Assembly: GCF_000342045.1 (NCBI RefSeq)
Contig: NZ_AONQ01000030.1
Span: 1 to 51,762 of the forward strand
Direction: 5' to 3'
Length of the DNA stretch: 51,762 nucleotides
DNA from: Paramagnetospirillum caucaseum
Lineage (GTDB): Bacteria; Pseudomonadota; Alphaproteobacteria; Rhodospirillales; Magnetospirillaceae
How positions within the stretch are numbered: position 1 is the stretch's first letter; each line of letters begins with the position of its first letter. The position numbers and the translations under genes are program-made. This document shows, one piece after another, positions 1 to 51,762 of this stretch. The notes beneath the pieces were generated by a model. It was not told where the DNA came from, did no database searches, and saw only the letters and a list, made by a program, of their open reading frames with translations.

Positions 1-666
<666 letters not shown>

Positions 667-740
667 TTTTCAACCCGTCCGATCGCGGCGCACTGCCGCA
701 TGTGTCAAACCATGCTCCCGGTCGATACGGCGGCGGGGAG

Positions 741-814
741 TGGAGCGGGTGAGGGGAATCGAACCCCCGTCATCAGCTTGGAAGGCTGTTGCTCTACCAT
801 TGAGCTACACCCGC
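741..814 (-). tRNA. tRNA-Gly (anticodon TCC)
   Basis: A 74-nt cloverleaf with encoded CCA. The acceptor stem pairs GCGGGTG with CACCCGC, the anticodon loop reads CTTCCAA (anticodon TCC) and the T-loop is TTCGATT. It lies between tRNA-Tyr and tuf on the same strand. Confidence 0.97.
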
Positions 815-915
815 CAGATCGTCCCGCTGGGCCGCACCGCCTGGTGCTCGACCTGAAGAAACCGTTCCCCGTCATCCGTCCCGAAACGGGGCACCCGGCC
901 CTATTGGGGGATAAA

Positions 916-1001
916 TGGTGGAGGGGGGAGGATTCGAACCTCCGTACTCATAAGAGGGCAGATTTACAGTCTGCTGCCATTAACCGCTCGGCCACCCCTC
1001 C
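916..1001 (-). tRNA. tRNA-Tyr (anticodon GTA)
   Basis: An 86-nt class II tRNA with a long variable arm and encoded CCA. Acceptor stem GGAGGGG, anticodon loop CTGTAAA (anticodon GTA), T-loop TTCGAAT. It is the first gene of the tRNA-Tyr/tRNA-Gly/tuf series on the minus strand. Confidence 0.97.
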
Positions 1002-1115
1002 ACACCGTCATCCGGCTTTTGGCCGGGGCGACGGGAGGGCTGTACTTATGGGAATTTAACGGAGCTTGTCAATCCGAAAAGAGAGGGTTAAATGCCGAGG
1101 CAACAGGAGAGCCCC

Positions 1116-1916
1116 ATGAAAAACAGAGATGAGCGTCGCCCCCCCCACCCCAACCGCCGGGAATCGTCCGGCAAGGGTCCGCGAGGCGGCGGCGGCGGCG
1201 GCGGCGGCTCGTCCCTCTGGCTCTACGGCATCCACGCGGTGAATGCCGCCCTGGCCAATCCCGAGCGCCGCGCCCGCCGGCTGGTGGCCACCGCCGAGGC
1301 CGCCAAGTCCCTGCCCCCCGCCAGGCTGCCGGTGGAGGCCATGGAGCGGGCCGAGATCGACCGGCTGCTGGCGCCCGGCTCGGTACACCAGGGCGTCGCC
1401 CTGCTGGTCGAGCCCCTGCCCGCCACCACCATGGAGGACGTGATCCGCAGCGCCGGGATGGCCCCCTCGGCCCTGGTGCTGGTGCTGGATCAGGTCACCG
1501 ACCCCCACAATGTCGGGGCCATCCTGCGCTCGGCGGCGGCGTTCGGCGCCCTGGCGGTGATCGCCCCCGACCGCCACGCCCCCGACGAGACCGGCACCCT
1601 GGCCAAGTCGGCCTCGGGCGCGCTGGAGCGCATGCCGCTGGTCCGCGTCACCAACGTGGTCCGCGCCCTGGAGGATCTGAAGAAGGGCGGCTTCTGGACC
1701 GCCGGTCTGGCCGCCGACGCCCCCAGGACTCTGGCCGAGGCAGGGCTGTCGGGCAAGGTGGCGCTGGTGCTCGGCGCCGAAGGCGAAGGCATGCGCCGCC
1801 TGACCCGCGAGCATTGCGACCATCTGGTCCGCCTGCCCATGTGCGGCGAGATGGAAAGCCTCAACGTCTCCAACGCCGCCGCCGTCGCCCTCTACGAAAT
1901 GCGGCGCGCGGGATGA
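1116..1916 (+). CDS. rlmB: TrmH/SpoU-family 23S rRNA 2'-O-methyltransferase (RlmB type)
   Basis: SAM-dependent ribose methyltransferase; RlmB methylates G2251 of 23S rRNA. 266 residues. An N-terminal substrate-binding region (about 31-105) is followed by the SPOUT catalytic domain with motif 1 (DPHNVGAILRSA), motif 2 (LGAEGEGM) and motif 3 (ESLNVSNAAAVALYE), the knot-forming signatures of the family. The ATG at 1116 is chosen because AGGAGAG lies 5-11 bases upstream; an in-frame ATG at 1092 lacks a comparable site. Residues 24-31 are eight Gly encoded by eight GGC triplets (1185-1208). The stop overlaps the ATG of the next gene (ATGA), suggesting coupling. Confidence 0.9.
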   Translation: MKNRDERRPPHPNRRESSGKGPRGGGGGGGGSSLWLYGIHAVNAALANPERRARRLVATAEAAKSLPPARLPVEAMERAEIDRLLAPGSVHQGVALLVEPLPATTMEDVIRSAGMAPSALVLVLDQVTDPHNVGAILRSAAAFGALAVIAPDRHAPDETGTLAKSASGALERMPLVRVTNVVRALEDLKKGGFWTAGLAADAPRTLAEAGLSGKVALVLGAEGEGMRRLTREHCDHLVRLPMCGEMESLNVSNAAAVALYEMRRAG

Positions 1917-3730
1917 TCGCCGTCTGGCAGGTGGCGATCGCCTTCGCCGCCATGTGTCTGGTGGGCCGCGCCTGCCTGGGCGGACGCCACGGCATCGGCG
2001 TGCAGGCCATGGCCGGCTGGGGGGCGCTGTGCCTGCTGCTGACCCTGTGGGGCGTGCTGACGCCCCTTTCCCTGCGCATTCCCGCCTGGGGCTTCCTGGC
2101 CGCCGCCCTGGCCGGCGCGGCCCTGACCCGGAAGCGCCCCTGGCGCGACGACCTGCGGGAGGCCGGACGCCTGCTGCTGCTCGCCCTGCCGCTGCTGGCG
2201 GTGATGGCCCCCATGGAGCCGTCGCAGCTCGACGTTTTCGCCCTGATCCTGCCCAACAGCGCCTACCTGTTCGACCACGGGGCGTTTCCCACCGCCCTGG
2301 GGCCGCCCGCCCATTCCGATGCCCCCGTCGCCCCCTACAACGTCGCCCTGGTACCGTTCCTGGGGTCGCTGGCCGGCGGCGGTTTCGCCCCCTCGGGAAT
2401 CGCCCAGGCGACTCTCTGGCTGCATCTGCCCGCCGCCTTGGTTCTGGGCCGGCTGCTCGGCGGGGGACGGCGTCCCGGCTGGGGCATGGCGGCTTTCGGC
2501 CTGCTGCTGGCCACCGCCGTCAATCCCGGCTTCGTGCCGCGCGTCTCCTTCGCCGGCTATGGCGAGGCGCCGCTGGCCATCACGCTGATGTTCGCCATCT
2601 GGCTGGGCGGCCGCCTGCTGTCGGGAGACCGCGAGACCGCAAGCCTGACCGCCCTGGCGCTGGTCCTGGCGGCGCTGGTCGCCGTCAAGCAGCAGGGCAT
2701 CGGCCTGTTCCTGTCCCTGGGGGCCGCCGGCCTGCTGACCGTCCTCGCCCTGCCGCGCGGCGAACGGTGGCCGGCGCTGCGGACGCTGCTGCTGGCCGCG
2801 CTGCCCGCCCTGGTCCTTTACGCCGCCTGGCGGACCCATGTGGTCCTGCGTTTTCCCGAAGGCGAACTGGGCAGCGACATGGCAGGGGCCTGGCGCGATT
2901 CCCGCATCGCCGAGATCCTGCGCGACATGGCCTGGGTCACCAAGAACAAGGCCTTCCAGTTCGGCCTGTTCGCGGTGGTACTGGCCATGGCCGTCCGCCC
3001 TCCCGCCGCCGTGAGTCCGGCCAGCCGCAACAGCCTGAGGCTGTGCGCCCTGACCATCATCTTCTTCAACCTGTTCCTGGTGGCGACCTTCCTGCTGCAT
3101 TTCGGCCGCGAGCATTCCTATTTCCGCTACAACACCCAGCTGTCGCTGGCCGCACTCCTGGCCCTGGTCCTGGCGGCGCGGGACATGGCCGGGGGGCGGC
3201 GGGCGCCGCCTCCCCTCGTCCGCCGCGTCCTGGCCGGCACCGCCATCGCACTGATGCTGGGAGCCCCGGTCGCCGCCCAGATCCTGCTACGCTTCGACCG
3301 CGACCAGCCCCAGCCCCAGTTGCGCTTCCTGGCCCGCAATCTGGCCGCCGAGATCGCCCCCGATTCCCGCATCGCCCTGATCCTGCCGCGGGACAATTCC
3401 ACCAGCGGCATGGCTCTGGAATCGCTGCTGCGCCACACCCATCCGCGCCGCCCCGGCCTGACGGTGGCGCACGTCCCCAGTCCGACGGAACGGACCCTGC
3501 CCGAAATGGCGCAAAGGGGCTTCACCCTCGCCCTGGTGTCCTGCACCGATTCGGCGGGCCCCATGGTGCTCGGCCCCGGCCTGCCCCCCCGCTCGGCCCT
3601 ACTGCTGCGGTTCGAGGACGGAAGGTGGGCCCCGGTGCGGAGCTGGGCCTATCCGGCGACGGGCAAACGCGGCAAATGGGGCTGGACCAACTTCATCGCC
3701 GAGGAGCCGTTCTGCATGGGCCTCGACTGA
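1913..3730 (+). CDS. Large polytopic membrane protein, unknown function
   Basis: 605 residues with about a dozen hydrophobic segments, the first at residues 2-22, and a more polar C-terminal part (about 490-605). The start is placed at the ATG overlapping the rlmB stop, which puts a signal-anchor-like segment at the N terminus. A first periplasmic-type loop after two or three membrane segments, and an overall size like GT-C glycosyltransferases, make a polyisoprenyl-phosphate sugar transferase conceivable, but I see no decisive DxD/DxE motif at the expected place, so no function is assigned. tRNA-Thr follows 49 bases downstream. Confidence 0.75.
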   Translation: MIAVWQVAIAFAAMCLVGRACLGGRHGIGVQAMAGWGALCLLLTLWGVLTPLSLRIPAWGFLAAALAGAALTRKRPWRDDLREAGRLLLLALPLLAVMAPMEPSQLDVFALILPNSAYLFDHGAFPTALGPPAHSDAPVAPYNVALVPFLGSLAGGGFAPSGIAQATLWLHLPAALVLGRLLGGGRRPGWGMAAFGLLLATAVNPGFVPRVSFAGYGEAPLAITLMFAIWLGGRLLSGDRETASLTALALVLAALVAVKQQGIGLFLSLGAAGLLTVLALPRGERWPALRTLLLAALPALVLYAAWRTHVVLRFPEGELGSDMAGAWRDSRIAEILRDMAWVTKNKAFQFGLFAVVLAMAVRPPAAVSPASRNSLRLCALTIIFFNLFLVATFLLHFGREHSYFRYNTQLSLAALLALVLAARDMAGGRRAPPPLVRRVLAGTAIALMLGAPVAAQILLRFDRDQPQPQLRFLARNLAAEIAPDSRIALILPRDNSTSGMALESLLRHTHPRRPGLTVAHVPSPTERTLPEMAQRGFTLALVSCTDSAGPMVLGPGLPPRSALLLRFEDGRWAPVRSWAYPATGKRGKWGWTNFIAEEPFCMGLD

Positions 3731-3779
3731 TCCGAACCCCCTTGCGGCAAGCGGCATTCCTCTCTAATTTCCCGGAACC

Positions 3780-3855
3780 GCCGGCTTAGCTCAGCTGGTA
3801 GAGCACCTGATTTGTAATCAGGGGGTCGCGGGTTCGAACCCTGCAGCCGGCACCA
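3780..3855 (+). tRNA. tRNA-Thr (anticodon TGT)
   Basis: A 76-nt cloverleaf with encoded CCA. Acceptor stem GCCGGCT/AGCCGGC, anticodon loop TTTGTAA (anticodon TGT), T-stem GCGGG/CCTGC. Its last 45 bases (3811-3855) recur at 5045-5089 with three differences, which marks it as the integration target of the small insertion downstream. Confidence 0.97.
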
Positions 3856-3880
3856 TTTTTTCGCAAATTCAACCAGTTAC

Positions 3881-3906
3881 ACGAGCGGCCCCATCGGGCC
3901 GCTCGT
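3881..3906 (+). terminator. Hairpin downstream of tRNA-Thr
   Basis: Perfect 11-bp stem (ACGAGCGGCCC paired with GGGCCGCTCGT) around a 4-base loop, 25 bases after the tRNA. A run of T lies before it (3856-3861) rather than after, so it may aid 3' processing or act as a weak terminator. Confidence 0.5.
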
Positions 3907-4134
3907 GCACTATGCCAAACTATGTCCAGGCAGCCGCTCCACGGCATTGCGCAGGTTGTCCGGGGACATAGTGGATGTTGGAAAGCATCATCATACCGTT
4001 TGGCCTAGCGGCAATACTCAGATCGAGAACCATTAGCTGCTATTCCTCCCTCTCCCTGGAGGGAGGGGGAGAAGGCGTTCAAGCGATTGCTCAGGGAACA
4101 GCGGTGCACGACCACTGCTCCGGCGGCATGGCTG

Positions 4135-4557
4135 CTAAAGCCCCTTGGGATTGCCTTCAAGGACTTCTTTTGCGGTGTAGAGGACTTGCCCGCTTGCATC
4201 GATGGTCTGTGAGACGTTGGTTGTCGCGTCAATCACCAGCCTTCCACAATATGGGGTTATGAAAGGACTGTTGAACGACAGACATACGTCTCCGTTTTCC
4301 TTAATCTTGTATTCGCCCGATGTCGGCCCGCCTCGCGACAGATTGCTAAGCGTCGAGAGTCGTCCGCCAGGCATCCAGTACGTGCAGGAAATCGTCCCAG
4401 TCGATCCCACGCCACACGTCGTGTTTCCAACCAAGCGCTTTTCGACCTGGGCGGCACTGGCGAACTTTCCCTCGAATTGTGCCAAAGAGGTTGTGCCTGT
4501 CGTCTGGCAAGCGCCCAGGAACAGTGCGGCTGAAACGATAAGTATTCTTGTTCTCAT
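4135..4557 (-). CDS. Small secreted lipoprotein, DUF995-like
   Basis: 140 residues. The N terminus (MRTRILIVSAALFLGAC) is a lipoprotein signal with lipobox LGAC, so Cys17 would be lipidated. The mature part has a GNT motif, four further Cys and a GEYKI...GDVCLSF pattern, like the small beta-rich DUF995/lipocalin-like outer-membrane-associated proteins of alphaproteobacteria; this match is by eye only. The ATG at 4555-4557 is chosen because it gives the complete signal peptide, although the frame stays open further upstream. It is the only gene inside the tRNA-Thr-bounded insertion and its codon use is less GC-biased than its neighbours, consistent with acquisition. Confidence 0.65.
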   Translation of the reverse strand: MRTRILIVSAALFLGACQTTGTTSLAQFEGKFASAAQVEKRLVGNTTCGVGSTGTISCTYWMPGGRLSTLSNLSRGGPTSGEYKIKENGDVCLSFNSPFITPYCGRLVIDATTNVSQTIDASGQVLYTAKEVLEGNPKGL

Positions 4558-4791
4558 TGTGCCAATTCCCTGGATATTGAAAATAAAGCGACTATAAGGC
4601 CAATCTAGAGTCGATATTTCCCAGATATGCGGTCTATCTGCCCCTGATTGACGGCAGGATAACCCGATCCCAACCCTACCGGAAGGCAAAATGCGGAAGC
4701 GACAGCCTCCGCCGCAGTAAAGACCGCCATGACCAGCCCTAGCGAGCGGCGCAATTCCAGCCAGTTTTGCAATGGTTCCGGCTCCACGATT

Positions 4792-4955
4792 TAGCAGGCT
4801 GCAGAAAAACTCCACCAACCCACTTTTGTTTCGTCACCCCCGCGAAAGCGGGGCCATGTTGGGGCAAAAACTTGCCTTAGACACAAGGTGCTGAGTGGCG
4901 GGTGCATGGATTCCCGTTTTCGCGGGAATGACGGGAGTTTTTCCGCAGCCTGTTA
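4792..4955. repeat. 164-bp palindromic (MITE-like) element
   Basis: Imperfect 22-bp terminal inverted repeats at 4792-4813 and 4934-4955 (20 of 22 complementary; outer end TAGCAGGCTGC). A second inner inverted pair, CCCGCGAAAGCGGG-type, faces the first with CGTCA flanks. The whole element could fold into one long stem. It has no coding capacity. The inner CCCGCGAAA/TTTCGCGGG motif resembles dispersed intergenic repeats common in proteobacterial genomes. Confidence 0.65.
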
Positions 4956-5044
4956 GCCTGATAGCTGAAGTCGCTGGACGTGCTTGCCCGGCTTATCCAT
5001 CCCCAAGCCCAGCTATCCTGCGGCCCTGTCAGTTACAGCCCCCT

Positions 5045-5089
5045 TTTGTAATCAGGGGGTCACGGGTTCGAATCCTGTAGCCGGCACCA
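5045..5089 (+). repeat. Truncated tRNA-Thr 3' end (putative att copy)
   Basis: 45 bases from the anticodon loop to the encoded CCA, matching 3811-3855 except at three positions. Two of the changes are compensatory (first and last pair of the T-stem, G-C replaced by A-T) and the third is in the T-loop (C to T), so this copy derives from a functional tRNA-Thr variant, not from decay. No 5' half is present; it is not a working tRNA gene. Confidence 0.8.
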
Positions 5090-5098
5090 GAACAGCAG

Positions 5099-5132
5099 AA
5101 AGGGGACAGGCCCGACGGCCCGTCCCCTTTTT
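5099..5132. terminator. Terminator-like hairpin before the mlaA stop
   Basis: Near-perfect 14-bp stem (left arm AAAGGGGACAGGCC, one G-T wobble) with a 4-base loop; plus-strand T-run after the stem and a short T stretch on the other strand. It separates the tRNA-Thr fragment from the convergent mlaA gene and may serve both strands. Confidence 0.7.
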
Positions 5133-5157
5133 CCATGTCCGACGCGGTGCGCGGAAT

Positions 5158-6060
5158 CTACTTCCTGGGGTCGACGAATTCGACGGCGCTGGGCTTGACC
5201 TCGGGATCCTTGGGCGTGGCGGTTCCCTGTCCCTGCACCGCCGAGGGAGCGGCGGAACCGCCGGGCGAGGCGGAAGCCGGGCCGGACGTGGCGGCAGCGG
5301 CCTGTCCCGGCTGCGGTGCGCGGCTATCCTTCTGCCCGTCGCGGGCCGCCTGGAGCGAGGCGGCGCGGAACTGGCGGTACAGGCTGCGGATGGCCGCATA
5401 CTCGTCGAGGGAGGTCCGCCGGATCTCCCTCATGGTGTCCAGGTGCTCGGCCCGGGTATCGACGATGTCGGTCCCCATGGTGACGTTGTTGATCACGTCG
5501 AGCCCCTGGGTGGCGAAGACCTGGCCGGTGGGCGAGACGAAGAAGTCGGCTGCGCGCCCCGCGCCGTCGCGCAGGTTGGACGGGCCGAAGAACGGCAGCA
5601 TCAGGTAGGGGCCTTCCTCGACCCCCCACACGGCGAAGGTCACGCCCAGATCGGTCTTGTGGCGCTTGGCCCCGCCGCTCTCGGCGACCACGTCCTGGGT
5701 GCCCAGCATGCCGAAGGTGGAATTGATGAAGAAGCGGCCCAGCGCATCGGCGGCGGCGGCGGGATTGCCCTGCAGCAGGTCGTTGCCGGCGGTGTAGGGC
5801 TCCTGCAGGTTGGCCAGCAGGTTGTGAAGGGCCTGGCGGAACCAGTTGGGGGCGACGTCGTGGTAGGCCTGGGCGACGGGCTCGGCCAGATTGCTGTCCA
5901 GGAAGACGTTGACGTCGTAGATGGCCCGGTTGGTGGGCTCCAGCGGGTCGTTGACGGCTTCGGCCTCGGCGCGGTCCTCGGGGTCTTCCGGCAGCGTGGC
6001 ACAGGCCGACACCATCGAAAGCGCCATGGCAGCCGCCACGGAAAGCAGACGACGCCTCAT
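5158..6060 (-). CDS. mlaA: MlaA/VacJ-family outer-membrane lipoprotein
   Basis: Outer-membrane component of the Mla system, which removes mislocalised phospholipids from the outer leaflet and hands them to periplasmic MlaC. 300 residues. The signal peptide ends in lipobox VSAC (Cys20), followed by the family core: NDPLEPTNRAIYDVN, FINSTFG, the DLGVTFAVWGVEEGPYLMLPFFGPSNLRD block and the FVSP loop region. The C-terminal 55 residues are low-complexity (Ala/Gly/Pro) and outside the core domain. Other mla genes are not in this window. Identification is strong. Confidence 0.93.
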   Translation of the reverse strand: MRRRLLSVAAAMALSMVSACATLPEDPEDRAEAEAVNDPLEPTNRAIYDVNVFLDSNLAEPVAQAYHDVAPNWFRQALHNLLANLQEPYTAGNDLLQGNPAAAADALGRFFINSTFGMLGTQDVVAESGGAKRHKTDLGVTFAVWGVEEGPYLMLPFFGPSNLRDGAGRAADFFVSPTGQVFATQGLDVINNVTMGTDIVDTRAEHLDTMREIRRTSLDEYAAIRSLYRQFRAASLQAARDGQKDSRAPQPGQAAAATSGPASASPGGSAAPSAVQGQGTATPKDPEVKPSAVEFVDPRK

Positions 6061-6144
6061 ATCCTTAAACCTCCAACCAAGGAACCCCGGCCGGCATGAT
6101 CATACCGTCCCCGGGCGCGCATAATATCCACTGCGGCCGGGAGG

Positions 6145-7788
6145 TCAAACGTCATATGAACACGGCAGGTCTATGGCAAAGACGGAGCCGCGCCCGAAAA
6201 CGGAGCGGACCGAAACCGCAATGCCCAGGATTCGGGCGATTCTGTCGACGATGGCCAGGCCCAGCCCCAATCCTTCATCGGCGCGGCGCGTCGGATTGTT
6301 CAACTGGTAGAGCTCTTCGAAAATATACGGCAGGTTTTCCTCGGCGATACCGATGCCGCTGTCCCAGACCTCGATGCGGATGCGCCCCCGGCGGCGGCGA
6401 CAGCCCACCGCCACCCCGCCCCGTTCGGTATAGCGCACCGCATTGGAGACCAGATTGCCCAGCAGGCGTTCCAGCAGGGTGGCGTCGCTTTCGCAGGCCA
6501 GGGCGGTCTTGACCACACGCAGGCGCAGCCCCTTCGCCTCGGCCGTCGGGCGGCTGGCCGCCGCCACCTGGTCGAGCAGGTCGCCCAAGGCGATGCGGCT
6601 GCGGGTCACCGTCATGCCGCCGGCATCGAGACGCGACACGCTGAGCAGCGCCTTGAGCTGGCGCGACAGCTGGTTGGCGCATTGCTTGGCCTTGACGCCG
6701 GGCTCGGGCTGACGCTCGGCCAGGATGGCGCAATACATCTGCAGCGCCTGCATGGGCTGGCTGAGATCGTGGCTGGCGGCGGCCAGGAAGCGCGATTTGG
6801 AAGCGGAGGCCTTTTCCGCCGTTTCCTTGGCGAGGCGCAGTTCCAGTTCGGTCTGCTTGCGCTCGGTGATGTCGATGGCGGCGCAGATCAGGCCGACGGT
6901 CTCGCCCCGCGCGTCGTAGAGCCGCCGCGCGATCAGGTCGAAATATTGCGGCCGGCTCATGGCCAGGCTTTGCACCTGCACGTCGCGCCGCACCGAAATG
7001 CCGGTCTCGATCACGCCGCGATAGATGGCGCATAGCATGTCGGCGGTATCGCGGTGAAAGATGTCGTACTCGGTCTTGCCGATCAGTTCGGCGTCGCCAA
7101 ACCCCACTTGGCAGGAATGGGCCCAGGTGTAGCGCAGGTCCAAGTCCAGGGTATAGGCCACCGAGGTACCCAGTTCCATGGCCAGGCGGAAGCGCTGCTC
7201 GCTCTCGGCCAGGGTTTCCAGGGAGACGTCCAACTGGCGCCCCAGGAATTCCGCCAGGCGCTCGGTCAGGGATTGCTTGGCGGCATGGGCCTGCTCCAGC
7301 CGCCCCATGGCCTCGCGCAGGCGGACCTTGGAATCGATCAGGTCCGAGATTTCGGTGAAGGTGACCAGCACCGCCACGGCGCTGCCGGATTCGAGGGCGA
7401 TGGGCTGGGCGCGCAGGCGCAGCCACACCCGCTCGCTTCCCCGGCGGATGCCCATCACCAAGGGGCCGGCCGAGCGGCGGGTCATCAGCGCGACGGCGGC
7501 GGGATGGTCGGCGCCGCCCAGCCGCGTGCCGTCCAGATGGGTGGCGTCCCAATCCTCGACGCAGCAAATCCTGCCGACCAGTTCCTCGGAGCTCTGACCG
7601 AGAATGGCCGAGGCGGCAGCGTTGGCGAAGATGATCCGCCGGCCGGCATCCTGGACCACCACCCCCTCGGCCATGGTGGCGAGCAAGGTCTGGTGAAAGT
7701 CGGCGGAAACCGGAGACGGCAGCACGTTTGCCTCGCGAGGCGGAAGGGACGGGCCCGAATTAGGGGGCCTCGCGACGGGGCGCGTCAA
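6145..7788 (-). CDS. PAS-PAS sensor histidine kinase
   Basis: Cytosolic kinase of 547 residues without membrane segments. Order: PAS 1 (about 27-150), coiled linker (150-200), PAS 2 (about 200-320), HisKA with H-box ASHDLSQPMQAL, then HATPase_c with N-box LLGNLVSNAVRYT, G1 DSGIGI and G2 GLGLGLAI. The H-box variant (SHDLSQP) is typical of kinases whose ATPase domain resembles hybrid-kinase relatives, but no receiver domain follows. The first possible start is TTG at 7786-7788; a GTG near 7725 would remove about 20 residues. It opens a signalling block; its cognate regulator is not adjacent, and the response regulator at 11279-11713 is a candidate. Confidence 0.88.
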   Translation of the reverse strand: MTRPVARPPNSGPSLPPREANVLPSPVSADFHQTLLATMAEGVVVQDAGRRIIFANAAASAILGQSSEELVGRICCVEDWDATHLDGTRLGGADHPAAVALMTRRSAGPLVMGIRRGSERVWLRLRAQPIALESGSAVAVLVTFTEISDLIDSKVRLREAMGRLEQAHAAKQSLTERLAEFLGRQLDVSLETLAESEQRFRLAMELGTSVAYTLDLDLRYTWAHSCQVGFGDAELIGKTEYDIFHRDTADMLCAIYRGVIETGISVRRDVQVQSLAMSRPQYFDLIARRLYDARGETVGLICAAIDITERKQTELELRLAKETAEKASASKSRFLAAASHDLSQPMQALQMYCAILAERQPEPGVKAKQCANQLSRQLKALLSVSRLDAGGMTVTRSRIALGDLLDQVAAASRPTAEAKGLRLRVVKTALACESDATLLERLLGNLVSNAVRYTERGGVAVGCRRRRGRIRIEVWDSGIGIAEENLPYIFEELYQLNNPTRRADEGLGLGLAIVDRIARILGIAVSVRSVFGRGSVFAIDLPCSYDV

Positions 7789-7889
7789 GCCTTGAGCGGT
7801 TCATTCTTTCCCGAACCGTCATCGCCCCGTCACGGAACCGTCGCACTCGACGACTATTCTTCCCCGCCACCGGAGAGGAGGAGCACGAG

Positions 7890-8051
7890 GTGTCGGGTGA
7901 AAAGGCCATGCGGCGGGAATGCCGGGATTGCACCTATTGGACCGGGTGGAGTTGCGCCATCCGCGACGTCCGCCAGGAGAAAAAAGAAAGTCGCGGATGC
8001 GATTTCTTCATCCGCGACAGTCTGCGATACGCCTTCTTCGCGAAGGTCTGA
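7890..8051 (+). CDS. 53-residue Cys-rich protein, unknown
   Basis: Starts with GTG behind a strong GGAGAGGAGGAG site; an in-frame ATG at 7908 lacks one. The protein has a CRDC pair (about residues 11-14), a TYWTGWSC segment and a later GCDFF, giving four Cys spaced like a small zinc- or iron-binding knuckle (C-x2-C ... C ... C-x-FF). Such C..C..W..C..C-FF miniproteins occur elsewhere without known function. It stands alone between a histidine kinase (divergent) and cheB (same strand, 207 bases on). Confidence 0.6.
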   Translation: MSGEKAMRRECRDCTYWTGWSCAIRDVRQEKKESRGCDFFIRDSLRYAFFAKV

Positions 8052-8258
8052 TGCTGGTGATAGACCCCCGATTGCGGGAGAAAGGGACGTTGCCGTTCTC
8101 TGCCGATCGGTATCGCCACGGGCCTCCTGTAGGGATTAATACCAACATACAAAGGTGATAATGTCAATAGACGTATCTACCATTCCATCCCCATGGACAA
8201 GGGAACCGAAGCGCGGCTACCATCGAATATGAGTGAAATATACATCTGACGGGGCCGC

Positions 8259-9356
8259 ATGCTTCCTGGGTCTTCCACGCCACCGGCCGCCGGTTCCGTC
8301 AAGGTCATGCTGGTGGACGATTCCGCCATCGTCCGCGGCCTGGTGGCCCGCATCCTGGCCACCGACCCGGCCATCACGGTGGCCGCCCAGGTCGCCAACG
8401 GCGAGCAGGCCATCGCCGCCCTGGCCCGCACTCCGGTGGACGTGGTGGTGCTGGACATCGAGATGCCGGTGATGGACGGCCTGACCGCCCTGCCCGGCAT
8501 CCTGAAGACGGTGCCCGGCGTCAGGGTGATCATGCTGTCGTCGCTGACCCAGCGCGGCGCCACGGTGACCTTCCAGGCGCTGCGGGCCGGGGCCGCCGAC
8601 TACATCCCCAAGCCCTCGGCCGGCGCCGACATGTCGGGAACCGGCGGCTTCAAGCGTGAACTGATCGACAAGATCAAGAGTCTGGCGGCCCGCAAGCTGC
8701 GCCCCGCCGCACCGGCGTCCTCTCCTCTCCCCCGCCCGGCCGGAACCGTCCCGCCCCGTCCCGCCGCCATCCCGCCCAGCGGCCCGGTGGAGGTATTGGC
8801 CATCGGCTCGTCCACCGGCGGTCCGCAGGCGCTGTTCGACATCTTCGCCAAGCTGCGCACCGTCAAGCCCCGGATTCCCATCCTGATCACCCAGCACATG
8901 CCACCCACCTTCACCGGCATCCTGGCCGAGCATATCGCCCAGACCAGCGGCCTGCCGTCGGCCGAGGGCAAGGACGGCGAGAAGATCATGGCCGGCCGGG
9001 TCTACGTCGCTCCCGGGGGCAGGCATATGCTGGCCGAGCGCAAGGGCGGCGAGTTGCTGATCAGGCTGTCGGATGCTCCGCCCGAGAATTTCTGCAAGCC
9101 GGCGGTCGACCCCATGTTCCGCAGCGTCTCCGCCGCCTGGGGCAACCGGGCGGTGGCGATGGTGCTGACCGGCATGGGAAGCGACGGGGCCAAGGGTGGT
9201 CGGGTGCTGGCCGAGGCCGGCGGACAGCTCTATGCCCAGGACGAGGCCACCTGCGTGGTCTACGGCATGCCGGCCGCCGCCGCCCAGACCGGACTGTGCA
9301 AAGCCATCCTGCCGCTGGGCGAGATCGGCGACCTGATCCGCAAACTGGTCAGCTGA
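8259..9356 (+). CDS. cheB: CheB-type protein-glutamate methylesterase/deamidase
   Basis: 365 residues. An N-terminal receiver (15-135, phospho-acceptor Asp in VVLDIEMPVMDG, conserved KPS) is joined by a Pro/Ala-rich linker (about 150-180) to the CheB catalytic domain. The Ser-His-Asp triad is visible in GSSTGG, TQHMPP and GMGSDGA. CheB removes methyl groups from chemoreceptors to reset adaptation. No cheR, cheA or cheW lies nearby, so this is an orphan copy beside histidine kinases, which might act on a non-flagellar pathway. The 207 bases upstream are AT-rich and probably carry the promoter; the ribosome site is weak. Confidence 0.9.
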   Translation: MLPGSSTPPAAGSVKVMLVDDSAIVRGLVARILATDPAITVAAQVANGEQAIAALARTPVDVVVLDIEMPVMDGLTALPGILKTVPGVRVIMLSSLTQRGATVTFQALRAGAADYIPKPSAGADMSGTGGFKRELIDKIKSLAARKLRPAAPASSPLPRPAGTVPPRPAAIPPSGPVEVLAIGSSTGGPQALFDIFAKLRTVKPRIPILITQHMPPTFTGILAEHIAQTSGLPSAEGKDGEKIMAGRVYVAPGGRHMLAERKGGELLIRLSDAPPENFCKPAVDPMFRSVSAAWGNRAVAMVLTGMGSDGAKGGRVLAEAGGQLYAQDEATCVVYGMPAAAAQTGLCKAILPLGEIGDLIRKLVS

Positions 9357-9386
9357 GGAAAGGACGGGCGGGACGCCCGCTCCCCT

Positions 9387-11282
9387 TCACAGGTCCAGCA
9401 CCCGTCCCACCGCCGCCAGGGAGCGTTCCCACAGATCGGCCAGTTCCTCCGCCTGGACGGGGGTGTTCGGGTCCTCGGCCCGCGCCGCATCCTCCACCGA
9501 CCGGCACTTGGCGGCCAGCGGCACCAGATGCAGGCTGGAGGCGGCGCTGGCCATGCGATGGGCCAGTTGCCCGGCCTCGGCCAGCCGGCCCGCCTGGGCA
9601 TGGGTGCGCAGCGCGGCGAGGTCGGCCGAGGACGACGAACGGAACAGCTCCACCAGCCCGACCAGACGGTCGCGGCCGAGGTCGCCCATGTCGGACAGCA
9701 GGCCGGCCACCGCCACCAGGCTCGGTCCGCCCCCCGCGTCCGGCCGCTCCTCCCCCACGCCGGCCAGCAGGCGGCTCATGTCGTCGAGGCGGAACGGCTT
9801 GGCGAGGCAGCCGAGGATGCCCGCCTCGCGCCAGCGCGCCTCGTCCTCCTTCACCGGATTGGCGGTCAGCAGGTAAAGCGGCACCTTGCCCGCCGCGCCG
9901 GGCAGGGCGCGGATGGCCCGGGCGGTCTCGATGCCGTCCATGCCGGGCATACGCATGTCCAGCAACACCAGATCGAAGCCGCCCCGGCTCGCCGCCGCCG
10001 CCGCTTCATAGCCGTCGCGGACGCAGACCACCTGATGGCCGCGCCGCTCCAGCAGCCCGGCCGCCACCTCGCGGTTGACCTCGTTGTCGTCCACCAGCAG
10101 GACGCGGCAGGGCCGTTCCGCCGCCGCCGGGTAATCGGCGGAAAGGGTCTCGGCCGGCGGCAACGGCAGGTCCACCCGGAAGGTGGTGCCCTGGCCGGGC
10201 AAGCTGTCATAGCCGATGACCCCGCCCATCAGGTCGATCAGGCGCTTGCAGATGGCCAGCCCCAGCCCGGCTCCGGCGAAGCGCCGGGCGGCACCGCTGT
10301 CGCCCTGCCAGAATTCGGTGAACAACTGCGCCCCGATCTCCGGCGCGATGCCGATGCCGGAATCCTTGATCAGAAAGCGCAGCACCTGCCCCTGTTCGGC
10401 GGCCAGGGGCTCGATGCCGATCTCCACCCCGCCGCGATCGGTGAACTTGATGGCGTTGCCCACCAGATTGAACAGAATCTGCCGCAGGCGCAGGCGGTCG
10501 CCCGCCACCTGGCGGCGCACCCCCGTCCCGAAGCGGCAGGTCAGCGCCAGATCCTTTTCGGCGGCGCGGGACGCCAGGACCAGACGCACCTCCTCGATGG
10601 TGTCGAGCACGTCGAAGGGCTCGACGGCCAGGGTCATGCCCTCGGCGTCGAGGCGGGCGAAGTCCAGGATGTCGTTGACCAGCCCCAGCAGCAATTCCCC
10701 CGACGACACCAGCGTCTCGGCGAAGGCCTCCTGCCGGGGGTCGAGATTGGTCTCCAGCAGCAGACGGGCCATGCCCAGCACCCCGTTGAGCGGGGTGCGG
10801 ATTTCGTGGCCCATCATGGCCAGGAAGACGGATTTGGCCCTTGCCGCCTGCTGGGCGCTGTCGCGGGCCTCGCGCAGCACCTCCTCGCCCATCTTGCGCT
10901 CGATGGCGTAGCGCACCACCCGGGACAGGATGAAGGCGTCACCCAGGCCCTTGACCAGGTAATCCTGGGCGCCGCGCTTCAGGGCTTCCAGCGCGACGGC
11001 GTCGTCGTCGTTGCCGGTCAGCACCACCACCGGCAGGCGGGGCGCCGCCTGGGTCAGGGCGTCCAGGGTGGCGATGCCCGCCGAATCCGGCACCCCCAGA
11101 TCGGCCAGCACCACGTCGAAGCGCTCGGCTCCATCGGACAGGCGCTCCACCGCCTGGGCAAGCCGCCCCGTCACGGTGACCTCGAACGGCGGGGTCTTGA
11201 CCCGGCGCAGCATCTGGCCCACCAGCCTTGCGTCGGCGGGGTCGTCCTCCAGCAGCAGGACCCGGATGGGCGGCGTGGTCAT
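9387..11282 (-). CDS. Hybrid histidine kinase (REC-HisKA-HATPase-REC-Hpt)
   Basis: 631 residues, soluble. Order: receiver 1 (5-125, Asp in VVLADLGVPDS), HisKA (about 145-215, H-box MGHEIRTPLNGVLG), HATPase_c (255-375; N-box NLVGNAIKFT, G1 DSGIGI, G2 GAGLGLAI), receiver 2 (395-515, Asp in LVLLDMRMPGMDG), and a C-terminal Hpt-like domain (535-631, His in QLAHRMASAA). The N-terminal receiver means the kinase is probably itself controlled by phosphorylation. The stop of the upstream response-regulator gene overlaps this start by 4 bases (ATGA), so the two are translationally coupled and likely partners. It faces cheB convergently. Confidence 0.92.
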   Translation of the reverse strand: MTTPPIRVLLLEDDPADARLVGQMLRRVKTPPFEVTVTGRLAQAVERLSDGAERFDVVLADLGVPDSAGIATLDALTQAAPRLPVVVLTGNDDDAVALEALKRGAQDYLVKGLGDAFILSRVVRYAIERKMGEEVLREARDSAQQAARAKSVFLAMMGHEIRTPLNGVLGMARLLLETNLDPRQEAFAETLVSSGELLLGLVNDILDFARLDAEGMTLAVEPFDVLDTIEEVRLVLASRAAEKDLALTCRFGTGVRRQVAGDRLRLRQILFNLVGNAIKFTDRGGVEIGIEPLAAEQGQVLRFLIKDSGIGIAPEIGAQLFTEFWQGDSGAARRFAGAGLGLAICKRLIDLMGGVIGYDSLPGQGTTFRVDLPLPPAETLSADYPAAAERPCRVLLVDDNEVNREVAAGLLERRGHQVVCVRDGYEAAAAASRGGFDLVLLDMRMPGMDGIETARAIRALPGAAGKVPLYLLTANPVKEDEARWREAGILGCLAKPFRLDDMSRLLAGVGEERPDAGGGPSLVAVAGLLSDMGDLGRDRLVGLVELFRSSSSADLAALRTHAQAGRLAEAGQLAHRMASAASSLHLVPLAAKCRSVEDAARAEDPNTPVQAEELADLWERSLAAVGRVLDL

Positions 11283-11713
11283 GGGGGCAGTTGGGCGGTG
11301 CCGAACCAGAAATCCTCGATGGAATGGATGGCGGCGGTGAAGGCCTCCACATCCATCGGCTTGGACACGTAGCTGCTGGCGCCCAAGGCATAGGCCTTCT
11401 TGACGTCGCGGTCCGCTCCCGAGGTGGAGAGGATCACCACCGGAATGGAGCTGAGCGTGGTGTCGCCCCGGATTTCCTCGAGGATTTCGTGGCCGTTGCG
11501 TCCCGGCAGATTGAGGTCGAGCAGGATGAGGTCGGGGCGCGGCGCCTGGCCGTGCGCGGCCGCCCGGCGCAGAAAGTCCATGGCCTCACCGCCATCCTTG
11601 ACGTGGTGAAGGCGGCAGACATGGCGCGAGCGCCGCAGCGCGATACGGACCAGACCGGCGTCGCCCGGGTCATCCTCGACCAGCAGGATGTCGTGAATAT
11701 CCTTGGAAGCCAC
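11279..11713 (-). CDS. Single-domain response regulator (Rcp1-like)
   Basis: 144 residues consisting only of a receiver: acidic pair VEDD, phospho-acceptor Asp in LILLDLNLPGRNG, Thr/Ser in ILSTSG and Lys in SKPMD. The extended loop after helix 1 and the DLNLPGRNG wording are typical of Rcp1-type regulators that pair with phytochrome-like kinases. Downstream is the hybrid kinase with 4-base overlap; upstream, 77 bases away on the same strand, is a kinase of the type that usually partners Rcp1. The likely order is kinase, regulator, hybrid kinase in one transcript. Confidence 0.92.
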   Translation of the reverse strand: MASKDIHDILLVEDDPGDAGLVRIALRRSRHVCRLHHVKDGGEAMDFLRRAAAHGQAPRPDLILLDLNLPGRNGHEILEEIRGDTTLSSIPVVILSTSGADRDVKKAYALGASSYVSKPMDVEAFTAAIHSIEDFWFGTAQLPP

Positions 11714-11790
11714 GTTCCCGCCCCGATGTTTCGATATCGCGCTAGACCCTGTCTCAAATTACCGGCCGGCGCAAGGCCCAGCCATCCGTA

Positions 11791-13284
11791 TCAGCCCCCG
11801 GCTTCGGGCTGGTGGGGTCCCTTGGGCCAGCTGAAGGCCAGGACCGCTCCCGGTCCGTCATGGGGTTCCACCCGGATGGTGCCGCCGTGGCGGTCGATGA
11901 TCTTCTTGACGATGGCCAGCCCGACGCCGGTTCCCTCGTACTCGTCGCGGGCGTGGAGACGCTGGAAGATGCCGAACACCCGCTCGGCATGCTCGGGCGG
12001 GATGCCGATGCCGTTGTCGCGGACCCGGAACAGCCATTGGTCGCCGGCGTCCTCGCACTCCACCGACACGTGGGGGGCCTGGTCGGGGCGGCGGTACTTC
12101 AGGGCGTTGCCGATGAGATTGAGGAACAGGCGCTCCATCTCGCCCCGGTCGCCGTAGAGGGTCGGCAGCGCCTCGGCCACATTCACCGTGGCGTCGGAAT
12201 CCTCGATCTCGATCTGCAGGTCGGCCAGGGCGGAGCGAACCGCCTCGGCCGCCGTGAAGGGCGCGTCGCCGATCACCCGGCCGACCCGCGAATAGGCCAG
12301 CAGATCGGTGATCAGCCGGTCCATGCGCCGCACGCCATCGCGGACGAAGCCCATGTATTCCAGGGATTCGCCGCCCAGGCTGCCCATCAGTTCCTCTTCC
12401 AGCAGCGAGACATAGCTGCCCACCACCCTGAGCGGCTGGCGCAGATCGTGGGAGGCCACGTAGGCGAACTGCTCCAGTTCCTCGTTGGAACGCCACAATT
12501 CGCGGATCAGGCCGTCCAGCTCGTTCTCCAGCCGCTTGCGCTCGGTGATGTCCTGGATGGTCGCCTTCAGCCGGGCCGGCCGCCCCGCCGCGTCACACGA
12601 CACCTCGGCACGGCCATGCAGCATCCGCACCTCGCCATCGGGGCGGACGATGCGGAAATCAACCTCGCGGCAGCCGGTTTCCGCGTTGGTGGAACGCAGG
12701 ATTTCGGCCATCTCGGCGCGGTCGCCGGGATGGACCGACTCGAGAAACACCTCTTGCGAGGAAACGCAACTTCCCGGCACCAGACCGAGAATGGCGTGGA
12801 ACTCGTCGGACCAGACGCCGATACCGCTCTGCAGGTCGCGCTCGGAGGTACCCAGTTGGGCGACCCGCTCGGCATTGGCGACCAGGGCGCGGCTGCGCTG
12901 CTCCGCCGCGCGCTGGGATTGCTCGAACCGTCGGCCCAGGTCGTCCAGGGCGGCGGCGAGCCCCAGGGGGTCGCTCCACCGCTCAGCGGCGGGAGGCGGC
13001 GGCGAGCCGTCCAGGGCCGCCAGGCGCCGGTCGACCCGCTGGCCGATGGCCAGACCGCCAAGGAACGACAGCCCGACCAGCAACGGCACCAGCCCGGCCA
13101 GCAGCCAGCCCAGGCTGCGGTCGGCCTCGTCGGGCCACAGGCTCCACACCGCCAGGGCCATGATTCCCACCAGGATGGCGGCCAGGGCGGCAAAAAGCAG
13201 CCCCAGCCGCGCCGCGATACGCTCGCGCGGTCTCGGAATCGTACCGGCTGTCACCTCCGGTGCCCGCAAGACGGCCAACCCCAT
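11791..13284 (-). CDS. Membrane-bound PAS sensor histidine kinase (phytochrome-kinase-like transmitter)
   Basis: 497 residues. Two membrane segments (about 27-48 and 58-80) with only a short periplasmic turn, so the signal is probably sensed in the membrane or cytosol. A linker helix (100-145) leads to a PAS domain (about 150-255), then HisKA with H-box VASHDLRQPLRVV, and HATPase_c with N-box NLIGNALKYR, G1 DNGIGIP and G2 GTGVGLAIVKK. The transmitter resembles those of bacteriophytochromes and their Rcp1-dependent relatives. It precedes the single-domain regulator and hybrid kinase on the same strand. Confidence 0.9.
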   Translation of the reverse strand: MGLAVLRAPEVTAGTIPRPRERIAARLGLLFAALAAILVGIMALAVWSLWPDEADRSLGWLLAGLVPLLVGLSFLGGLAIGQRVDRRLAALDGSPPPPAAERWSDPLGLAAALDDLGRRFEQSQRAAEQRSRALVANAERVAQLGTSERDLQSGIGVWSDEFHAILGLVPGSCVSSQEVFLESVHPGDRAEMAEILRSTNAETGCREVDFRIVRPDGEVRMLHGRAEVSCDAAGRPARLKATIQDITERKRLENELDGLIRELWRSNEELEQFAYVASHDLRQPLRVVGSYVSLLEEELMGSLGGESLEYMGFVRDGVRRMDRLITDLLAYSRVGRVIGDAPFTAAEAVRSALADLQIEIEDSDATVNVAEALPTLYGDRGEMERLFLNLIGNALKYRRPDQAPHVSVECEDAGDQWLFRVRDNGIGIPPEHAERVFGIFQRLHARDEYEGTGVGLAIVKKIIDRHGGTIRVEPHDGPGAVLAFSWPKGPHQPEAGG

Positions 13285-13426
13285 GAGAACCCCGTCGGCC
13301 CACTTGACCAGAATGAATATTCGAATCGAGCCATTCTAAGGCCGCCCCCGCCGCGAGGCAAGCCGTCCGGAAGTGACATGGACCTCGGGCGGCTCTATCC
13401 TCCGGGAGGCAAGATCGAGAGGCTCC

Positions 13427-13852
13427 ATGTCGCGAGAATACCCGTCCCATCCCCTGCCCGGCGTGCTGGCCCTGGTCGAGCGCGGCGGCCGCCTGCTGAT
13501 GGTCAAAAGGGCCAAGGAGCCGGATCGCGGCAAGTGGGGCTTTCCCGGCGGGCTGGTGGAGGTGGGCGAAACGCTGGCCGCCGCCGCCTTGCGCGAACTG
13601 GCCGAGGAGACGGGACTGGCCGCCGAGGCCAGGGGCGTGGTGGACGTGTTCGAGGTGATCAGCCCCGACGCGCAAGGCCGCGTCCGTTATCACTACGTGC
13701 TGAACGTGGTGCGTTGCCTGAGTCCGGAAGGGGAAGCGGTGGCCGCCGACGACGCCGAGGCCGCCGGCTGGTTCACCCTGGCCGAGATCGAGGGCGGCGA
13801 ATTGCCGGTCAGCGTCAACGCGCCGCGCCTCGCCCGCATGGTGCTGGGCTGA
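13427..13852 (+). CDS. Nudix hydrolase (ADP-ribose pyrophosphatase-like)
   Basis: 141 residues. The Nudix box is complete (GGLVEVGETLAAAALRELAE continuing ETGL), with the metal-binding Glu pair in RELAEETG. Such short enzymes hydrolyse nucleoside diphosphate derivatives; the family near ADP-ribose or 8-oxo-dGTP hydrolases fits, but the substrate is not determined. The ATG at 13427 follows GAGAGG at a good distance; the frame is open further upstream but without a site. It diverges from the histidine kinase and converges on the helicase. Confidence 0.88.
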   Translation: MSREYPSHPLPGVLALVERGGRLLMVKRAKEPDRGKWGFPGGLVEVGETLAAAALRELAEETGLAAEARGVVDVFEVISPDAQGRVRYHYVLNVVRCLSPEGEAVAADDAEAAGWFTLAEIEGGELPVSVNAPRLARMVLG

Positions 13853-13927
13853 ACCGGCAAGCGGCCGGGACGGCCGCGCTCCAGAAACGGGAACCGCTCC
13901 TGGAGCGCGGGCATCCTGCCCGCAAAA

Positions 13928-15370
13928 TTATCCCCGCGCGGACGCGGTCCGGCTGCCGCCGGGCATGCCCTTGAAGCCACCCTGGGGACGGGCGCCGCCC
14001 GGCTTGCCGGCGGCCGGACGGCCGGACGAAGGCTTGGCCGAGGCCGGCTTGCCCGCGTGGGTGTGCTTGGCGCCGTCGCGGCCCTTGGCCGCATGGGAGC
14101 CGTGCTCGCCATGGGGATTGCCGCCGCGGCTCTGCTGCGGGTGGCCGCTCTTGCCGCCGCCACCGCCACGGTGGGGCTGCGGCGGCTTGGTGGCGCGAGG
14201 CCCCCCGGGCAGGCCACGGGTGGCAATGTGGGGAGCGTGATAGGCGTGCTCGTAATCCACCGGCACCGCCTGGCGGATGGTCTTCTCGATGTCGCGCAGA
14301 TAGGCCACTTCGTCGCCGTCGCACAGGGACAGGGCGATGCCCGAGGCGCCGGCGCGCGCGGTGCGACCGATGCGGTGGACATAGCTTTCCGGCTCGTTGG
14401 GCAGCTCGAAGTTGATGACGTGGGTGATACCGTCCACGTCGATGCCGCGCGCCGCGATGTCGGTGGCGACCAGCGCCTTAATGCGGCCGTCGCGGAAATC
14501 GGCCAGGGCCTTCTGGCGGGCGCCCTGGGACTTGTTGCCGTGGATGGCGTCGGCGGTGATACCGGCCTTCTCCAGCAGTTCGACGACGCGGTTGGCGCCG
14601 TGCTTGGTGCGGGTGAAGACCAGGGCGCGCTTGACGTCGTCGGTGGCCAGGATGTCGGTCAGCAGGGTGCGCTTGTGCTCGCGGTCGACGAACAGCACCT
14701 TCTGGTCGATCTTGTCCACGGTCGACGAGACCGGGGTCACCTCGACGCGCACCGGGGTGTGCAGTACGGAATTGGCCAGGCCGACGATGGAATCGGGCAT
14801 GGTGGCCGAGAACAGCACGGTCTGGCGCTGCTTGGGCACCATGGCGACGATCTTGCGGATGGGCTGGATGAAGCCCATGTCGAGCATGCGGTCGGCCTCG
14901 TCCAGGACCAGCGCCTCGACCGAGTCCAGGCGGATGGCGCCCTGGTCGATCAGGTCAAGCAGACGGCCGGGGGTGGCGACCAGCACGTCGACGCCGCCGG
15001 CCATGGTCTTGATCTGCGGCACCATGCCGACGCCGCCGAACACCAAGGCGTGGCGCAGCCGGTAGTGGCAGCCGTAGGTCTTGAAGCTCTGCCCCACCTG
15101 CACCGCCAACTCGCGGGTGGGGGTCAACACCAGGACGCGGCAGCTCTTGGGCATGGCGCGCTTCTTGAAGGTATCCAGGCGCTGCAGCAGCGGCAGGGCG
15201 AAGGACGCCGTCTTGCCGGTGCCGGTCTGGGCCAGGCCCAGGACGTCGCGGCCCTCGATCAGATGGGGAATGCTTTGTTCCTGGATGGGGGTCGGCGAGG
15301 TGTAGCCCTCGGCCTCGAGCGCCTTCAGCAGGGGCTCGGCCAGGCCGAGTTCGGAAAACAGAACGGTCAT
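13928..15370 (-). CDS. rhlE: DEAD-box ATP-dependent RNA helicase (RhlE group)
   Basis: 480 residues. All helicase motifs are visible: Q-motif region TPIQEQSIP, Walker A AQTGTGKT, Ia PTRELA, Ib [28 protein letters not shown] and [12 protein letters not shown]. The core ends near 375; the last 100 residues are a Gly/Lys/His/Ala-rich basic tail typical of RhlE proteins that bind RNA non-specifically. Likely roles are ribosome assembly and RNA turnover, especially in the cold. The repetitive tail is encoded at 13930-14230. Confidence 0.93.
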
Positions 15371-15628
15371 CAGGTCTCTTTCATCAACAGGCCGTCATCC
15401 CTCGCGCCCACACTGGGCGGGGACGGACGGCGGGACGGACGACGCATGATGCGGCTCCCGTCGGGCTCCTCCCGGACGCGCGGCCAGGAAGCTATGGGCA
15501 AGGGAAAGAAGGCTCGGGGCGGAAGGCGGTCCATCGGGGGACCAAGCCGTTGCGCGCTGCCCGCGAGCAAGCCGGACGCGAATCGTCCGGACGGGCGGAC
15601 CCTGCGCTTTCGCTGCGCACAAGTCAAA

Positions 15629-17383
15629 CTAAATCGGCCAGAAGGTCAGGATCAGGAGGGTTCCCGAGACCAGGACGATGACGCTGAGCGGCAATCCCAG
15701 CCGCCAGTAATCCCCGAAGCGATAACCGCCGACCCCCATCACCAGGGTGTTGCACTGGTGGCCGATGGGAGTGAGGAAGTCGCTGGCCGCTCCCACCGCC
15801 ACCGCCATCAGGAAGGGATCGACGGCCAGGCCCAGCTTGGTGGCCATGCCGGCGGCCACCGGCCCCATCAGCAGCACGGTGGCGGCGTGGTGGAGAAAGG
15901 GCGCCAGCAGCATGGAGGCCAGCAGCACCAGCCCCAGGGCCAGGGCGACCGGAACCTGCGAGGCGGCCAGGGCCAGCCAGCCGGCCAGAAGGTCCGAGGC
16001 GCCGGTGCTCTTCATGGCGTCGCTGATGGGAATCAGGGCGCCCAGCAGGATGATGATCGGCCAGTGGACGGATTCGTAGGCGTCGCGCAGCGGCAGGCAG
16101 CCGAGCAGCACCATGGACACCGCCGCCAGGAAGAAGGCGGGGCCCACCGGTATCACGCCAAAAGCCACCGACAGCATGGCGGCGAAGGCGATTCCCACCG
16201 GCAGCCAGGCCGACTTGCGGGCGACGGGCATGGCCTTTTGCCCCAGCGACAGGCAGCCCAACTGCACCAGGGTGCCGGGCATGGCCTCGCCGTTGCCCTC
16301 CACCACCAGCACGTCTCCGGCCTTGAACTCGGTCTGGCGCAGCCGCTCGATCATGTGCCGTCCGCCCCGGCTGATGGCCAGCAGGGCGATGCCGTGGCGC
16401 CGCCGCAGGGCGCTTCTGGCGGCGGTGCTGCCGATCAGGATGGAATTGGGCATCACCACCGCTTCCATCACCGTGGTGTCCGCAGTGCCCAGGCCGCCGC
16501 CGCCCATCAGGACCAGCCCCGCCGAATCCAGCAGCGGTTTCAAGGTCATGGGGTCGCCTTCCAGCACCAGCACGTCGTTCTCGGAGAACTCCCAATGACC
16601 GCCGGGCACATAGCGGTGGCCCTGGTCGCGGATGATGGCCGCCACCGTCACCGTGCCGCCGGAGAACAATTGCTCCAGGTCGGCCACCGTGGCGCCGATC
16701 AGCGGCGAATGGGCCTCGATGCGCACCTCGGCCAGGTAATCCTCGATACGGAAGCTGCTCCCGGACGCGCTACCCTGGCGGTCGTGGGGCAGCACCCGCC
16801 AGGCGAAGGTCAGAAAACCGATGCCGGCGAGACAGATGCCCAGCCCAACCGGCGTGAAGTCGAACATGGTGAAGGGCTGGCCGGTCAGGTCCATGCGCAC
16901 CCGCGACACGATGATGTTGGGCGAGGTGCCGATCAGGGTCATCACGCCCCCCAGCAGCGAGGCGAAACTGAGCGGCATCAGGATCTGCGACACCGGAATG
17001 CCGCCGGCCCGCGCCAGCCGGATCGACAGCGGGATGAAGATGGCCAGCGCCCCGATATTCTTCATGAAGGCCGACAGCACCATCACCAGCGCCACCAGGG
17101 TGGCGATCAGGGCGTCCGGGGATTTCAGCGCCGACAGGGGCCGCATCAGATGCTCGATGACGCCCGAGCGCTCGATGCCGGCGCTGACCACCAGGGCGGC
17201 GGCAACCACCACCACCACGGGGTCGGAAAAACCGTGGAACGCCTTGTCGGGCGGCACCAGCCCGGCCAAAATCCCGGCGGACAGCGACAGCAGCGCCACC
17301 AGATCGTAGCGCAGCTTGTCCAGCGCGAACATCAAGACGGTGGCGCCCAGGATGGTGAACGCCAAGCCCTGTTCGAAGGTCAT
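15629..17383 (-). CDS. SLC13/DASS-family transporter with two RCK_C domains
   Basis: 584 residues, inner membrane. About 11 membrane segments in two bundles (1-190 and 400-584), separated by a cytosolic stretch (about 205-375) that holds two TrkA-C/RCK_C repeats (the second with a GDVLVVEG motif). The family moves dicarboxylates, sulfate or other anions with Na+ or H+. Signature-like pieces are SPNIIVSRV in the first half and a second repeat GHQCNTLVMG near 550. Substrate cannot be told from sequence; the RCK domains suggest gating by a ligand. No partner genes adjoin. Confidence 0.85.
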   Translation of the reverse strand: MTFEQGLAFTILGATVLMFALDKLRYDLVALLSLSAGILAGLVPPDKAFHGFSDPVVVVVAAALVVSAGIERSGVIEHLMRPLSALKSPDALIATLVALVMVLSAFMKNIGALAIFIPLSIRLARAGGIPVSQILMPLSFASLLGGVMTLIGTSPNIIVSRVRMDLTGQPFTMFDFTPVGLGICLAGIGFLTFAWRVLPHDRQGSASGSSFRIEDYLAEVRIEAHSPLIGATVADLEQLFSGGTVTVAAIIRDQGHRYVPGGHWEFSENDVLVLEGDPMTLKPLLDSAGLVLMGGGGLGTADTTVMEAVVMPNSILIGSTAARSALRRRHGIALLAISRGGRHMIERLRQTEFKAGDVLVVEGNGEAMPGTLVQLGCLSLGQKAMPVARKSAWLPVGIAFAAMLSVAFGVIPVGPAFFLAAVSMVLLGCLPLRDAYESVHWPIIILLGALIPISDAMKSTGASDLLAGWLALAASQVPVALALGLVLLASMLLAPFLHHAATVLLMGPVAAGMATKLGLAVDPFLMAVAVGAASDFLTPIGHQCNTLVMGVGGYRFGDYWRLGLPLSVIVLVSGTLLILTFWPI

Positions 17384-17495
17384 TGGTCACCCGTCATGCC
17401 ATCGGAAGGGCGAAGCTACACCAGCCCATGCCGCTTCGCCAGGACGGCCATGCGCCTGCAACGGCGTATTGCCCAAAATAACTATTGGCATTAAC

Positions 17496-17520
17496 AATGC
17501 GAGTGATTATCATCTGCATT
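17496..17520. promoter_or_regulatory. Putative Fur box upstream of the small ORF/bfd unit
   Basis: A 25-bp imperfect palindrome (AATGCGAGTGA-TTA-TCATCTGCATT, 8 of 11 arm positions complementary) containing GATGATAATCA on the minus strand, close to the classical Fur operator. It lies 18 bases before the ATG at 17538 in the only AT-rich part of this interval. Iron-repressed expression of bfd is well known. Confidence 0.55.
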
Positions 17521-17537
17521 AAGTCGCGGATCACGCC

Positions 17538-17675
17538 ATGGAGCGTCGGATGGTTTCGGGTCGCCTGCTGGTTTTCGCCCTGCTTCTCGGCCTGTGCGCC
17601 AGCGCCCTGCAGAGCATCGCCTCGGTGAACGACGCGGCCGGAATCGACACCATCTGCTCCAGCGGCCGGCAATAG
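17538..17675 (+). CDS. Small signal-peptide-bearing protein, unknown
   Basis: 45 residues: a basic start (MERRMVSGR) and a hydrophobic segment (LLVFALLLGLCASAL) followed by about 22 polar residues with one Cys. It could be a tiny secreted or membrane-anchored protein. It sits between a Fur-box-like palindrome and bfd, whose ATG is 15 bases after this stop, so both would be on one iron-regulated transcript. Short length limits confidence that it is translated. Confidence 0.45.
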   Translation: MERRMVSGRLLVFALLLGLCASALQSIASVNDAAGIDTICSSGRQ

Positions 17676-17690
17676 GCAAGGAGGCACCTA

Positions 17691-17900
17691 ATGTACGTCT
17701 GTCTCTGTCACGGCTTCACCGACCGCCAGGTCCGCGCCGCCGTCACCGAAGGCGCCGGCAGCCCCCAGGCGGTGTTTCGCCACCTCGACTCCAAGCCGCG
17801 CTGCGGCAAATGCGTCTCCACCGTCCGCGAACTGGTGGATGAGAGCAAGGGCGGTTGCGGCGGCGGCCAGGGCGGCTGTCCCTGCGGCAAGCGGGGATGA
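17691..17900 (+). CDS. bfd: BFD-like [2Fe-2S] protein (bacterioferritin-associated ferredoxin)
   Basis: 69 residues. The BFD fold is shown by the four Cys ligands: CLC at residues 4-6 and CGKC near 38-41. Bfd reduces bacterioferritin core iron and so mobilises stored iron when iron is scarce. A GGAGG site precedes the ATG. The last 15 residues carry an unusual Gly/Cys tail (GGCGGGQGGCPCG) with three further Cys. Upstream Fur-box-like palindrome and terminator at 17921 define a short unit. bfr is not in the window. Confidence 0.88.
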   Translation: MYVCLCHGFTDRQVRAAVTEGAGSPQAVFRHLDSKPRCGKCVSTVRELVDESKGGCGGGQGGCPCGKRG

Positions 17901-17920
17901 TGGGGCGACACCCACACTGA

Positions 17921-17946
17921 AACGGGGCCTTTCGGCCCCGTTTTCT
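17921..17946 (+). terminator. Rho-independent terminator after bfd
   Basis: 9-bp stem AACGGGGCC/GGCCCCGTT with a TTTC loop followed by TTTTCTT. Strong canonical terminator ending the bfd transcript just before the convergent acyl-CoA synthetase. Confidence 0.88.
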
Positions 17947-17949
17947 TGT

Positions 17950-19728
17950 TCACTCGTCGTCGTAGCGGCCCGGACAGGGCGGCAGGGTCGACAGGATGTC
18001 GCCGCCGTCCGGCTCGCCCATGGCCTTGGCCTTGAGCACCCGGCGCATGATCTTGCCCGAATTGGTCTTGGGCAGTTCCTCGACGAAGTGGATTTCGCGC
18101 GGCGCCATCCCCGCCCCCAGTTCCTGGCGGGCATAGGAGATCAGCTCGGCGCGCAACGCGTCGCCGGCCTCGAAGCCGGGATTGAGCGAGACGAAGGCCA
18201 CCGGCACCTCGCGCACCAGCATGTCGGGCTTGCCCACCACGCCGATCTCGGCCACCGCCGGATGGTCCATCAGGCTGCCTTCCACCTCGAAGGGGCCGAT
18301 CTGCAGGCCGCCGCACTTGATCATGTCGTCGGCGCGGCCGACGAACCAGATGAAGCCGTCCTTGTCGCGCTTGACCAGGTCGCCGGTGAAGTACCAGCCG
18401 TCGCGGAAGCAATCGCCGTAACGGGTCTCCTCGCCCAGGGCGCCGGAGAACATGGAGGGCCAGCAGGTGCGGATGGCCAGTTCGCCCACCACGTCAATGC
18501 CGTCCACCTGTTTCGGCGTGCCGGCCTCGCAACGCATGATCACCGCCTCGACACCCGGCAGGGGCCGGCCCATGCTGCCCGGCCGCCGGTCGGTGCCGGG
18601 GCCGTTGGCGATGGTGATGGCGCCGGTCTCGGTCTGCCACCAGGTATCCAGGAACGGCACGCCCAGCGCCTTCTGCCCCCACATCACCGCCTCGGCGTTG
18701 AGGGGCTCACCGACGCTGGCCGCCACGCGAAGCGAATTCTCGCGGTAGGAGCGGGCAAGGGCGGCGCCATAGCGCATCATGGTGCGGATGGCGGTCGGCG
18801 TGGTGTACCAGGCGGTCACCTTCTCGTCATGCAGGATGCCGTACCAGCGCCGGGGCTCCAGTTCGGCCTCGTCGGCGACCAGGGCGGCGCCGCAGACCAG
18901 CGGCGCGATGATGCCGTAGGAGGTGCTGGTCACCCAGCCGGGATCGGCGGTGCACCAGAACACGTCGGCCTCGGTCAGGCCGAACACCTTGCGCCCGGTG
19001 ACCAGATGGGCCAGCACCGCCCGATGGGGATGCAGCACGCCCTTGGGCGTGCCGGTGGTGCCGCTGGTGAAGTGCAGGAAGGCCGGCGCGTCGGGGGTGG
19101 TCGGCACCGCCTCCATGGGCTGGGCGGCGGCCACCAGGGCGCGAAGATCGGCGCACCCCTGCGGCAGGACGGCAATCGCACCATCCTCGCCGACCAGCAG
19201 AACCTGACGCAGGTGCGGCAGGGCGGCACGCGACGACGCCACCTTGCGGGCATAGAGTTCATCCGAGGTGATGAGGATGGCGGCCTTGCCCAGTTCCAGT
19301 CGGGCCTTGATGGGACCGGGGCCGAAGGCGGCGAACAGCGGGCAATAGACGCCGCCGGCCTTCCAGATGCCCAGCGCCGCGCCGTAGAGTTCGGGAATCC
19401 GGCCCAGCAGTACGGCGACGGTCTCGCCCGGCTCGAGCCCCTGCCCGGCCAGCACCCGGGCGATACGCCCCGATTGCTCGGCCAGTTCGCCATAGGTGAT
19501 GTCGCGCCGTTCCTGGCGGCGGCCCAGCCAGCTGATGGCGGTCGCCGCGCCGCGGCCCAGGCGCACATGGCGATCGGCGCAGACCGAACCGATGTTCAGG
19601 GCGCCGTCCGGCGCCCCCGCCAGTTCGGCCAAGGCGTCGTTCCACCGAAAAGCGGCATCATCCCACGCCCCGGCCTCAGCCGCCGAAGCTGTTGCAGCAA
19701 TGGTCTTGCCCGGCTTGGCCGAAACCAT
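17950..19728 (-). CDS. AMP-forming acyl-CoA synthetase (AcsA-like acetate/short-chain ligase)
   Basis: 592 residues. Adenylating-enzyme motifs are all present: A3 FTSGTTGTPKGV (about 215), A5-type TWWQTETGA, A7 YFTGDL, A8 core GRADDMIKCGG and the catalytic C-terminal Lys in TNSGKIMRR. The enzyme activates a carboxylate to the acyl-adenylate and then acyl-CoA. Overall it resembles the Bacillus AcsA type (about 570 residues) rather than the 650-residue Acs; acetate or another short acid is likely. The ATG at 19726-19728 gives a normal N terminus. No operon partners. Confidence 0.88.
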   Translation of the reverse strand: MVSAKPGKTIAATASAAEAGAWDDAAFRWNDALAELAGAPDGALNIGSVCADRHVRLGRGAATAISWLGRRQERRDITYGELAEQSGRIARVLAGQGLEPGETVAVLLGRIPELYGAALGIWKAGGVYCPLFAAFGPGPIKARLELGKAAILITSDELYARKVASSRAALPHLRQVLLVGEDGAIAVLPQGCADLRALVAAAQPMEAVPTTPDAPAFLHFTSGTTGTPKGVLHPHRAVLAHLVTGRKVFGLTEADVFWCTADPGWVTSTSYGIIAPLVCGAALVADEAELEPRRWYGILHDEKVTAWYTTPTAIRTMMRYGAALARSYRENSLRVAASVGEPLNAEAVMWGQKALGVPFLDTWWQTETGAITIANGPGTDRRPGSMGRPLPGVEAVIMRCEAGTPKQVDGIDVVGELAIRTCWPSMFSGALGEETRYGDCFRDGWYFTGDLVKRDKDGFIWFVGRADDMIKCGGLQIGPFEVEGSLMDHPAVAEIGVVGKPDMLVREVPVAFVSLNPGFEAGDALRAELISYARQELGAGMAPREIHFVEELPKTNSGKIMRRVLKAKAMGEPDGGDILSTLPPCPGRYDDE

Positions 19729-19910
19729 GCGTCCTCCCAGACTCTATCCTGATCGACGACCCCTTCGGGCGATCCCGCGCCCCAAGGCTCCCGCCCCGTT
19801 GATTGCCGTCATTCTGTCCGCCTCGGACGGCGTGTGCAACAAAAGGAATTGCAGGGCACCGATGCAGCAAGATTATGAATTGTATTGCTGAACTGCTGCG
19901 CCGCGAAACG

Positions 19911-21086
19911 CTACCGGGAGTTAGCGGCGGACAGGGGGCCGCCCTCGGACAGCGTCGCCGCGATGCGCTCGCCGATGGCCTTGTTGAAGGCCGGCGAATA
20001 GTGGATGGCGTCGATATAGGCGTTGCCCTCGAGGGGCTCCAGCTCGGCCAGCCACAGCAGCCCCTTGTCCCACAACAGGCCGTTGGCCTTCATCTCGGCC
20101 ATGCGGGGATAGCCGCGCGCCGCATTCATGTGATAGCCCAGCGCCTCCTCCTTGACCGGGAAGGGACGCTTGCGGTTGTCATAGGAATAGGTGGGCACCG
20201 GCTGCTGCACGAACAGCACCCTGAAGCCCAGCCGCTCGGCCATGGCGTCGATCATGCGGCGGTTGGTGTCGAGACGGCGGATCACCGCGTCCACCTCGGC
20301 GTCGGTCTCGCAGAACCGCCCCCATTCGCGCACCAGCACCGACTTGTCGCCGGCCAGGTGACGGATCATCTGCAGCACATGGGACCGGGCCGCCAGTTCC
20401 CGCCACAGCGGCTGGCGCGACCGGGCCTGGGTGATCTGGGACAGGCGCTCGTTCCAGGCGCTGCTGTCGGGCACGGCGCAGTGATAGAAATCGGCGTCGC
20501 CGTCGACGAACACCGCCACGTCCGGCTTGATGCCGGCGGTCAGCAGCCGCTCCAGCGCGATGCGCTCCTGGGTGGAGTGATAGGAGACGGTGCCGAAATT
20601 GAACACCTTGACGTCACCGAACCCCGCCGCGCCCAGCGCCCGCTCCAGGTGGGCGGGAATGGTCTCGTCGTCGGCCACACCGGCCCCCAGGGTGGTGGAG
20701 CCGCCGAACACGAAGACCTTCGGCCCCTCGGCGGCCAGATCGGGCCGGCCGGCGCCGTTACCGCGGATTCCGTCGTCGGAGACGGTGAAATGCGCCCCCT
20801 GATAGGGCGCCGTGCGGTATTCGACGAAGGGGGTGTAGACGGTATCGAACTGCCGCCAGCCCTGCTTCAGGAGGTCGCGGTAGCGGGCCACGTCCTCGGC
20901 GTTGTAGAGCTTGCGCAGATCGTCGTCGCTCAGTTGGACGGCAAAGGCCGGGCGCTTGTCGCGGATCAGCTTCACCACCCAGCCCGCCACCAGTTCCAGC
21001 CCGCCGATTCCCACCACCAGGGCCAGCAGCAGCAGGCCCAGGACCGAGAACAGCCGGCGGAACGGATTGGTGCGGTTGCGGCGCAT
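19911..21086 (-). CDS. SGNH/GDSL-like hydrolase with N-terminal membrane anchor
   Basis: 391 residues. One membrane segment (about 12-35) anchors a periplasmic domain. The block FVFGGSTTLGAG (about 128-139) carries the nucleophile Ser of an SGNH fold (GDS replaced by GGS), VSYHST and the D/N-rich VDGDADF supply further blocks, and AIHYSP near 370 provides the C-terminal His of the Asp-x-x-His pair. Relatives act on acyl or acetyl groups of polysaccharides or lipids, but substrate is unknown. It is divergent from the HIT gene with 74 bases between starts. Confidence 0.78.
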   Translation of the reverse strand: MRRNRTNPFRRLFSVLGLLLLALVVGIGGLELVAGWVVKLIRDKRPAFAVQLSDDDLRKLYNAEDVARYRDLLKQGWRQFDTVYTPFVEYRTAPYQGAHFTVSDDGIRGNGAGRPDLAAEGPKVFVFGGSTTLGAGVADDETIPAHLERALGAAGFGDVKVFNFGTVSYHSTQERIALERLLTAGIKPDVAVFVDGDADFYHCAVPDSSAWNERLSQITQARSRQPLWRELAARSHVLQMIRHLAGDKSVLVREWGRFCETDAEVDAVIRRLDTNRRMIDAMAERLGFRVLFVQQPVPTYSYDNRKRPFPVKEEALGYHMNAARGYPRMAEMKANGLLWDKGLLWLAELEPLEGNAYIDAIHYSPAFNKAIGERIAATLSEGGPLSAANSR

Positions 21087-21160
21087 GGAAAAGCCCTTTC
21101 GGAAACGGCGCCTCCTGATACCTTGAACACCAAGGCGCGCGCAACGTGGAGACGCGATAC

Positions 21161-21568
21161 ATGTTTGAGCTTAACCCCAGAATCGCGGCGGATACCATCC
21201 CGGTGACCGAATGGCCGCTCTGCCGGGTGCTGCTGATGAACGACAGCGCCTATCCCTGGCTGCTGCTGGTCCCTCGGCGCCCCGGCGTGGTGGAGATCAC
21301 CGATCTGGCGCCCGAGGACCAGCATGCCCTGCTGGATGAAATCGGGCGAGCCTCGACGGCGCTGCGCCGGGCGGTGGCGCCGCACCGCATCAACGTCGCG
21401 GCCCTGGGCAACGTGGTGGCCCAGTTGCACGTCCACGTCATCGCCCGCAACATCGGGGACGCCGCCTGGCCCAAGCCGGTGTGGGGCGCCGTTCCCGCCT
21501 CTCCCTACACGCCCGAGGCGCTGGAGGCCCGGCTGGCCGCCTTGCGGGCGGCGCTGCAGACCCCGTAA
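21161..21568 (+). CDS. HIT-family protein
   Basis: 135 residues. The histidine-triad block is QLHVHVIAR: the catalytic middle and last His are present but the first His is Gln, as in a subgroup of bacterial HIT proteins. HIT enzymes hydrolyse nucleoside phosphoramidates or dinucleoside polyphosphates. The ATG at 21161 is chosen over a GTG at 21146 because GGAG at 21148-21151 gives correct spacing. It lies upstream of, but 348 bases from, the one-carbon operon and is probably a separate unit. Confidence 0.85.
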   Translation: MFELNPRIAADTIPVTEWPLCRVLLMNDSAYPWLLLVPRRPGVVEITDLAPEDQHALLDEIGRASTALRRAVAPHRINVAALGNVVAQLHVHVIARNIGDAAWPKPVWGAVPASPYTPEALEARLAALRAALQTP

Positions 21569-21916
21569 AGACGGCCCGACACCCTGCCCCCCCTGACGGA
21601 CGGCCCGTCCCGCGTGGACGCGCCCTTCAGGGAGGATGCTGCACCCGCTAACTCGACAGTATACGCACTTTTTATATGACAAAAGATATCGTTTTTGCGG
21701 TGCAATATTTCCACAACCGCGCCAGCCAGACCCCAAAAATAGTAGGAAATACCCCGTATATTCGGGATTTATCAGAAAACACCCCCTCATCACCCCTAGA
21801 GTCCGTCCGGATAATCGCCCCTAAAAATATTGACAGTATGCCTACTAATATGGTGACAATACCCCTGCGCAGAAAAAGGCCTTGGGCCGAGCACCGATTA
21901 GAGAGGGAGGAGCGAA
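21569..21916 (+). promoter_or_regulatory. AT-rich control region of the corrinoid/one-carbon operon with dyad operator candidate
   Basis: A 348-base gene-free stretch whose centre (about 21650-21880) is much richer in A/T than the flanks. At 21828-21861 a spaced dyad reads TATTGACA ... TGACAATA (7 of 8 arm bases complementary, with AT/AT inside). It overlaps TTGACA (21830-21835), which with GACAAT (21855-21860, spacing 19) forms a weak sigma-70-like promoter. GGGAGGAG precedes the ATG at 21917. No cobalamin riboswitch, sigma-54 site or terminator was recognised. Confidence 0.45.
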
Positions 21917-22576
21917 ATGGCGTTGGACGATTCAGCCTTGGTGGCCGCCATTGCCGACATGGACGAGGACGTGGCTCTCGAACTGGCGCGCGGCGCGCTG
22001 AACGACGGATGCGAGCCCCAGCACATTCTGGATTTGTGCCGCGCCGCCATGGACATCGTCGGCGCGCGCTTCGAGCAGGGGGAGTACTTCCTGCCCGAGT
22101 TGATGATGGCCGGCGAAATGCTCGAGCAGATCGGCGCCATGGTGAAGCCCCTGATGCTGGCCGGCGAAGCCGATGCCGCGGCGTCGGCCGGGCCGGTGGT
22201 GATGATCGGCACGGTCCACGGCGACCTCCACGACATCGGCAAGAACATCGTCACCTTCATGCTGGAGGTGAACGGCTTCAAGGTGGTCGATCTGGGGATC
22301 GACGTGCCGGTGAAGACCTTCATCGACAAGATCAAGGAGCACCAGCCGGTGGTGGTCGGCCTCTCGGGCTTCCTGACGCTGGCCTTCGATTCCATGAAGG
22401 AAACCGTCGACGCCATCGCCGCCGCCGGCCTGCGCGACAGCCTCAAGATCATGATCGGCGGCGGCCAGGTGGACGAGACCGTCCGCGCCTATACCGGCGC
22501 CGACGCCTTCGGCCTCAACGCCATGGCGGCGGTGTCGCTGTGCCAGGAATGGCTGGGCCGGGCCAAGGCCGCCTGA
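21917..22576 (+). CDS. Corrinoid (methyl-carrier) protein of a methyltransferase system
   Basis: 219 residues of the MtaC/MtvC/MttC type. An N-terminal four-helix cap (1-90) is followed by a Rossmann B12 domain (92-215) with the base-off/His-on signature D-x-H-x-x-G as HGDLHDIGKN; His105 should be the lower cobalt ligand. It carries a methyl group on cobalamin between a substrate-specific and a folate-specific methyltransferase. Both partners and reactivation proteins follow in the same operon; the stop overlaps the next frame's alternative ATG by one base. Assignment to family is firm, substrate unknown. Confidence 0.92.
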   Translation: MALDDSALVAAIADMDEDVALELARGALNDGCEPQHILDLCRAAMDIVGARFEQGEYFLPELMMAGEMLEQIGAMVKPLMLAGEADAAASAGPVVMIGTVHGDLHDIGKNIVTFMLEVNGFKVVDLGIDVPVKTFIDKIKEHQPVVVGLSGFLTLAFDSMKETVDAIAAAGLRDSLKIMIGGGQVDETVRAYTGADAFGLNAMAAVSLCQEWLGRAKAA

Positions 22577-22590
22577 TGGAGACCCCCACC

Positions 22591-23853
22591 ATGACCGATA
22601 CCGTCCAGACTCCCGAGGCCAAGGCCGCCTATGACGCCCGCTGGGCCCGCGTCATGGATTGCGTCCAACTGCGCCGGCCCGACCGCATGCCCATCGGCAT
22701 GCAGCCCACCTTCTGGCTGGCCAAGTACGGCGGCATGACCTGCCGCGAGCTGATGTACGACTATGAGCGGACCGCCGCCGTGGCCGAACGGGCCATCCTG
22801 GAGTTCGAGCCTGACTGCCACAGCCCCATGTTCCTGGCCAGCGCCTCGGGGCGCGCCCTGGAGGCCATGGACTTCAAGCAATTGCAGTGGCCGGGCCATG
22901 GGGTCGGCGACAACCAGCCGTTCCAGTATCTCGACCGGGAATACATGAAGGCCGACGAGTACGACGAATTCCTGGAAGACCCCACCGGCTTCTATTTCCG
23001 CAAATACCTGCCCCGGGTGGCGGGCGTGTTCGAGGGGCTCGACGAACTGCCCACCCTTCCCGGCATGTACTACACCCGCCTGGTGATGGGCTCCCGCGCC
23101 TTCGCCAAGCCCGCCGTGCGCCAGGCCCTGGAGCGGATGGTCACCGCCGGGGAGGAGGCCGAGCGGCTGTTCAACCGCCACATGGCCTTCGAGAACAAGA
23201 TGACGGCGCTGGGCTATCCCGCCTCCTACATGTTCTCGTCCATCTCGCCCTACGACTACATCGCCGACTATTTCCGCGGCGCCAAGCAGATCATGACCGA
23301 TCTGTTCCGCCGCAAGGACAAGCTGCACCAGATGCTGGAGAAGGTGCGGATCATCATCACCAGGACCACCATCGAGGCGGTCAAGGCGTCGGGCAATCCC
23401 TTCGTGTTCATCCCCACCCACTGGGCCCCCGATTCCTTCATGTCGGACCAGCAGTTCATGACCTTCTGGTGGCCGCCCTTCCGCCAGATGCTGCTGGACC
23501 TGATCGCCGCCGACATCATCCCCATCCCCATGTGGGAGAGCGACTGCACCAAGCGGCTCGAACACATCGCCGACATTCCCGCCGGCAAGTGCATCTACTG
23601 GTTCGAGCGCACCGACATGGTCAAGGCCTTCGAGGTGCTGGGCGACGTGGTGGCGCTGCGCGGCAACCTGTCGCCGTCGATGATGACCACCGGCCAGCCC
23701 CACGAGGTGGACGCCGCCGTCAAGCATCTGGTGGACAACGTCTTCAACAAGGGCGGCAGCCTGATCCTCGACTGCGCGTTCGGCATTCCCGACGAAACCC
23801 CGGTGGAGAACGTGCGGGCCATGTTCGACGCCGCCCGCAAATACGGCGGCTGA
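22591..23853 (+). CDS. Uroporphyrinogen-decarboxylase-fold methyltransferase (putative substrate:corrinoid methyltransferase)
   Basis: 420 residues of the URO-D superfamily, which besides HemE includes corrinoid methyltransferases such as MtaA, CmuA N-domain and aromatic O-demethylase components. It lacks the HemE N-terminal signature. Visible blocks are a THWAPDSFMSD loop (His near 275), PMWESDC and DCAFGIPDETP, where Glu/His/Cys side chains could bind zinc for methyl activation. Directly behind the corrinoid protein, it is the best candidate for the first methyl transfer from the substrate. GGAG at 22578-22581 supports ATG 22591; ATG 22576, overlapping the previous stop, would add five residues. 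Confidence 0.82.
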   Translation: MTDTVQTPEAKAAYDARWARVMDCVQLRRPDRMPIGMQPTFWLAKYGGMTCRELMYDYERTAAVAERAILEFEPDCHSPMFLASASGRALEAMDFKQLQWPGHGVGDNQPFQYLDREYMKADEYDEFLEDPTGFYFRKYLPRVAGVFEGLDELPTLPGMYYTRLVMGSRAFAKPAVRQALERMVTAGEEAERLFNRHMAFENKMTALGYPASYMFSSISPYDYIADYFRGAKQIMTDLFRRKDKLHQMLEKVRIIITRTTIEAVKASGNPFVFIPTHWAPDSFMSDQQFMTFWWPPFRQMLLDLIAADIIPIPMWESDCTKRLEHIADIPAGKCIYWFERTDMVKAFEVLGDVVALRGNLSPSMMTTGQPHEVDAAVKHLVDNVFNKGGSLILDCAFGIPDETPVENVRAMFDAARKYGG

Positions 23854-23854
23854 G

Positions 23855-25192
23855 ATGACCCCCGCCCGCTGGCATCAGGCTCTTTCGCTGCTGCGCCCCC
23901 TGGTGAGCCTGATCGGGCGCCGGCGGCTGGAGCAGCCTTTGGCCTGGGCCGAGCGGGCGTTGAAGCGGCGGCTGTTCGGCTGCCGCATGTGCGGCCAGTG
24001 CGCGCTGGACGCCACCGGCATGGGCTGCCCCATGCGTTGTCCCAAGGGATTGCGCAACGGCCCGTGCGGCGGCGTGCGGTCCAACGGCACCTGCGAGCTG
24101 GATGCCTCCATGGCCTGCGCCTGGAAGGACATCTGGTCGCGGCTGGACGGGGAATTGCCGCCGCGCCAGCCGCTGCTCGACCATCGCCGGGCCGGCCGGT
24201 CCGCCTGGCTGGCCGAGATTCTCGACCCCAAGCCGGCGGCCCCCGACCTGCCGCCCGACCGGGCGTTCGCCAAGGGACGGCTGCAGGCCAGGCTGGAGGC
24301 CGGCGACTTCGTGGTCACCGCCGAGATCGGCCCCGGCACCGCCGCCGACGGTTCGGCCCTGCTGGCCCAGGCCGGCAAGCTGGGCCCCTGGGTCGACGCC
24401 ATCAACGTCACCGACGGATCGGCGGCCCATTGCGCCCTGTCCAGCATGGCCGCCGCCGCCCTGCTGCGCCGCGCCGGCCATGACGCGGTGATGCAGATGA
24501 CCTGCCGCGACCGCAACCGCATCGCGCTGCAGAACGATCTGCTGGGCGCCGCCGCCCTGGGCATCGAGAACGTGGTCTGCCTGACCGGTGACGGCGTGCT
24601 CAACGGCGACCATCCCGAGGCCAAGCCGGTCTTCGACCTGGACGCGGTGGCCCTGGTCGCCACCGCCAAGACCCTGCGCGACGGCGGGCGCTTCCTGTCG
24701 GGCCGCGCCCTGACGGTGCCGCCCGGCTATTTCATCGGGGCGGTGGATAATCCCTTCGCCCCGCCCGAGCCCGCCCGGGTCCAGCGGCTGGCCGCCAAGG
24801 TGGCCGCCGGCGCCCAGTTCGTCCAGACCCAGTACGTTTTCGACATCCCGGCTTTCACCTTGTACATGGAACGGCTGCGGGCCGCCGGGCTGCACCGCCG
24901 CTGCCACGTCATCGCCGGGGTGGGCATGGTGGCCTCGGCGCGGACCGCCCGCTGGCTGACCGCCAAGGTGCCGGGGGTGCGCATCCCCGACGGCGTGGTG
25001 CGCCGGCTGGAACAGGCCGCCGACCCGGTGGCCGAGGGCGCCGCCCTGGCGGTGGAGCTGATCGGCGCCCTGCGCCGGATCGACGGCGTGGCCGGGGTCC
25101 ATCTGATGTTCCACCATCACCTGGAGATGATCGAGGGCGTCATCACCGCGGCCGGCCTTGCCGGCCCGCGTCAGCGCCGGCGGGTAGCATGA
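23855..25192 (+). CDS. MetV-MetF fusion: methylenetetrahydrofolate reductase with N-terminal Cys-rich MTHFR_C domain
   Basis: 445 residues. The N-terminal 100 residues form the Cys-rich domain (PF12225-like, as in MetV of acetogens) with eight Cys at 43, 46, 49, 58, 62, 71, 80 and 88, suited to Fe-S or zinc binding. Residues about 135-440 are the MetF TIM barrel, with the catalytic Glu in TAEIGPG and folate/flavin blocks NVTDG, TCRDRNR and LTGDG. It interconverts methyl-THF and methylene-THF; in a demethylation pathway it would run in the oxidising direction. The start overlaps closely with the UroD-type gene (1-base gap) and the stop overlaps the next start. Confidence 0.88.
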   Translation: MTPARWHQALSLLRPLVSLIGRRRLEQPLAWAERALKRRLFGCRMCGQCALDATGMGCPMRCPKGLRNGPCGGVRSNGTCELDASMACAWKDIWSRLDGELPPRQPLLDHRRAGRSAWLAEILDPKPAAPDLPPDRAFAKGRLQARLEAGDFVVTAEIGPGTAADGSALLAQAGKLGPWVDAINVTDGSAAHCALSSMAAAALLRRAGHDAVMQMTCRDRNRIALQNDLLGAAALGIENVVCLTGDGVLNGDHPEAKPVFDLDAVALVATAKTLRDGGRFLSGRALTVPPGYFIGAVDNPFAPPEPARVQRLAAKVAAGAQFVQTQYVFDIPAFTLYMERLRAAGLHRRCHVIAGVGMVASARTARWLTAKVPGVRIPDGVVRRLEQAADPVAEGAALAVELIGALRRIDGVAGVHLMFHHHLEMIEGVITAAGLAGPRQRRRVA

Positions 25193-25875
25193 TGCGGATC
25201 GATCCCGCCCGCCTCGCCCGGGGATTGGCGCGCCAGGCCATGGCCTCGGTCCAGACCAGCGCGCGCCCGGCGGTCACCCGCCGCCTGCACGGACTGGCCG
25301 CCGAGATGGAGACCCTGCTGATGCCACGGGCCTCGGTCCGGGTGGTTTCCGCCCGGATGGAGGGGCGTGATTGCCTGCGCCTGGCGGACGGGCCGGAACT
25401 GAGGGGCAGCTTCGTCAACCGCTTCAAGGGCGCCCGCAAGGCGGCGGTGGTGTTCGCCACCCTGGGCCCGGCCTTCGCCGAGCATACCTCCGCCTGCTTC
25501 GCCCGCGGCGCGGCGGTGGAAGCCGCCCTGTACGACCAGATCGGCACCAAGGCGGTGTGGCGGCTGGGCCAGCGGCTGCTGGCCGGCCTGCGCCTCGAGG
25601 CGCGCAAGGACGGCCTGCGGGCCGGCGGCGCGCTGTTTCCCGGCGACCCCGGCCTGCCGCTGTCCGCCCAGTCGGTGCTGGCCGAAATCGGCCGTCCGGC
25701 CGACGCCGGAATCGAAGTGGTGGCGGGCGGCCTGCTGTCGCCGCTGAAATCCCTGTCCATGGTGGTGGCGCTGGGCGACGACCTGAAGCGCTGGAGCCGC
25801 CTCAGCTCGTGCCGGGAATGCCGTTATTTCGAACGCTGCCGCAAGCCGGCGGAAACCCGTCAGGTCTGCCGATGA
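25189..25875 (+). CDS. Methionine-synthase-activation-domain-like protein with C-terminal Cys cluster
   Basis: 228 residues. The central part (NRFKGARKAAVVFATLG, then a helix with AVEAALYDQIGTKAVW) resembles the vitamin B12-dependent methionine synthase activation region found as a stand-alone protein in acetogen methyl clusters. The C terminus adds Cys208, Cys211, Cys217 and Cys227 (C-x2-C-x5-C-x9-C), an arrangement suited to a [4Fe-4S] cluster. I infer a role in binding or reducing the corrinoid protein together with the activase downstream. The ATG overlaps the previous stop (ATGA); a second ATG follows immediately. Family call is by eye. Confidence 0.65.
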   Translation: MMRIDPARLARGLARQAMASVQTSARPAVTRRLHGLAAEMETLLMPRASVRVVSARMEGRDCLRLADGPELRGSFVNRFKGARKAAVVFATLGPAFAEHTSACFARGAAVEAALYDQIGTKAVWRLGQRLLAGLRLEARKDGLRAGGALFPGDPGLPLSAQSVLAEIGRPADAGIEVVAGGLLSPLKSLSMVVALGDDLKRWSRLSSCRECRYFERCRKPAETRQVCR

Positions 25876-27446
25876 GCATCCGCGTCTCCTTCCAGCCCTC
25901 GGGGATCGACGGCGGCGCGCCCGCCGGCGAATTGCTGCTGGAGACGGCGCGGCGCCTGGGCGCGCGGATCGGAGCCAGCTGTGGCGGGCGGGGCAAGTGC
26001 CGTTCCTGCGCCATCCGCCTGGAAGGCGATCATCTGCCCGAGGCATCGGCCCCCGACCGCGAGGTCTTTTCCGCCGCCGAGCTGGAGTCCGGCTGGCGCC
26101 GCGCCTGCCAGACCCGGATTTCCCAGTCCTGCCGGGTTCACGTCTCGGCCCGCACCCACGGCGCGGCGGTGATGCACGGCCAGGCCATGACCGCCACCCG
26201 CGTCGGCATCGCCGAACCGGTCGCGGCGTCCGGCCTCGGCCTGGCGGTGGATCTGGGCACCACCAACCTCGCCGCCTCGCTGATCGATCTGGAGACCGGC
26301 GCGGTGGTGGCCCAGGCGGCGCTGGAAAATCCCCAGGCCATCTACGGCGGCGACGTCATCAGCCGGGGAGGGCGGGCGCTTCGCGACCCCGAGGCGGCGG
26401 GCGAGCTGCGCCGTCTGGCGGTGACGGCGATCGCCGCCCTGGCCCACACCGTGACCGGCGGCCGACCCGAGACCGTGCATCATCTCGCGGTGGTGGGCAA
26501 TTCGGTGATGCAGCACCTGCTGCTGGGGCTGGCGGTGGAGGGGCTGGTCAAGGCGCCCTACCGCCCGCTGCTGTCGGAGGCCCACGACCGGCCGGCCGAG
26601 GATTTCGGCCTCGCCCCCGGCGCCCGGCTGCATGTGGGCCCCAACATCGCCGGCTTTGTCGGCAGCGACCACGTGGCGGCCCTGCTGGACGTCCTGGATT
26701 CAGAGCCCCAGGGCTGCTGGGCCCTGCTGGACATCGGCACCAACACAGAGATTTCGCTCTTCCGGGATGGGCGGCTGGTCAGCGCCTCCTGCCCGTCGGG
26801 GCCGGCCTTCGAGGGCGGCGCGCTGACCTGCGGCATGCGGGCCGCGCCGGGTGCGGTGGAGCGGGTCCGCATCCATGGCGACCGTGCCGATTTCGGCGTC
26901 ATCGGCGACGCCGACCCGGTGGGGCTGTGCGGATCGGGCGTGCTGTCGCTGATGGCGGAGCTGCGCAAGGCCGGGATCGTCGACCGGCGGGGGCGGCTCG
27001 GCGGCGACCATCCCCTGGTGCGCGAACGCGGCCACGTCCGCGAGGTGGTCCTGGCCGGCGAGGCCGAGACCGGCGGGCCGCCGGTGACCTTCACCCAGGC
27101 CGATATCCGCAACGTGCAGTTGGCCAAGGCCGCCATCCGCGCCGGCCTCGACCTGATGCTGGAGCACGAGGGAATCGGCCCGGCCGCTCTCGACCGGGTG
27201 CTGGTGGCCGGCGCCTTCGGCAAATACATCGACCTGGGCGACGCGGTGGCCATCGGCATGCTGCCCGACCTGGAGGCCGGGCGCTTCAGCCAACTGGGCA
27301 ACGCGGCCGGTGCCGGGGTCGGCCGCATGCTGGCCTGCCACGGCGCCCGGCGGCGGGCCGGCGAAATCGCCAGAACCGCCCATCACCTGGACCTGGGAGC
27401 CCGCCCGGACTTCCAGAAACGCTTCATCGCCCGGATGGGTCTGTAA
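25872..27446 (+). CDS. RACo-type corrinoid protein reductive activase ([2Fe-2S] + ASKHA ATPase)
   Basis: 524 residues. An N-terminal ferredoxin domain has Cys37, Cys43, Cys46 and Cys79 (C-x5-C-x2-C-x32-C) for a [2Fe-2S] cluster. A linker (85-120) leads to the DUF4445/RACo_C ASKHA domain with phosphate motifs DLGTTNLA (about 125) and LDIGTNTEI, and adenosine-type VAGAFGKYIDL. RACo uses ATP to return inactive Co(II) corrinoid to the methyl-accepting Co(I) form, a need specific to corrinoid methyl pathways. It overlaps the preceding gene by four bases. This is the strongest single indicator that the operon works through a corrinoid protein. Confidence 0.92.
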   Translation: MSIRVSFQPSGIDGGAPAGELLLETARRLGARIGASCGGRGKCRSCAIRLEGDHLPEASAPDREVFSAAELESGWRRACQTRISQSCRVHVSARTHGAAVMHGQAMTATRVGIAEPVAASGLGLAVDLGTTNLAASLIDLETGAVVAQAALENPQAIYGGDVISRGGRALRDPEAAGELRRLAVTAIAALAHTVTGGRPETVHHLAVVGNSVMQHLLLGLAVEGLVKAPYRPLLSEAHDRPAEDFGLAPGARLHVGPNIAGFVGSDHVAALLDVLDSEPQGCWALLDIGTNTEISLFRDGRLVSASCPSGPAFEGGALTCGMRAAPGAVERVRIHGDRADFGVIGDADPVGLCGSGVLSLMAELRKAGIVDRRGRLGGDHPLVRERGHVREVVLAGEAETGGPPVTFTQADIRNVQLAKAAIRAGLDLMLEHEGIGPAALDRVLVAGAFGKYIDLGDAVAIGMLPDLEAGRFSQLGNAAGAGVGRMLACHGARRRAGEIARTAHHLDLGARPDFQKRFIARMGL

Positions 27447-27462
27447 CCAACGGAGGCTTTCC

Positions 27463-28335
27463 TTGAACGAGCAATGGACCATTATCGGCGAGCGCATCAA
27501 TCCCGGCTTCAAGAGCACCAAGGCGCTGTTCGAGACCAAGGATATCGCCGGTATCCAGGCCCTGGCGGTCAGGCAGGCCGAGGCCGGCGCCCGCTACCTC
27601 AACGTCAATGCCGGCATGGCGGGCGAGAAGGATCACGGCTTCGCCCGCGACATGGTCAAGGCCATCCAGGAGGCAGTTCCCGTCCCGCTGTCGTTCGACT
27701 CCGCCTCGCCCGAGCTGCAGCGGATCTATCTCACCACCTACGACGCCGACAAGGCGGGTGGCGCCAAGCCCATGATCAACTCCATCGCCGAGACCCGCCT
27801 GGACATGCTGGACATGCTGGCCATCCGGCCCTGCAAGGTGATCGTCATGGCCTCGGAGCGCCTGGAGGACGGCGCCGGACGGCGCAACGTCAAGGCCCAG
27901 GACGTGATCGACGTGGCCCGGCGCATGGTGGCCCACACCGACCGGCTGGGGGTGCCCCACGACGACCTCGTCATCGACGTCTCGGTGAGCGCCATGGCCG
28001 CCGACAGCGAGGGCCTGACCCGCATGGCGCTGGACGCCATCCGGACGATCGGCTCCGATCCCGATCTGGCCGGGGTCCACATCACCGGCGGCATCAGCAA
28101 TATCGGCCAGCAACTGCCGGCCAAGACCACCCAGGGCGCCGACCTCAAGCACAAGCTGGAATGCGCCTTCCTGACCATCGCCACCCCCCTGGGCTTCGAC
28201 ACCATCCTCGGCACGCCGTGGAAGGAGTACCATCTGCTGCCCGAGGACGATTTCGTCATGGAGGTCTTCCGCGACTTCATCACCCGCTCGGGCCTCGACG
28301 CCCTGCGTCAGGTCAGAAAGCTGTACAAGGCATGA
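27463..28335 (+). CDS. Methyltetrahydrofolate:corrinoid methyltransferase (AcsE/MtvA-like, pterin-binding)
   Basis: 290 residues forming a single pterin-binding TIM barrel: GERINPGF at the start, LNVNAG, FDSASPE, a PMINSIAE strand, VIDVSVSA and GGISNIGQQLP. These are the folate-binding blocks of MeTr from acetogens and of the folate-side enzyme in O-demethylases. It transfers the methyl group between the corrinoid protein and THF. The start is TTG at 27463, fixed by a GGAGG six bases upstream; no ATG fits. Confidence 0.9.
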   Translation: MNEQWTIIGERINPGFKSTKALFETKDIAGIQALAVRQAEAGARYLNVNAGMAGEKDHGFARDMVKAIQEAVPVPLSFDSASPELQRIYLTTYDADKAGGAKPMINSIAETRLDMLDMLAIRPCKVIVMASERLEDGAGRRNVKAQDVIDVARRMVAHTDRLGVPHDDLVIDVSVSAMAADSEGLTRMALDAIRTIGSDPDLAGVHITGGISNIGQQLPAKTTQGADLKHKLECAFLTIATPLGFDTILGTPWKEYHLLPEDDFVMEVFRDFITRSGLDALRQVRKLYKA

Positions 28336-29492
28336 AGCGCCTCGTCGTCGGCTCCTATTTCGATGGCGAGCGCCATCACGCGGACGGTCCCTACGCCATC
28401 CTCCACGAGAGCGGCGCCATCCTGGGCGTCGAGCGGGTGGAAGGCGGCGTCGACGCCCGGGATGGCGCCGCCTTCGCCATGCCCTCCCTGGTGGACGCCC
28501 ATGTCCACATCTTCCTGGACGGCGCCGAGCTGGACCCGGCCCGGCGCAAGCAGGCCATGGCGGCGGGCGAGGCCGAATCCCTGGCCGTCGCCCGGACCAA
28601 CGCCGAAGCCTCGTGGCGGGCCGGGCTCGGCCTGATCCGCGACGCCGGCGACCCGCGCGGCATCAACCACGCCGCCCGGCGGGAGCTGGCGGCGGCCGGC
28701 CATCCCATCCGGCTGCGCTCGCCCGGCCCGGCCCTCCACCGCCCCGGCCGCTACGGCTCGTTCCTGGGCGCCGCCATCGCCGAGGATAGCGACGCCGCCC
28801 GGGTGGTGTCGGAGCTGTGCCTGGACGCCGACGACATCAAGGTGCTGCTGACCGGGGTGATCGACTTCGCCAGCGGCACGGTCAAGGGCAAGCCCCAGTT
28901 CGACGAGGCCGCCGCCACCGCCATCGTCGCCGCCGCCCGCCGGCACGGCCGCCCCACCTTCGCCCATTGCAACGGGCCGGAAGGCCTCGCGGTGGCCATC
29001 CGGGCCGGCTTCGACTCCATCGAGCACGGTTACCTGATGGACGAGGAGAGCCTGCGGGCCATGGCCGGGGAAGGCATCGCCTGGACCCCCACCCTGGCCC
29101 CCGTAGCGGCGCAGCGCCATCTGGCGCCCGACGTCTCGGGCTTCGGTCCGGACATCCTCGCCTGTCTCGACACCATCCTGGCGCGGCATGCCGAATCCAT
29201 CCTGCGGGCCGCCCAATTGGGGGTGGCGCTCTATTGCGGTTCCGACGCCGGCGGCCAGGGCGTGCCCCACGGCGGCGGCCTGGTGGACGAGATGCTGCTG
29301 CTGGCCGGGGCGGGCGTGCCCATGGAGACCCTGCTGGCCGGCGCCACCGCCCTGCCCCGCGCCCGCTGGGGCGAGCCGGCATCCCTGATCCGGGCGGGGG
29401 AAGCCTTCGACCCCGTGGTCATGCCCCACTCGCCCTTCCTCCAGCCCCAGGCCCTGCGCCAGGCCCGCCGGCCCCACAGCGGAGACCGATAA
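28332..29492 (+). CDS. Amidohydrolase-superfamily enzyme of unknown substrate
   Basis: 386 residues. The metallo-amidohydrolase ligand set is complete: H57 and H59 (DAHVHIF), a Lys candidate in DDIKVLL, His in FAHCNG, His in IEHGY and Asp in GSDAGG. The fold is that of imidazolonepropionase- or cytosine-deaminase-like enzymes acting on cyclic amides and amidines. It overlaps the methyltransferase stop by four bases (ATGA), so it belongs to the operon. Two readings are possible: it opens or deacylates the methylated substrate, or it hydrolyses methenyl-THF, a cyclic amidine, in place of the FolD cyclohydrolase that seems defective in the next gene. Both are inference. Confidence 0.8.
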   Translation: MKRLVVGSYFDGERHHADGPYAILHESGAILGVERVEGGVDARDGAAFAMPSLVDAHVHIFLDGAELDPARRKQAMAAGEAESLAVARTNAEASWRAGLGLIRDAGDPRGINHAARRELAAAGHPIRLRSPGPALHRPGRYGSFLGAAIAEDSDAARVVSELCLDADDIKVLLTGVIDFASGTVKGKPQFDEAAATAIVAAARRHGRPTFAHCNGPEGLAVAIRAGFDSIEHGYLMDEESLRAMAGEGIAWTPTLAPVAAQRHLAPDVSGFGPDILACLDTILARHAESILRAAQLGVALYCGSDAGGQGVPHGGGLVDEMLLLAGAGVPMETLLAGATALPRARWGEPASLIRAGEAFDPVVMPHSPFLQPQALRQARRPHSGDR

Positions 29493-29494
29493 GC

Positions 29495-30760
29495 ATGCCC
29501 GCCGCCGCCCTTGCCCTGTCCCCCACCCATCACGACATGCTCGGCCGCCCGGTGGCGGGGGCCATTCTGGAGGAGGTGGCGGCCGAGGCGGCCCGCCTCG
29601 CCGCCCTGGGACGGCCGCCCCGTCTGGTGTCCATGACCATCGGCGATACCGCCCCGGTGGAGGTGTACGTGCGCAACCAGCGCCGGGCGGCGGAGACGGC
29701 CGGTATCGGCTTCTCCTGCCTCGCCCTGCCGGCCGACGTCGCCCAGGCGCAGGCCCTGGCCGAGATCAGGCGGCTGAACGCGGACGATTCCGTCACCGGC
29801 ATCATCCTGCAGCGCCCGGTGCCGCCGCACCTGTCGGTGAAATCCCTGCAAGGCGCCATCCTGCCGGCCAAGGACGTGGAGGGGATGCACCCCGCCTCCA
29901 TCGGCAACATCGTCTACGGCAATTCCAGCATCGGCCCGTGCACCGCCCTGGCCTCGGTGGAGATGCTGCGCCGCACCGGCCTCAGGCTGGAAGGCCTGGA
30001 GGTGGTGGTGATCGGCCATTCCGAGATCGTCGGCAAGCCCATCGCCTTCCTGCTGATGGCCGAAGGCGCCACCGTCACCGTCTGCCACCACATGACCCGC
30101 TCGGTGGCCATGCATTCCAGGCGGGCCGACGCGGTGTTCGTCGCCGTGGGCCGGCCCCACCTGATCGGCCCCGACATGATCAAGCCCGGCGCCGTGGTCA
30201 TCGACATCGGCATCAACCAGATCACCGATCCCCAGGGCCGCTCCCGGGTGGTGGGCGACGTGGACACCGACGCGGTGCGCGGCGTGGCCGGCTGGATCAC
30301 TCCGGTTCCGGGAGGAGTCGGACCGGTCACCGTCGCCATGCTGATGCGCAACGCCGTGCGCGCCGCCGGCCTGAACCGGCCCGCCGCGGTTGCGGCGGCG
30401 GCGGCCGTCGACCGGGTGCTGGTGGAAGGATTGGACCTGGAGATGTCCATCGGCCTGCATCCGTGGGAGATGAACGCGCTTCAGCCGGTCCGCATCGATC
30501 TGGAGATCGACTGCGAACGCCGCCCGCTGGGGGCGGAACCGGTGGTCTGCTACGAGCGGCTCAGCCGGCGGGTACGGGATCTGGCCGCCGCCGGCCATGT
30601 TGAACTGGTCGAAACCCTGGCCGAACGCATCGCGGGGCTTTGCCTTGCCGATCCCCGCGTGCACCGAGCCGCCGTGTCGGTCCGCAAGACCAGTGCCATT
30701 CCCGGGACTTCCGCCGTGGGGGTGAAAGTCATCCGGGAGAAGACAGAAAAAGCAATGTGA
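29495..30760 (+). CDS. FolD-FolB fusion: methylenetetrahydrofolate dehydrogenase with C-terminal dihydroneopterin aldolase-like domain
   Basis: 421 residues. Residues 15-300 align with FolD: Y58 of the YVxxK motif, Q106, the NADP loop VIGHSEIVGKP and the closing TPVPGGVGP. The cyclohydrolase Lys (E. coli K54, human K56) is Gln62 here, and DVDG is DVEG (E129). Residues about 307-415 align with FolB, keeping Glu in HPWEMN and Lys in VRKTSAIPG. The NADP(H) dehydrogenase step is likely intact while cyclohydrolase is likely lost. The fused FolB domain may act in pterin formation, or have another role on a pterin. Lies two bases after the amidohydrolase. Confidence 0.85.
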   Translation: MPAAALALSPTHHDMLGRPVAGAILEEVAAEAARLAALGRPPRLVSMTIGDTAPVEVYVRNQRRAAETAGIGFSCLALPADVAQAQALAEIRRLNADDSVTGIILQRPVPPHLSVKSLQGAILPAKDVEGMHPASIGNIVYGNSSIGPCTALASVEMLRRTGLRLEGLEVVVIGHSEIVGKPIAFLLMAEGATVTVCHHMTRSVAMHSRRADAVFVAVGRPHLIGPDMIKPGAVVIDIGINQITDPQGRSRVVGDVDTDAVRGVAGWITPVPGGVGPVTVAMLMRNAVRAAGLNRPAAVAAAAAVDRVLVEGLDLEMSIGLHPWEMNALQPVRIDLEIDCERRPLGAEPVVCYERLSRRVRDLAAAGHVELVETLAERIAGLCLADPRVHRAAVSVRKTSAIPGTSAVGVKVIREKTEKAM

Positions 30761-30777
30761 CAGAGAGGGAGGTTGTC

Positions 30778-31941
30778 ATGATCGCAAAGTTTGTCGCTGG
30801 AGCCGCTGTGGCTGCCATGATGTGCGTCGGCGGGGGCCAAGGCGCCCGCGCCGCCGAGGATATCCGGATCGGCGCATTCCTGTCGGTGACGGGAGTGATG
30901 TCGCTGATGGGCGATCCGGAAAAACGGACCCTGGACATGCTGGTGGAGAAGATCAACGCCGAGGGCGGCGTTCTCGGCCGCAAGATCCAGCTGATCACCT
31001 ATGACGACGGGTCCGAGCCGGAAAAGGCCACCACCTTCGTCAAGCGCCTGATCGACAACGACAAGGTCGACATCATCATCGGCGGATCGGGCACGCCCAC
31101 CTCCATGGCGGTGCTGGGCCTGATCGAGCGCGCCGAGATGCCCTACATCTCCCTGGGCGGCGGGGTCAGCATCGTCGAACCGGTGCGCAAATGGGTGTTC
31201 AAGGTGCCGCCCACCGACCGCATGGCCGCCGACCGGGTCCTGGCGGAAATGAAGTCCCGCGGCCTGACCAAGATGGCGATCCTGTCGGAGAACGTCGGCT
31301 TCGGAAAGTCCGGGCACGACCACACCGTGGCCCTGGCGCCCAAATACGGCATCGAGATCGTCGCCGACGAGGTTTATTCCCCCAAGGACCCCGACGTGAC
31401 CGCGCCACTCGCCAAGATCCGCTCCACTCCCGGCGTCCAGACCCTGTTCGTGTTCGGCAGCGGCAACGGCCCGGCGGTGGTGACCAAGAATATCCGCCAG
31501 CTCAACCTCAACATTCCGGTCTATCAGTCCCCCGGGGTGGCGTCGCGGGAGTTCCTGCGGCTGGTGGGCAACGCCGCCGACGGCATGCGCCTGGCGGCCG
31601 GCGCGCTGATCGTCGCCGAGCAGCTTCCCGCCAACGATCCCCAGCGGCCGGTGGTGGTCAACTTCAAGCGCATGTTCGAGGAAAGGAACAAGCCCATGGA
31701 CGTCAGCACCCTGGCGGGACACGGCTGGGATTCGCTGATGATCGTCACCGAGGCCATCAAGCGGGCCGGCGGCACCGACAAGGCCAAGGTCAGGGACGAG
31801 ATCGAGAAGACCAGGAACTTCATCGGCACGGCGGGCATGGTCAACATGTCGCCCACCGACCATCTGGGCCTGGGCGACGACGCCTATCACATGATCGAGG
31901 TCAGGAACGGCGACTGGGTCCTGAGCAACCGGCCCCTGTAA
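30778..31941 (+). CDS. Periplasmic branched-chain-amino-acid-type (LivJ/HAAT) substrate-binding protein
   Basis: 387 residues. A cleavable signal peptide (MIAKFVAGAAVAAMMCVG ... ARA, cleavage about residue 26) is followed by a type I periplasmic binding fold starting IRIGAFLSVTG, with the family block GGSGTPTSMAVLG. HAAT-type receptors bind branched amino acids, amides or aromatic carboxylates. It is the last gene of the operon, 17 bases after folD-folB behind a GGGAGG site, and a GC-rich hairpin follows. No Liv permease or ATPase genes are present, so it must share a transporter encoded elsewhere; its ligand may be the demethylation substrate. Confidence 0.88.
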   Translation: MIAKFVAGAAVAAMMCVGGGQGARAAEDIRIGAFLSVTGVMSLMGDPEKRTLDMLVEKINAEGGVLGRKIQLITYDDGSEPEKATTFVKRLIDNDKVDIIIGGSGTPTSMAVLGLIERAEMPYISLGGGVSIVEPVRKWVFKVPPTDRMAADRVLAEMKSRGLTKMAILSENVGFGKSGHDHTVALAPKYGIEIVADEVYSPKDPDVTAPLAKIRSTPGVQTLFVFGSGNGPAVVTKNIRQLNLNIPVYQSPGVASREFLRLVGNAADGMRLAAGALIVAEQLPANDPQRPVVVNFKRMFEERNKPMDVSTLAGHGWDSLMIVTEAIKRAGGTDKAKVRDEIEKTRNFIGTAGMVNMSPTDHLGLGDDAYHMIEVRNGDWVLSNRPL

Positions 31942-31955
31942 CCCCGCGAGAGGTT

Positions 31956-31987
31956 GCCGCCGGCCGGGCCCGCCCCCGGCCGGCGGC
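31956..31987 (+). terminator. GC-rich hairpin after the one-carbon operon
   Basis: Perfect 13-bp stem GCCGCCGGCCGGG/CCCGGCCGGCGGC with a 6-base loop, 14 bases after the last stop. No T-run follows, so it may rely on Rho or just stabilise the 3' end. The remaining bases to 32129 hold nothing recognisable. Confidence 0.55.
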
Positions 31988-32129
31988 GCCAATCCGGACC
32001 GGTGCCCCGGTGGTCTGGTGGAGGATCGCCAACGGCGCGACCAGCGGCGAGATGTCGCTTGGCCTCCTCCCCGGCGTCATTGGCCAGAAGCCCGTAAACA
32101 GCCTCAATTACCCATGGCTGTAGACGCCT

Positions 32130-32492
32130 TCAGCCTGATTCCCCGGCGGTCCTGACCGACGCTGCGATATCGGCGATAGACCGGAATAAAACCAGCGGAT
32201 CGTCCTTCGACGGCAGGAAGCCTCGTCGCTCCCAGAAAGCGGCCGCATCAGGGTCGAGGGCATTGACCACCAATGCCCATCCGCCAATCAACCGGGCAGC
32301 TTGAACACACCGGATCAAGGCGTGGGCCAGAAGGCCGGTGCCGATACCTTGCCCGGCCCAACCCTGGTCGGTTGCCAATTGGCCCAGCAACAGACAGGGC
32401 ACCGGGTTCGGTGGTTGCCCGGTCCAGATTGACGAAATCGCAATTGAGTTTCGCTGTATCGCCTGGGAACCCGGCGGGGTTGATGAAATTGT
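32130..32492 (-). pseudogene. GNAT acetyltransferase remnant (TacT-toxin-like), N terminus lost
   Basis: The frame, open from a TAG at 32493-32495, encodes TGQPPNPVPCLLLGQLATDQ then the acetyl-CoA loop GWAGQGIGTGLL and ends AAFWERRGFLP...DPLVLF, the C-terminal two thirds of a TacT/AtaT-type GNAT. In the full family about 60 more residues precede. The only start available is GTG at 32400-32402, inside the fold, so a functional enzyme is unlikely. A DUF1778 antitoxin gene, the usual partner, is missing. It is probably debris of an island at tRNA-Glu. Confidence 0.65.
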
Positions 32493-32528
32493 CTATCAGT
32501 GGCTGCGTCATGTCGAACGGCATGGTGG

Positions 32529-32843
32529 GTGACGTTGGGCGTTTCAACAGTTGACCATCCAGAGGCGGCCATCGAACGCCGCCTGCGGGCATTGTCCACG
32601 GACTATCCGTTCTCCCTGCCACTGGGCATGGACGAAGAGGGGCATAGCTACCTGCTCGGGGTCTTGGGCCTGTGCCGTGCCCAATGGCTGCTGACCGACA
32701 ATGGTGGTGGTGATTTGACCCCGCTGCACTGCCGGACGATCTTGAACCATGTCGGCTACATCGCGGCAATCGCCTGGATGACCGATCCGGGTGATGCGAT
32801 TCTGGTCCGGGCCGCCTGCCTTGGGAAGGTCCATGGCTGCTGA
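32529..32843 (+). CDS. Hypothetical protein, unknown, coupled to a broken upstream frame
   Basis: 104 residues from GTG at 32529, which overlaps the stop (TGA 32530-32532) of a preceding frame. That preceding frame (coding-like from about 32425, DEIAIEFRCIAWEPGGVDE, ending in QWLRHVERHGG) has no proper start and seems cut off by the junction with the GNAT remnant. The 104-residue product (PEAAIERRLRALS, SLPLGMDEEGHSYLLG) is not recognised. Base composition is lower in GC than the flanks, in line with acquired DNA. Translation is uncertain. Confidence 0.35.
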   Translation: MTLGVSTVDHPEAAIERRLRALSTDYPFSLPLGMDEEGHSYLLGVLGLCRAQWLLTDNGGGDLTPLHCRTILNHVGYIAAIAWMTDPGDAILVRAACLGKVHGC

Positions 32844-32885
32844 AGCAGTTTTCCGCTGCGGAAAACACCCGATCTGATCAGGAAT

Positions 32886-32918
32886 GTGCCACAAAACGTG
32901 CCACAGACCTGTGCCACA
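32886..32918. repeat. Three direct repeats of GTGCCACA beside tRNA-Glu
   Basis: Copies at 32886-32893, 32898-32905 and 32911-32918, spaced 12 and 13 bases. They lie 54 bases from the 3' end of tRNA-Glu, where tyrosine integrases of tRNA-targeting islands have their arm-type sites. On the minus strand they read TGTGGCAC. No integrase gene remains. Confidence 0.5.
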
Positions 32919-32971
32919 CGCCGGTCTCTGGCGAGTGCTAACTGCTTGATTTTATAGGAAAATCGCAGCCA

Positions 32972-33047
32972 TGGCGTCCCCACGGGGATTCGAACCCCGG
33001 TTACCGCCGTGAGAGGGCGGTGTCCTAGGCCTCTAGACGATGGGGAC
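32972..33047 (-). tRNA. tRNA-Glu (anticodon CTC)
   Basis: 76 nt with encoded CCA. Acceptor GTCCCCA, anticodon stem CCGCC/GGCGG with loop CTCTCAC (anticodon CTC), T-loop TTCGAAT. It is 20 bases downstream of the JAMM peptidase gene on the same strand. Confidence 0.97.
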
Positions 33048-33067
33048 GTCGAGGCGCGAGGCCCGCT

Positions 33068-33538
33068 TTATGTCGGAAAGACGGGGTCCTGGCAAGCTCT
33101 TTTTTCCGCCATTTCCATACGGACCGGAAACATCCGCCCGGCGGCGCGGTCCAGGCGGTGGGCCCGCATCTGAACGGCCTGCGGACGGCCGTCCGCGTCT
33201 GCGGCGGTTCCGACGATCAGCCAGATCAGATCCGGCTCCCAGGCCTGGGCCAGGTCCGTGGCCGAGGGGTGGGCGCTGCCATCGGGGTGGGAATGCCAGT
33301 GGCCGATCACCCGTTCTTGGGTGCCGCGCAGCGAGCGTTCGGCGGCGAAGCGGACCGCCGGGTCCAGTTCGAAGCGGTCGTTGCCTTCGGTCTTGAGAAG
33401 GTTGCCGGCAGGCACGACGCGAGTGACGGTGATCACCCGCCGTCCCCGGCCGATCAGCAGGCCGCAGCCTTCGGCCGGCCAAGCGGCCTCGGCGGCGGCG
33501 GCGATGGAGGCCATCTGTGTCGCCGAGAGGACCAGCAT
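33068..33538 (-). CDS. JAMM/MPN (M67-type) metallopeptidase-like protein
   Basis: 156 residues. Zinc site of the JAMM motif is complete: Glu in PAEGCGLL (about residue 23), then HWHSHPDGSAHPSATDLAQA with H-x-H and the distal Asp (about 79-93). Prokaryotic single-domain JAMM proteins cleave isopeptide or C-terminal peptides from ubiquitin-like sulfur carriers such as ThiS/MoaD relatives. No such carrier gene adjoins. DUF6476 gene lies 23 bases upstream on the same strand and tRNA-Glu follows, so the three may be co-transcribed. Confidence 0.88.
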   Translation of the reverse strand: MLVLSATQMASIAAAAEAAWPAEGCGLLIGRGRRVITVTRVVPAGNLLKTEGNDRFELDPAVRFAAERSLRGTQERVIGHWHSHPDGSAHPSATDLAQAWEPDLIWLIVGTAADADGRPQAVQMRAHRLDRAAGRMFPVRMEMAEKRACQDPVFPT

Positions 33539-33561
33539 GGCGTCGCTCCTTCCCCGCCCCG

Positions 33562-33891
33562 TCAGCGGACTGCCGGCTCGGGGGTCAGCACGAAACCGCC
33601 CGCCACCTTGCCCTGGCCGGGATCGAGCACCAGGATGCGCTCGGACCCGCCGCCGGAGAGGCGCAGCACGACGCGCTCGCCGGCCACCACCATCTGCTCG
33701 ACCCGCGAACCGGCGGGAACCGGCACCGCCAGCTGGCCGAATTCAGCCGCAGAGGCGGTCGCCATCGCGCCCGATGTGGCCGAGGGCGTTCCCTTCACCG
33801 GCGCTTTGCTGTAAAGCCCATAGCCGAGGAGGCCGAGACCGGCCAGCAGCAGCACCCCCAGGAATACCACCAACGTCTTGATCGCTCTCAT
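33562..33891 (-). CDS. Small membrane-anchored protein, DUF6476-like
   Basis: 109 residues. One membrane segment (about 7-27) anchors a short soluble domain of about 70 residues with the pattern PVPAGSRVEQM, RVVLRL and RILVLD, typical of a small alphaproteobacterial family of unknown function (DUF6476). The start is divergent from the rluD-type gene with 27 bases between starts. Likely inner-membrane protein with a periplasmic domain. Confidence 0.75.
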   Translation of the reverse strand: MRAIKTLVVFLGVLLLAGLGLLGYGLYSKAPVKGTPSATSGAMATASAAEFGQLAVPVPAGSRVEQMVVAGERVVLRLSGGGSERILVLDPGQGKVAGGFVLTPEPAVR

Positions 33892-33918
33892 GGTCCCCGC
33901 TTCAATCCCTGTTCATGG

Positions 33919-34902
33919 ATGGACGTCCCCGTGTCCCAGCGCCTGACGCCCGCCGCCGTCGAGCCCGAGGAGGCCGGCACCCGCCTGGACCGCTGGCTGG
34001 CGGTCCGCCTGCCGGAGCTGTCGCGCACCCGCGTCAAGGCCCTGATCGAGGACGGCCGGGTCGGCCTGGACGGCACGACCATATCCGACCCCTCCCTCAG
34101 GGTCAAACCCGGCCAGTGCTTCGTCGTCGAGGTGCCCCCCGACGCCCCGGCCGAGCCCGAGCCCCAGGACATCGCGCTCACCGTGGTCTACGAGGACGAG
34201 GACCTCATCGTCATCGACAAGCCGGCCGGCATGGTGGTGCATCCCGCCCCCGGCAATCCCGACGAGACCCTGGTCAACGCCCTGCTGGCCCATTGCGGCG
34301 AGTCCCTGGCCGGCATCGGCGGCGTCCGGCGGCCCGGCATCGTCCACCGCATCGACAAGGACACCAGCGGCCTGCTGGTCGCCGCCAAGACCGACGCCGC
34401 CCACCGGGGGCTGGCCGCCCAGTTCGCCGCGCATACCCTGGAACGGGCCTATTGGGCCCTGGTGTGGGGCACGCCGTCGCCCCGCCAGGGCGAGATCGAG
34501 GGCAATATCGGCCGCAACCCCAACGACCGCAAGAAGATGGCGGTGGTCAGGAGCGGCGGCAAGCCGGCCCTGACCCGCTACCGGGTGCTGAAGAGTTTCG
34601 CCGGCGGCGCCGTCAGTCTGGTGGAATGCCGCCTGGCCACCGGGCGCACCCACCAGATCCGCGTCCACATGACCAGTCAGGGCCACCCCCTGATCGGCGA
34701 TCCCGTCTATGGGCGCATTCGCAGTAGCCGGCGGGTGGTCCTACCACCTGAGGTGCGGGAAACCCTGGGCGGCTTCCCGCGCCAGGCCCTGCACGCCTAC
34801 CTGCTTGGTTTTTCGCACCCTACTAAAGGATATGATATCCGATTCGAAAGCCGTATGCCTGCTGATATCAATGCATTGATACAGTTTTTAGAGGTTCTAT
34901 AA
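33919..34902 (+). CDS. rluD: RluA/RluD-family 23S rRNA pseudouridine synthase
   Basis: 327 residues. N-terminal S4 RNA-binding domain (about 18-75) and catalytic domain with the active-site block HRIDKDTSGLL (Asp nucleophile near residue 147) and RTHQIRVH. RluD makes three pseudouridines in helix 69 of 23S rRNA; RluC-type specificity cannot be excluded. ATG 33919 is used; GTG 33931 is possible. The last 35 codons (from about 34800) are far richer in A/T than the rest, apparently because the rpoH promoter lies inside them. Confidence 0.9.
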   Translation: MDVPVSQRLTPAAVEPEEAGTRLDRWLAVRLPELSRTRVKALIEDGRVGLDGTTISDPSLRVKPGQCFVVEVPPDAPAEPEPQDIALTVVYEDEDLIVIDKPAGMVVHPAPGNPDETLVNALLAHCGESLAGIGGVRRPGIVHRIDKDTSGLLVAAKTDAAHRGLAAQFAAHTLERAYWALVWGTPSPRQGEIEGNIGRNPNDRKKMAVVRSGGKPALTRYRVLKSFAGGAVSLVECRLATGRTHQIRVHMTSQGHPLIGDPVYGRIRSSRRVVLPPEVRETLGGFPRQALHAYLLGFSHPTKGYDIRFESRMPADINALIQFLEVL

Positions 34903-34903
34903 A
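34876..34903 (+). promoter_or_regulatory. Putative sigma-70-type promoter for rpoH
   Basis: TTGATA (34876-34881) and TATAAA (34898-34903) separated by 16 bases, overlapping the end of the rluD-type gene, about 125 bases before the rpoH ATG. A second possible -35 (TTGAGC at 34916) has a poorer partner. Confidence 0.45.
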
Positions 34904-35029
34904 AAACGCCTATACTTGAGCCCAGAGCTATGACATTATCGTCTCATCAGCCGGTGACGACGGACCCTCCCTGACGGGCCGGTCCGAAAACGAGGGAAAA
35001 CCCTCCGCGCCGAAAGAGGAGATGAGACG

Positions 35030-35920
35030 ATGACGGCAATCGCTTCCAGTCTGTCGCTCGCGCCCGAAGGCAACCTGACGCGCTACCTTCAGGACATCCG
35101 CAAGTTTCCCATGCTTCCGCCGGAGGAAGAGTACCTCCTGGCCAAGCGCTTCCGCGAACACGGCGACCTGCCCTCGGCCAACAAGCTGGTGACCAGCCAC
35201 CTGCGCCTGGTGGCCAAGATCGCCATGGGCTATCGCGGCTACGGCCTGCCGCTGGGCGAGCTGATCAGCGAGGGCAATGTCGGCATGATGCAGGCGGTGC
35301 GCCGCTTCGATCCCGACCGCGGCTTCCGCCTTGCCACCTACGCCATGTGGTGGATCAGGGCGGCCATCCAGGAATACATCCTGCATTCCTGGTCCCTGGT
35401 GAAGATGGGCACCACCGCCGCCCAGAAGAAGCTGTTCTTCAACCTGCGCAAGCTCAAGGGCCAGATGCAGGCCATCGAGGAAGGCGACATGTCCGCCGAG
35501 AACGTGGCCAAGATCGCCACCAAGCTGGACGTCACCGAGGACGAGGTCATCACCATGAACCGGCGGCTGTCCAGCCCCGACCACTCGCTGAACGCGCCGG
35601 TGCGCGCCGAGGGAGAGGGGGAATGGCAGGACTGGCTGGTGGACGACCACGAGGACCAGGAGACCGAACTGGGCGAACGCGAGGAACTTGGCCAGCGCCG
35701 GGGCATGCTGACCAGTGCGCTGGCGGCGCTCAACGACCGCGAGCGGGCCATCCTGATCCAGCGCCGCCTGACCGAGGACCCCGCCACCCTGGAGGATCTG
35801 TCCCAGCGCTACGGCATCTCGCGCGAGCGGGTCCGTCAGATCGAGGTCCGCGCCTTCGAGAAGCTGCAGAAGTCGGTGAAGTCCGCCTCCGCCCAGGCCG
35901 AAGCCCAGAACCGGGCGTAA
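35030..35920 (+). CDS. rpoH: RNA polymerase heat-shock sigma factor RpoH (sigma-32)
   Basis: 296 residues. Region 1.2/2 runs from NLTRYLQDIRKFPMLPP; region 2.4 RLATYAMWWIRAAIQEYI; the RpoH box QKKLFFNLRKLK (about 130-142) distinguishes it from other group 3 sigmas; region 4.2 has the helix-turn-helix LEDLSQRYGISRERVRQIE. It directs transcription of chaperone and protease genes on heat stress. Two promoter candidates precede it and a terminator follows. Confidence is very high. Confidence 0.97.
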   Translation: MTAIASSLSLAPEGNLTRYLQDIRKFPMLPPEEEYLLAKRFREHGDLPSANKLVTSHLRLVAKIAMGYRGYGLPLGELISEGNVGMMQAVRRFDPDRGFRLATYAMWWIRAAIQEYILHSWSLVKMGTTAAQKKLFFNLRKLKGQMQAIEEGDMSAENVAKIATKLDVTEDEVITMNRRLSSPDHSLNAPVRAEGEGEWQDWLVDDHEDQETELGEREELGQRRGMLTSALAALNDRERAILIQRRLTEDPATLEDLSQRYGISRERVRQIEVRAFEKLQKSVKSASAQAEAQNRA

Positions 35921-35943
35921 CGCCCCTCATGGACGACGAAAAC

Positions 35944-35972
35944 AGCCTCCGGCCCATGGTCGGGGGCTTTTT
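35944..35972 (+). terminator. Rho-independent terminator after rpoH
   Basis: Stem AGCCTCCGGCC against GGTCGGGGGCT (wobble pairs) with a short CAT loop and TTTTT, 24 bases after the rpoH stop. Confidence 0.75.
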
Positions 35973-36008
35973 CTTATGCGGAAAGGGCGAATATTCCCGG
36001 GCGTCGCC

Positions 36009-36506
36009 TCAGCCCTTCTTGGCGACCTCGTCGCCCCATTCCTCGATCAGCTTCTTCTGCGCCGCCTTGAGGTTGTTGACCCGGCGCTGGCTGCTGGCGG
36101 AGAGGTAGCTGGCCACCATGGGCGGCATGGCGGCATAGATACCCCAACCGATGGCCGAGCAGCCGTAGGCGGTCATCAGCATGATGGGATCGGTCAGCAT
36201 GCGGAAGGCTTCGTCCAGGGTGTGGACGCCGAACCACAGGGTGAACAGGTAGGGGAACACGCCGGCGAAGTTGAGGCCGCCGACGCATAGGAAGGCGTAT
36301 TTGTTGGGCCCCTTTTCGGTCGCCCATGAAGCCAGGGTCGGCAGCATGCCGAAGCCGACCAGCACCACGGTGGGCAGCGAGAACGGCACCAGGGCGGCCA
36401 GAACCATCAGGACCACGCCCCGGTTGATGCCCGCCGGTGCGCCGCCGCCCTTTTTGGCCGCCGCCGCCGCCCGCGCCCGATCCACTGCCGATATCTTCTT
36501 GGCCAT
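36009..36506 (-). CDS. Small integral membrane protein, unknown (next to pseudokinase)
   Basis: 165 residues. A basic Ala/Lys N terminus (MAKKISAVDRARAAAAAKKGG) precedes about three membrane segments (roughly 28-55, 64-85 and 105-130) and a basic C-terminal helix (RVNNLKAAQKKLIEEWG). The ATG at 36504-36506 is preferred to one 36 bases upstream because the usual N terminus begins MAKK. It lies 68 bases downstream of the pseudokinase gene on the same strand, which suggests a pair. No function recognised. Confidence 0.7.
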   Translation of the reverse strand: MAKKISAVDRARAAAAAKKGGGAPAGINRGVVLMVLAALVPFSLPTVVLVGFGMLPTLASWATEKGPNKYAFLCVGGLNFAGVFPYLFTLWFGVHTLDEAFRMLTDPIMLMTAYGCSAIGWGIYAAMPPMVASYLSASSQRRVNNLKAAQKKLIEEWGDEVAKKG

Positions 36507-36574
36507 GGGGCGAAGCATGGCACCACCGCCCGCCGATGGCAATGCGGCAGGCGCGGGAGCTCAGGCCGATCCCG

Positions 36575-38659
36575 CTAAAAAACCGCCGAGATCACCACCA
36601 CCGAGGCGGTGATCATGGCGACGATGATGCCGGAAACCGCCGCGGTCTGGCGGCCGATCTTGTCGGCTTCCGCCGCGCGTTCCTCGGTCTCGGTGATGAT
36701 GTGCTTGATCTCTTCCTCGGCGGCGGCGTACTGGGCCTGGGCGAAGGTGAATTCCTGCTCGTCACGCACCCGCTCCTCGGAATTTTCCAGCAGGTTGTAG
36801 ATCTCCACCACCGAGCCCTTGCGCACCAGCCGGGGGATCTCCTTTTCCAGCTCCTTGCGCTTTTCCCGCCCGTGGAAGCCCTGGACGATGGGGGCGATCA
36901 TGGCGCCGACCCAGGCGGCCAGGCCCGGCAGGGATTCCGGCCCCAGGCGGTATTGCAGCACGGCGAACAGGTTGAGCGCCCCCATCATGGCGACGCCCTG
37001 ATTGGAATCGCTCAGCGCCGTAAGGTTGCGGTCGATGTCCGAGCGCATGCGGGCGCCAAGAAAGGCGGCGATATGGCGGTCGACGGGGATCTGCTTGCCG
37101 TCGGCGCGCTTGGAGGCGGCGGCATTCAGCGCCGGCAGCAACTCCTTGACCTCGACCACGTATTCCTCGCCCAGCAGCAAGCTCTGGCAGGGCAGGGCGT
37201 CATTCAACTCGTACAGGCAGCGTTCCAGCCCATAGCCCATGCCGGTCTGCGACAGGTACGAGCGCAGTTCCTTGAAATTGGATTCCATCAGCGAGTTGTC
37301 GGGCTGGTACTCGCCGCGCATCTCGAACCACAGGCGCGGCACCTCGCGCAGGATGATTTCGGTCAGCAGCCGGGTATCGCCCCGGCTGGCCATCACCGCC
37401 GCCAGGGCCGAGCCGAAGCCGTCGGGCATGGCGTTGAAGCCCTTGTAGCGGATGGGGGCGGCCTGATCCAACAGGATCAGAACCTTGCACAGCATCAGGT
37501 CGGTGGAGCTTTTCTTGTCGGTGGAGGAGTTGAGCGCCATGCGCACCACCTCGGCCACCACGTTGGCCTTGTCCTTGTCCTCGACGGCGCGGCGCAGCCA
37601 CAGCTCCAGCTTGCCCTCGACCACCGGCGGGATAGCCTGGTCCCAGTTCCTGGACATGGCCTGGGACAGTTCGCGGCCGTTGAAGTATTCCTTGCCCATG
37701 AACGGGAAGCCGCGCGCCGCCCGCTTCTCGCCCCGGGGCTGCAGCGGCGACATGCGCCGCCCCGACAGCCACAGGTCCAGGTCCTCGGCATCCCAGCGCT
37801 GGCTGCCGTCGTCGCACAGCAGGCCGCGCAGCAATTCGATCATCGGCAGCGGCAGGCGCTCGTCGCCGATCAGCATGTTGTAGCTGCCCTGCTGGATCTT
37901 CATGCCCAGGATGGCGTCGTCGGACAGCCCCACCACCGGATTGCGCCCGAGAATCAGGAAGGCGATGGTGACGCCCAGGGAATAGAAATCCTCGGTATGG
38001 TCGCCGCTGCCCCGGGCGATGGGGGTGCACATGCCCGATTCGACGGTCTCGAACAGGACGGACTGGTCGAAGGCCGGCGGGGCGCAGACACAATCGCCGA
38101 AGGCCAGGCGCTCGCCATTGCCGTCGGCGTAGAACAGGTTGGTCGGCCGGATGGAACGGTGGGGGACGCCGCGCGAATCCATTTCCTTCAGGGCGGCGGT
38201 CAGCGGCTCGATCACCCGCTTGGTGATCTGGTACTCGTCGATGCGCGGCACGTCCGAGCGCATGCTGGTCATCACCCGGTCGCCGCCCGGGCGCTCGTAG
38301 ACCACGGTCATGCACTGGCGGCCGGCCGGCGGCCAGTTCATGGGTCCCCACTCCACCAATTGCATCAGGCCCGGCGTGGAGACGCCCTTCAGGGCCCGCA
38401 TGGCGTTGACGCGGGGCGGCAGTTCCGGCTTGCAGATCAGGCCGAACAGGGCGCGGTTGGGATCGCGCTTGTCCTCGGCGACGAAGGCGTCGGCCGAGGG
38501 GGTGGACAGTTCGGGCAGCGGCTGGCTGGAACGGATGGTATAGCGGTCGCGCAGCACCCCGGGTGGGCCGGTCTGCTTGACCACCTCCACCTTGACGTCA
38601 CCGCCATCGCCGTCCTCGGCCGGATCGAGTTCGACCTCGGCCTCGTCGATTTCCGACAT
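36575..38659 (-). CDS. Pseudokinase-like protein with C-terminal membrane anchor
   Basis: 694 residues. Residues about 35-320 follow a Ser/Thr protein kinase fold, but the catalytic loop reads HRSIRPTNL (HRD Asp replaced by Ser) and the DFG position reads FGDC, and the glycine-rich loop is not evident, so phosphotransfer is doubtful. The middle (330-600) is helical and unrecognised. Near the C terminus a coiled coil (about 610-665) leads to one membrane segment (about 672-692), a tail anchor. With the small membrane protein downstream this looks like a two-gene signalling or scaffold unit. Confidence 0.75.
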   Translation of the reverse strand: MSEIDEAEVELDPAEDGDGGDVKVEVVKQTGPPGVLRDRYTIRSSQPLPELSTPSADAFVAEDKRDPNRALFGLICKPELPPRVNAMRALKGVSTPGLMQLVEWGPMNWPPAGRQCMTVVYERPGGDRVMTSMRSDVPRIDEYQITKRVIEPLTAALKEMDSRGVPHRSIRPTNLFYADGNGERLAFGDCVCAPPAFDQSVLFETVESGMCTPIARGSGDHTEDFYSLGVTIAFLILGRNPVVGLSDDAILGMKIQQGSYNMLIGDERLPLPMIELLRGLLCDDGSQRWDAEDLDLWLSGRRMSPLQPRGEKRAARGFPFMGKEYFNGRELSQAMSRNWDQAIPPVVEGKLELWLRRAVEDKDKANVVAEVVRMALNSSTDKKSSTDLMLCKVLILLDQAAPIRYKGFNAMPDGFGSALAAVMASRGDTRLLTEIILREVPRLWFEMRGEYQPDNSLMESNFKELRSYLSQTGMGYGLERCLYELNDALPCQSLLLGEEYVVEVKELLPALNAAASKRADGKQIPVDRHIAAFLGARMRSDIDRNLTALSDSNQGVAMMGALNLFAVLQYRLGPESLPGLAAWVGAMIAPIVQGFHGREKRKELEKEIPRLVRKGSVVEIYNLLENSEERVRDEQEFTFAQAQYAAAEEEIKHIITETEERAAEADKIGRQTAAVSGIIVAMITASVVVISAVF

Positions 38660-38773
38660 CTGCCCCTTCCATGGGCCGGCCCCGTTTGGAGGCCGGACTG
38701 TTTCTCAGTCTAAAGGCGGAAAGGCCGTCCTACAATCAACTCGCTTCGAAAGCGCGGGGAACTCGCCGCGAAA

Positions 38774-40063
<1,290 letters not shown>

Positions 40064-40073
40064 TACTCGTCCC

Positions 40074-41216
40074 CTAACCTAATTCCACATCGACGATACC
40101 GTCGGAGCCCAGGCGATGCCTGCAGCCCTGACGTCTTGCTTCAACCAGCGGGTCGGCGGCGGGGTCCAGCCCCGACACCGTCACCCAGCCCTGGGCGCGG
40201 AACGCCTGGGCCCAGGCCCGGGGCGTCCCCGCCGGAACGAACAGCCGCTTTGCCGGTTTTGGTCCGGGAAGAGCGGCAAGAACCGAATCCATGAACAGCG
40301 TGGCGCCGGTGGCCGGCTCGCCGCCGCCCTGGTAGCGCCCGCCCCGACCCAGCTCGGCGCCGATATTGCGGGCGAACAGGGTGAAGCTGAGGCCGGTATG
40401 GTACTCGAAGCCCCGGTTTTCCACGGGATCGACGGTCAGCGTCAGGCTGGGCAGATCGGCGGCGGCCAGTTCCACCACCCGGCCCAGCCGCTCGCGCTCG
40501 GCGGCGGCGGCGGGCGGCAGGTCCAGGGCCCGCAGTTCGGCCAGGGCGCGCCCGGCCGGCCCGGCGGCGGCGATCAGCGCCTGCAGCAGCGGTGCGGCCG
40601 CCCCGCCCAGGGCGGCGACCATGGCGGAATCCTTGTGGTCGAGGGCGGCGCGCAAGCGCTCAGCCGTCTCGCCAACGATGCTATAGGCGGCGAATACCGC
40701 CGGCACCAGGGTGGGCAGGGCCAGATCGGCGGATACCCCGGGCACGCCCTGATCGATCAGCGCCTCGGCGGTCATCACCAGCACCTCGGCGTCGGCGGTG
40801 GCGGCGTCCGAGCCGATCAGCTCGATGCCGGCCTGGCCGAACTGGCGCTCAGGGCGCAGCTGGCTGCCCTTGACGCGCAGCACCTGCCCGGCATAGGACA
40901 GGCGCAGCGGCCGGGGCTGGGCCCCCAGACGGGTGGCGGCGATACGGTCCACCTGCGGCGTCATGTCGGCGCGCAGGCCCATCATCTTCTGGCTCATGGG
41001 GTCCATGACCCGGAAGGTCTGGGACGAGGTTCCGCCGCCGGCGCCGTCCAGCAGGCTTTCCTCGAATTCGATCAGCGGCGGCTTGACCCGGTCATAGCCA
41101 TGACGGGCGAAAAGACTCATCAGGCTGTGGACGACGGAAGCTTCGAACTCCGCGTCGGGGGGCAGCATGTCGCGCAGGCCGGCGGGCAGCAGGGCCCGAT
41201 TGGCGGACTCGGTCAT
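40074..41216 (-). CDS. hisZ: ATP phosphoribosyltransferase regulatory subunit HisZ
   Basis: 380 residues. HisRS-like catalytic core without aminoacylation function; opens with the [13 protein letters not shown] block and motif 2-like FRVMDPMSQ...[12 protein letters not shown]. HisZ joins a short HisG to form the first enzyme of histidine synthesis, implying a short hisG elsewhere. Motif 3 region is replaced by [14 protein letters not shown]. The gene is 10 bases upstream of purA. Confidence 0.93.
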
Positions 41217-41337
41217 CTGTGATGTCGCAACCTGGAAAAAAGGGAGGGCACCCGAGGGGCGCCCGCCCGGTTATCTGGCATCTGCCGATGTATCGCGTTT
41301 GGCCCCCAGGGGCAAACACAATTGCGGATGACGGGCC

Positions 41338-42735
41338 TTAAAAGCGACGCCGGTCCCCCAGATCGTTCAGACACTTCATCACGCCGACCGAGGCTTCCGC
41401 CGCCCGGGTGATGGCGGCCAGCGCCCCGTCCAGGTCGCCGGCCCTGAAGGCACGGGCGGCATCGATGCCGTGACGGTGAACCTCGCGGTGGGGCGCCTCC
41501 AGCGCGGCATAGGCGGGATGGCGCAGGATGGTCTCATCCGACAGGGTGGCGCACCACTTGCCCAGACGGCACTTGGTGTGGTCGGCCAGATCGTCGGGAT
41601 TGAGCACCTCGCGCCCCACCACCATGTCGGCCAGGCGCTTGCGCCACAGCATGTGATCCGACTTGGCCACCTGCAGGGTGAAGTCCTCGATGTCCAGCGC
41701 CGCCATCTCGTTGAGGGCGGCGATGATGCCCTTGGAAGCGCCGTCCATCTCGTCCACCACGTCGTTGATGGTGGCGACGTTGCGGGCCGACAGGGTGGCG
41801 ATGGCGCCGACCCCCGACGACACCTCGGCCGAGGCGGCGGTCTGCTGGTTGAGGATGCCGGCGATTTCGGCCATCTTCACCGAGACGCTGCGGACCTGAT
41901 CGGTCAGGCGGCTCATCCCCGCGCTGGTGGCGTTGATCACGCCCTCGCCGTGCTCGACGGCGCTGGCGCCGTCCTGCATGGTGCGGACGATCTCGCCCAT
42001 CTCGACGCGCAGATTCTCGATGCGCGAGCGGATGTCCACGGTGGCGCGCGCCGTCTGGTTGGCCAGGTTCTTGACCTCGTTGGCCACGACCGCAAAACCT
42101 TTTCCGGCCTCGCCGGCCCGCGCCGCCTCGATGGTGGCGTTGAGCGCCAGCAGATTGGTCTGGCTGGCGATATCCTCGATCTGGTTGACGATATCGCCGA
42201 TCTGCACCGAGGCCTGGGCCAGGGAATCCACCTTGCCGGCGGCGGCCTGCACCGCCTGGGCGATGGCCCGCATGGCGCCGATGGCCTGGTCGGCGGCGCC
42301 GTGGCTTTCCACCGCCACCTCCTGGGCCGAACTGGCGTCGTCGGCGGCGGCATGGGAGGTGCGGGCGATCTCGGCGACGCTGGCCACCAGTTCCTCGGCG
42401 GCGGCGGCGATGGCCTGGGCGCGGCGATCCACCTCGCTGACGTCGCGCATCATGCCGGCCGCCCTGGTCACCGCCTCGTTGACGTTGACCGACAGGCCGA
42501 CGTCCAGCTTCAGGTTGGACTGGGCCTGGGCTTCCAGCTTGGCCGCCAGGGCCTTGATCCTGGAGGTCACCGGGCAGGTCCCCGCCGGAACGGAATGGTA
42601 CTTGCCGGCCATGACCAGATCGAGAGCCGCCTCGATTCCGGCCATCCGGGCGGCCGCCTCCGTACTGTCGTTGACGGCCTCAGCCGCACGCATCTCGACC
42701 GCGGCGCCGCTCTTGCCACCGAAAATCCACGCCAT
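41338..42735 (-). CDS. Soluble methyl-accepting chemotaxis protein with C-terminal CZB domain
   Basis: 465 residues without membrane segments, so a cytosolic chemoreceptor. The coiled signalling domain (about 95-340) includes the hairpin tip variant [22 protein letters not shown]-type sequence (around 195-215). The C-terminal domain (360-460) is CZB: His in DHMLWRKR, Cys in CRLGKW, and HREVHRHG supply the zinc-binding His/Cys set (3 His, 1 Cys). CZB receptors respond to zinc or, via the Cys, to hypochlorous acid. Methylation sites are not assigned. No che genes adjoin; the CheB at 8259 lies 32 kb away. Confidence 0.93.
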
Positions 42736-42868
42736 GCGTCCCCCCGCTCGCCGTCCCTAAGGTCTTAGCCCTATGTATAATCACGTAACGAAAGCTGATG
42801 GAATATGACCAATGTATTACATAACTTTCCCTTGCATGATTATGGCGGGAAATCCTTGCCAAAATGGT

Positions 42869-42898
42869 AAGGGCCGCGGCGTTGCCGCCGCGGCCCTT
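42869..42898. terminator. Terminator hairpin after serA
   Basis: 12-bp stem AAGGGCCGCGGC/GCCGCGGCCCTT with a 6-base loop, 21 bases past the serA stop. T residues are better on the plus strand than on the minus strand; it lies between serA and the chemoreceptor start and may act on serA by stem stability. Confidence 0.6.
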
Positions 42899-42919
42899 TT
42901 CCATCGATGGCTGCCCTGA

Positions 42920-44500
42920 TCAGGCGAAGGTCAGGAACTTGGCCTGCACCACCTGGGGCAGGGCCCGGACCTTTTCCAGCAGGTCGGCGGAGACCGGCTG
43001 GTCCACCTGGGTCAGCAGGATGGCGTCGCCGCCCGACTCGGACCGGCCGAGGTGGAAGGTGGCGATGTTGACGCCGTTGGCACCCAGCAGGGTACCGAGC
43101 GCGCCGATGAAGCCCGGCTTGTCCTGGTTGGTGACGTAGAGCATGTTCTGGCCCAGTTCGGCCTCGATGGAGATGCCCTTGATCTCCACCACGCGGGCCT
43201 TGTCGCCGCCGAACAGGGTGCCGGCCACCGAGCGCTCGCGCTTGTCGGTGGTGACGGTCAGGCGCACCAGGGTGTGGTAGTCGCCCTCGCTCTCGGACTT
43301 GGTCTCGGTGACCTTGATGTTGCGTTCCTTGGCCACCACCGGGGCATTGACCATGTTGACCGCCTCGTTCATGGGCTTCAACAGCCCCTCGAGAACCATG
43401 GCGGTCAGCGGCTTGGTGTTGAGCGAGGCCACGTGGCCAAGATACTCGATCTTGACGTCCTTGATGCCGGTCTCGGTCAGCTGGCCGGCGAAGCTGCCGA
43501 TCTGGTTGGCGAGCGTCATGTAGGGGCGCAGCTTGGGCGCGTCCTCGGCCGACACCGACGGGATGTTCAGCGCGTTGGTCACGGCGCCGGTCAGCAGATA
43601 GTCGGCCATCTGCTCGGCCACCTGCAGGGCGACGTTCTCCTGGGCTTCCGAGGTGGAAGCGCCCAGATGGGGGGTACAGACCACCTTGGGATTGCCGAAC
43701 AGGGCGTTTTCCTTGGCCGGCTCGGTCTTGAACACGTCGAGAGCGGCACCGGCCACCTGGCCGGATTCCAGGGCCGCCAGCAGGTCTTCCTCGACCACCA
43801 GGCCGCCGCGGGCGCAATTGACGATGCGCACACCCTTCTTCATCCTGGCCATGGCCTTGGCGTCGATGATGTTGCGGGTGGCGTCGGTGAGCGGGGTGTG
43901 AAGCGTGATGAAGTCGGCGCGAGGAAACAGTTCGTCCAGTTCCACCTTCTCGACGTTCAGTTCCTTGGCGCGCTCCACCGACAGGAAGGGGTCATAGGCG
44001 ATGACGCGCATGCGCAGCCCCTGGGCGCGGTCGGCGACGATGGCGCCGATATTGCCGCAGCCGACGATGCCCAGCACCTTGCCGGTCAGCTCGACGCCCA
44101 TGAAGCGGTTCTTCTCCCACTTGCCGGCGTGGGTGCTGGCATCGGCCTGGGGAATCTCGCGGGCCAGGGCGAACATCATGGCGATGGCGTGCTCGGCGGT
44201 GGTGATGGAATTGCCGAAGGGGGTGTTCATCACCACGATGCCGCGGCCGGTGGCGGCGGGCACGTCCACGTTGTCGACGCCGATACCGGCGCGGCCGACA
44301 ACCTTGAGGTTGGTGGCGGCGGCCAGGATCTCGGTGGTGACCTTGGTGTTGGAGCGGATGGCCAAGCCGTCGTACTGGCCGATGATGGCCTTCAGCTCGT
44401 CGGGGGCGAGGCCGGTCTTCACGTCGGTTTCGATGCCGCGATCCTTGAAGATCTGAACGGCGGCGGGGCTCAACTTGTCGCTGATGAGAACCTTGGGCAT
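42920..44500 (-). CDS. serA: D-3-phosphoglycerate dehydrogenase
   Basis: 526 residues, the long type I form with both an allosteric substrate-binding domain and a C-terminal ACT domain (about 455-526), so serine feedback is expected. NAD site VGCGNIG (about 148), catalytic Arg in NCARGGLV, Glu and His in TPHLGAST. First step from 3-phosphoglycerate to serine. It lies 70 bases downstream of serC on the same strand, with a perfect hairpin between them. Confidence 0.96.
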   Translation of the reverse strand: MPKVLISDKLSPAAVQIFKDRGIETDVKTGLAPDELKAIIGQYDGLAIRSNTKVTTEILAAATNLKVVGRAGIGVDNVDVPAATGRGIVVMNTPFGNSITTAEHAIAMMFALAREIPQADASTHAGKWEKNRFMGVELTGKVLGIVGCGNIGAIVADRAQGLRMRVIAYDPFLSVERAKELNVEKVELDELFPRADFITLHTPLTDATRNIIDAKAMARMKKGVRIVNCARGGLVVEEDLLAALESGQVAGAALDVFKTEPAKENALFGNPKVVCTPHLGASTSEAQENVALQVAEQMADYLLTGAVTNALNIPSVSAEDAPKLRPYMTLANQIGSFAGQLTETGIKDVKIEYLGHVASLNTKPLTAMVLEGLLKPMNEAVNMVNAPVVAKERNIKVTETKSESEGDYHTLVRLTVTTDKRERSVAGTLFGGDKARVVEIKGISIEAELGQNMLYVTNQDKPGFIGALGTLLGANGVNIATFHLGRSESGGDAILLTQVDQPVSADLLEKVRALPQVVQAKFLTFA

Positions 44501-44522
44501 CTGGACTTCCTCACATGGAGTT

Positions 44523-44552
44523 CGGGCGCCGCCTTTGGAAAGGCGGCGCCCG
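44523..44552 (-). promoter_or_regulatory. Perfect hairpin between serC and serA
   Basis: Arms CGGGCGCCGCCTTT and AAAGGCGGCGCCCG (44523-44536 and 44539-44552), fully complementary, in the 70-base serC-serA gap. No T-run, so it may lower serA read-through or mark an RNA processing site rather than terminate. Confidence 0.5.
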
Positions 44553-44570
44553 GTTCACGGTGTTTCTGGT

Positions 44571-45749
<1,179 letters not shown>

Positions 45750-45891
45750 AATCAGGTAACCCTCCCTCGCAGAAGGGACGCGGCCCGTTGGGGGACCGTG
45801 GCCCGGGCGGAGTGTATGAGGGCGAAGGGGGATTCGCAACGAAGCATTTGAAGCTGGCGCGGATTTCACGCCGCTTGCTATCCTCGCGGCC

Positions 45892-46533
45892 ATGACCAGC
45901 CCCTTCGACGCCGCCGCCGCCCTTAACGCCATGACTTCCGCCAAATCGGGGGGCGGCACCTCACCCATCCGCGATGCCTCGTTCGAGGCGGTGCGCACCC
46001 TGACGGGGGCCGCCTTGCGCAAGGGACCCGACGCCGTCATCGCGGCGGTGGCCGACGCCCAGGCCTATGCCGAGGGGCTGTGGTCCTCGGTGCGCGCCAC
46101 CCCGGCCTTCGCCCTGGGCACCAGGCCGGCCGGCTGTGCCAAGGGCTGCGGCTGGTGCTGTCACCAACGGGTGGGCGCCACGGTGACCGAGGTGCTCTAC
46201 ATCGCCCGATCCCTGCGCCACCGTCCCGATGGAGCGCCGCTGGTCGAGCGCCTGAAATCCTGGAATTCCGGGCGGCCCTGCGTCTTCCTGGTGGACAATG
46301 CCTGCGCCATCTACGACGTTCGGCCGTTCAAATGCCGCGGCCTCTACCACATGGACGCGCGCTGGTGCATGGGCGCCTATGCCAAGCTGGACGCGCCGCT
46401 GTTCGGCCCGCCTCCCAGCCCCGACCACCAGATGCCGCCCAAGGACGTGTTCGACGGGGCGGTATTCGGCCTGGCCCATCCCCTGCACATGGCGGGGCAT
46501 GACTGTCCCGGCGTGGATTTCGTCCCCGCCTGA
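45892..46533 (+). CDS. YkgJ-type Cys-cluster protein (zinc/iron-chelating domain), possible frameshifted tail
   Basis: 213 residues. The family Cys set is present: CAKGCGWCC (about 82-90), C near 129 and 137 ([22 protein letters not shown]), then CMGAY and a late DCPG. Proteins of this type bind an Fe or Zn cluster; function unknown. The stop at 46531-46533 is followed at once by coding-like sequence in the -1 frame ([15 protein letters not shown] ... KKRR, ending at TGA 46662-46664) with nearly all G/C third positions, so the native protein may be 44 residues longer, after a one-base deletion or a frameshift. Confidence 0.8.
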
Positions 46534-46647
46534 AGGCCGTCATCGACCGCCCCGACGCGGTCCAGGCGTGGTGGCGGGACGAGGCCGTGTTCCCGGCCGA
46601 GGTCCGCCTGCACGACTGGTTCCCGCCGGTAGAGCGGGCCAAGCCTG

Positions 46648-47451
46648 CTAAGAAGCGCCGCTGACCGTGTGCCCGTGGTTGAGGGGACCGTGGCCGCCGC
46701 CCAGACCCGGCGCGGTCTCGATGGCCTTGACCAGATAGGCCCTGGCCCGCTCCACCGCATCGCTTAGGGCCATGCCCTGGGCCAGCCCGGCGGCGATGGA
46801 GGACGCCAGGGTGCAGCCGGTACCGTGGGTCGAGCGGGTGGCGATGCGCCGCCCCACATAGCGCCGCAGCCCGCCGCCGGCCTCGACCAGCACATCCACC
46901 AAATCGTCGCCCTCCAGATGCCCGCCCTTGAGCAGCACGGCTTTGGGCCCCAGGGCCAGCAGGTCGAGCACCGCCCGCTCCATGTCGGCCACGCCGGCGA
47001 TGGGGCGGCCCAGCAACACCTCGGCCTCGGGAATGTTGGGGGTCAGCAGGCGGGCACGCGGCACCAGCAGCGCCACCAGCGCTCCGGCGGCGCTGTCGGC
47101 CAGCAGGGCGGCGCCGCCCTTGGCCACCATCACCGGGTCGAGCACCAGCGGCACCCCGGGCGCCAGCGCCGCCAGCCCCTCGGCCACCGCCTGGACGATG
47201 GCGGCCGAGGCCAGCATGCCGGTCTTGATGCAATCGGCGCCGATATCGCTTAAGACCGCCTCCATCTGGGCCCGCACGAAGGCCGGCGGCACCTCGTGGA
47301 TGCCAGTCACCCCATGGGTGTTCTGGGCGGTGAGCGCCGTCACCGCCGTGGCGGCGAAGCCCCCCAGGCAGGTCACCGCCTTGATATCGGCCTGGATACC
47401 GGCCCCGCCGCCCGAATCCGACCCGGCGACGATCAGAACTCTTCCTCGCAT
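46648..47451 (-). CDS. thiD: Hydroxymethylpyrimidine/phosphomethylpyrimidine kinase
   Basis: 267 residues. Ribokinase-fold kinase giving HMP-PP for thiamine. N-terminal VLIVAGSDSGGGAGIQADIK, the KTGML strand, LDPVMVAKGG and the anion hole/catalytic motif HGTGCTLAS are all diagnostic. The ATG at 47449-47451 has a GGAGAG five bases upstream; an upstream TTG would add six residues. Its 3' end overlaps the possible tail of the YkgJ gene convergently by 17 bases. No TPP riboswitch or other thi gene was seen. Confidence 0.95.
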   Translation of the reverse strand: MRGRVLIVAGSDSGGGAGIQADIKAVTCLGGFAATAVTALTAQNTHGVTGIHEVPPAFVRAQMEAVLSDIGADCIKTGMLASAAIVQAVAEGLAALAPGVPLVLDPVMVAKGGAALLADSAAGALVALLVPRARLLTPNIPEAEVLLGRPIAGVADMERAVLDLLALGPKAVLLKGGHLEGDDLVDVLVEAGGGLRRYVGRRIATRSTHGTGCTLASSIAAGLAQGMALSDAVERARAYLVKAIETAPGLGGGHGPLNHGHTVSGAS

Positions 47452-47641
47452 GGCGACTCTCCATTTCAATCGAGAGATTTAATGCTTTTGACCCATTTTT
47501 AATGTGGGCATCCATATGCTGCATCTGGGTGACATTTTGTAGCAGCCTGCAATATCCGGTGTTCACCCTCTTGTGCACCGCAATATGGCTGCGTATATTT
47601 CCCTATACGAAAGCATCGCCACACATCCCACGAGGCACGTC

Positions 47642-47833
47642 ATGCAGTACAGATGGGAAGAGATCGATCAGCTTGCCGAGATTCTCGAGGCGGAAGTCGC
47701 CGGCCATCCGGTGGACACCGACCGCGCCCGCGAATTGGCCGAGCGCCTGGTCCGGCTGTGCCCGGACATCGCCAAGACCATGAACCGGGTGGTGGAGCGC
47801 TTCGCTCCCGAGGCCGCCACGGCGGCGGCCTGA
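47642..47833 (+). CDS. Small acidic/helical protein, unknown
   Basis: 63 residues (MQYRWEEIDQLAEIL, a GHPVDTDRARELAERL helix, CPDIAKTMNRVVERF, Ala tail). The ATG at 47642 has GAGG with six-base spacing; the frame is open to a GTG at 47573 but without a site. It ends with a good terminator at 47850. Two amphipathic helices, no signal peptide or metal motif; function not recognised. GC is normal for the genome while the 170 bases upstream are AT-rich, fitting a promoter. Confidence 0.6.
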   Translation: MQYRWEEIDQLAEILEAEVAGHPVDTDRARELAERLVRLCPDIAKTMNRVVERFAPEAATAAA

Positions 47834-47849
47834 AACCCAAGAGACCGGC

Positions 47850-47872
47850 AAGGGGGCAGAAGCCCCCTTTTT
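47850..47872 (+). terminator. Rho-independent terminator
   Basis: 8-bp stem AAGGGGGC/GCCCCCTT with AGAA loop and TTTTT, 17 bases after the small ORF, next to the convergent glmM stop. Confidence 0.85.
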
Positions 47873-47879
47873 CGTCTGC

Positions 47880-49235
47880 TCAGCCCGCCACCCGGCGGAT
47901 GGTTTCCACGATGCCGTCGACGGTGGCCTCGACCAGGGTCTCGTCCTCGCCTTCGGCCATCACCCGGATCAGCGGCTCGGTCCCCGACTTCCTGATCAGC
48001 AGGCGGCCCTGGCCCGCCAGCCTGGCCTCGGCGTCCCGAATGGCGGTCTCGACCGCCGGAGCGGCCAGCACCTCGGCCACCGAGCCCTTGGCCACCCGCA
48101 CATTCTTCAGCACCTGGGGCAGCGGCGTGAACAGCCGCAGCATCTCGCTGGCCGGCCGGCCCGACTGGACCAGGGCCGCCAGCACCTGCAGCCCGGCCAC
48201 CAGACCGTCGCCGGTGGTGGAATGGTCGGACAGGATGATGTGGCCCGATTGCTCGCCGCCGACGTTGAAGCCCTCGCGGCGCATGTGCTCCAGCACATAA
48301 CGATCACCAACCGCCGTGCGGATGGTCTTCAGCCCCCGCTGATCCAGGAAGCGCTCGAGACCCAGGTTGGACATCACGGTGGCGACGATGCCGCCGCCCC
48401 GCAACTGACCCGAGCGGTGCCACAGATCGCCGATCAGCGCCATCAGCTGGTCGCCGTCGATCATGTGCCCCTGCTCGTCGCACAGCACCACCCGGTCGGC
48501 GTCGCCGTCCAGCGCGATGCCCAGATGGGCGCCGTGGGCCACCACCTGCTCGCGCATGGTCTCGGTGTGCAGCGAGCCGCAAGCCTTGTTGATGTTGAAG
48601 CCGTCGGGAGTGACCGCCACCGGGATCACCTCGGCCCCCAGCTCCCACAGCACGGTGGGGGCCACCTTGTAGGCGGCGCCGTTGGCGCAATCGACCACGA
48701 TCTTCAGGCCGTCCAGGCGCAGGCCGCGCGGGAAGGTGTACTTGGCGTATTCGATGTAGCGGCCCACCGCGTCGTCCAGGCGCTTGGCCCGGCCCAGATG
48801 GTCCGAGCCCACCCGGTAGGAGTCCAGGCCGTTGAACATGGAGGCTTCGATGGTCAGCTCATCCTCGTCGGAGAGCTTGAACCCGTCAGGGCCGAACAGC
48901 TTGATGCCGTTGTCCTGATAGGGATTGTGCGACGCCGAGATCATCACGCCGAGATCGGCGCGCATGGACCGCGTCAGCATGGCCACGGCGGGGGTGGGCA
49001 GCGGGCCGAGCAGCACCACGTCCATGCCCACCGAGATGAACCCCGCGGTCAGCGCCGGCTCGATCAGATAGCCCGACAGGCGGGTATCCTTGCCGATCAC
49101 CACAACGTGGCGATGGTCGCCGCGGGTGAAATGCCTTCCCGCCGCCATGCCCAGCTTCATGGCCGTCTCGGCGGTCATGGGGTCGGTATTGGCGGTGCCC
49201 CTGATCCCGTCGGTGCCGAACAGCTTGCGCGTCAT
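47880..49235 (-). CDS. glmM: Phosphoglucosamine mutase
   Basis: 451 residues, normal length. Interconverts glucosamine-6- and -1-phosphate for UDP-GlcNAc. Active-site phosphoserine loop [15 protein letters not shown] (about 97-111), metal loop ALDGDADRV, sugar loop GGEQSGH and phosphate loop [12 protein letters not shown]. In many bacteria folP and glmM adjoin; here folP is 1.3 kb upstream on the same strand with two inserted genes between. Confidence 0.97.
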
Positions 49236-49407
49236 CGGTGTTCCGTTTCCCTCTGCCCGAAAGAGGGATTGGATAGCAGGACGGCGGCAGGAGGGGAAGG
49301 GGAAAGGCTTGATACACTTCCATACAATCCTGCGACACCCCCGACATACGGGCGTTACCGCCCTGCCCTAGCTTTCGCCGGTCAATCATATCGGCCGAGA
49401 GGGCATC

Positions 49408-49914
49408 ATGACGTGTTTCGAAACCGCGCTGCGCCGCTACGCCACCCCAGGAACCGCCATCCTGTCGGTGGTGGTGGGGATCACCGGGGTGATCCTGTTC
49501 TTCCATCTGGCCAAAGGACCGGTCGAGGCCATCCATGAATGGCTGGGCATGGCCTTCGCCGCGGTGGCGGTCCTGCATGTGGTTCGCCATCGCGGCTCGT
49601 TCGCCCAGATGCTGCGCCAGCGCCACATGCAGGTGCTGGCCGGCGTCACCGTCCTGGGGATCGCCGCCTTCGTCGCCCTGGTGCCGCCCAAGCCGCCGGG
49701 CAATCCATTGATCCGTCTGGCACGGGCGGCGGAGCGGGCACCCATCGCCCAACTGGCGCCGGTGATCGGCAGCAGTACCGACGAGGTGCTGGCCCGCCTG
49801 AAGCGAGCGGGTATCACGGCCGAACCGGGCGACACGGTGGCCACCCTGGCCTCTGTCCACCACAGGCAGCCGGGCGAGTTGTTTGCATCCATCCTGCCGC
49901 CACCATCGAGATAG
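49408..49914 (+). CDS. DUF4405-type membrane protein
   Basis: 168 residues. Three membrane segments (about 14-34, 43-62 and 76-93) with His residues at FFHLAKG, AIHEWLG and LHVVRHRG, placed as in cytochrome b561-like small haem proteins; haem binding is possible but unproven. The last 60 residues are a soluble helix-rich domain (SSTDEVLARLKRAGI ... ASVHHRQPGELF) of the kind found at the end of DUF4405 proteins. Stands alone, divergent from glmM. Confidence 0.7.
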   Translation: MTCFETALRRYATPGTAILSVVVGITGVILFFHLAKGPVEAIHEWLGMAFAAVAVLHVVRHRGSFAQMLRQRHMQVLAGVTVLGIAAFVALVPPKPPGNPLIRLARAAERAPIAQLAPVIGSSTDEVLARLKRAGITAEPGDTVATLASVHHRQPGELFASILPPPSR

Positions 49915-49978
49915 ACGGGGAAACAGGTCGAACGAGTCGCACGGATATCTGCCAATGCCGCGTTCAGCCAATCGGGAA

Positions 49979-50001
49979 GGGGGCATCGCAAAGATGCCCC
50001 C
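49979..50001. terminator. Hairpin between convergent genes
   Basis: 9-bp stem GGGGGCATC/GATGCCCCC with a GCAAA loop between the DUF4405 gene and the hypothetical gene on the other strand. No T-run. Confidence 0.5.
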
Positions 50002-50014
50002 TCAACCTCGCCAT

Positions 50015-50359
50015 TCAGAAATTCGCCCGAATGCTGATACCAATGGACATATCGATTGATGCCGGAGAAACGGAATCGGCCCTGCCAGCAGCAAAACTGC
50101 ACAGGATATGTTGCGGCCCCTTGAATTTTGCCGTGTCCCAATCAATGCACAACAATCCACCAGTTATCATTTCCTCCCATCCCGCAATGCTTGAATTGCT
50201 TTTGGAGCCAAGTAAGATCTGACTCTTTACTTCAGCAAGTTTGTCAGCAACAAGCTGGGCAAGACCTTTTGACACCTCTCCAAGGAAAAACCGGGCAGCT
50301 TCTTCCGGAGTCTGCGCAACATTCATGTTCGTCTGGAGATTACTGACTTCAATACCCAT
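50015..50359 (-). CDS. Hypothetical protein in a low-GC pocket
   Basis: 114 residues (MGIEVSNLQTNMNVAQ, EEAARFFLGEVSKGLAQLV, GWEEMITGGLLCIDWDTAKF). GGGAGG five bases before the ATG at 50357-50359 is a good site; an upstream ATG would add 11 residues. Codons and base composition are much less GC-rich than flanking genes, pointing to horizontal origin. No signal peptide, metal motif or known domain recognised; two Cys. It lies downstream of folP on the same strand and is probably transcribed from the AT-rich gap at 50360-50542. Confidence 0.55.
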   Translation of the reverse strand: MGIEVSNLQTNMNVAQTPEEAARFFLGEVSKGLAQLVADKLAEVKSQILLGSKSNSSIAGWEEMITGGLLCIDWDTAKFKGPQHILCSFAAGRADSVSPASIDMSIGISIRANF

Positions 50360-50490
50360 CACGACCTCCCTCTGACGCTCTGAAACTTCCAAGACCAGCC
50401 GGCCACAGACACTTAAAAGATGAGCGAAACGCTATCTTCTATTTATGAATAAGGTCAGCAGACGGTATATCTACAATACTATTGGCGTAA

Positions 50491-50517
50491 AATCAATAAG
50501 ATCATATCCTATTGATT
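50491..50517. repeat. Inverted repeat AATCAATA/TATTGATT
   Basis: Perfect 8-bp arms at 50491-50498 and 50510-50517 around 11 bases, in the AT-rich gap between folP and the hypothetical gene; a TTGCATGCAA palindrome adjoins at 50516-50525. Could be an operator or attenuation stem. Confidence 0.4.
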
Positions 50518-50542
50518 GCATGCAATGCGGTCATGTCTCTTT

Positions 50543-51685
50543 TCAACAATCAGCCCGCACCGCTGTCCAGACAGCCAGCGCCTGCGCCGTCTCCGCCACG
50601 TCATGGACTCGCAGGATGTGCATTCCGGCACCCAGCCCCGCCAGGTTGGCGGCCAATGTCCCGGGCAGGCGGGCCGAAGCCGCCTCGCCCTTGCTGAGGC
50701 GCGCCACGAAGCTCTTGCGGGAAACGCCCAGCAGCAGCGGCAGGCCGAGGCCGTGCAGCAGGGCCAGGGAGCCCAGCACCTGGGCGCAATGCTCCGGCGT
50801 CTTGCCGAAGCCGATACCGGGGTCGAGACAGATCCTGTCGCGAGGAATACCGGCCGCCTCGCAGTCGCGCACCCGCCCGGCCAGATGGTCGAAGACGTCC
50901 AGGGGGGCGCAGGCATAGGCCGGTGCGGCCTGCATGGTCCGCGGGTCGTCGCCCTGCATGTGCATCAGGCAGAGATCGGCGCCGCTTTTCGCCGCCACTC
51001 TCAAAGACTCCGGGTCGCCCAGCAGGGCGGTGACGTCGTTGATGATCCTGGCCCCGGCCTCCACCGCCGTTCCCATCACGGCGGCATGGCGGGTGTCGAT
51101 GGAGACGACGAGGCCCTTTTCGGCCAAGGCCCGCACCACCGGCAGAACGCGGCGCGCTTCCTCCTCCGGGCCGACCGGATCGGCGCCGGGCCGGGTGGAT
51201 TCGCCGCCCACGTCGATGATGTCGGCGCCGGCCCCGGCCAGGGCGAGGCCGCGCGCCACGGCCGCCTCGGTCCCGAACGCCTCGCCGCCGTCGGAAAAGC
51301 TGTCGGGAGTGACGTTGACGATGCCCATCAGGCGCGGCCGGTCCAGTTCCAACCCACCCCAGGGCCGGCGCTTCGCCCCCATGCGGTGGATGATACCGGC
51401 TACCAGACGGGCGAGACGCGGGTCCTCGCCCTCGGCCCACTCCACCACCTCGGCGAAGGGAGCGACGGCCATGTCGGCTCCGTCCGCCGCCCGGCGGGTG
51501 ATCACCCCCAGGGCGGTGAAGGCGGCCCAGCCGTCGGCCAGGGGCCAGGCGTTGCCCGAGATGACGGCGGCGGCGGCCTGCTCGCCCCACACCAGGCCGG
51601 CGGGCAGCAGATAGAGACCGCCCCCCGAGACATCGAAGCCCCGCGGGAGAGCGGGGCTTCGGGTGAAGGCGGAGGAGATGGTCAT
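50543..51685 (-). CDS. folP: Dihydropteroate synthase
   Basis: 380 residues. Condenses hydroxymethyldihydropterin pyrophosphate with p-aminobenzoate. The core (about 115-375) has MGIVNVTPDSFSDGG, DVGGESTRPGA, INDVTA, LMHMQG, LDPGIGFGKT, GVSRKSF and the final RVHDV. The first 110 residues are an extension not found in E. coli FolP but usual in alphaproteobacteria. A second pterin enzyme, the FolB-like domain at 29495-30760, is also in this window. Confidence 0.94.
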   Translation of the reverse strand: MTISSAFTRSPALPRGFDVSGGGLYLLPAGLVWGEQAAAAVISGNAWPLADGWAAFTALGVITRRAADGADMAVAPFAEVVEWAEGEDPRLARLVAGIIHRMGAKRRPWGGLELDRPRLMGIVNVTPDSFSDGGEAFGTEAAVARGLALAGAGADIIDVGGESTRPGADPVGPEEEARRVLPVVRALAEKGLVVSIDTRHAAVMGTAVEAGARIINDVTALLGDPESLRVAAKSGADLCLMHMQGDDPRTMQAAPAYACAPLDVFDHLAGRVRDCEAAGIPRDRICLDPGIGFGKTPEHCAQVLGSLALLHGLGLPLLLGVSRKSFVARLSKGEAASARLPGTLAANLAGLGAGMHILRVHDVAETAQALAVWTAVRADC

Positions 51686-51703
51686 GTGACGCCCCCTCCC
51701 CCG

Positions 51704-51730
51704 CCCTCCCCCGGCGCAGCCGGGGGAGGG
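51704..51730. repeat. Perfect 12-bp hairpin upstream of folP
   Basis: CCCTCCCCCGGC/GCCGGGGGAGGG around GCA, 18 bases before the folP start. Related in sequence style to the CCTCCCTC hairpin at 4045-4066; likely a dispersed intergenic repeat. Confidence 0.5.
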
Positions 51731-51762
51731 GGAAAAAGAAAGGCCCGAAAAGAAAGCTCCCT

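What the first reader, a model, noticed from the sequence alone, without database searches (positions are those of the whole stretch)
21569..31987. Nine-gene corrinoid-dependent methyl-transfer and oxidation operon
Seen: corrinoid protein, UroD-type methyltransferase, MetV-MetF, MetH-activation-like protein, RACo-type activase, methyl-THF:corrinoid methyltransferase, amidohydrolase, FolD-FolB and a binding protein, all on one strand; most junctions overlap or are within about 15 bases. Known: these parts make up O-/N-/S- or halo-methyl demethylases of acetogens and methylotrophs (Mtv, Cmu, Mta types). Inferred: the module strips methyl groups from an imported compound and oxidises them via THF. 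No formate-THF ligase, PurU, CO-dehydrogenase or MttB/MtrH type enzyme is present, so the combination differs from the well-described systems.
Basis: partly seen in the sequence, partly recalled or inferred. Interest (0 to 1): 0.88.

Follow-up and report, generated by a model that had tools for sequence, protein, structure and literature searches.

The report
Oxygen-free methyl-stripping operon in Proteobacteria
This is a conserved bacterial gene cluster that probably removes methyl groups from plant-derived (lignin-type) aromatic compounds without oxygen, using vitamin B12, and burns them to carbon dioxide; the chemistry is known from other microbes, but this version in ordinary Proteobacteria seems little described.

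Summary
Nine same-strand genes (21917-31941), with junctions from 4-base overlaps to 17-base gaps, encode a corrinoid protein, a UroD-superfamily methyltransferase, a MetV-MetF fusion, a MetH-reactivation-fold protein, a RACo-type activase, a pterin-binding methyltransferase, an amidohydrolase, a FolD-FolB fusion and a periplasmic binding protein. The UroD protein is not HemE; its nearest solved relative is CdmB (chloromethane), whose published relatives MtvB/OdmB/VdmB/MtoB are aromatic O-demethylases. One genome scan gave 45 related loci (lower bound). In the 29 with the reactivation-fold gene, activase and second methyltransferase follow wherever enough sequence is held (25/25, 21/21), the amidohydrolase in 15/18. 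Ten of 45 loci hold a VanA-type aromatic O-demethylase gene (0.17 expected); 20 of 38 carrier genomes have benzoyl-CoA reductase. The binding protein's solved relatives include ferulate-binding CouP. Most likely: an oxygen-independent O-demethylase for methoxylated aromatic acids, oxidising the methyl group via THF and formate. The substrate is inferred, not shown. PurU and formate dehydrogenase lie elsewhere in the genome; formate-THF ligase is absent. New variant of a known kind. Open: the substrate, the amidohydrolase's role, and the invariant Cys3 motif on the reactivation-fold protein.

The parts
21569..21916 (+). leader with reduced GC, presumed promoter region; no Rfam match and no sigma-70 consensus match
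21917..22576 (+). corrinoid protein (B12-binding_2 + B12-binding), DxHxxG motif at D103/H105/G108
   Evidence: Pfam; best PDB 4jgi 4.3e-52; motif at least 95% conserved in 32 sequences
22591..23853 (+). UroD-superfamily methyltransferase, presumed substrate-specific MTI (O-demethylase)
23855..25192 (+). MetV-MetF fusion, methylene-THF reductase
   Evidence: PF12225 + PF02219
25189..25875 (+). stand-alone MetH-reactivation-domain-fold protein with C-terminal C-x2-C-x5-C
25872..27446 (+). RACo-type ATP-dependent corrinoid activase (Fer2, RACo_middle, RACo_C_ter)
27463..28335 (+). methyl-corrinoid:THF methyltransferase (MTII, pterin-binding)
28332..29492 (+). amidohydrolase with intact candidate metal site H57, H59, K170, H212, H232, D305; role open
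29495..30760 (+). FolD-FolB fusion; accessory, present in few relatives
30778..31941 (+). periplasmic substrate-binding protein (PF13458); solved relatives include the ferulate-binding protein CouP
31956..31987 (+). perfect 13-base inverted repeat after the last gene, possible transcript end

Best explanation
The operon encodes an oxygen-independent, corrinoid-dependent O-demethylase for imported methoxylated aromatic acids, coupled to oxidation of the methyl group. Proposed steps: the binding protein captures the aromatic acid for an ABC transporter encoded elsewhere. RACo, assisted by the reactivation-fold protein, reduces the corrinoid protein to Co(I). The UroD-type enzyme presents the aryl methyl ether to Co(I), giving methyl-Co(III) and the phenol. 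The pterin-binding methyltransferase moves the methyl to THF. MetV-MetF and FolD oxidise it to formyl-THF, chromosomal PurU releases formate, and formate dehydrogenase makes CO2. The demethylated ring goes to the benzoyl-CoA pathway without oxygen, or to oxygenases with it. Shown here: gene content, conservation, fold and motif assignments, and presence of PurU, FolD, formate dehydrogenase and benzoyl-CoA reductase genes. Inferred: substrate class, direction, transport, and the roles of the reactivation-fold protein and the amidohydrolase.
For: The UroD family matches CdmB far better than HemE or MtaA (profile E 1.8e-55 vs 1.9e-9 and 2.4e-4), and the CdmB paper calls MtvB, OdmB, VdmB and MtoB, its close relatives, aromatic O-demethylases (PMC13222342). 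The reactivation-fold gene lies next to the UroD gene in 29 of 45 loci, with the rest of the core behind it. VanA-type genes lie in 10 of 45 loci on 10 different genomes; all ten positions coincide with VanA_C matches over cut-off; 0.17 expected from 41 such genes in 167.7 Mb. VanB-type reductases in 5 and LigB genes in 3 of the 45 loci. Benzoyl-CoA reductase over cut-off in 20 of 38 carrier genomes, 0 of 14 control genomes, and in the window's genome. The binding protein accompanies CP+UroD in all four loci found in the genus; its solved relatives include CouP with ferulate, 4jb0. MarR regulators flank three relatives. Formate dehydrogenase subunits lie in the L029 operon; formate-THF ligase not found in 3 of 3 genomes; PurU, FolD and FDH present.
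Against: No biochemical evidence. The closest solved relative is a haloalkane enzyme, not an O-demethylase, and no MtvB/OdmB/VdmB/MtoB sequence could be fetched for comparison. VanA lies in 10, not most, of 45 loci, and no VanA-, VanB- or LigB-like gene was found in window 13001-40000 or in the three genus relatives' stretches. VanA is common enough genome-wide (23 of 38 carriers, but also 4 of 14 controls) that only its position is telling. No ABC permease is among the nine genes. Benzoyl-CoA reductase is in 15 of 17 genomes of the genus, so it does not discriminate there. PF13458 proteins carry many ligand types; the two nearest (3sg0, 4dqd) bear no ligand or organism in the tool output.
Confidence: 0.68

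Rival explanations
1. Cdm-like haloalkane dehalogenation: the UroD protein directs chloromethane or another small haloalkane to Co(I).
For: CdmB is the only close solved relative; CdmB does not act on methoxylated aromatics (PMC13222342).
Against: A periplasmic binding protein accompanies the enzyme in all four loci found in the genus, which a gas does not need; VanA, VanB and LigB neighbours in relatives. H277 and E316 (invariant in 44 sequences) and C319 and C334 (at least 90%) align with W, Q, H and A in CdmB, which has no metal.
Confidence: 0.1
2. Another methyl donor: a methylated thiol, amine, betaine or non-aromatic ether, demethylated and oxidised in the same way.
For: The corrinoid protein scores best on methylamine and betaine corrinoid models, though far under their cut-offs (157 vs 350 bits); the MTI substrate is not readable from sequence.
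Against: No MttB-family domain among the nine proteins; the binding protein is PF13458 with CouP among its solved relatives; aromatic-gene context in relatives.
Confidence: 0.15
3. Reverse, biosynthetic use: serine-derived methyl-THF is passed through the corrinoid protein to methylate an acceptor.
For: The transfers are reversible in principle; methyl transfer onto estrogens is reported in estrogen-degrading bacteria (PMC7448270, title and start of abstract in a search listing; the B12 part is recalled).
Against: Formate dehydrogenase subunits within the L029 operon, the binding protein, and catabolic neighbours in relatives. Methionine synthesis needs no help: a 1220-residue frame of MetH size with the B12-binding_2 domain lies elsewhere in the genome (not tested with a MetH model).
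Confidence: 0.05
4. The UroD protein is a porphyrin decarboxylase (HemE paralogue) and the cluster is a heme/B12 gene set.
For: URO-D Pfam domain; the predicted model has URO-D fold, with HemE structures on top.
Against: 45 bits against a 303-bit HemE cut-off; CdmB far ahead of HemE by sequence; most operon partners are C1 enzymes.
Confidence: 0.02

Closest known systems
MtvABC / Odm / Vdm / Mto O-demethylase systems (acetogens, methoxydotrophic archaea)
   Same: UroD-superfamily MTI, separate corrinoid protein, pterin-binding MTII, RACo-type activase
   Different: Window is joined to a methyl-oxidation module (MetV-MetF, FolD) and a binding protein in an organism in which no formate-THF ligase was found; adds a reactivation-fold protein and an amidohydrolase.
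CdmBCA of Acetobacterium dehalogenans (PMC13222342)
   Same: Nearest solved MTI; same three-component layout
   Different: CdmB acts on haloalkanes and lacks metal; candidate metal ligands of the window family are not kept in CdmB; different operon and lineage
CmuAB chloromethane pathway on pCMU01 (PMC3621897, passages)
   Same: Methyl oxidised through MetF, FolD, PurU; an amidohydrolase gene (presumably the hutI of the paper) lies beside cmuA
   Different: CmuA has only 33-bit local similarity and is described as methyltransferase and corrinoid-binding domains in one protein; the cmu amidohydrolase is not a close homologue
MtgBCD glycine-betaine demethylation in marine alphaproteobacteria (PMC12478193, passages)
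   Same: Modular corrinoid demethylation with RamA and H4F-linked oxidation in Proteobacteria
   Different: MTI for an osmolyte (MtgB) and a shared role in methionine synthesis, by the passages read; no sequence comparison made
VanAB aerobic vanillate O-demethylase
   Same: Proposed same substrate class; VanA-type gene found beside the UroD gene in 10 of 45 loci
   Different: Oxygen-dependent Rieske enzyme; unrelated protein

Membership tests
UroD-superfamily corrinoid methyltransferase systems (Mtv/Odm/Vdm/Mto/Cdm type) | MTI nearer to CdmB than to HemE, MtaA or CmuA | tested here: met
   CdmB 191.7 bits vs HemE 40 or less and MtaA 23; CmuA 33 bits. No MtvB/OdmB/VdmB/MtoB sequence was compared
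UroD-superfamily corrinoid methyltransferase systems (Mtv/Odm/Vdm/Mto/Cdm type) | Separate corrinoid protein with DxHxxG | tested here: met
UroD-superfamily corrinoid methyltransferase systems (Mtv/Odm/Vdm/Mto/Cdm type) | Pterin-binding MTII with THF-binding residues | tested here: met
   D79, N106, D172, N213 align with 2yci and are at least 95% conserved in 28 sequences; that these bind THF is recalled
UroD-superfamily corrinoid methyltransferase systems (Mtv/Odm/Vdm/Mto/Cdm type) | ATP-dependent activase (RACo type) | tested here: met
Aromatic O-demethylases proper | Methyl transfer from a methoxylated aromatic to the corrinoid protein | not testable with these tools
   context only
Aromatic O-demethylases proper | MTI groups with MtvB/OdmB/VdmB/MtoB in a tree | not tested
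   no such sequence could be fetched; the tree holds 46 rows of the present family only
Cdm chloromethane system | Metal-free MTI with hydrophobic channel and haloalkane activity | tested here: inconclusive
   candidate metal ligands conserved in the window family but not in CdmB; channel and activity not tested
Cmu system | MTI and corrinoid domain in one protein (CmuA) | tested here: not met
   separate genes; weak similarity
HemE | Passes the HemE equivalog cut-off | tested here: not met
   45.4 of 302.95 bits
Acetogenic Wood-Ljungdahl pathway | Formate-THF ligase | tested here: not met
   PF01268 not found in 3 of 3 genomes; the same search rang in 4 of 14 controls

The most novel reading that the evidence does not exclude
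A previously unnamed, horizontally spread oxygen-independent counterpart of VanAB in facultative Proteobacteria, with two new biochemical parts: a stand-alone MetH-reactivation-fold protein that has swapped AdoMet for a Cys3-bound Fe-S cluster as the electron entry for RACo, and an amidohydrolase that hydrolyses a THF-bound C1 unit (10-formyl- or 5,10-methenyl-THF) in place of PurU or a cyclohydrolase.
Probability: 0.15. Interest if true: 0.85.

Novelty: new variant of a known kind. Interest (0 to 1): 0.6.

Why it matters
Nitrate-dependent growth of Proteobacteria on methoxylated aromatics was reported decades ago (recalled; Taylor 1983 is cited for veratrate O-demethylation in PMC10602745, passages), and my searches listed no paper naming genes for it. 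If right, this cluster is a marker for anaerobic lignin-monomer demethylation in soils, sediments and groundwater outside acetogens and archaea, and it shows many genomes holding both an oxygen-dependent (VanA, 23 of 38 carriers) and an oxygen-independent route. It is directly testable in a cultured carrier: Azospirillum sp. TSO22-1 holds seven of the partners in one cluster (L041). The statement that it is not in print rests on the listings, which cover openly licensed papers only and were capped at 12 to 25 rows each.

Tried and rejected
PurU replacement: I suspected that the amidohydrolase replaces PurU. PurU is over its cut-off in 3 of 3 genus genomes and 28 of 38 carrier genomes, so replacement is not required. 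The ten others are metagenome-assembled by title and of unknown completeness, and one of them (G431) shows PurU in two adjacent pieces. An amidohydrolase matching the window's at 129 bits sits outside any recognisable C1 cluster in Acetoanaerobium, which weakens a C1-only role. Parallel with the cmu amidohydrolase: superfamily level at most.

Direct placement against MtvB/OdmB/VdmB/MtoB was not possible: the one genome-contig scan, which used two peptide patterns of this family, returned only this family, and plasmids gave no UroD match. Foldseek of the UroD model put HemE and MtaA on top; CdmB is not listed, probably because the library ends in April 2026. Cobalamin riboswitch: none. Promoter and terminator scans were no better than shuffles. 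In the UroD tree only 14 of 43 inner branches are well supported; the cluster label needs 9 changes against 12.8 in shuffles, so it is partly clustered, and I draw little from it. A zinc motif for O-demethylases was sought in PMC8630106 and not found, so the metal-site idea is inference. The VanA Poisson figure (3.8e-15) treats loci as independent and so overstates the significance.
Full report
What is there. The nine genes reported at 21569-31987 are real and tightly packed on the + strand. The widest gap is 17 bases and three junctions overlap by 4 bases. Families: B12-binding corrinoid protein; URO-D protein; MetV(DUF5981)-MetF fusion; a protein without Pfam or NCBIfam match; RACo with an N-terminal 2Fe-2S domain; Pterin_bind methyltransferase; Amidohydro_1; FolD-FolB fusion; Peripla_BP_6. 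No Rfam regulatory RNA lies in the region.

The unassigned protein. By itself its best PDB match was a Thermotoga MetH reactivation domain, 1j6r, at E 0.0017. A profile of 28 sequences raised this to 8.2e-7. The AlphaFold2 model (mean pLDDT 88) matched methionine synthase structures as its top 19 hits (best 1j6r, E 8.5e-9). C208, C211 and C217 are invariant in the 28 sequences; they lie in a low-confidence C-terminal tail of the model. Where 1j6r reads FRISPGYGDLPLS the window reads GALFPGDPGLPLS, so the R and Y of the AdoMet-contact pattern RxxxGY (recalled) face A and D. I infer a reactivation partner that does not use AdoMet.

The UroD protein. It fails the HemE cut-off (45 of 303 bits). 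Against PDB sequences its best hit is CdmB (9rui, 3.2e-35; next HemE 1.3e-4). A 44-sequence profile gives CdmB 1.8e-55, HemE 1.9e-9 and MtaA 2.4e-4. The CdmB paper (outline and parts 1-3 of 11 read; passages) says that CdmB's close relatives MtvB, OdmB, VdmB and MtoB demethylate methoxylated aromatics while CdmB does not, and that no zinc was seen in CdmB. In the window family H277 and E316 are invariant and C319 and C334 at least 90% conserved among 44 sequences; CdmB has W, Q, H and A there in the printed alignment. This may be a metal site, as inference only.

Methyl transfer and oxidation. The second methyltransferase keeps D79, N106, D172 and N213, which align with 2yci and are at least 95% conserved in 28 sequences. 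In the window's genome PurU is over its cut-off, a second FolD exists, formate dehydrogenase alpha is over its cut-off, and no formate-THF ligase was found. In the relative G002 the operon itself carries formate dehydrogenase alpha and a NuoF-like subunit. This makes an oxidative route to CO2 the natural reading.

Distribution. In the window's genus, 3 of 17 genomes carry the methyltransferase, one of them twice (88%, 72% and 63% identity). In 385 genomes drawn from the class, the 16 matching genomes other than the window's own had weak matches only (best E 1.9e-8). By record titles they are mostly Alpha- and Betaproteobacteria, several only 'Proteobacteria', one Gammaproteobacteria, one Terriglobia and one symbiont 'Delta 1'; most are metagenome-assembled. 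Around the UroD gene, of 45 loci: corrinoid protein 32, reactivation-fold 29, RACo 26, MTII 25, MetV-MetF 19, amidohydrolase 18, all six partners 13; 13 had the UroD gene alone, some on short or cut contigs. Of the 29 loci with the reactivation-fold gene, RACo follows in 25 of 25 and MTII in 21 of 21 with enough sequence, the amidohydrolase in 15 of 18 (in one of the three misses, L052, it follows a second copy of the cluster). FolD occurs in 2 of 45, so it is an accessory. In the UroD tree the cluster label needs 9 changes against 12.8 in shuffles; support is mostly weak, so transfer and loss are suggested, not shown.

Substrate clues. VanA-type Rieske genes lie in 10 of 45 loci on 10 different genomes. 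Two were checked by Pfam, and all ten positions coincide with VanA_C matches over cut-off. The 38 genomes hold 41 VanA_C genes in 167.7 Mb, so 0.17 would be expected in the 680 kb held. Of the ten, 8 have the cluster. VanB-type reductases are in 5 of 45 loci and LigB in 3. Benzoyl-CoA reductase A is over cut-off in 20 of 38 carrier genomes and 0 of 14 controls, VanA in 23 of 38 and 4 of 14 controls, one or both in 33 of 38. In the window's genus benzoyl-CoA reductase is common (15 of 17), so there it only suggests that the ring can be handled. The binding protein accompanies CP+UroD in all four loci found in the genus, at 88-90% identity in two relatives and 52% in the third. Its best PDB relatives are 3sg0 and 4dqd (about 1e-50; R. 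palustris by recall, not named in the output), and further down the list 4jb0 (1.7e-32), which is CouP of R. palustris with ferulate (PMC3610893, passages). MarR-type regulators sit beside the corrinoid gene in three relatives; none was found in window 13001-40000.

Against this reading: no VanA-, VanB- or LigB-like gene was found in window 13001-40000 or beside the three genus relatives, no permease is among the nine genes, the nearest solved enzyme is a dehalogenase, and the named O-demethylases could not be put into the tree. I give 0.68 to aromatic O-demethylation and about 0.9 to catabolic methyl transfer of some kind.

The amidohydrolase. Its candidate metal set is invariant in 21 of 21. 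Its solved relatives are named amidohydrolase, amide hydrolase, imidazolonepropionase, Xaa-Pro dipeptidase and, further down, ochratoxinase. Its place behind MTII suggests a C1 or folate role; its amidase relatives would equally allow release of aromatic acids from amide conjugates. I do not choose firmly between them.

Known or new. The core is the known Mtv/Odm/Cdm design, and B12-dependent demethylation coupled to H4F oxidation is published for glycine betaine in alphaproteobacteria (PMC12478193, passages). Ten searches of the held library showed, in their capped listings, no description of a UroD-type corrinoid O-demethylation operon in Alpha- or Betaproteobacteria; subscription papers are not covered. 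I file it as a new variant of a known kind.

Noticed in passing
L030:4241-8248: A second, minimal copy in G002: MarR, corrinoid protein and UroD protein with a divergent 52%-identical binding protein; no MTII or activase within the 19.5 kb fetched, so it may share those of the full operon.
   Followed up: partly
L028:13257-13607: In G013 the same operon has FolB alone where the window has a FolD-FolB fusion.
   Followed up: no
L086: Acetoanaerobium noterae 'plasmid' pTPELB2 is 2.63 Mb with 4 listed features and looks like a chromosome; it holds a related amidohydrolase (129 bits) outside a recognisable C1 cluster.
   Followed up: partly
L052:9076-21160: Two successive copies of corrinoid-UroD-reactivation-RACo in one contig, suggesting duplicated specificity.
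   Followed up: no
L029:3383-4468: The binding protein is 90% identical to the window's although the operon's other shared proteins are only 33-72% identical, suggesting separate exchange of the binding protein.
   Followed up: no
window 17950-19728: AMP-ligase-like gene (by clustering with other loci) on the opposite strand about 2 kb upstream of the operon; AMP ligases recur near some related loci.
   Followed up: no
window 45756-45808: serC leader (Rfam RF00517) just above its gathering score (36.3 vs 35).
   Followed up: no
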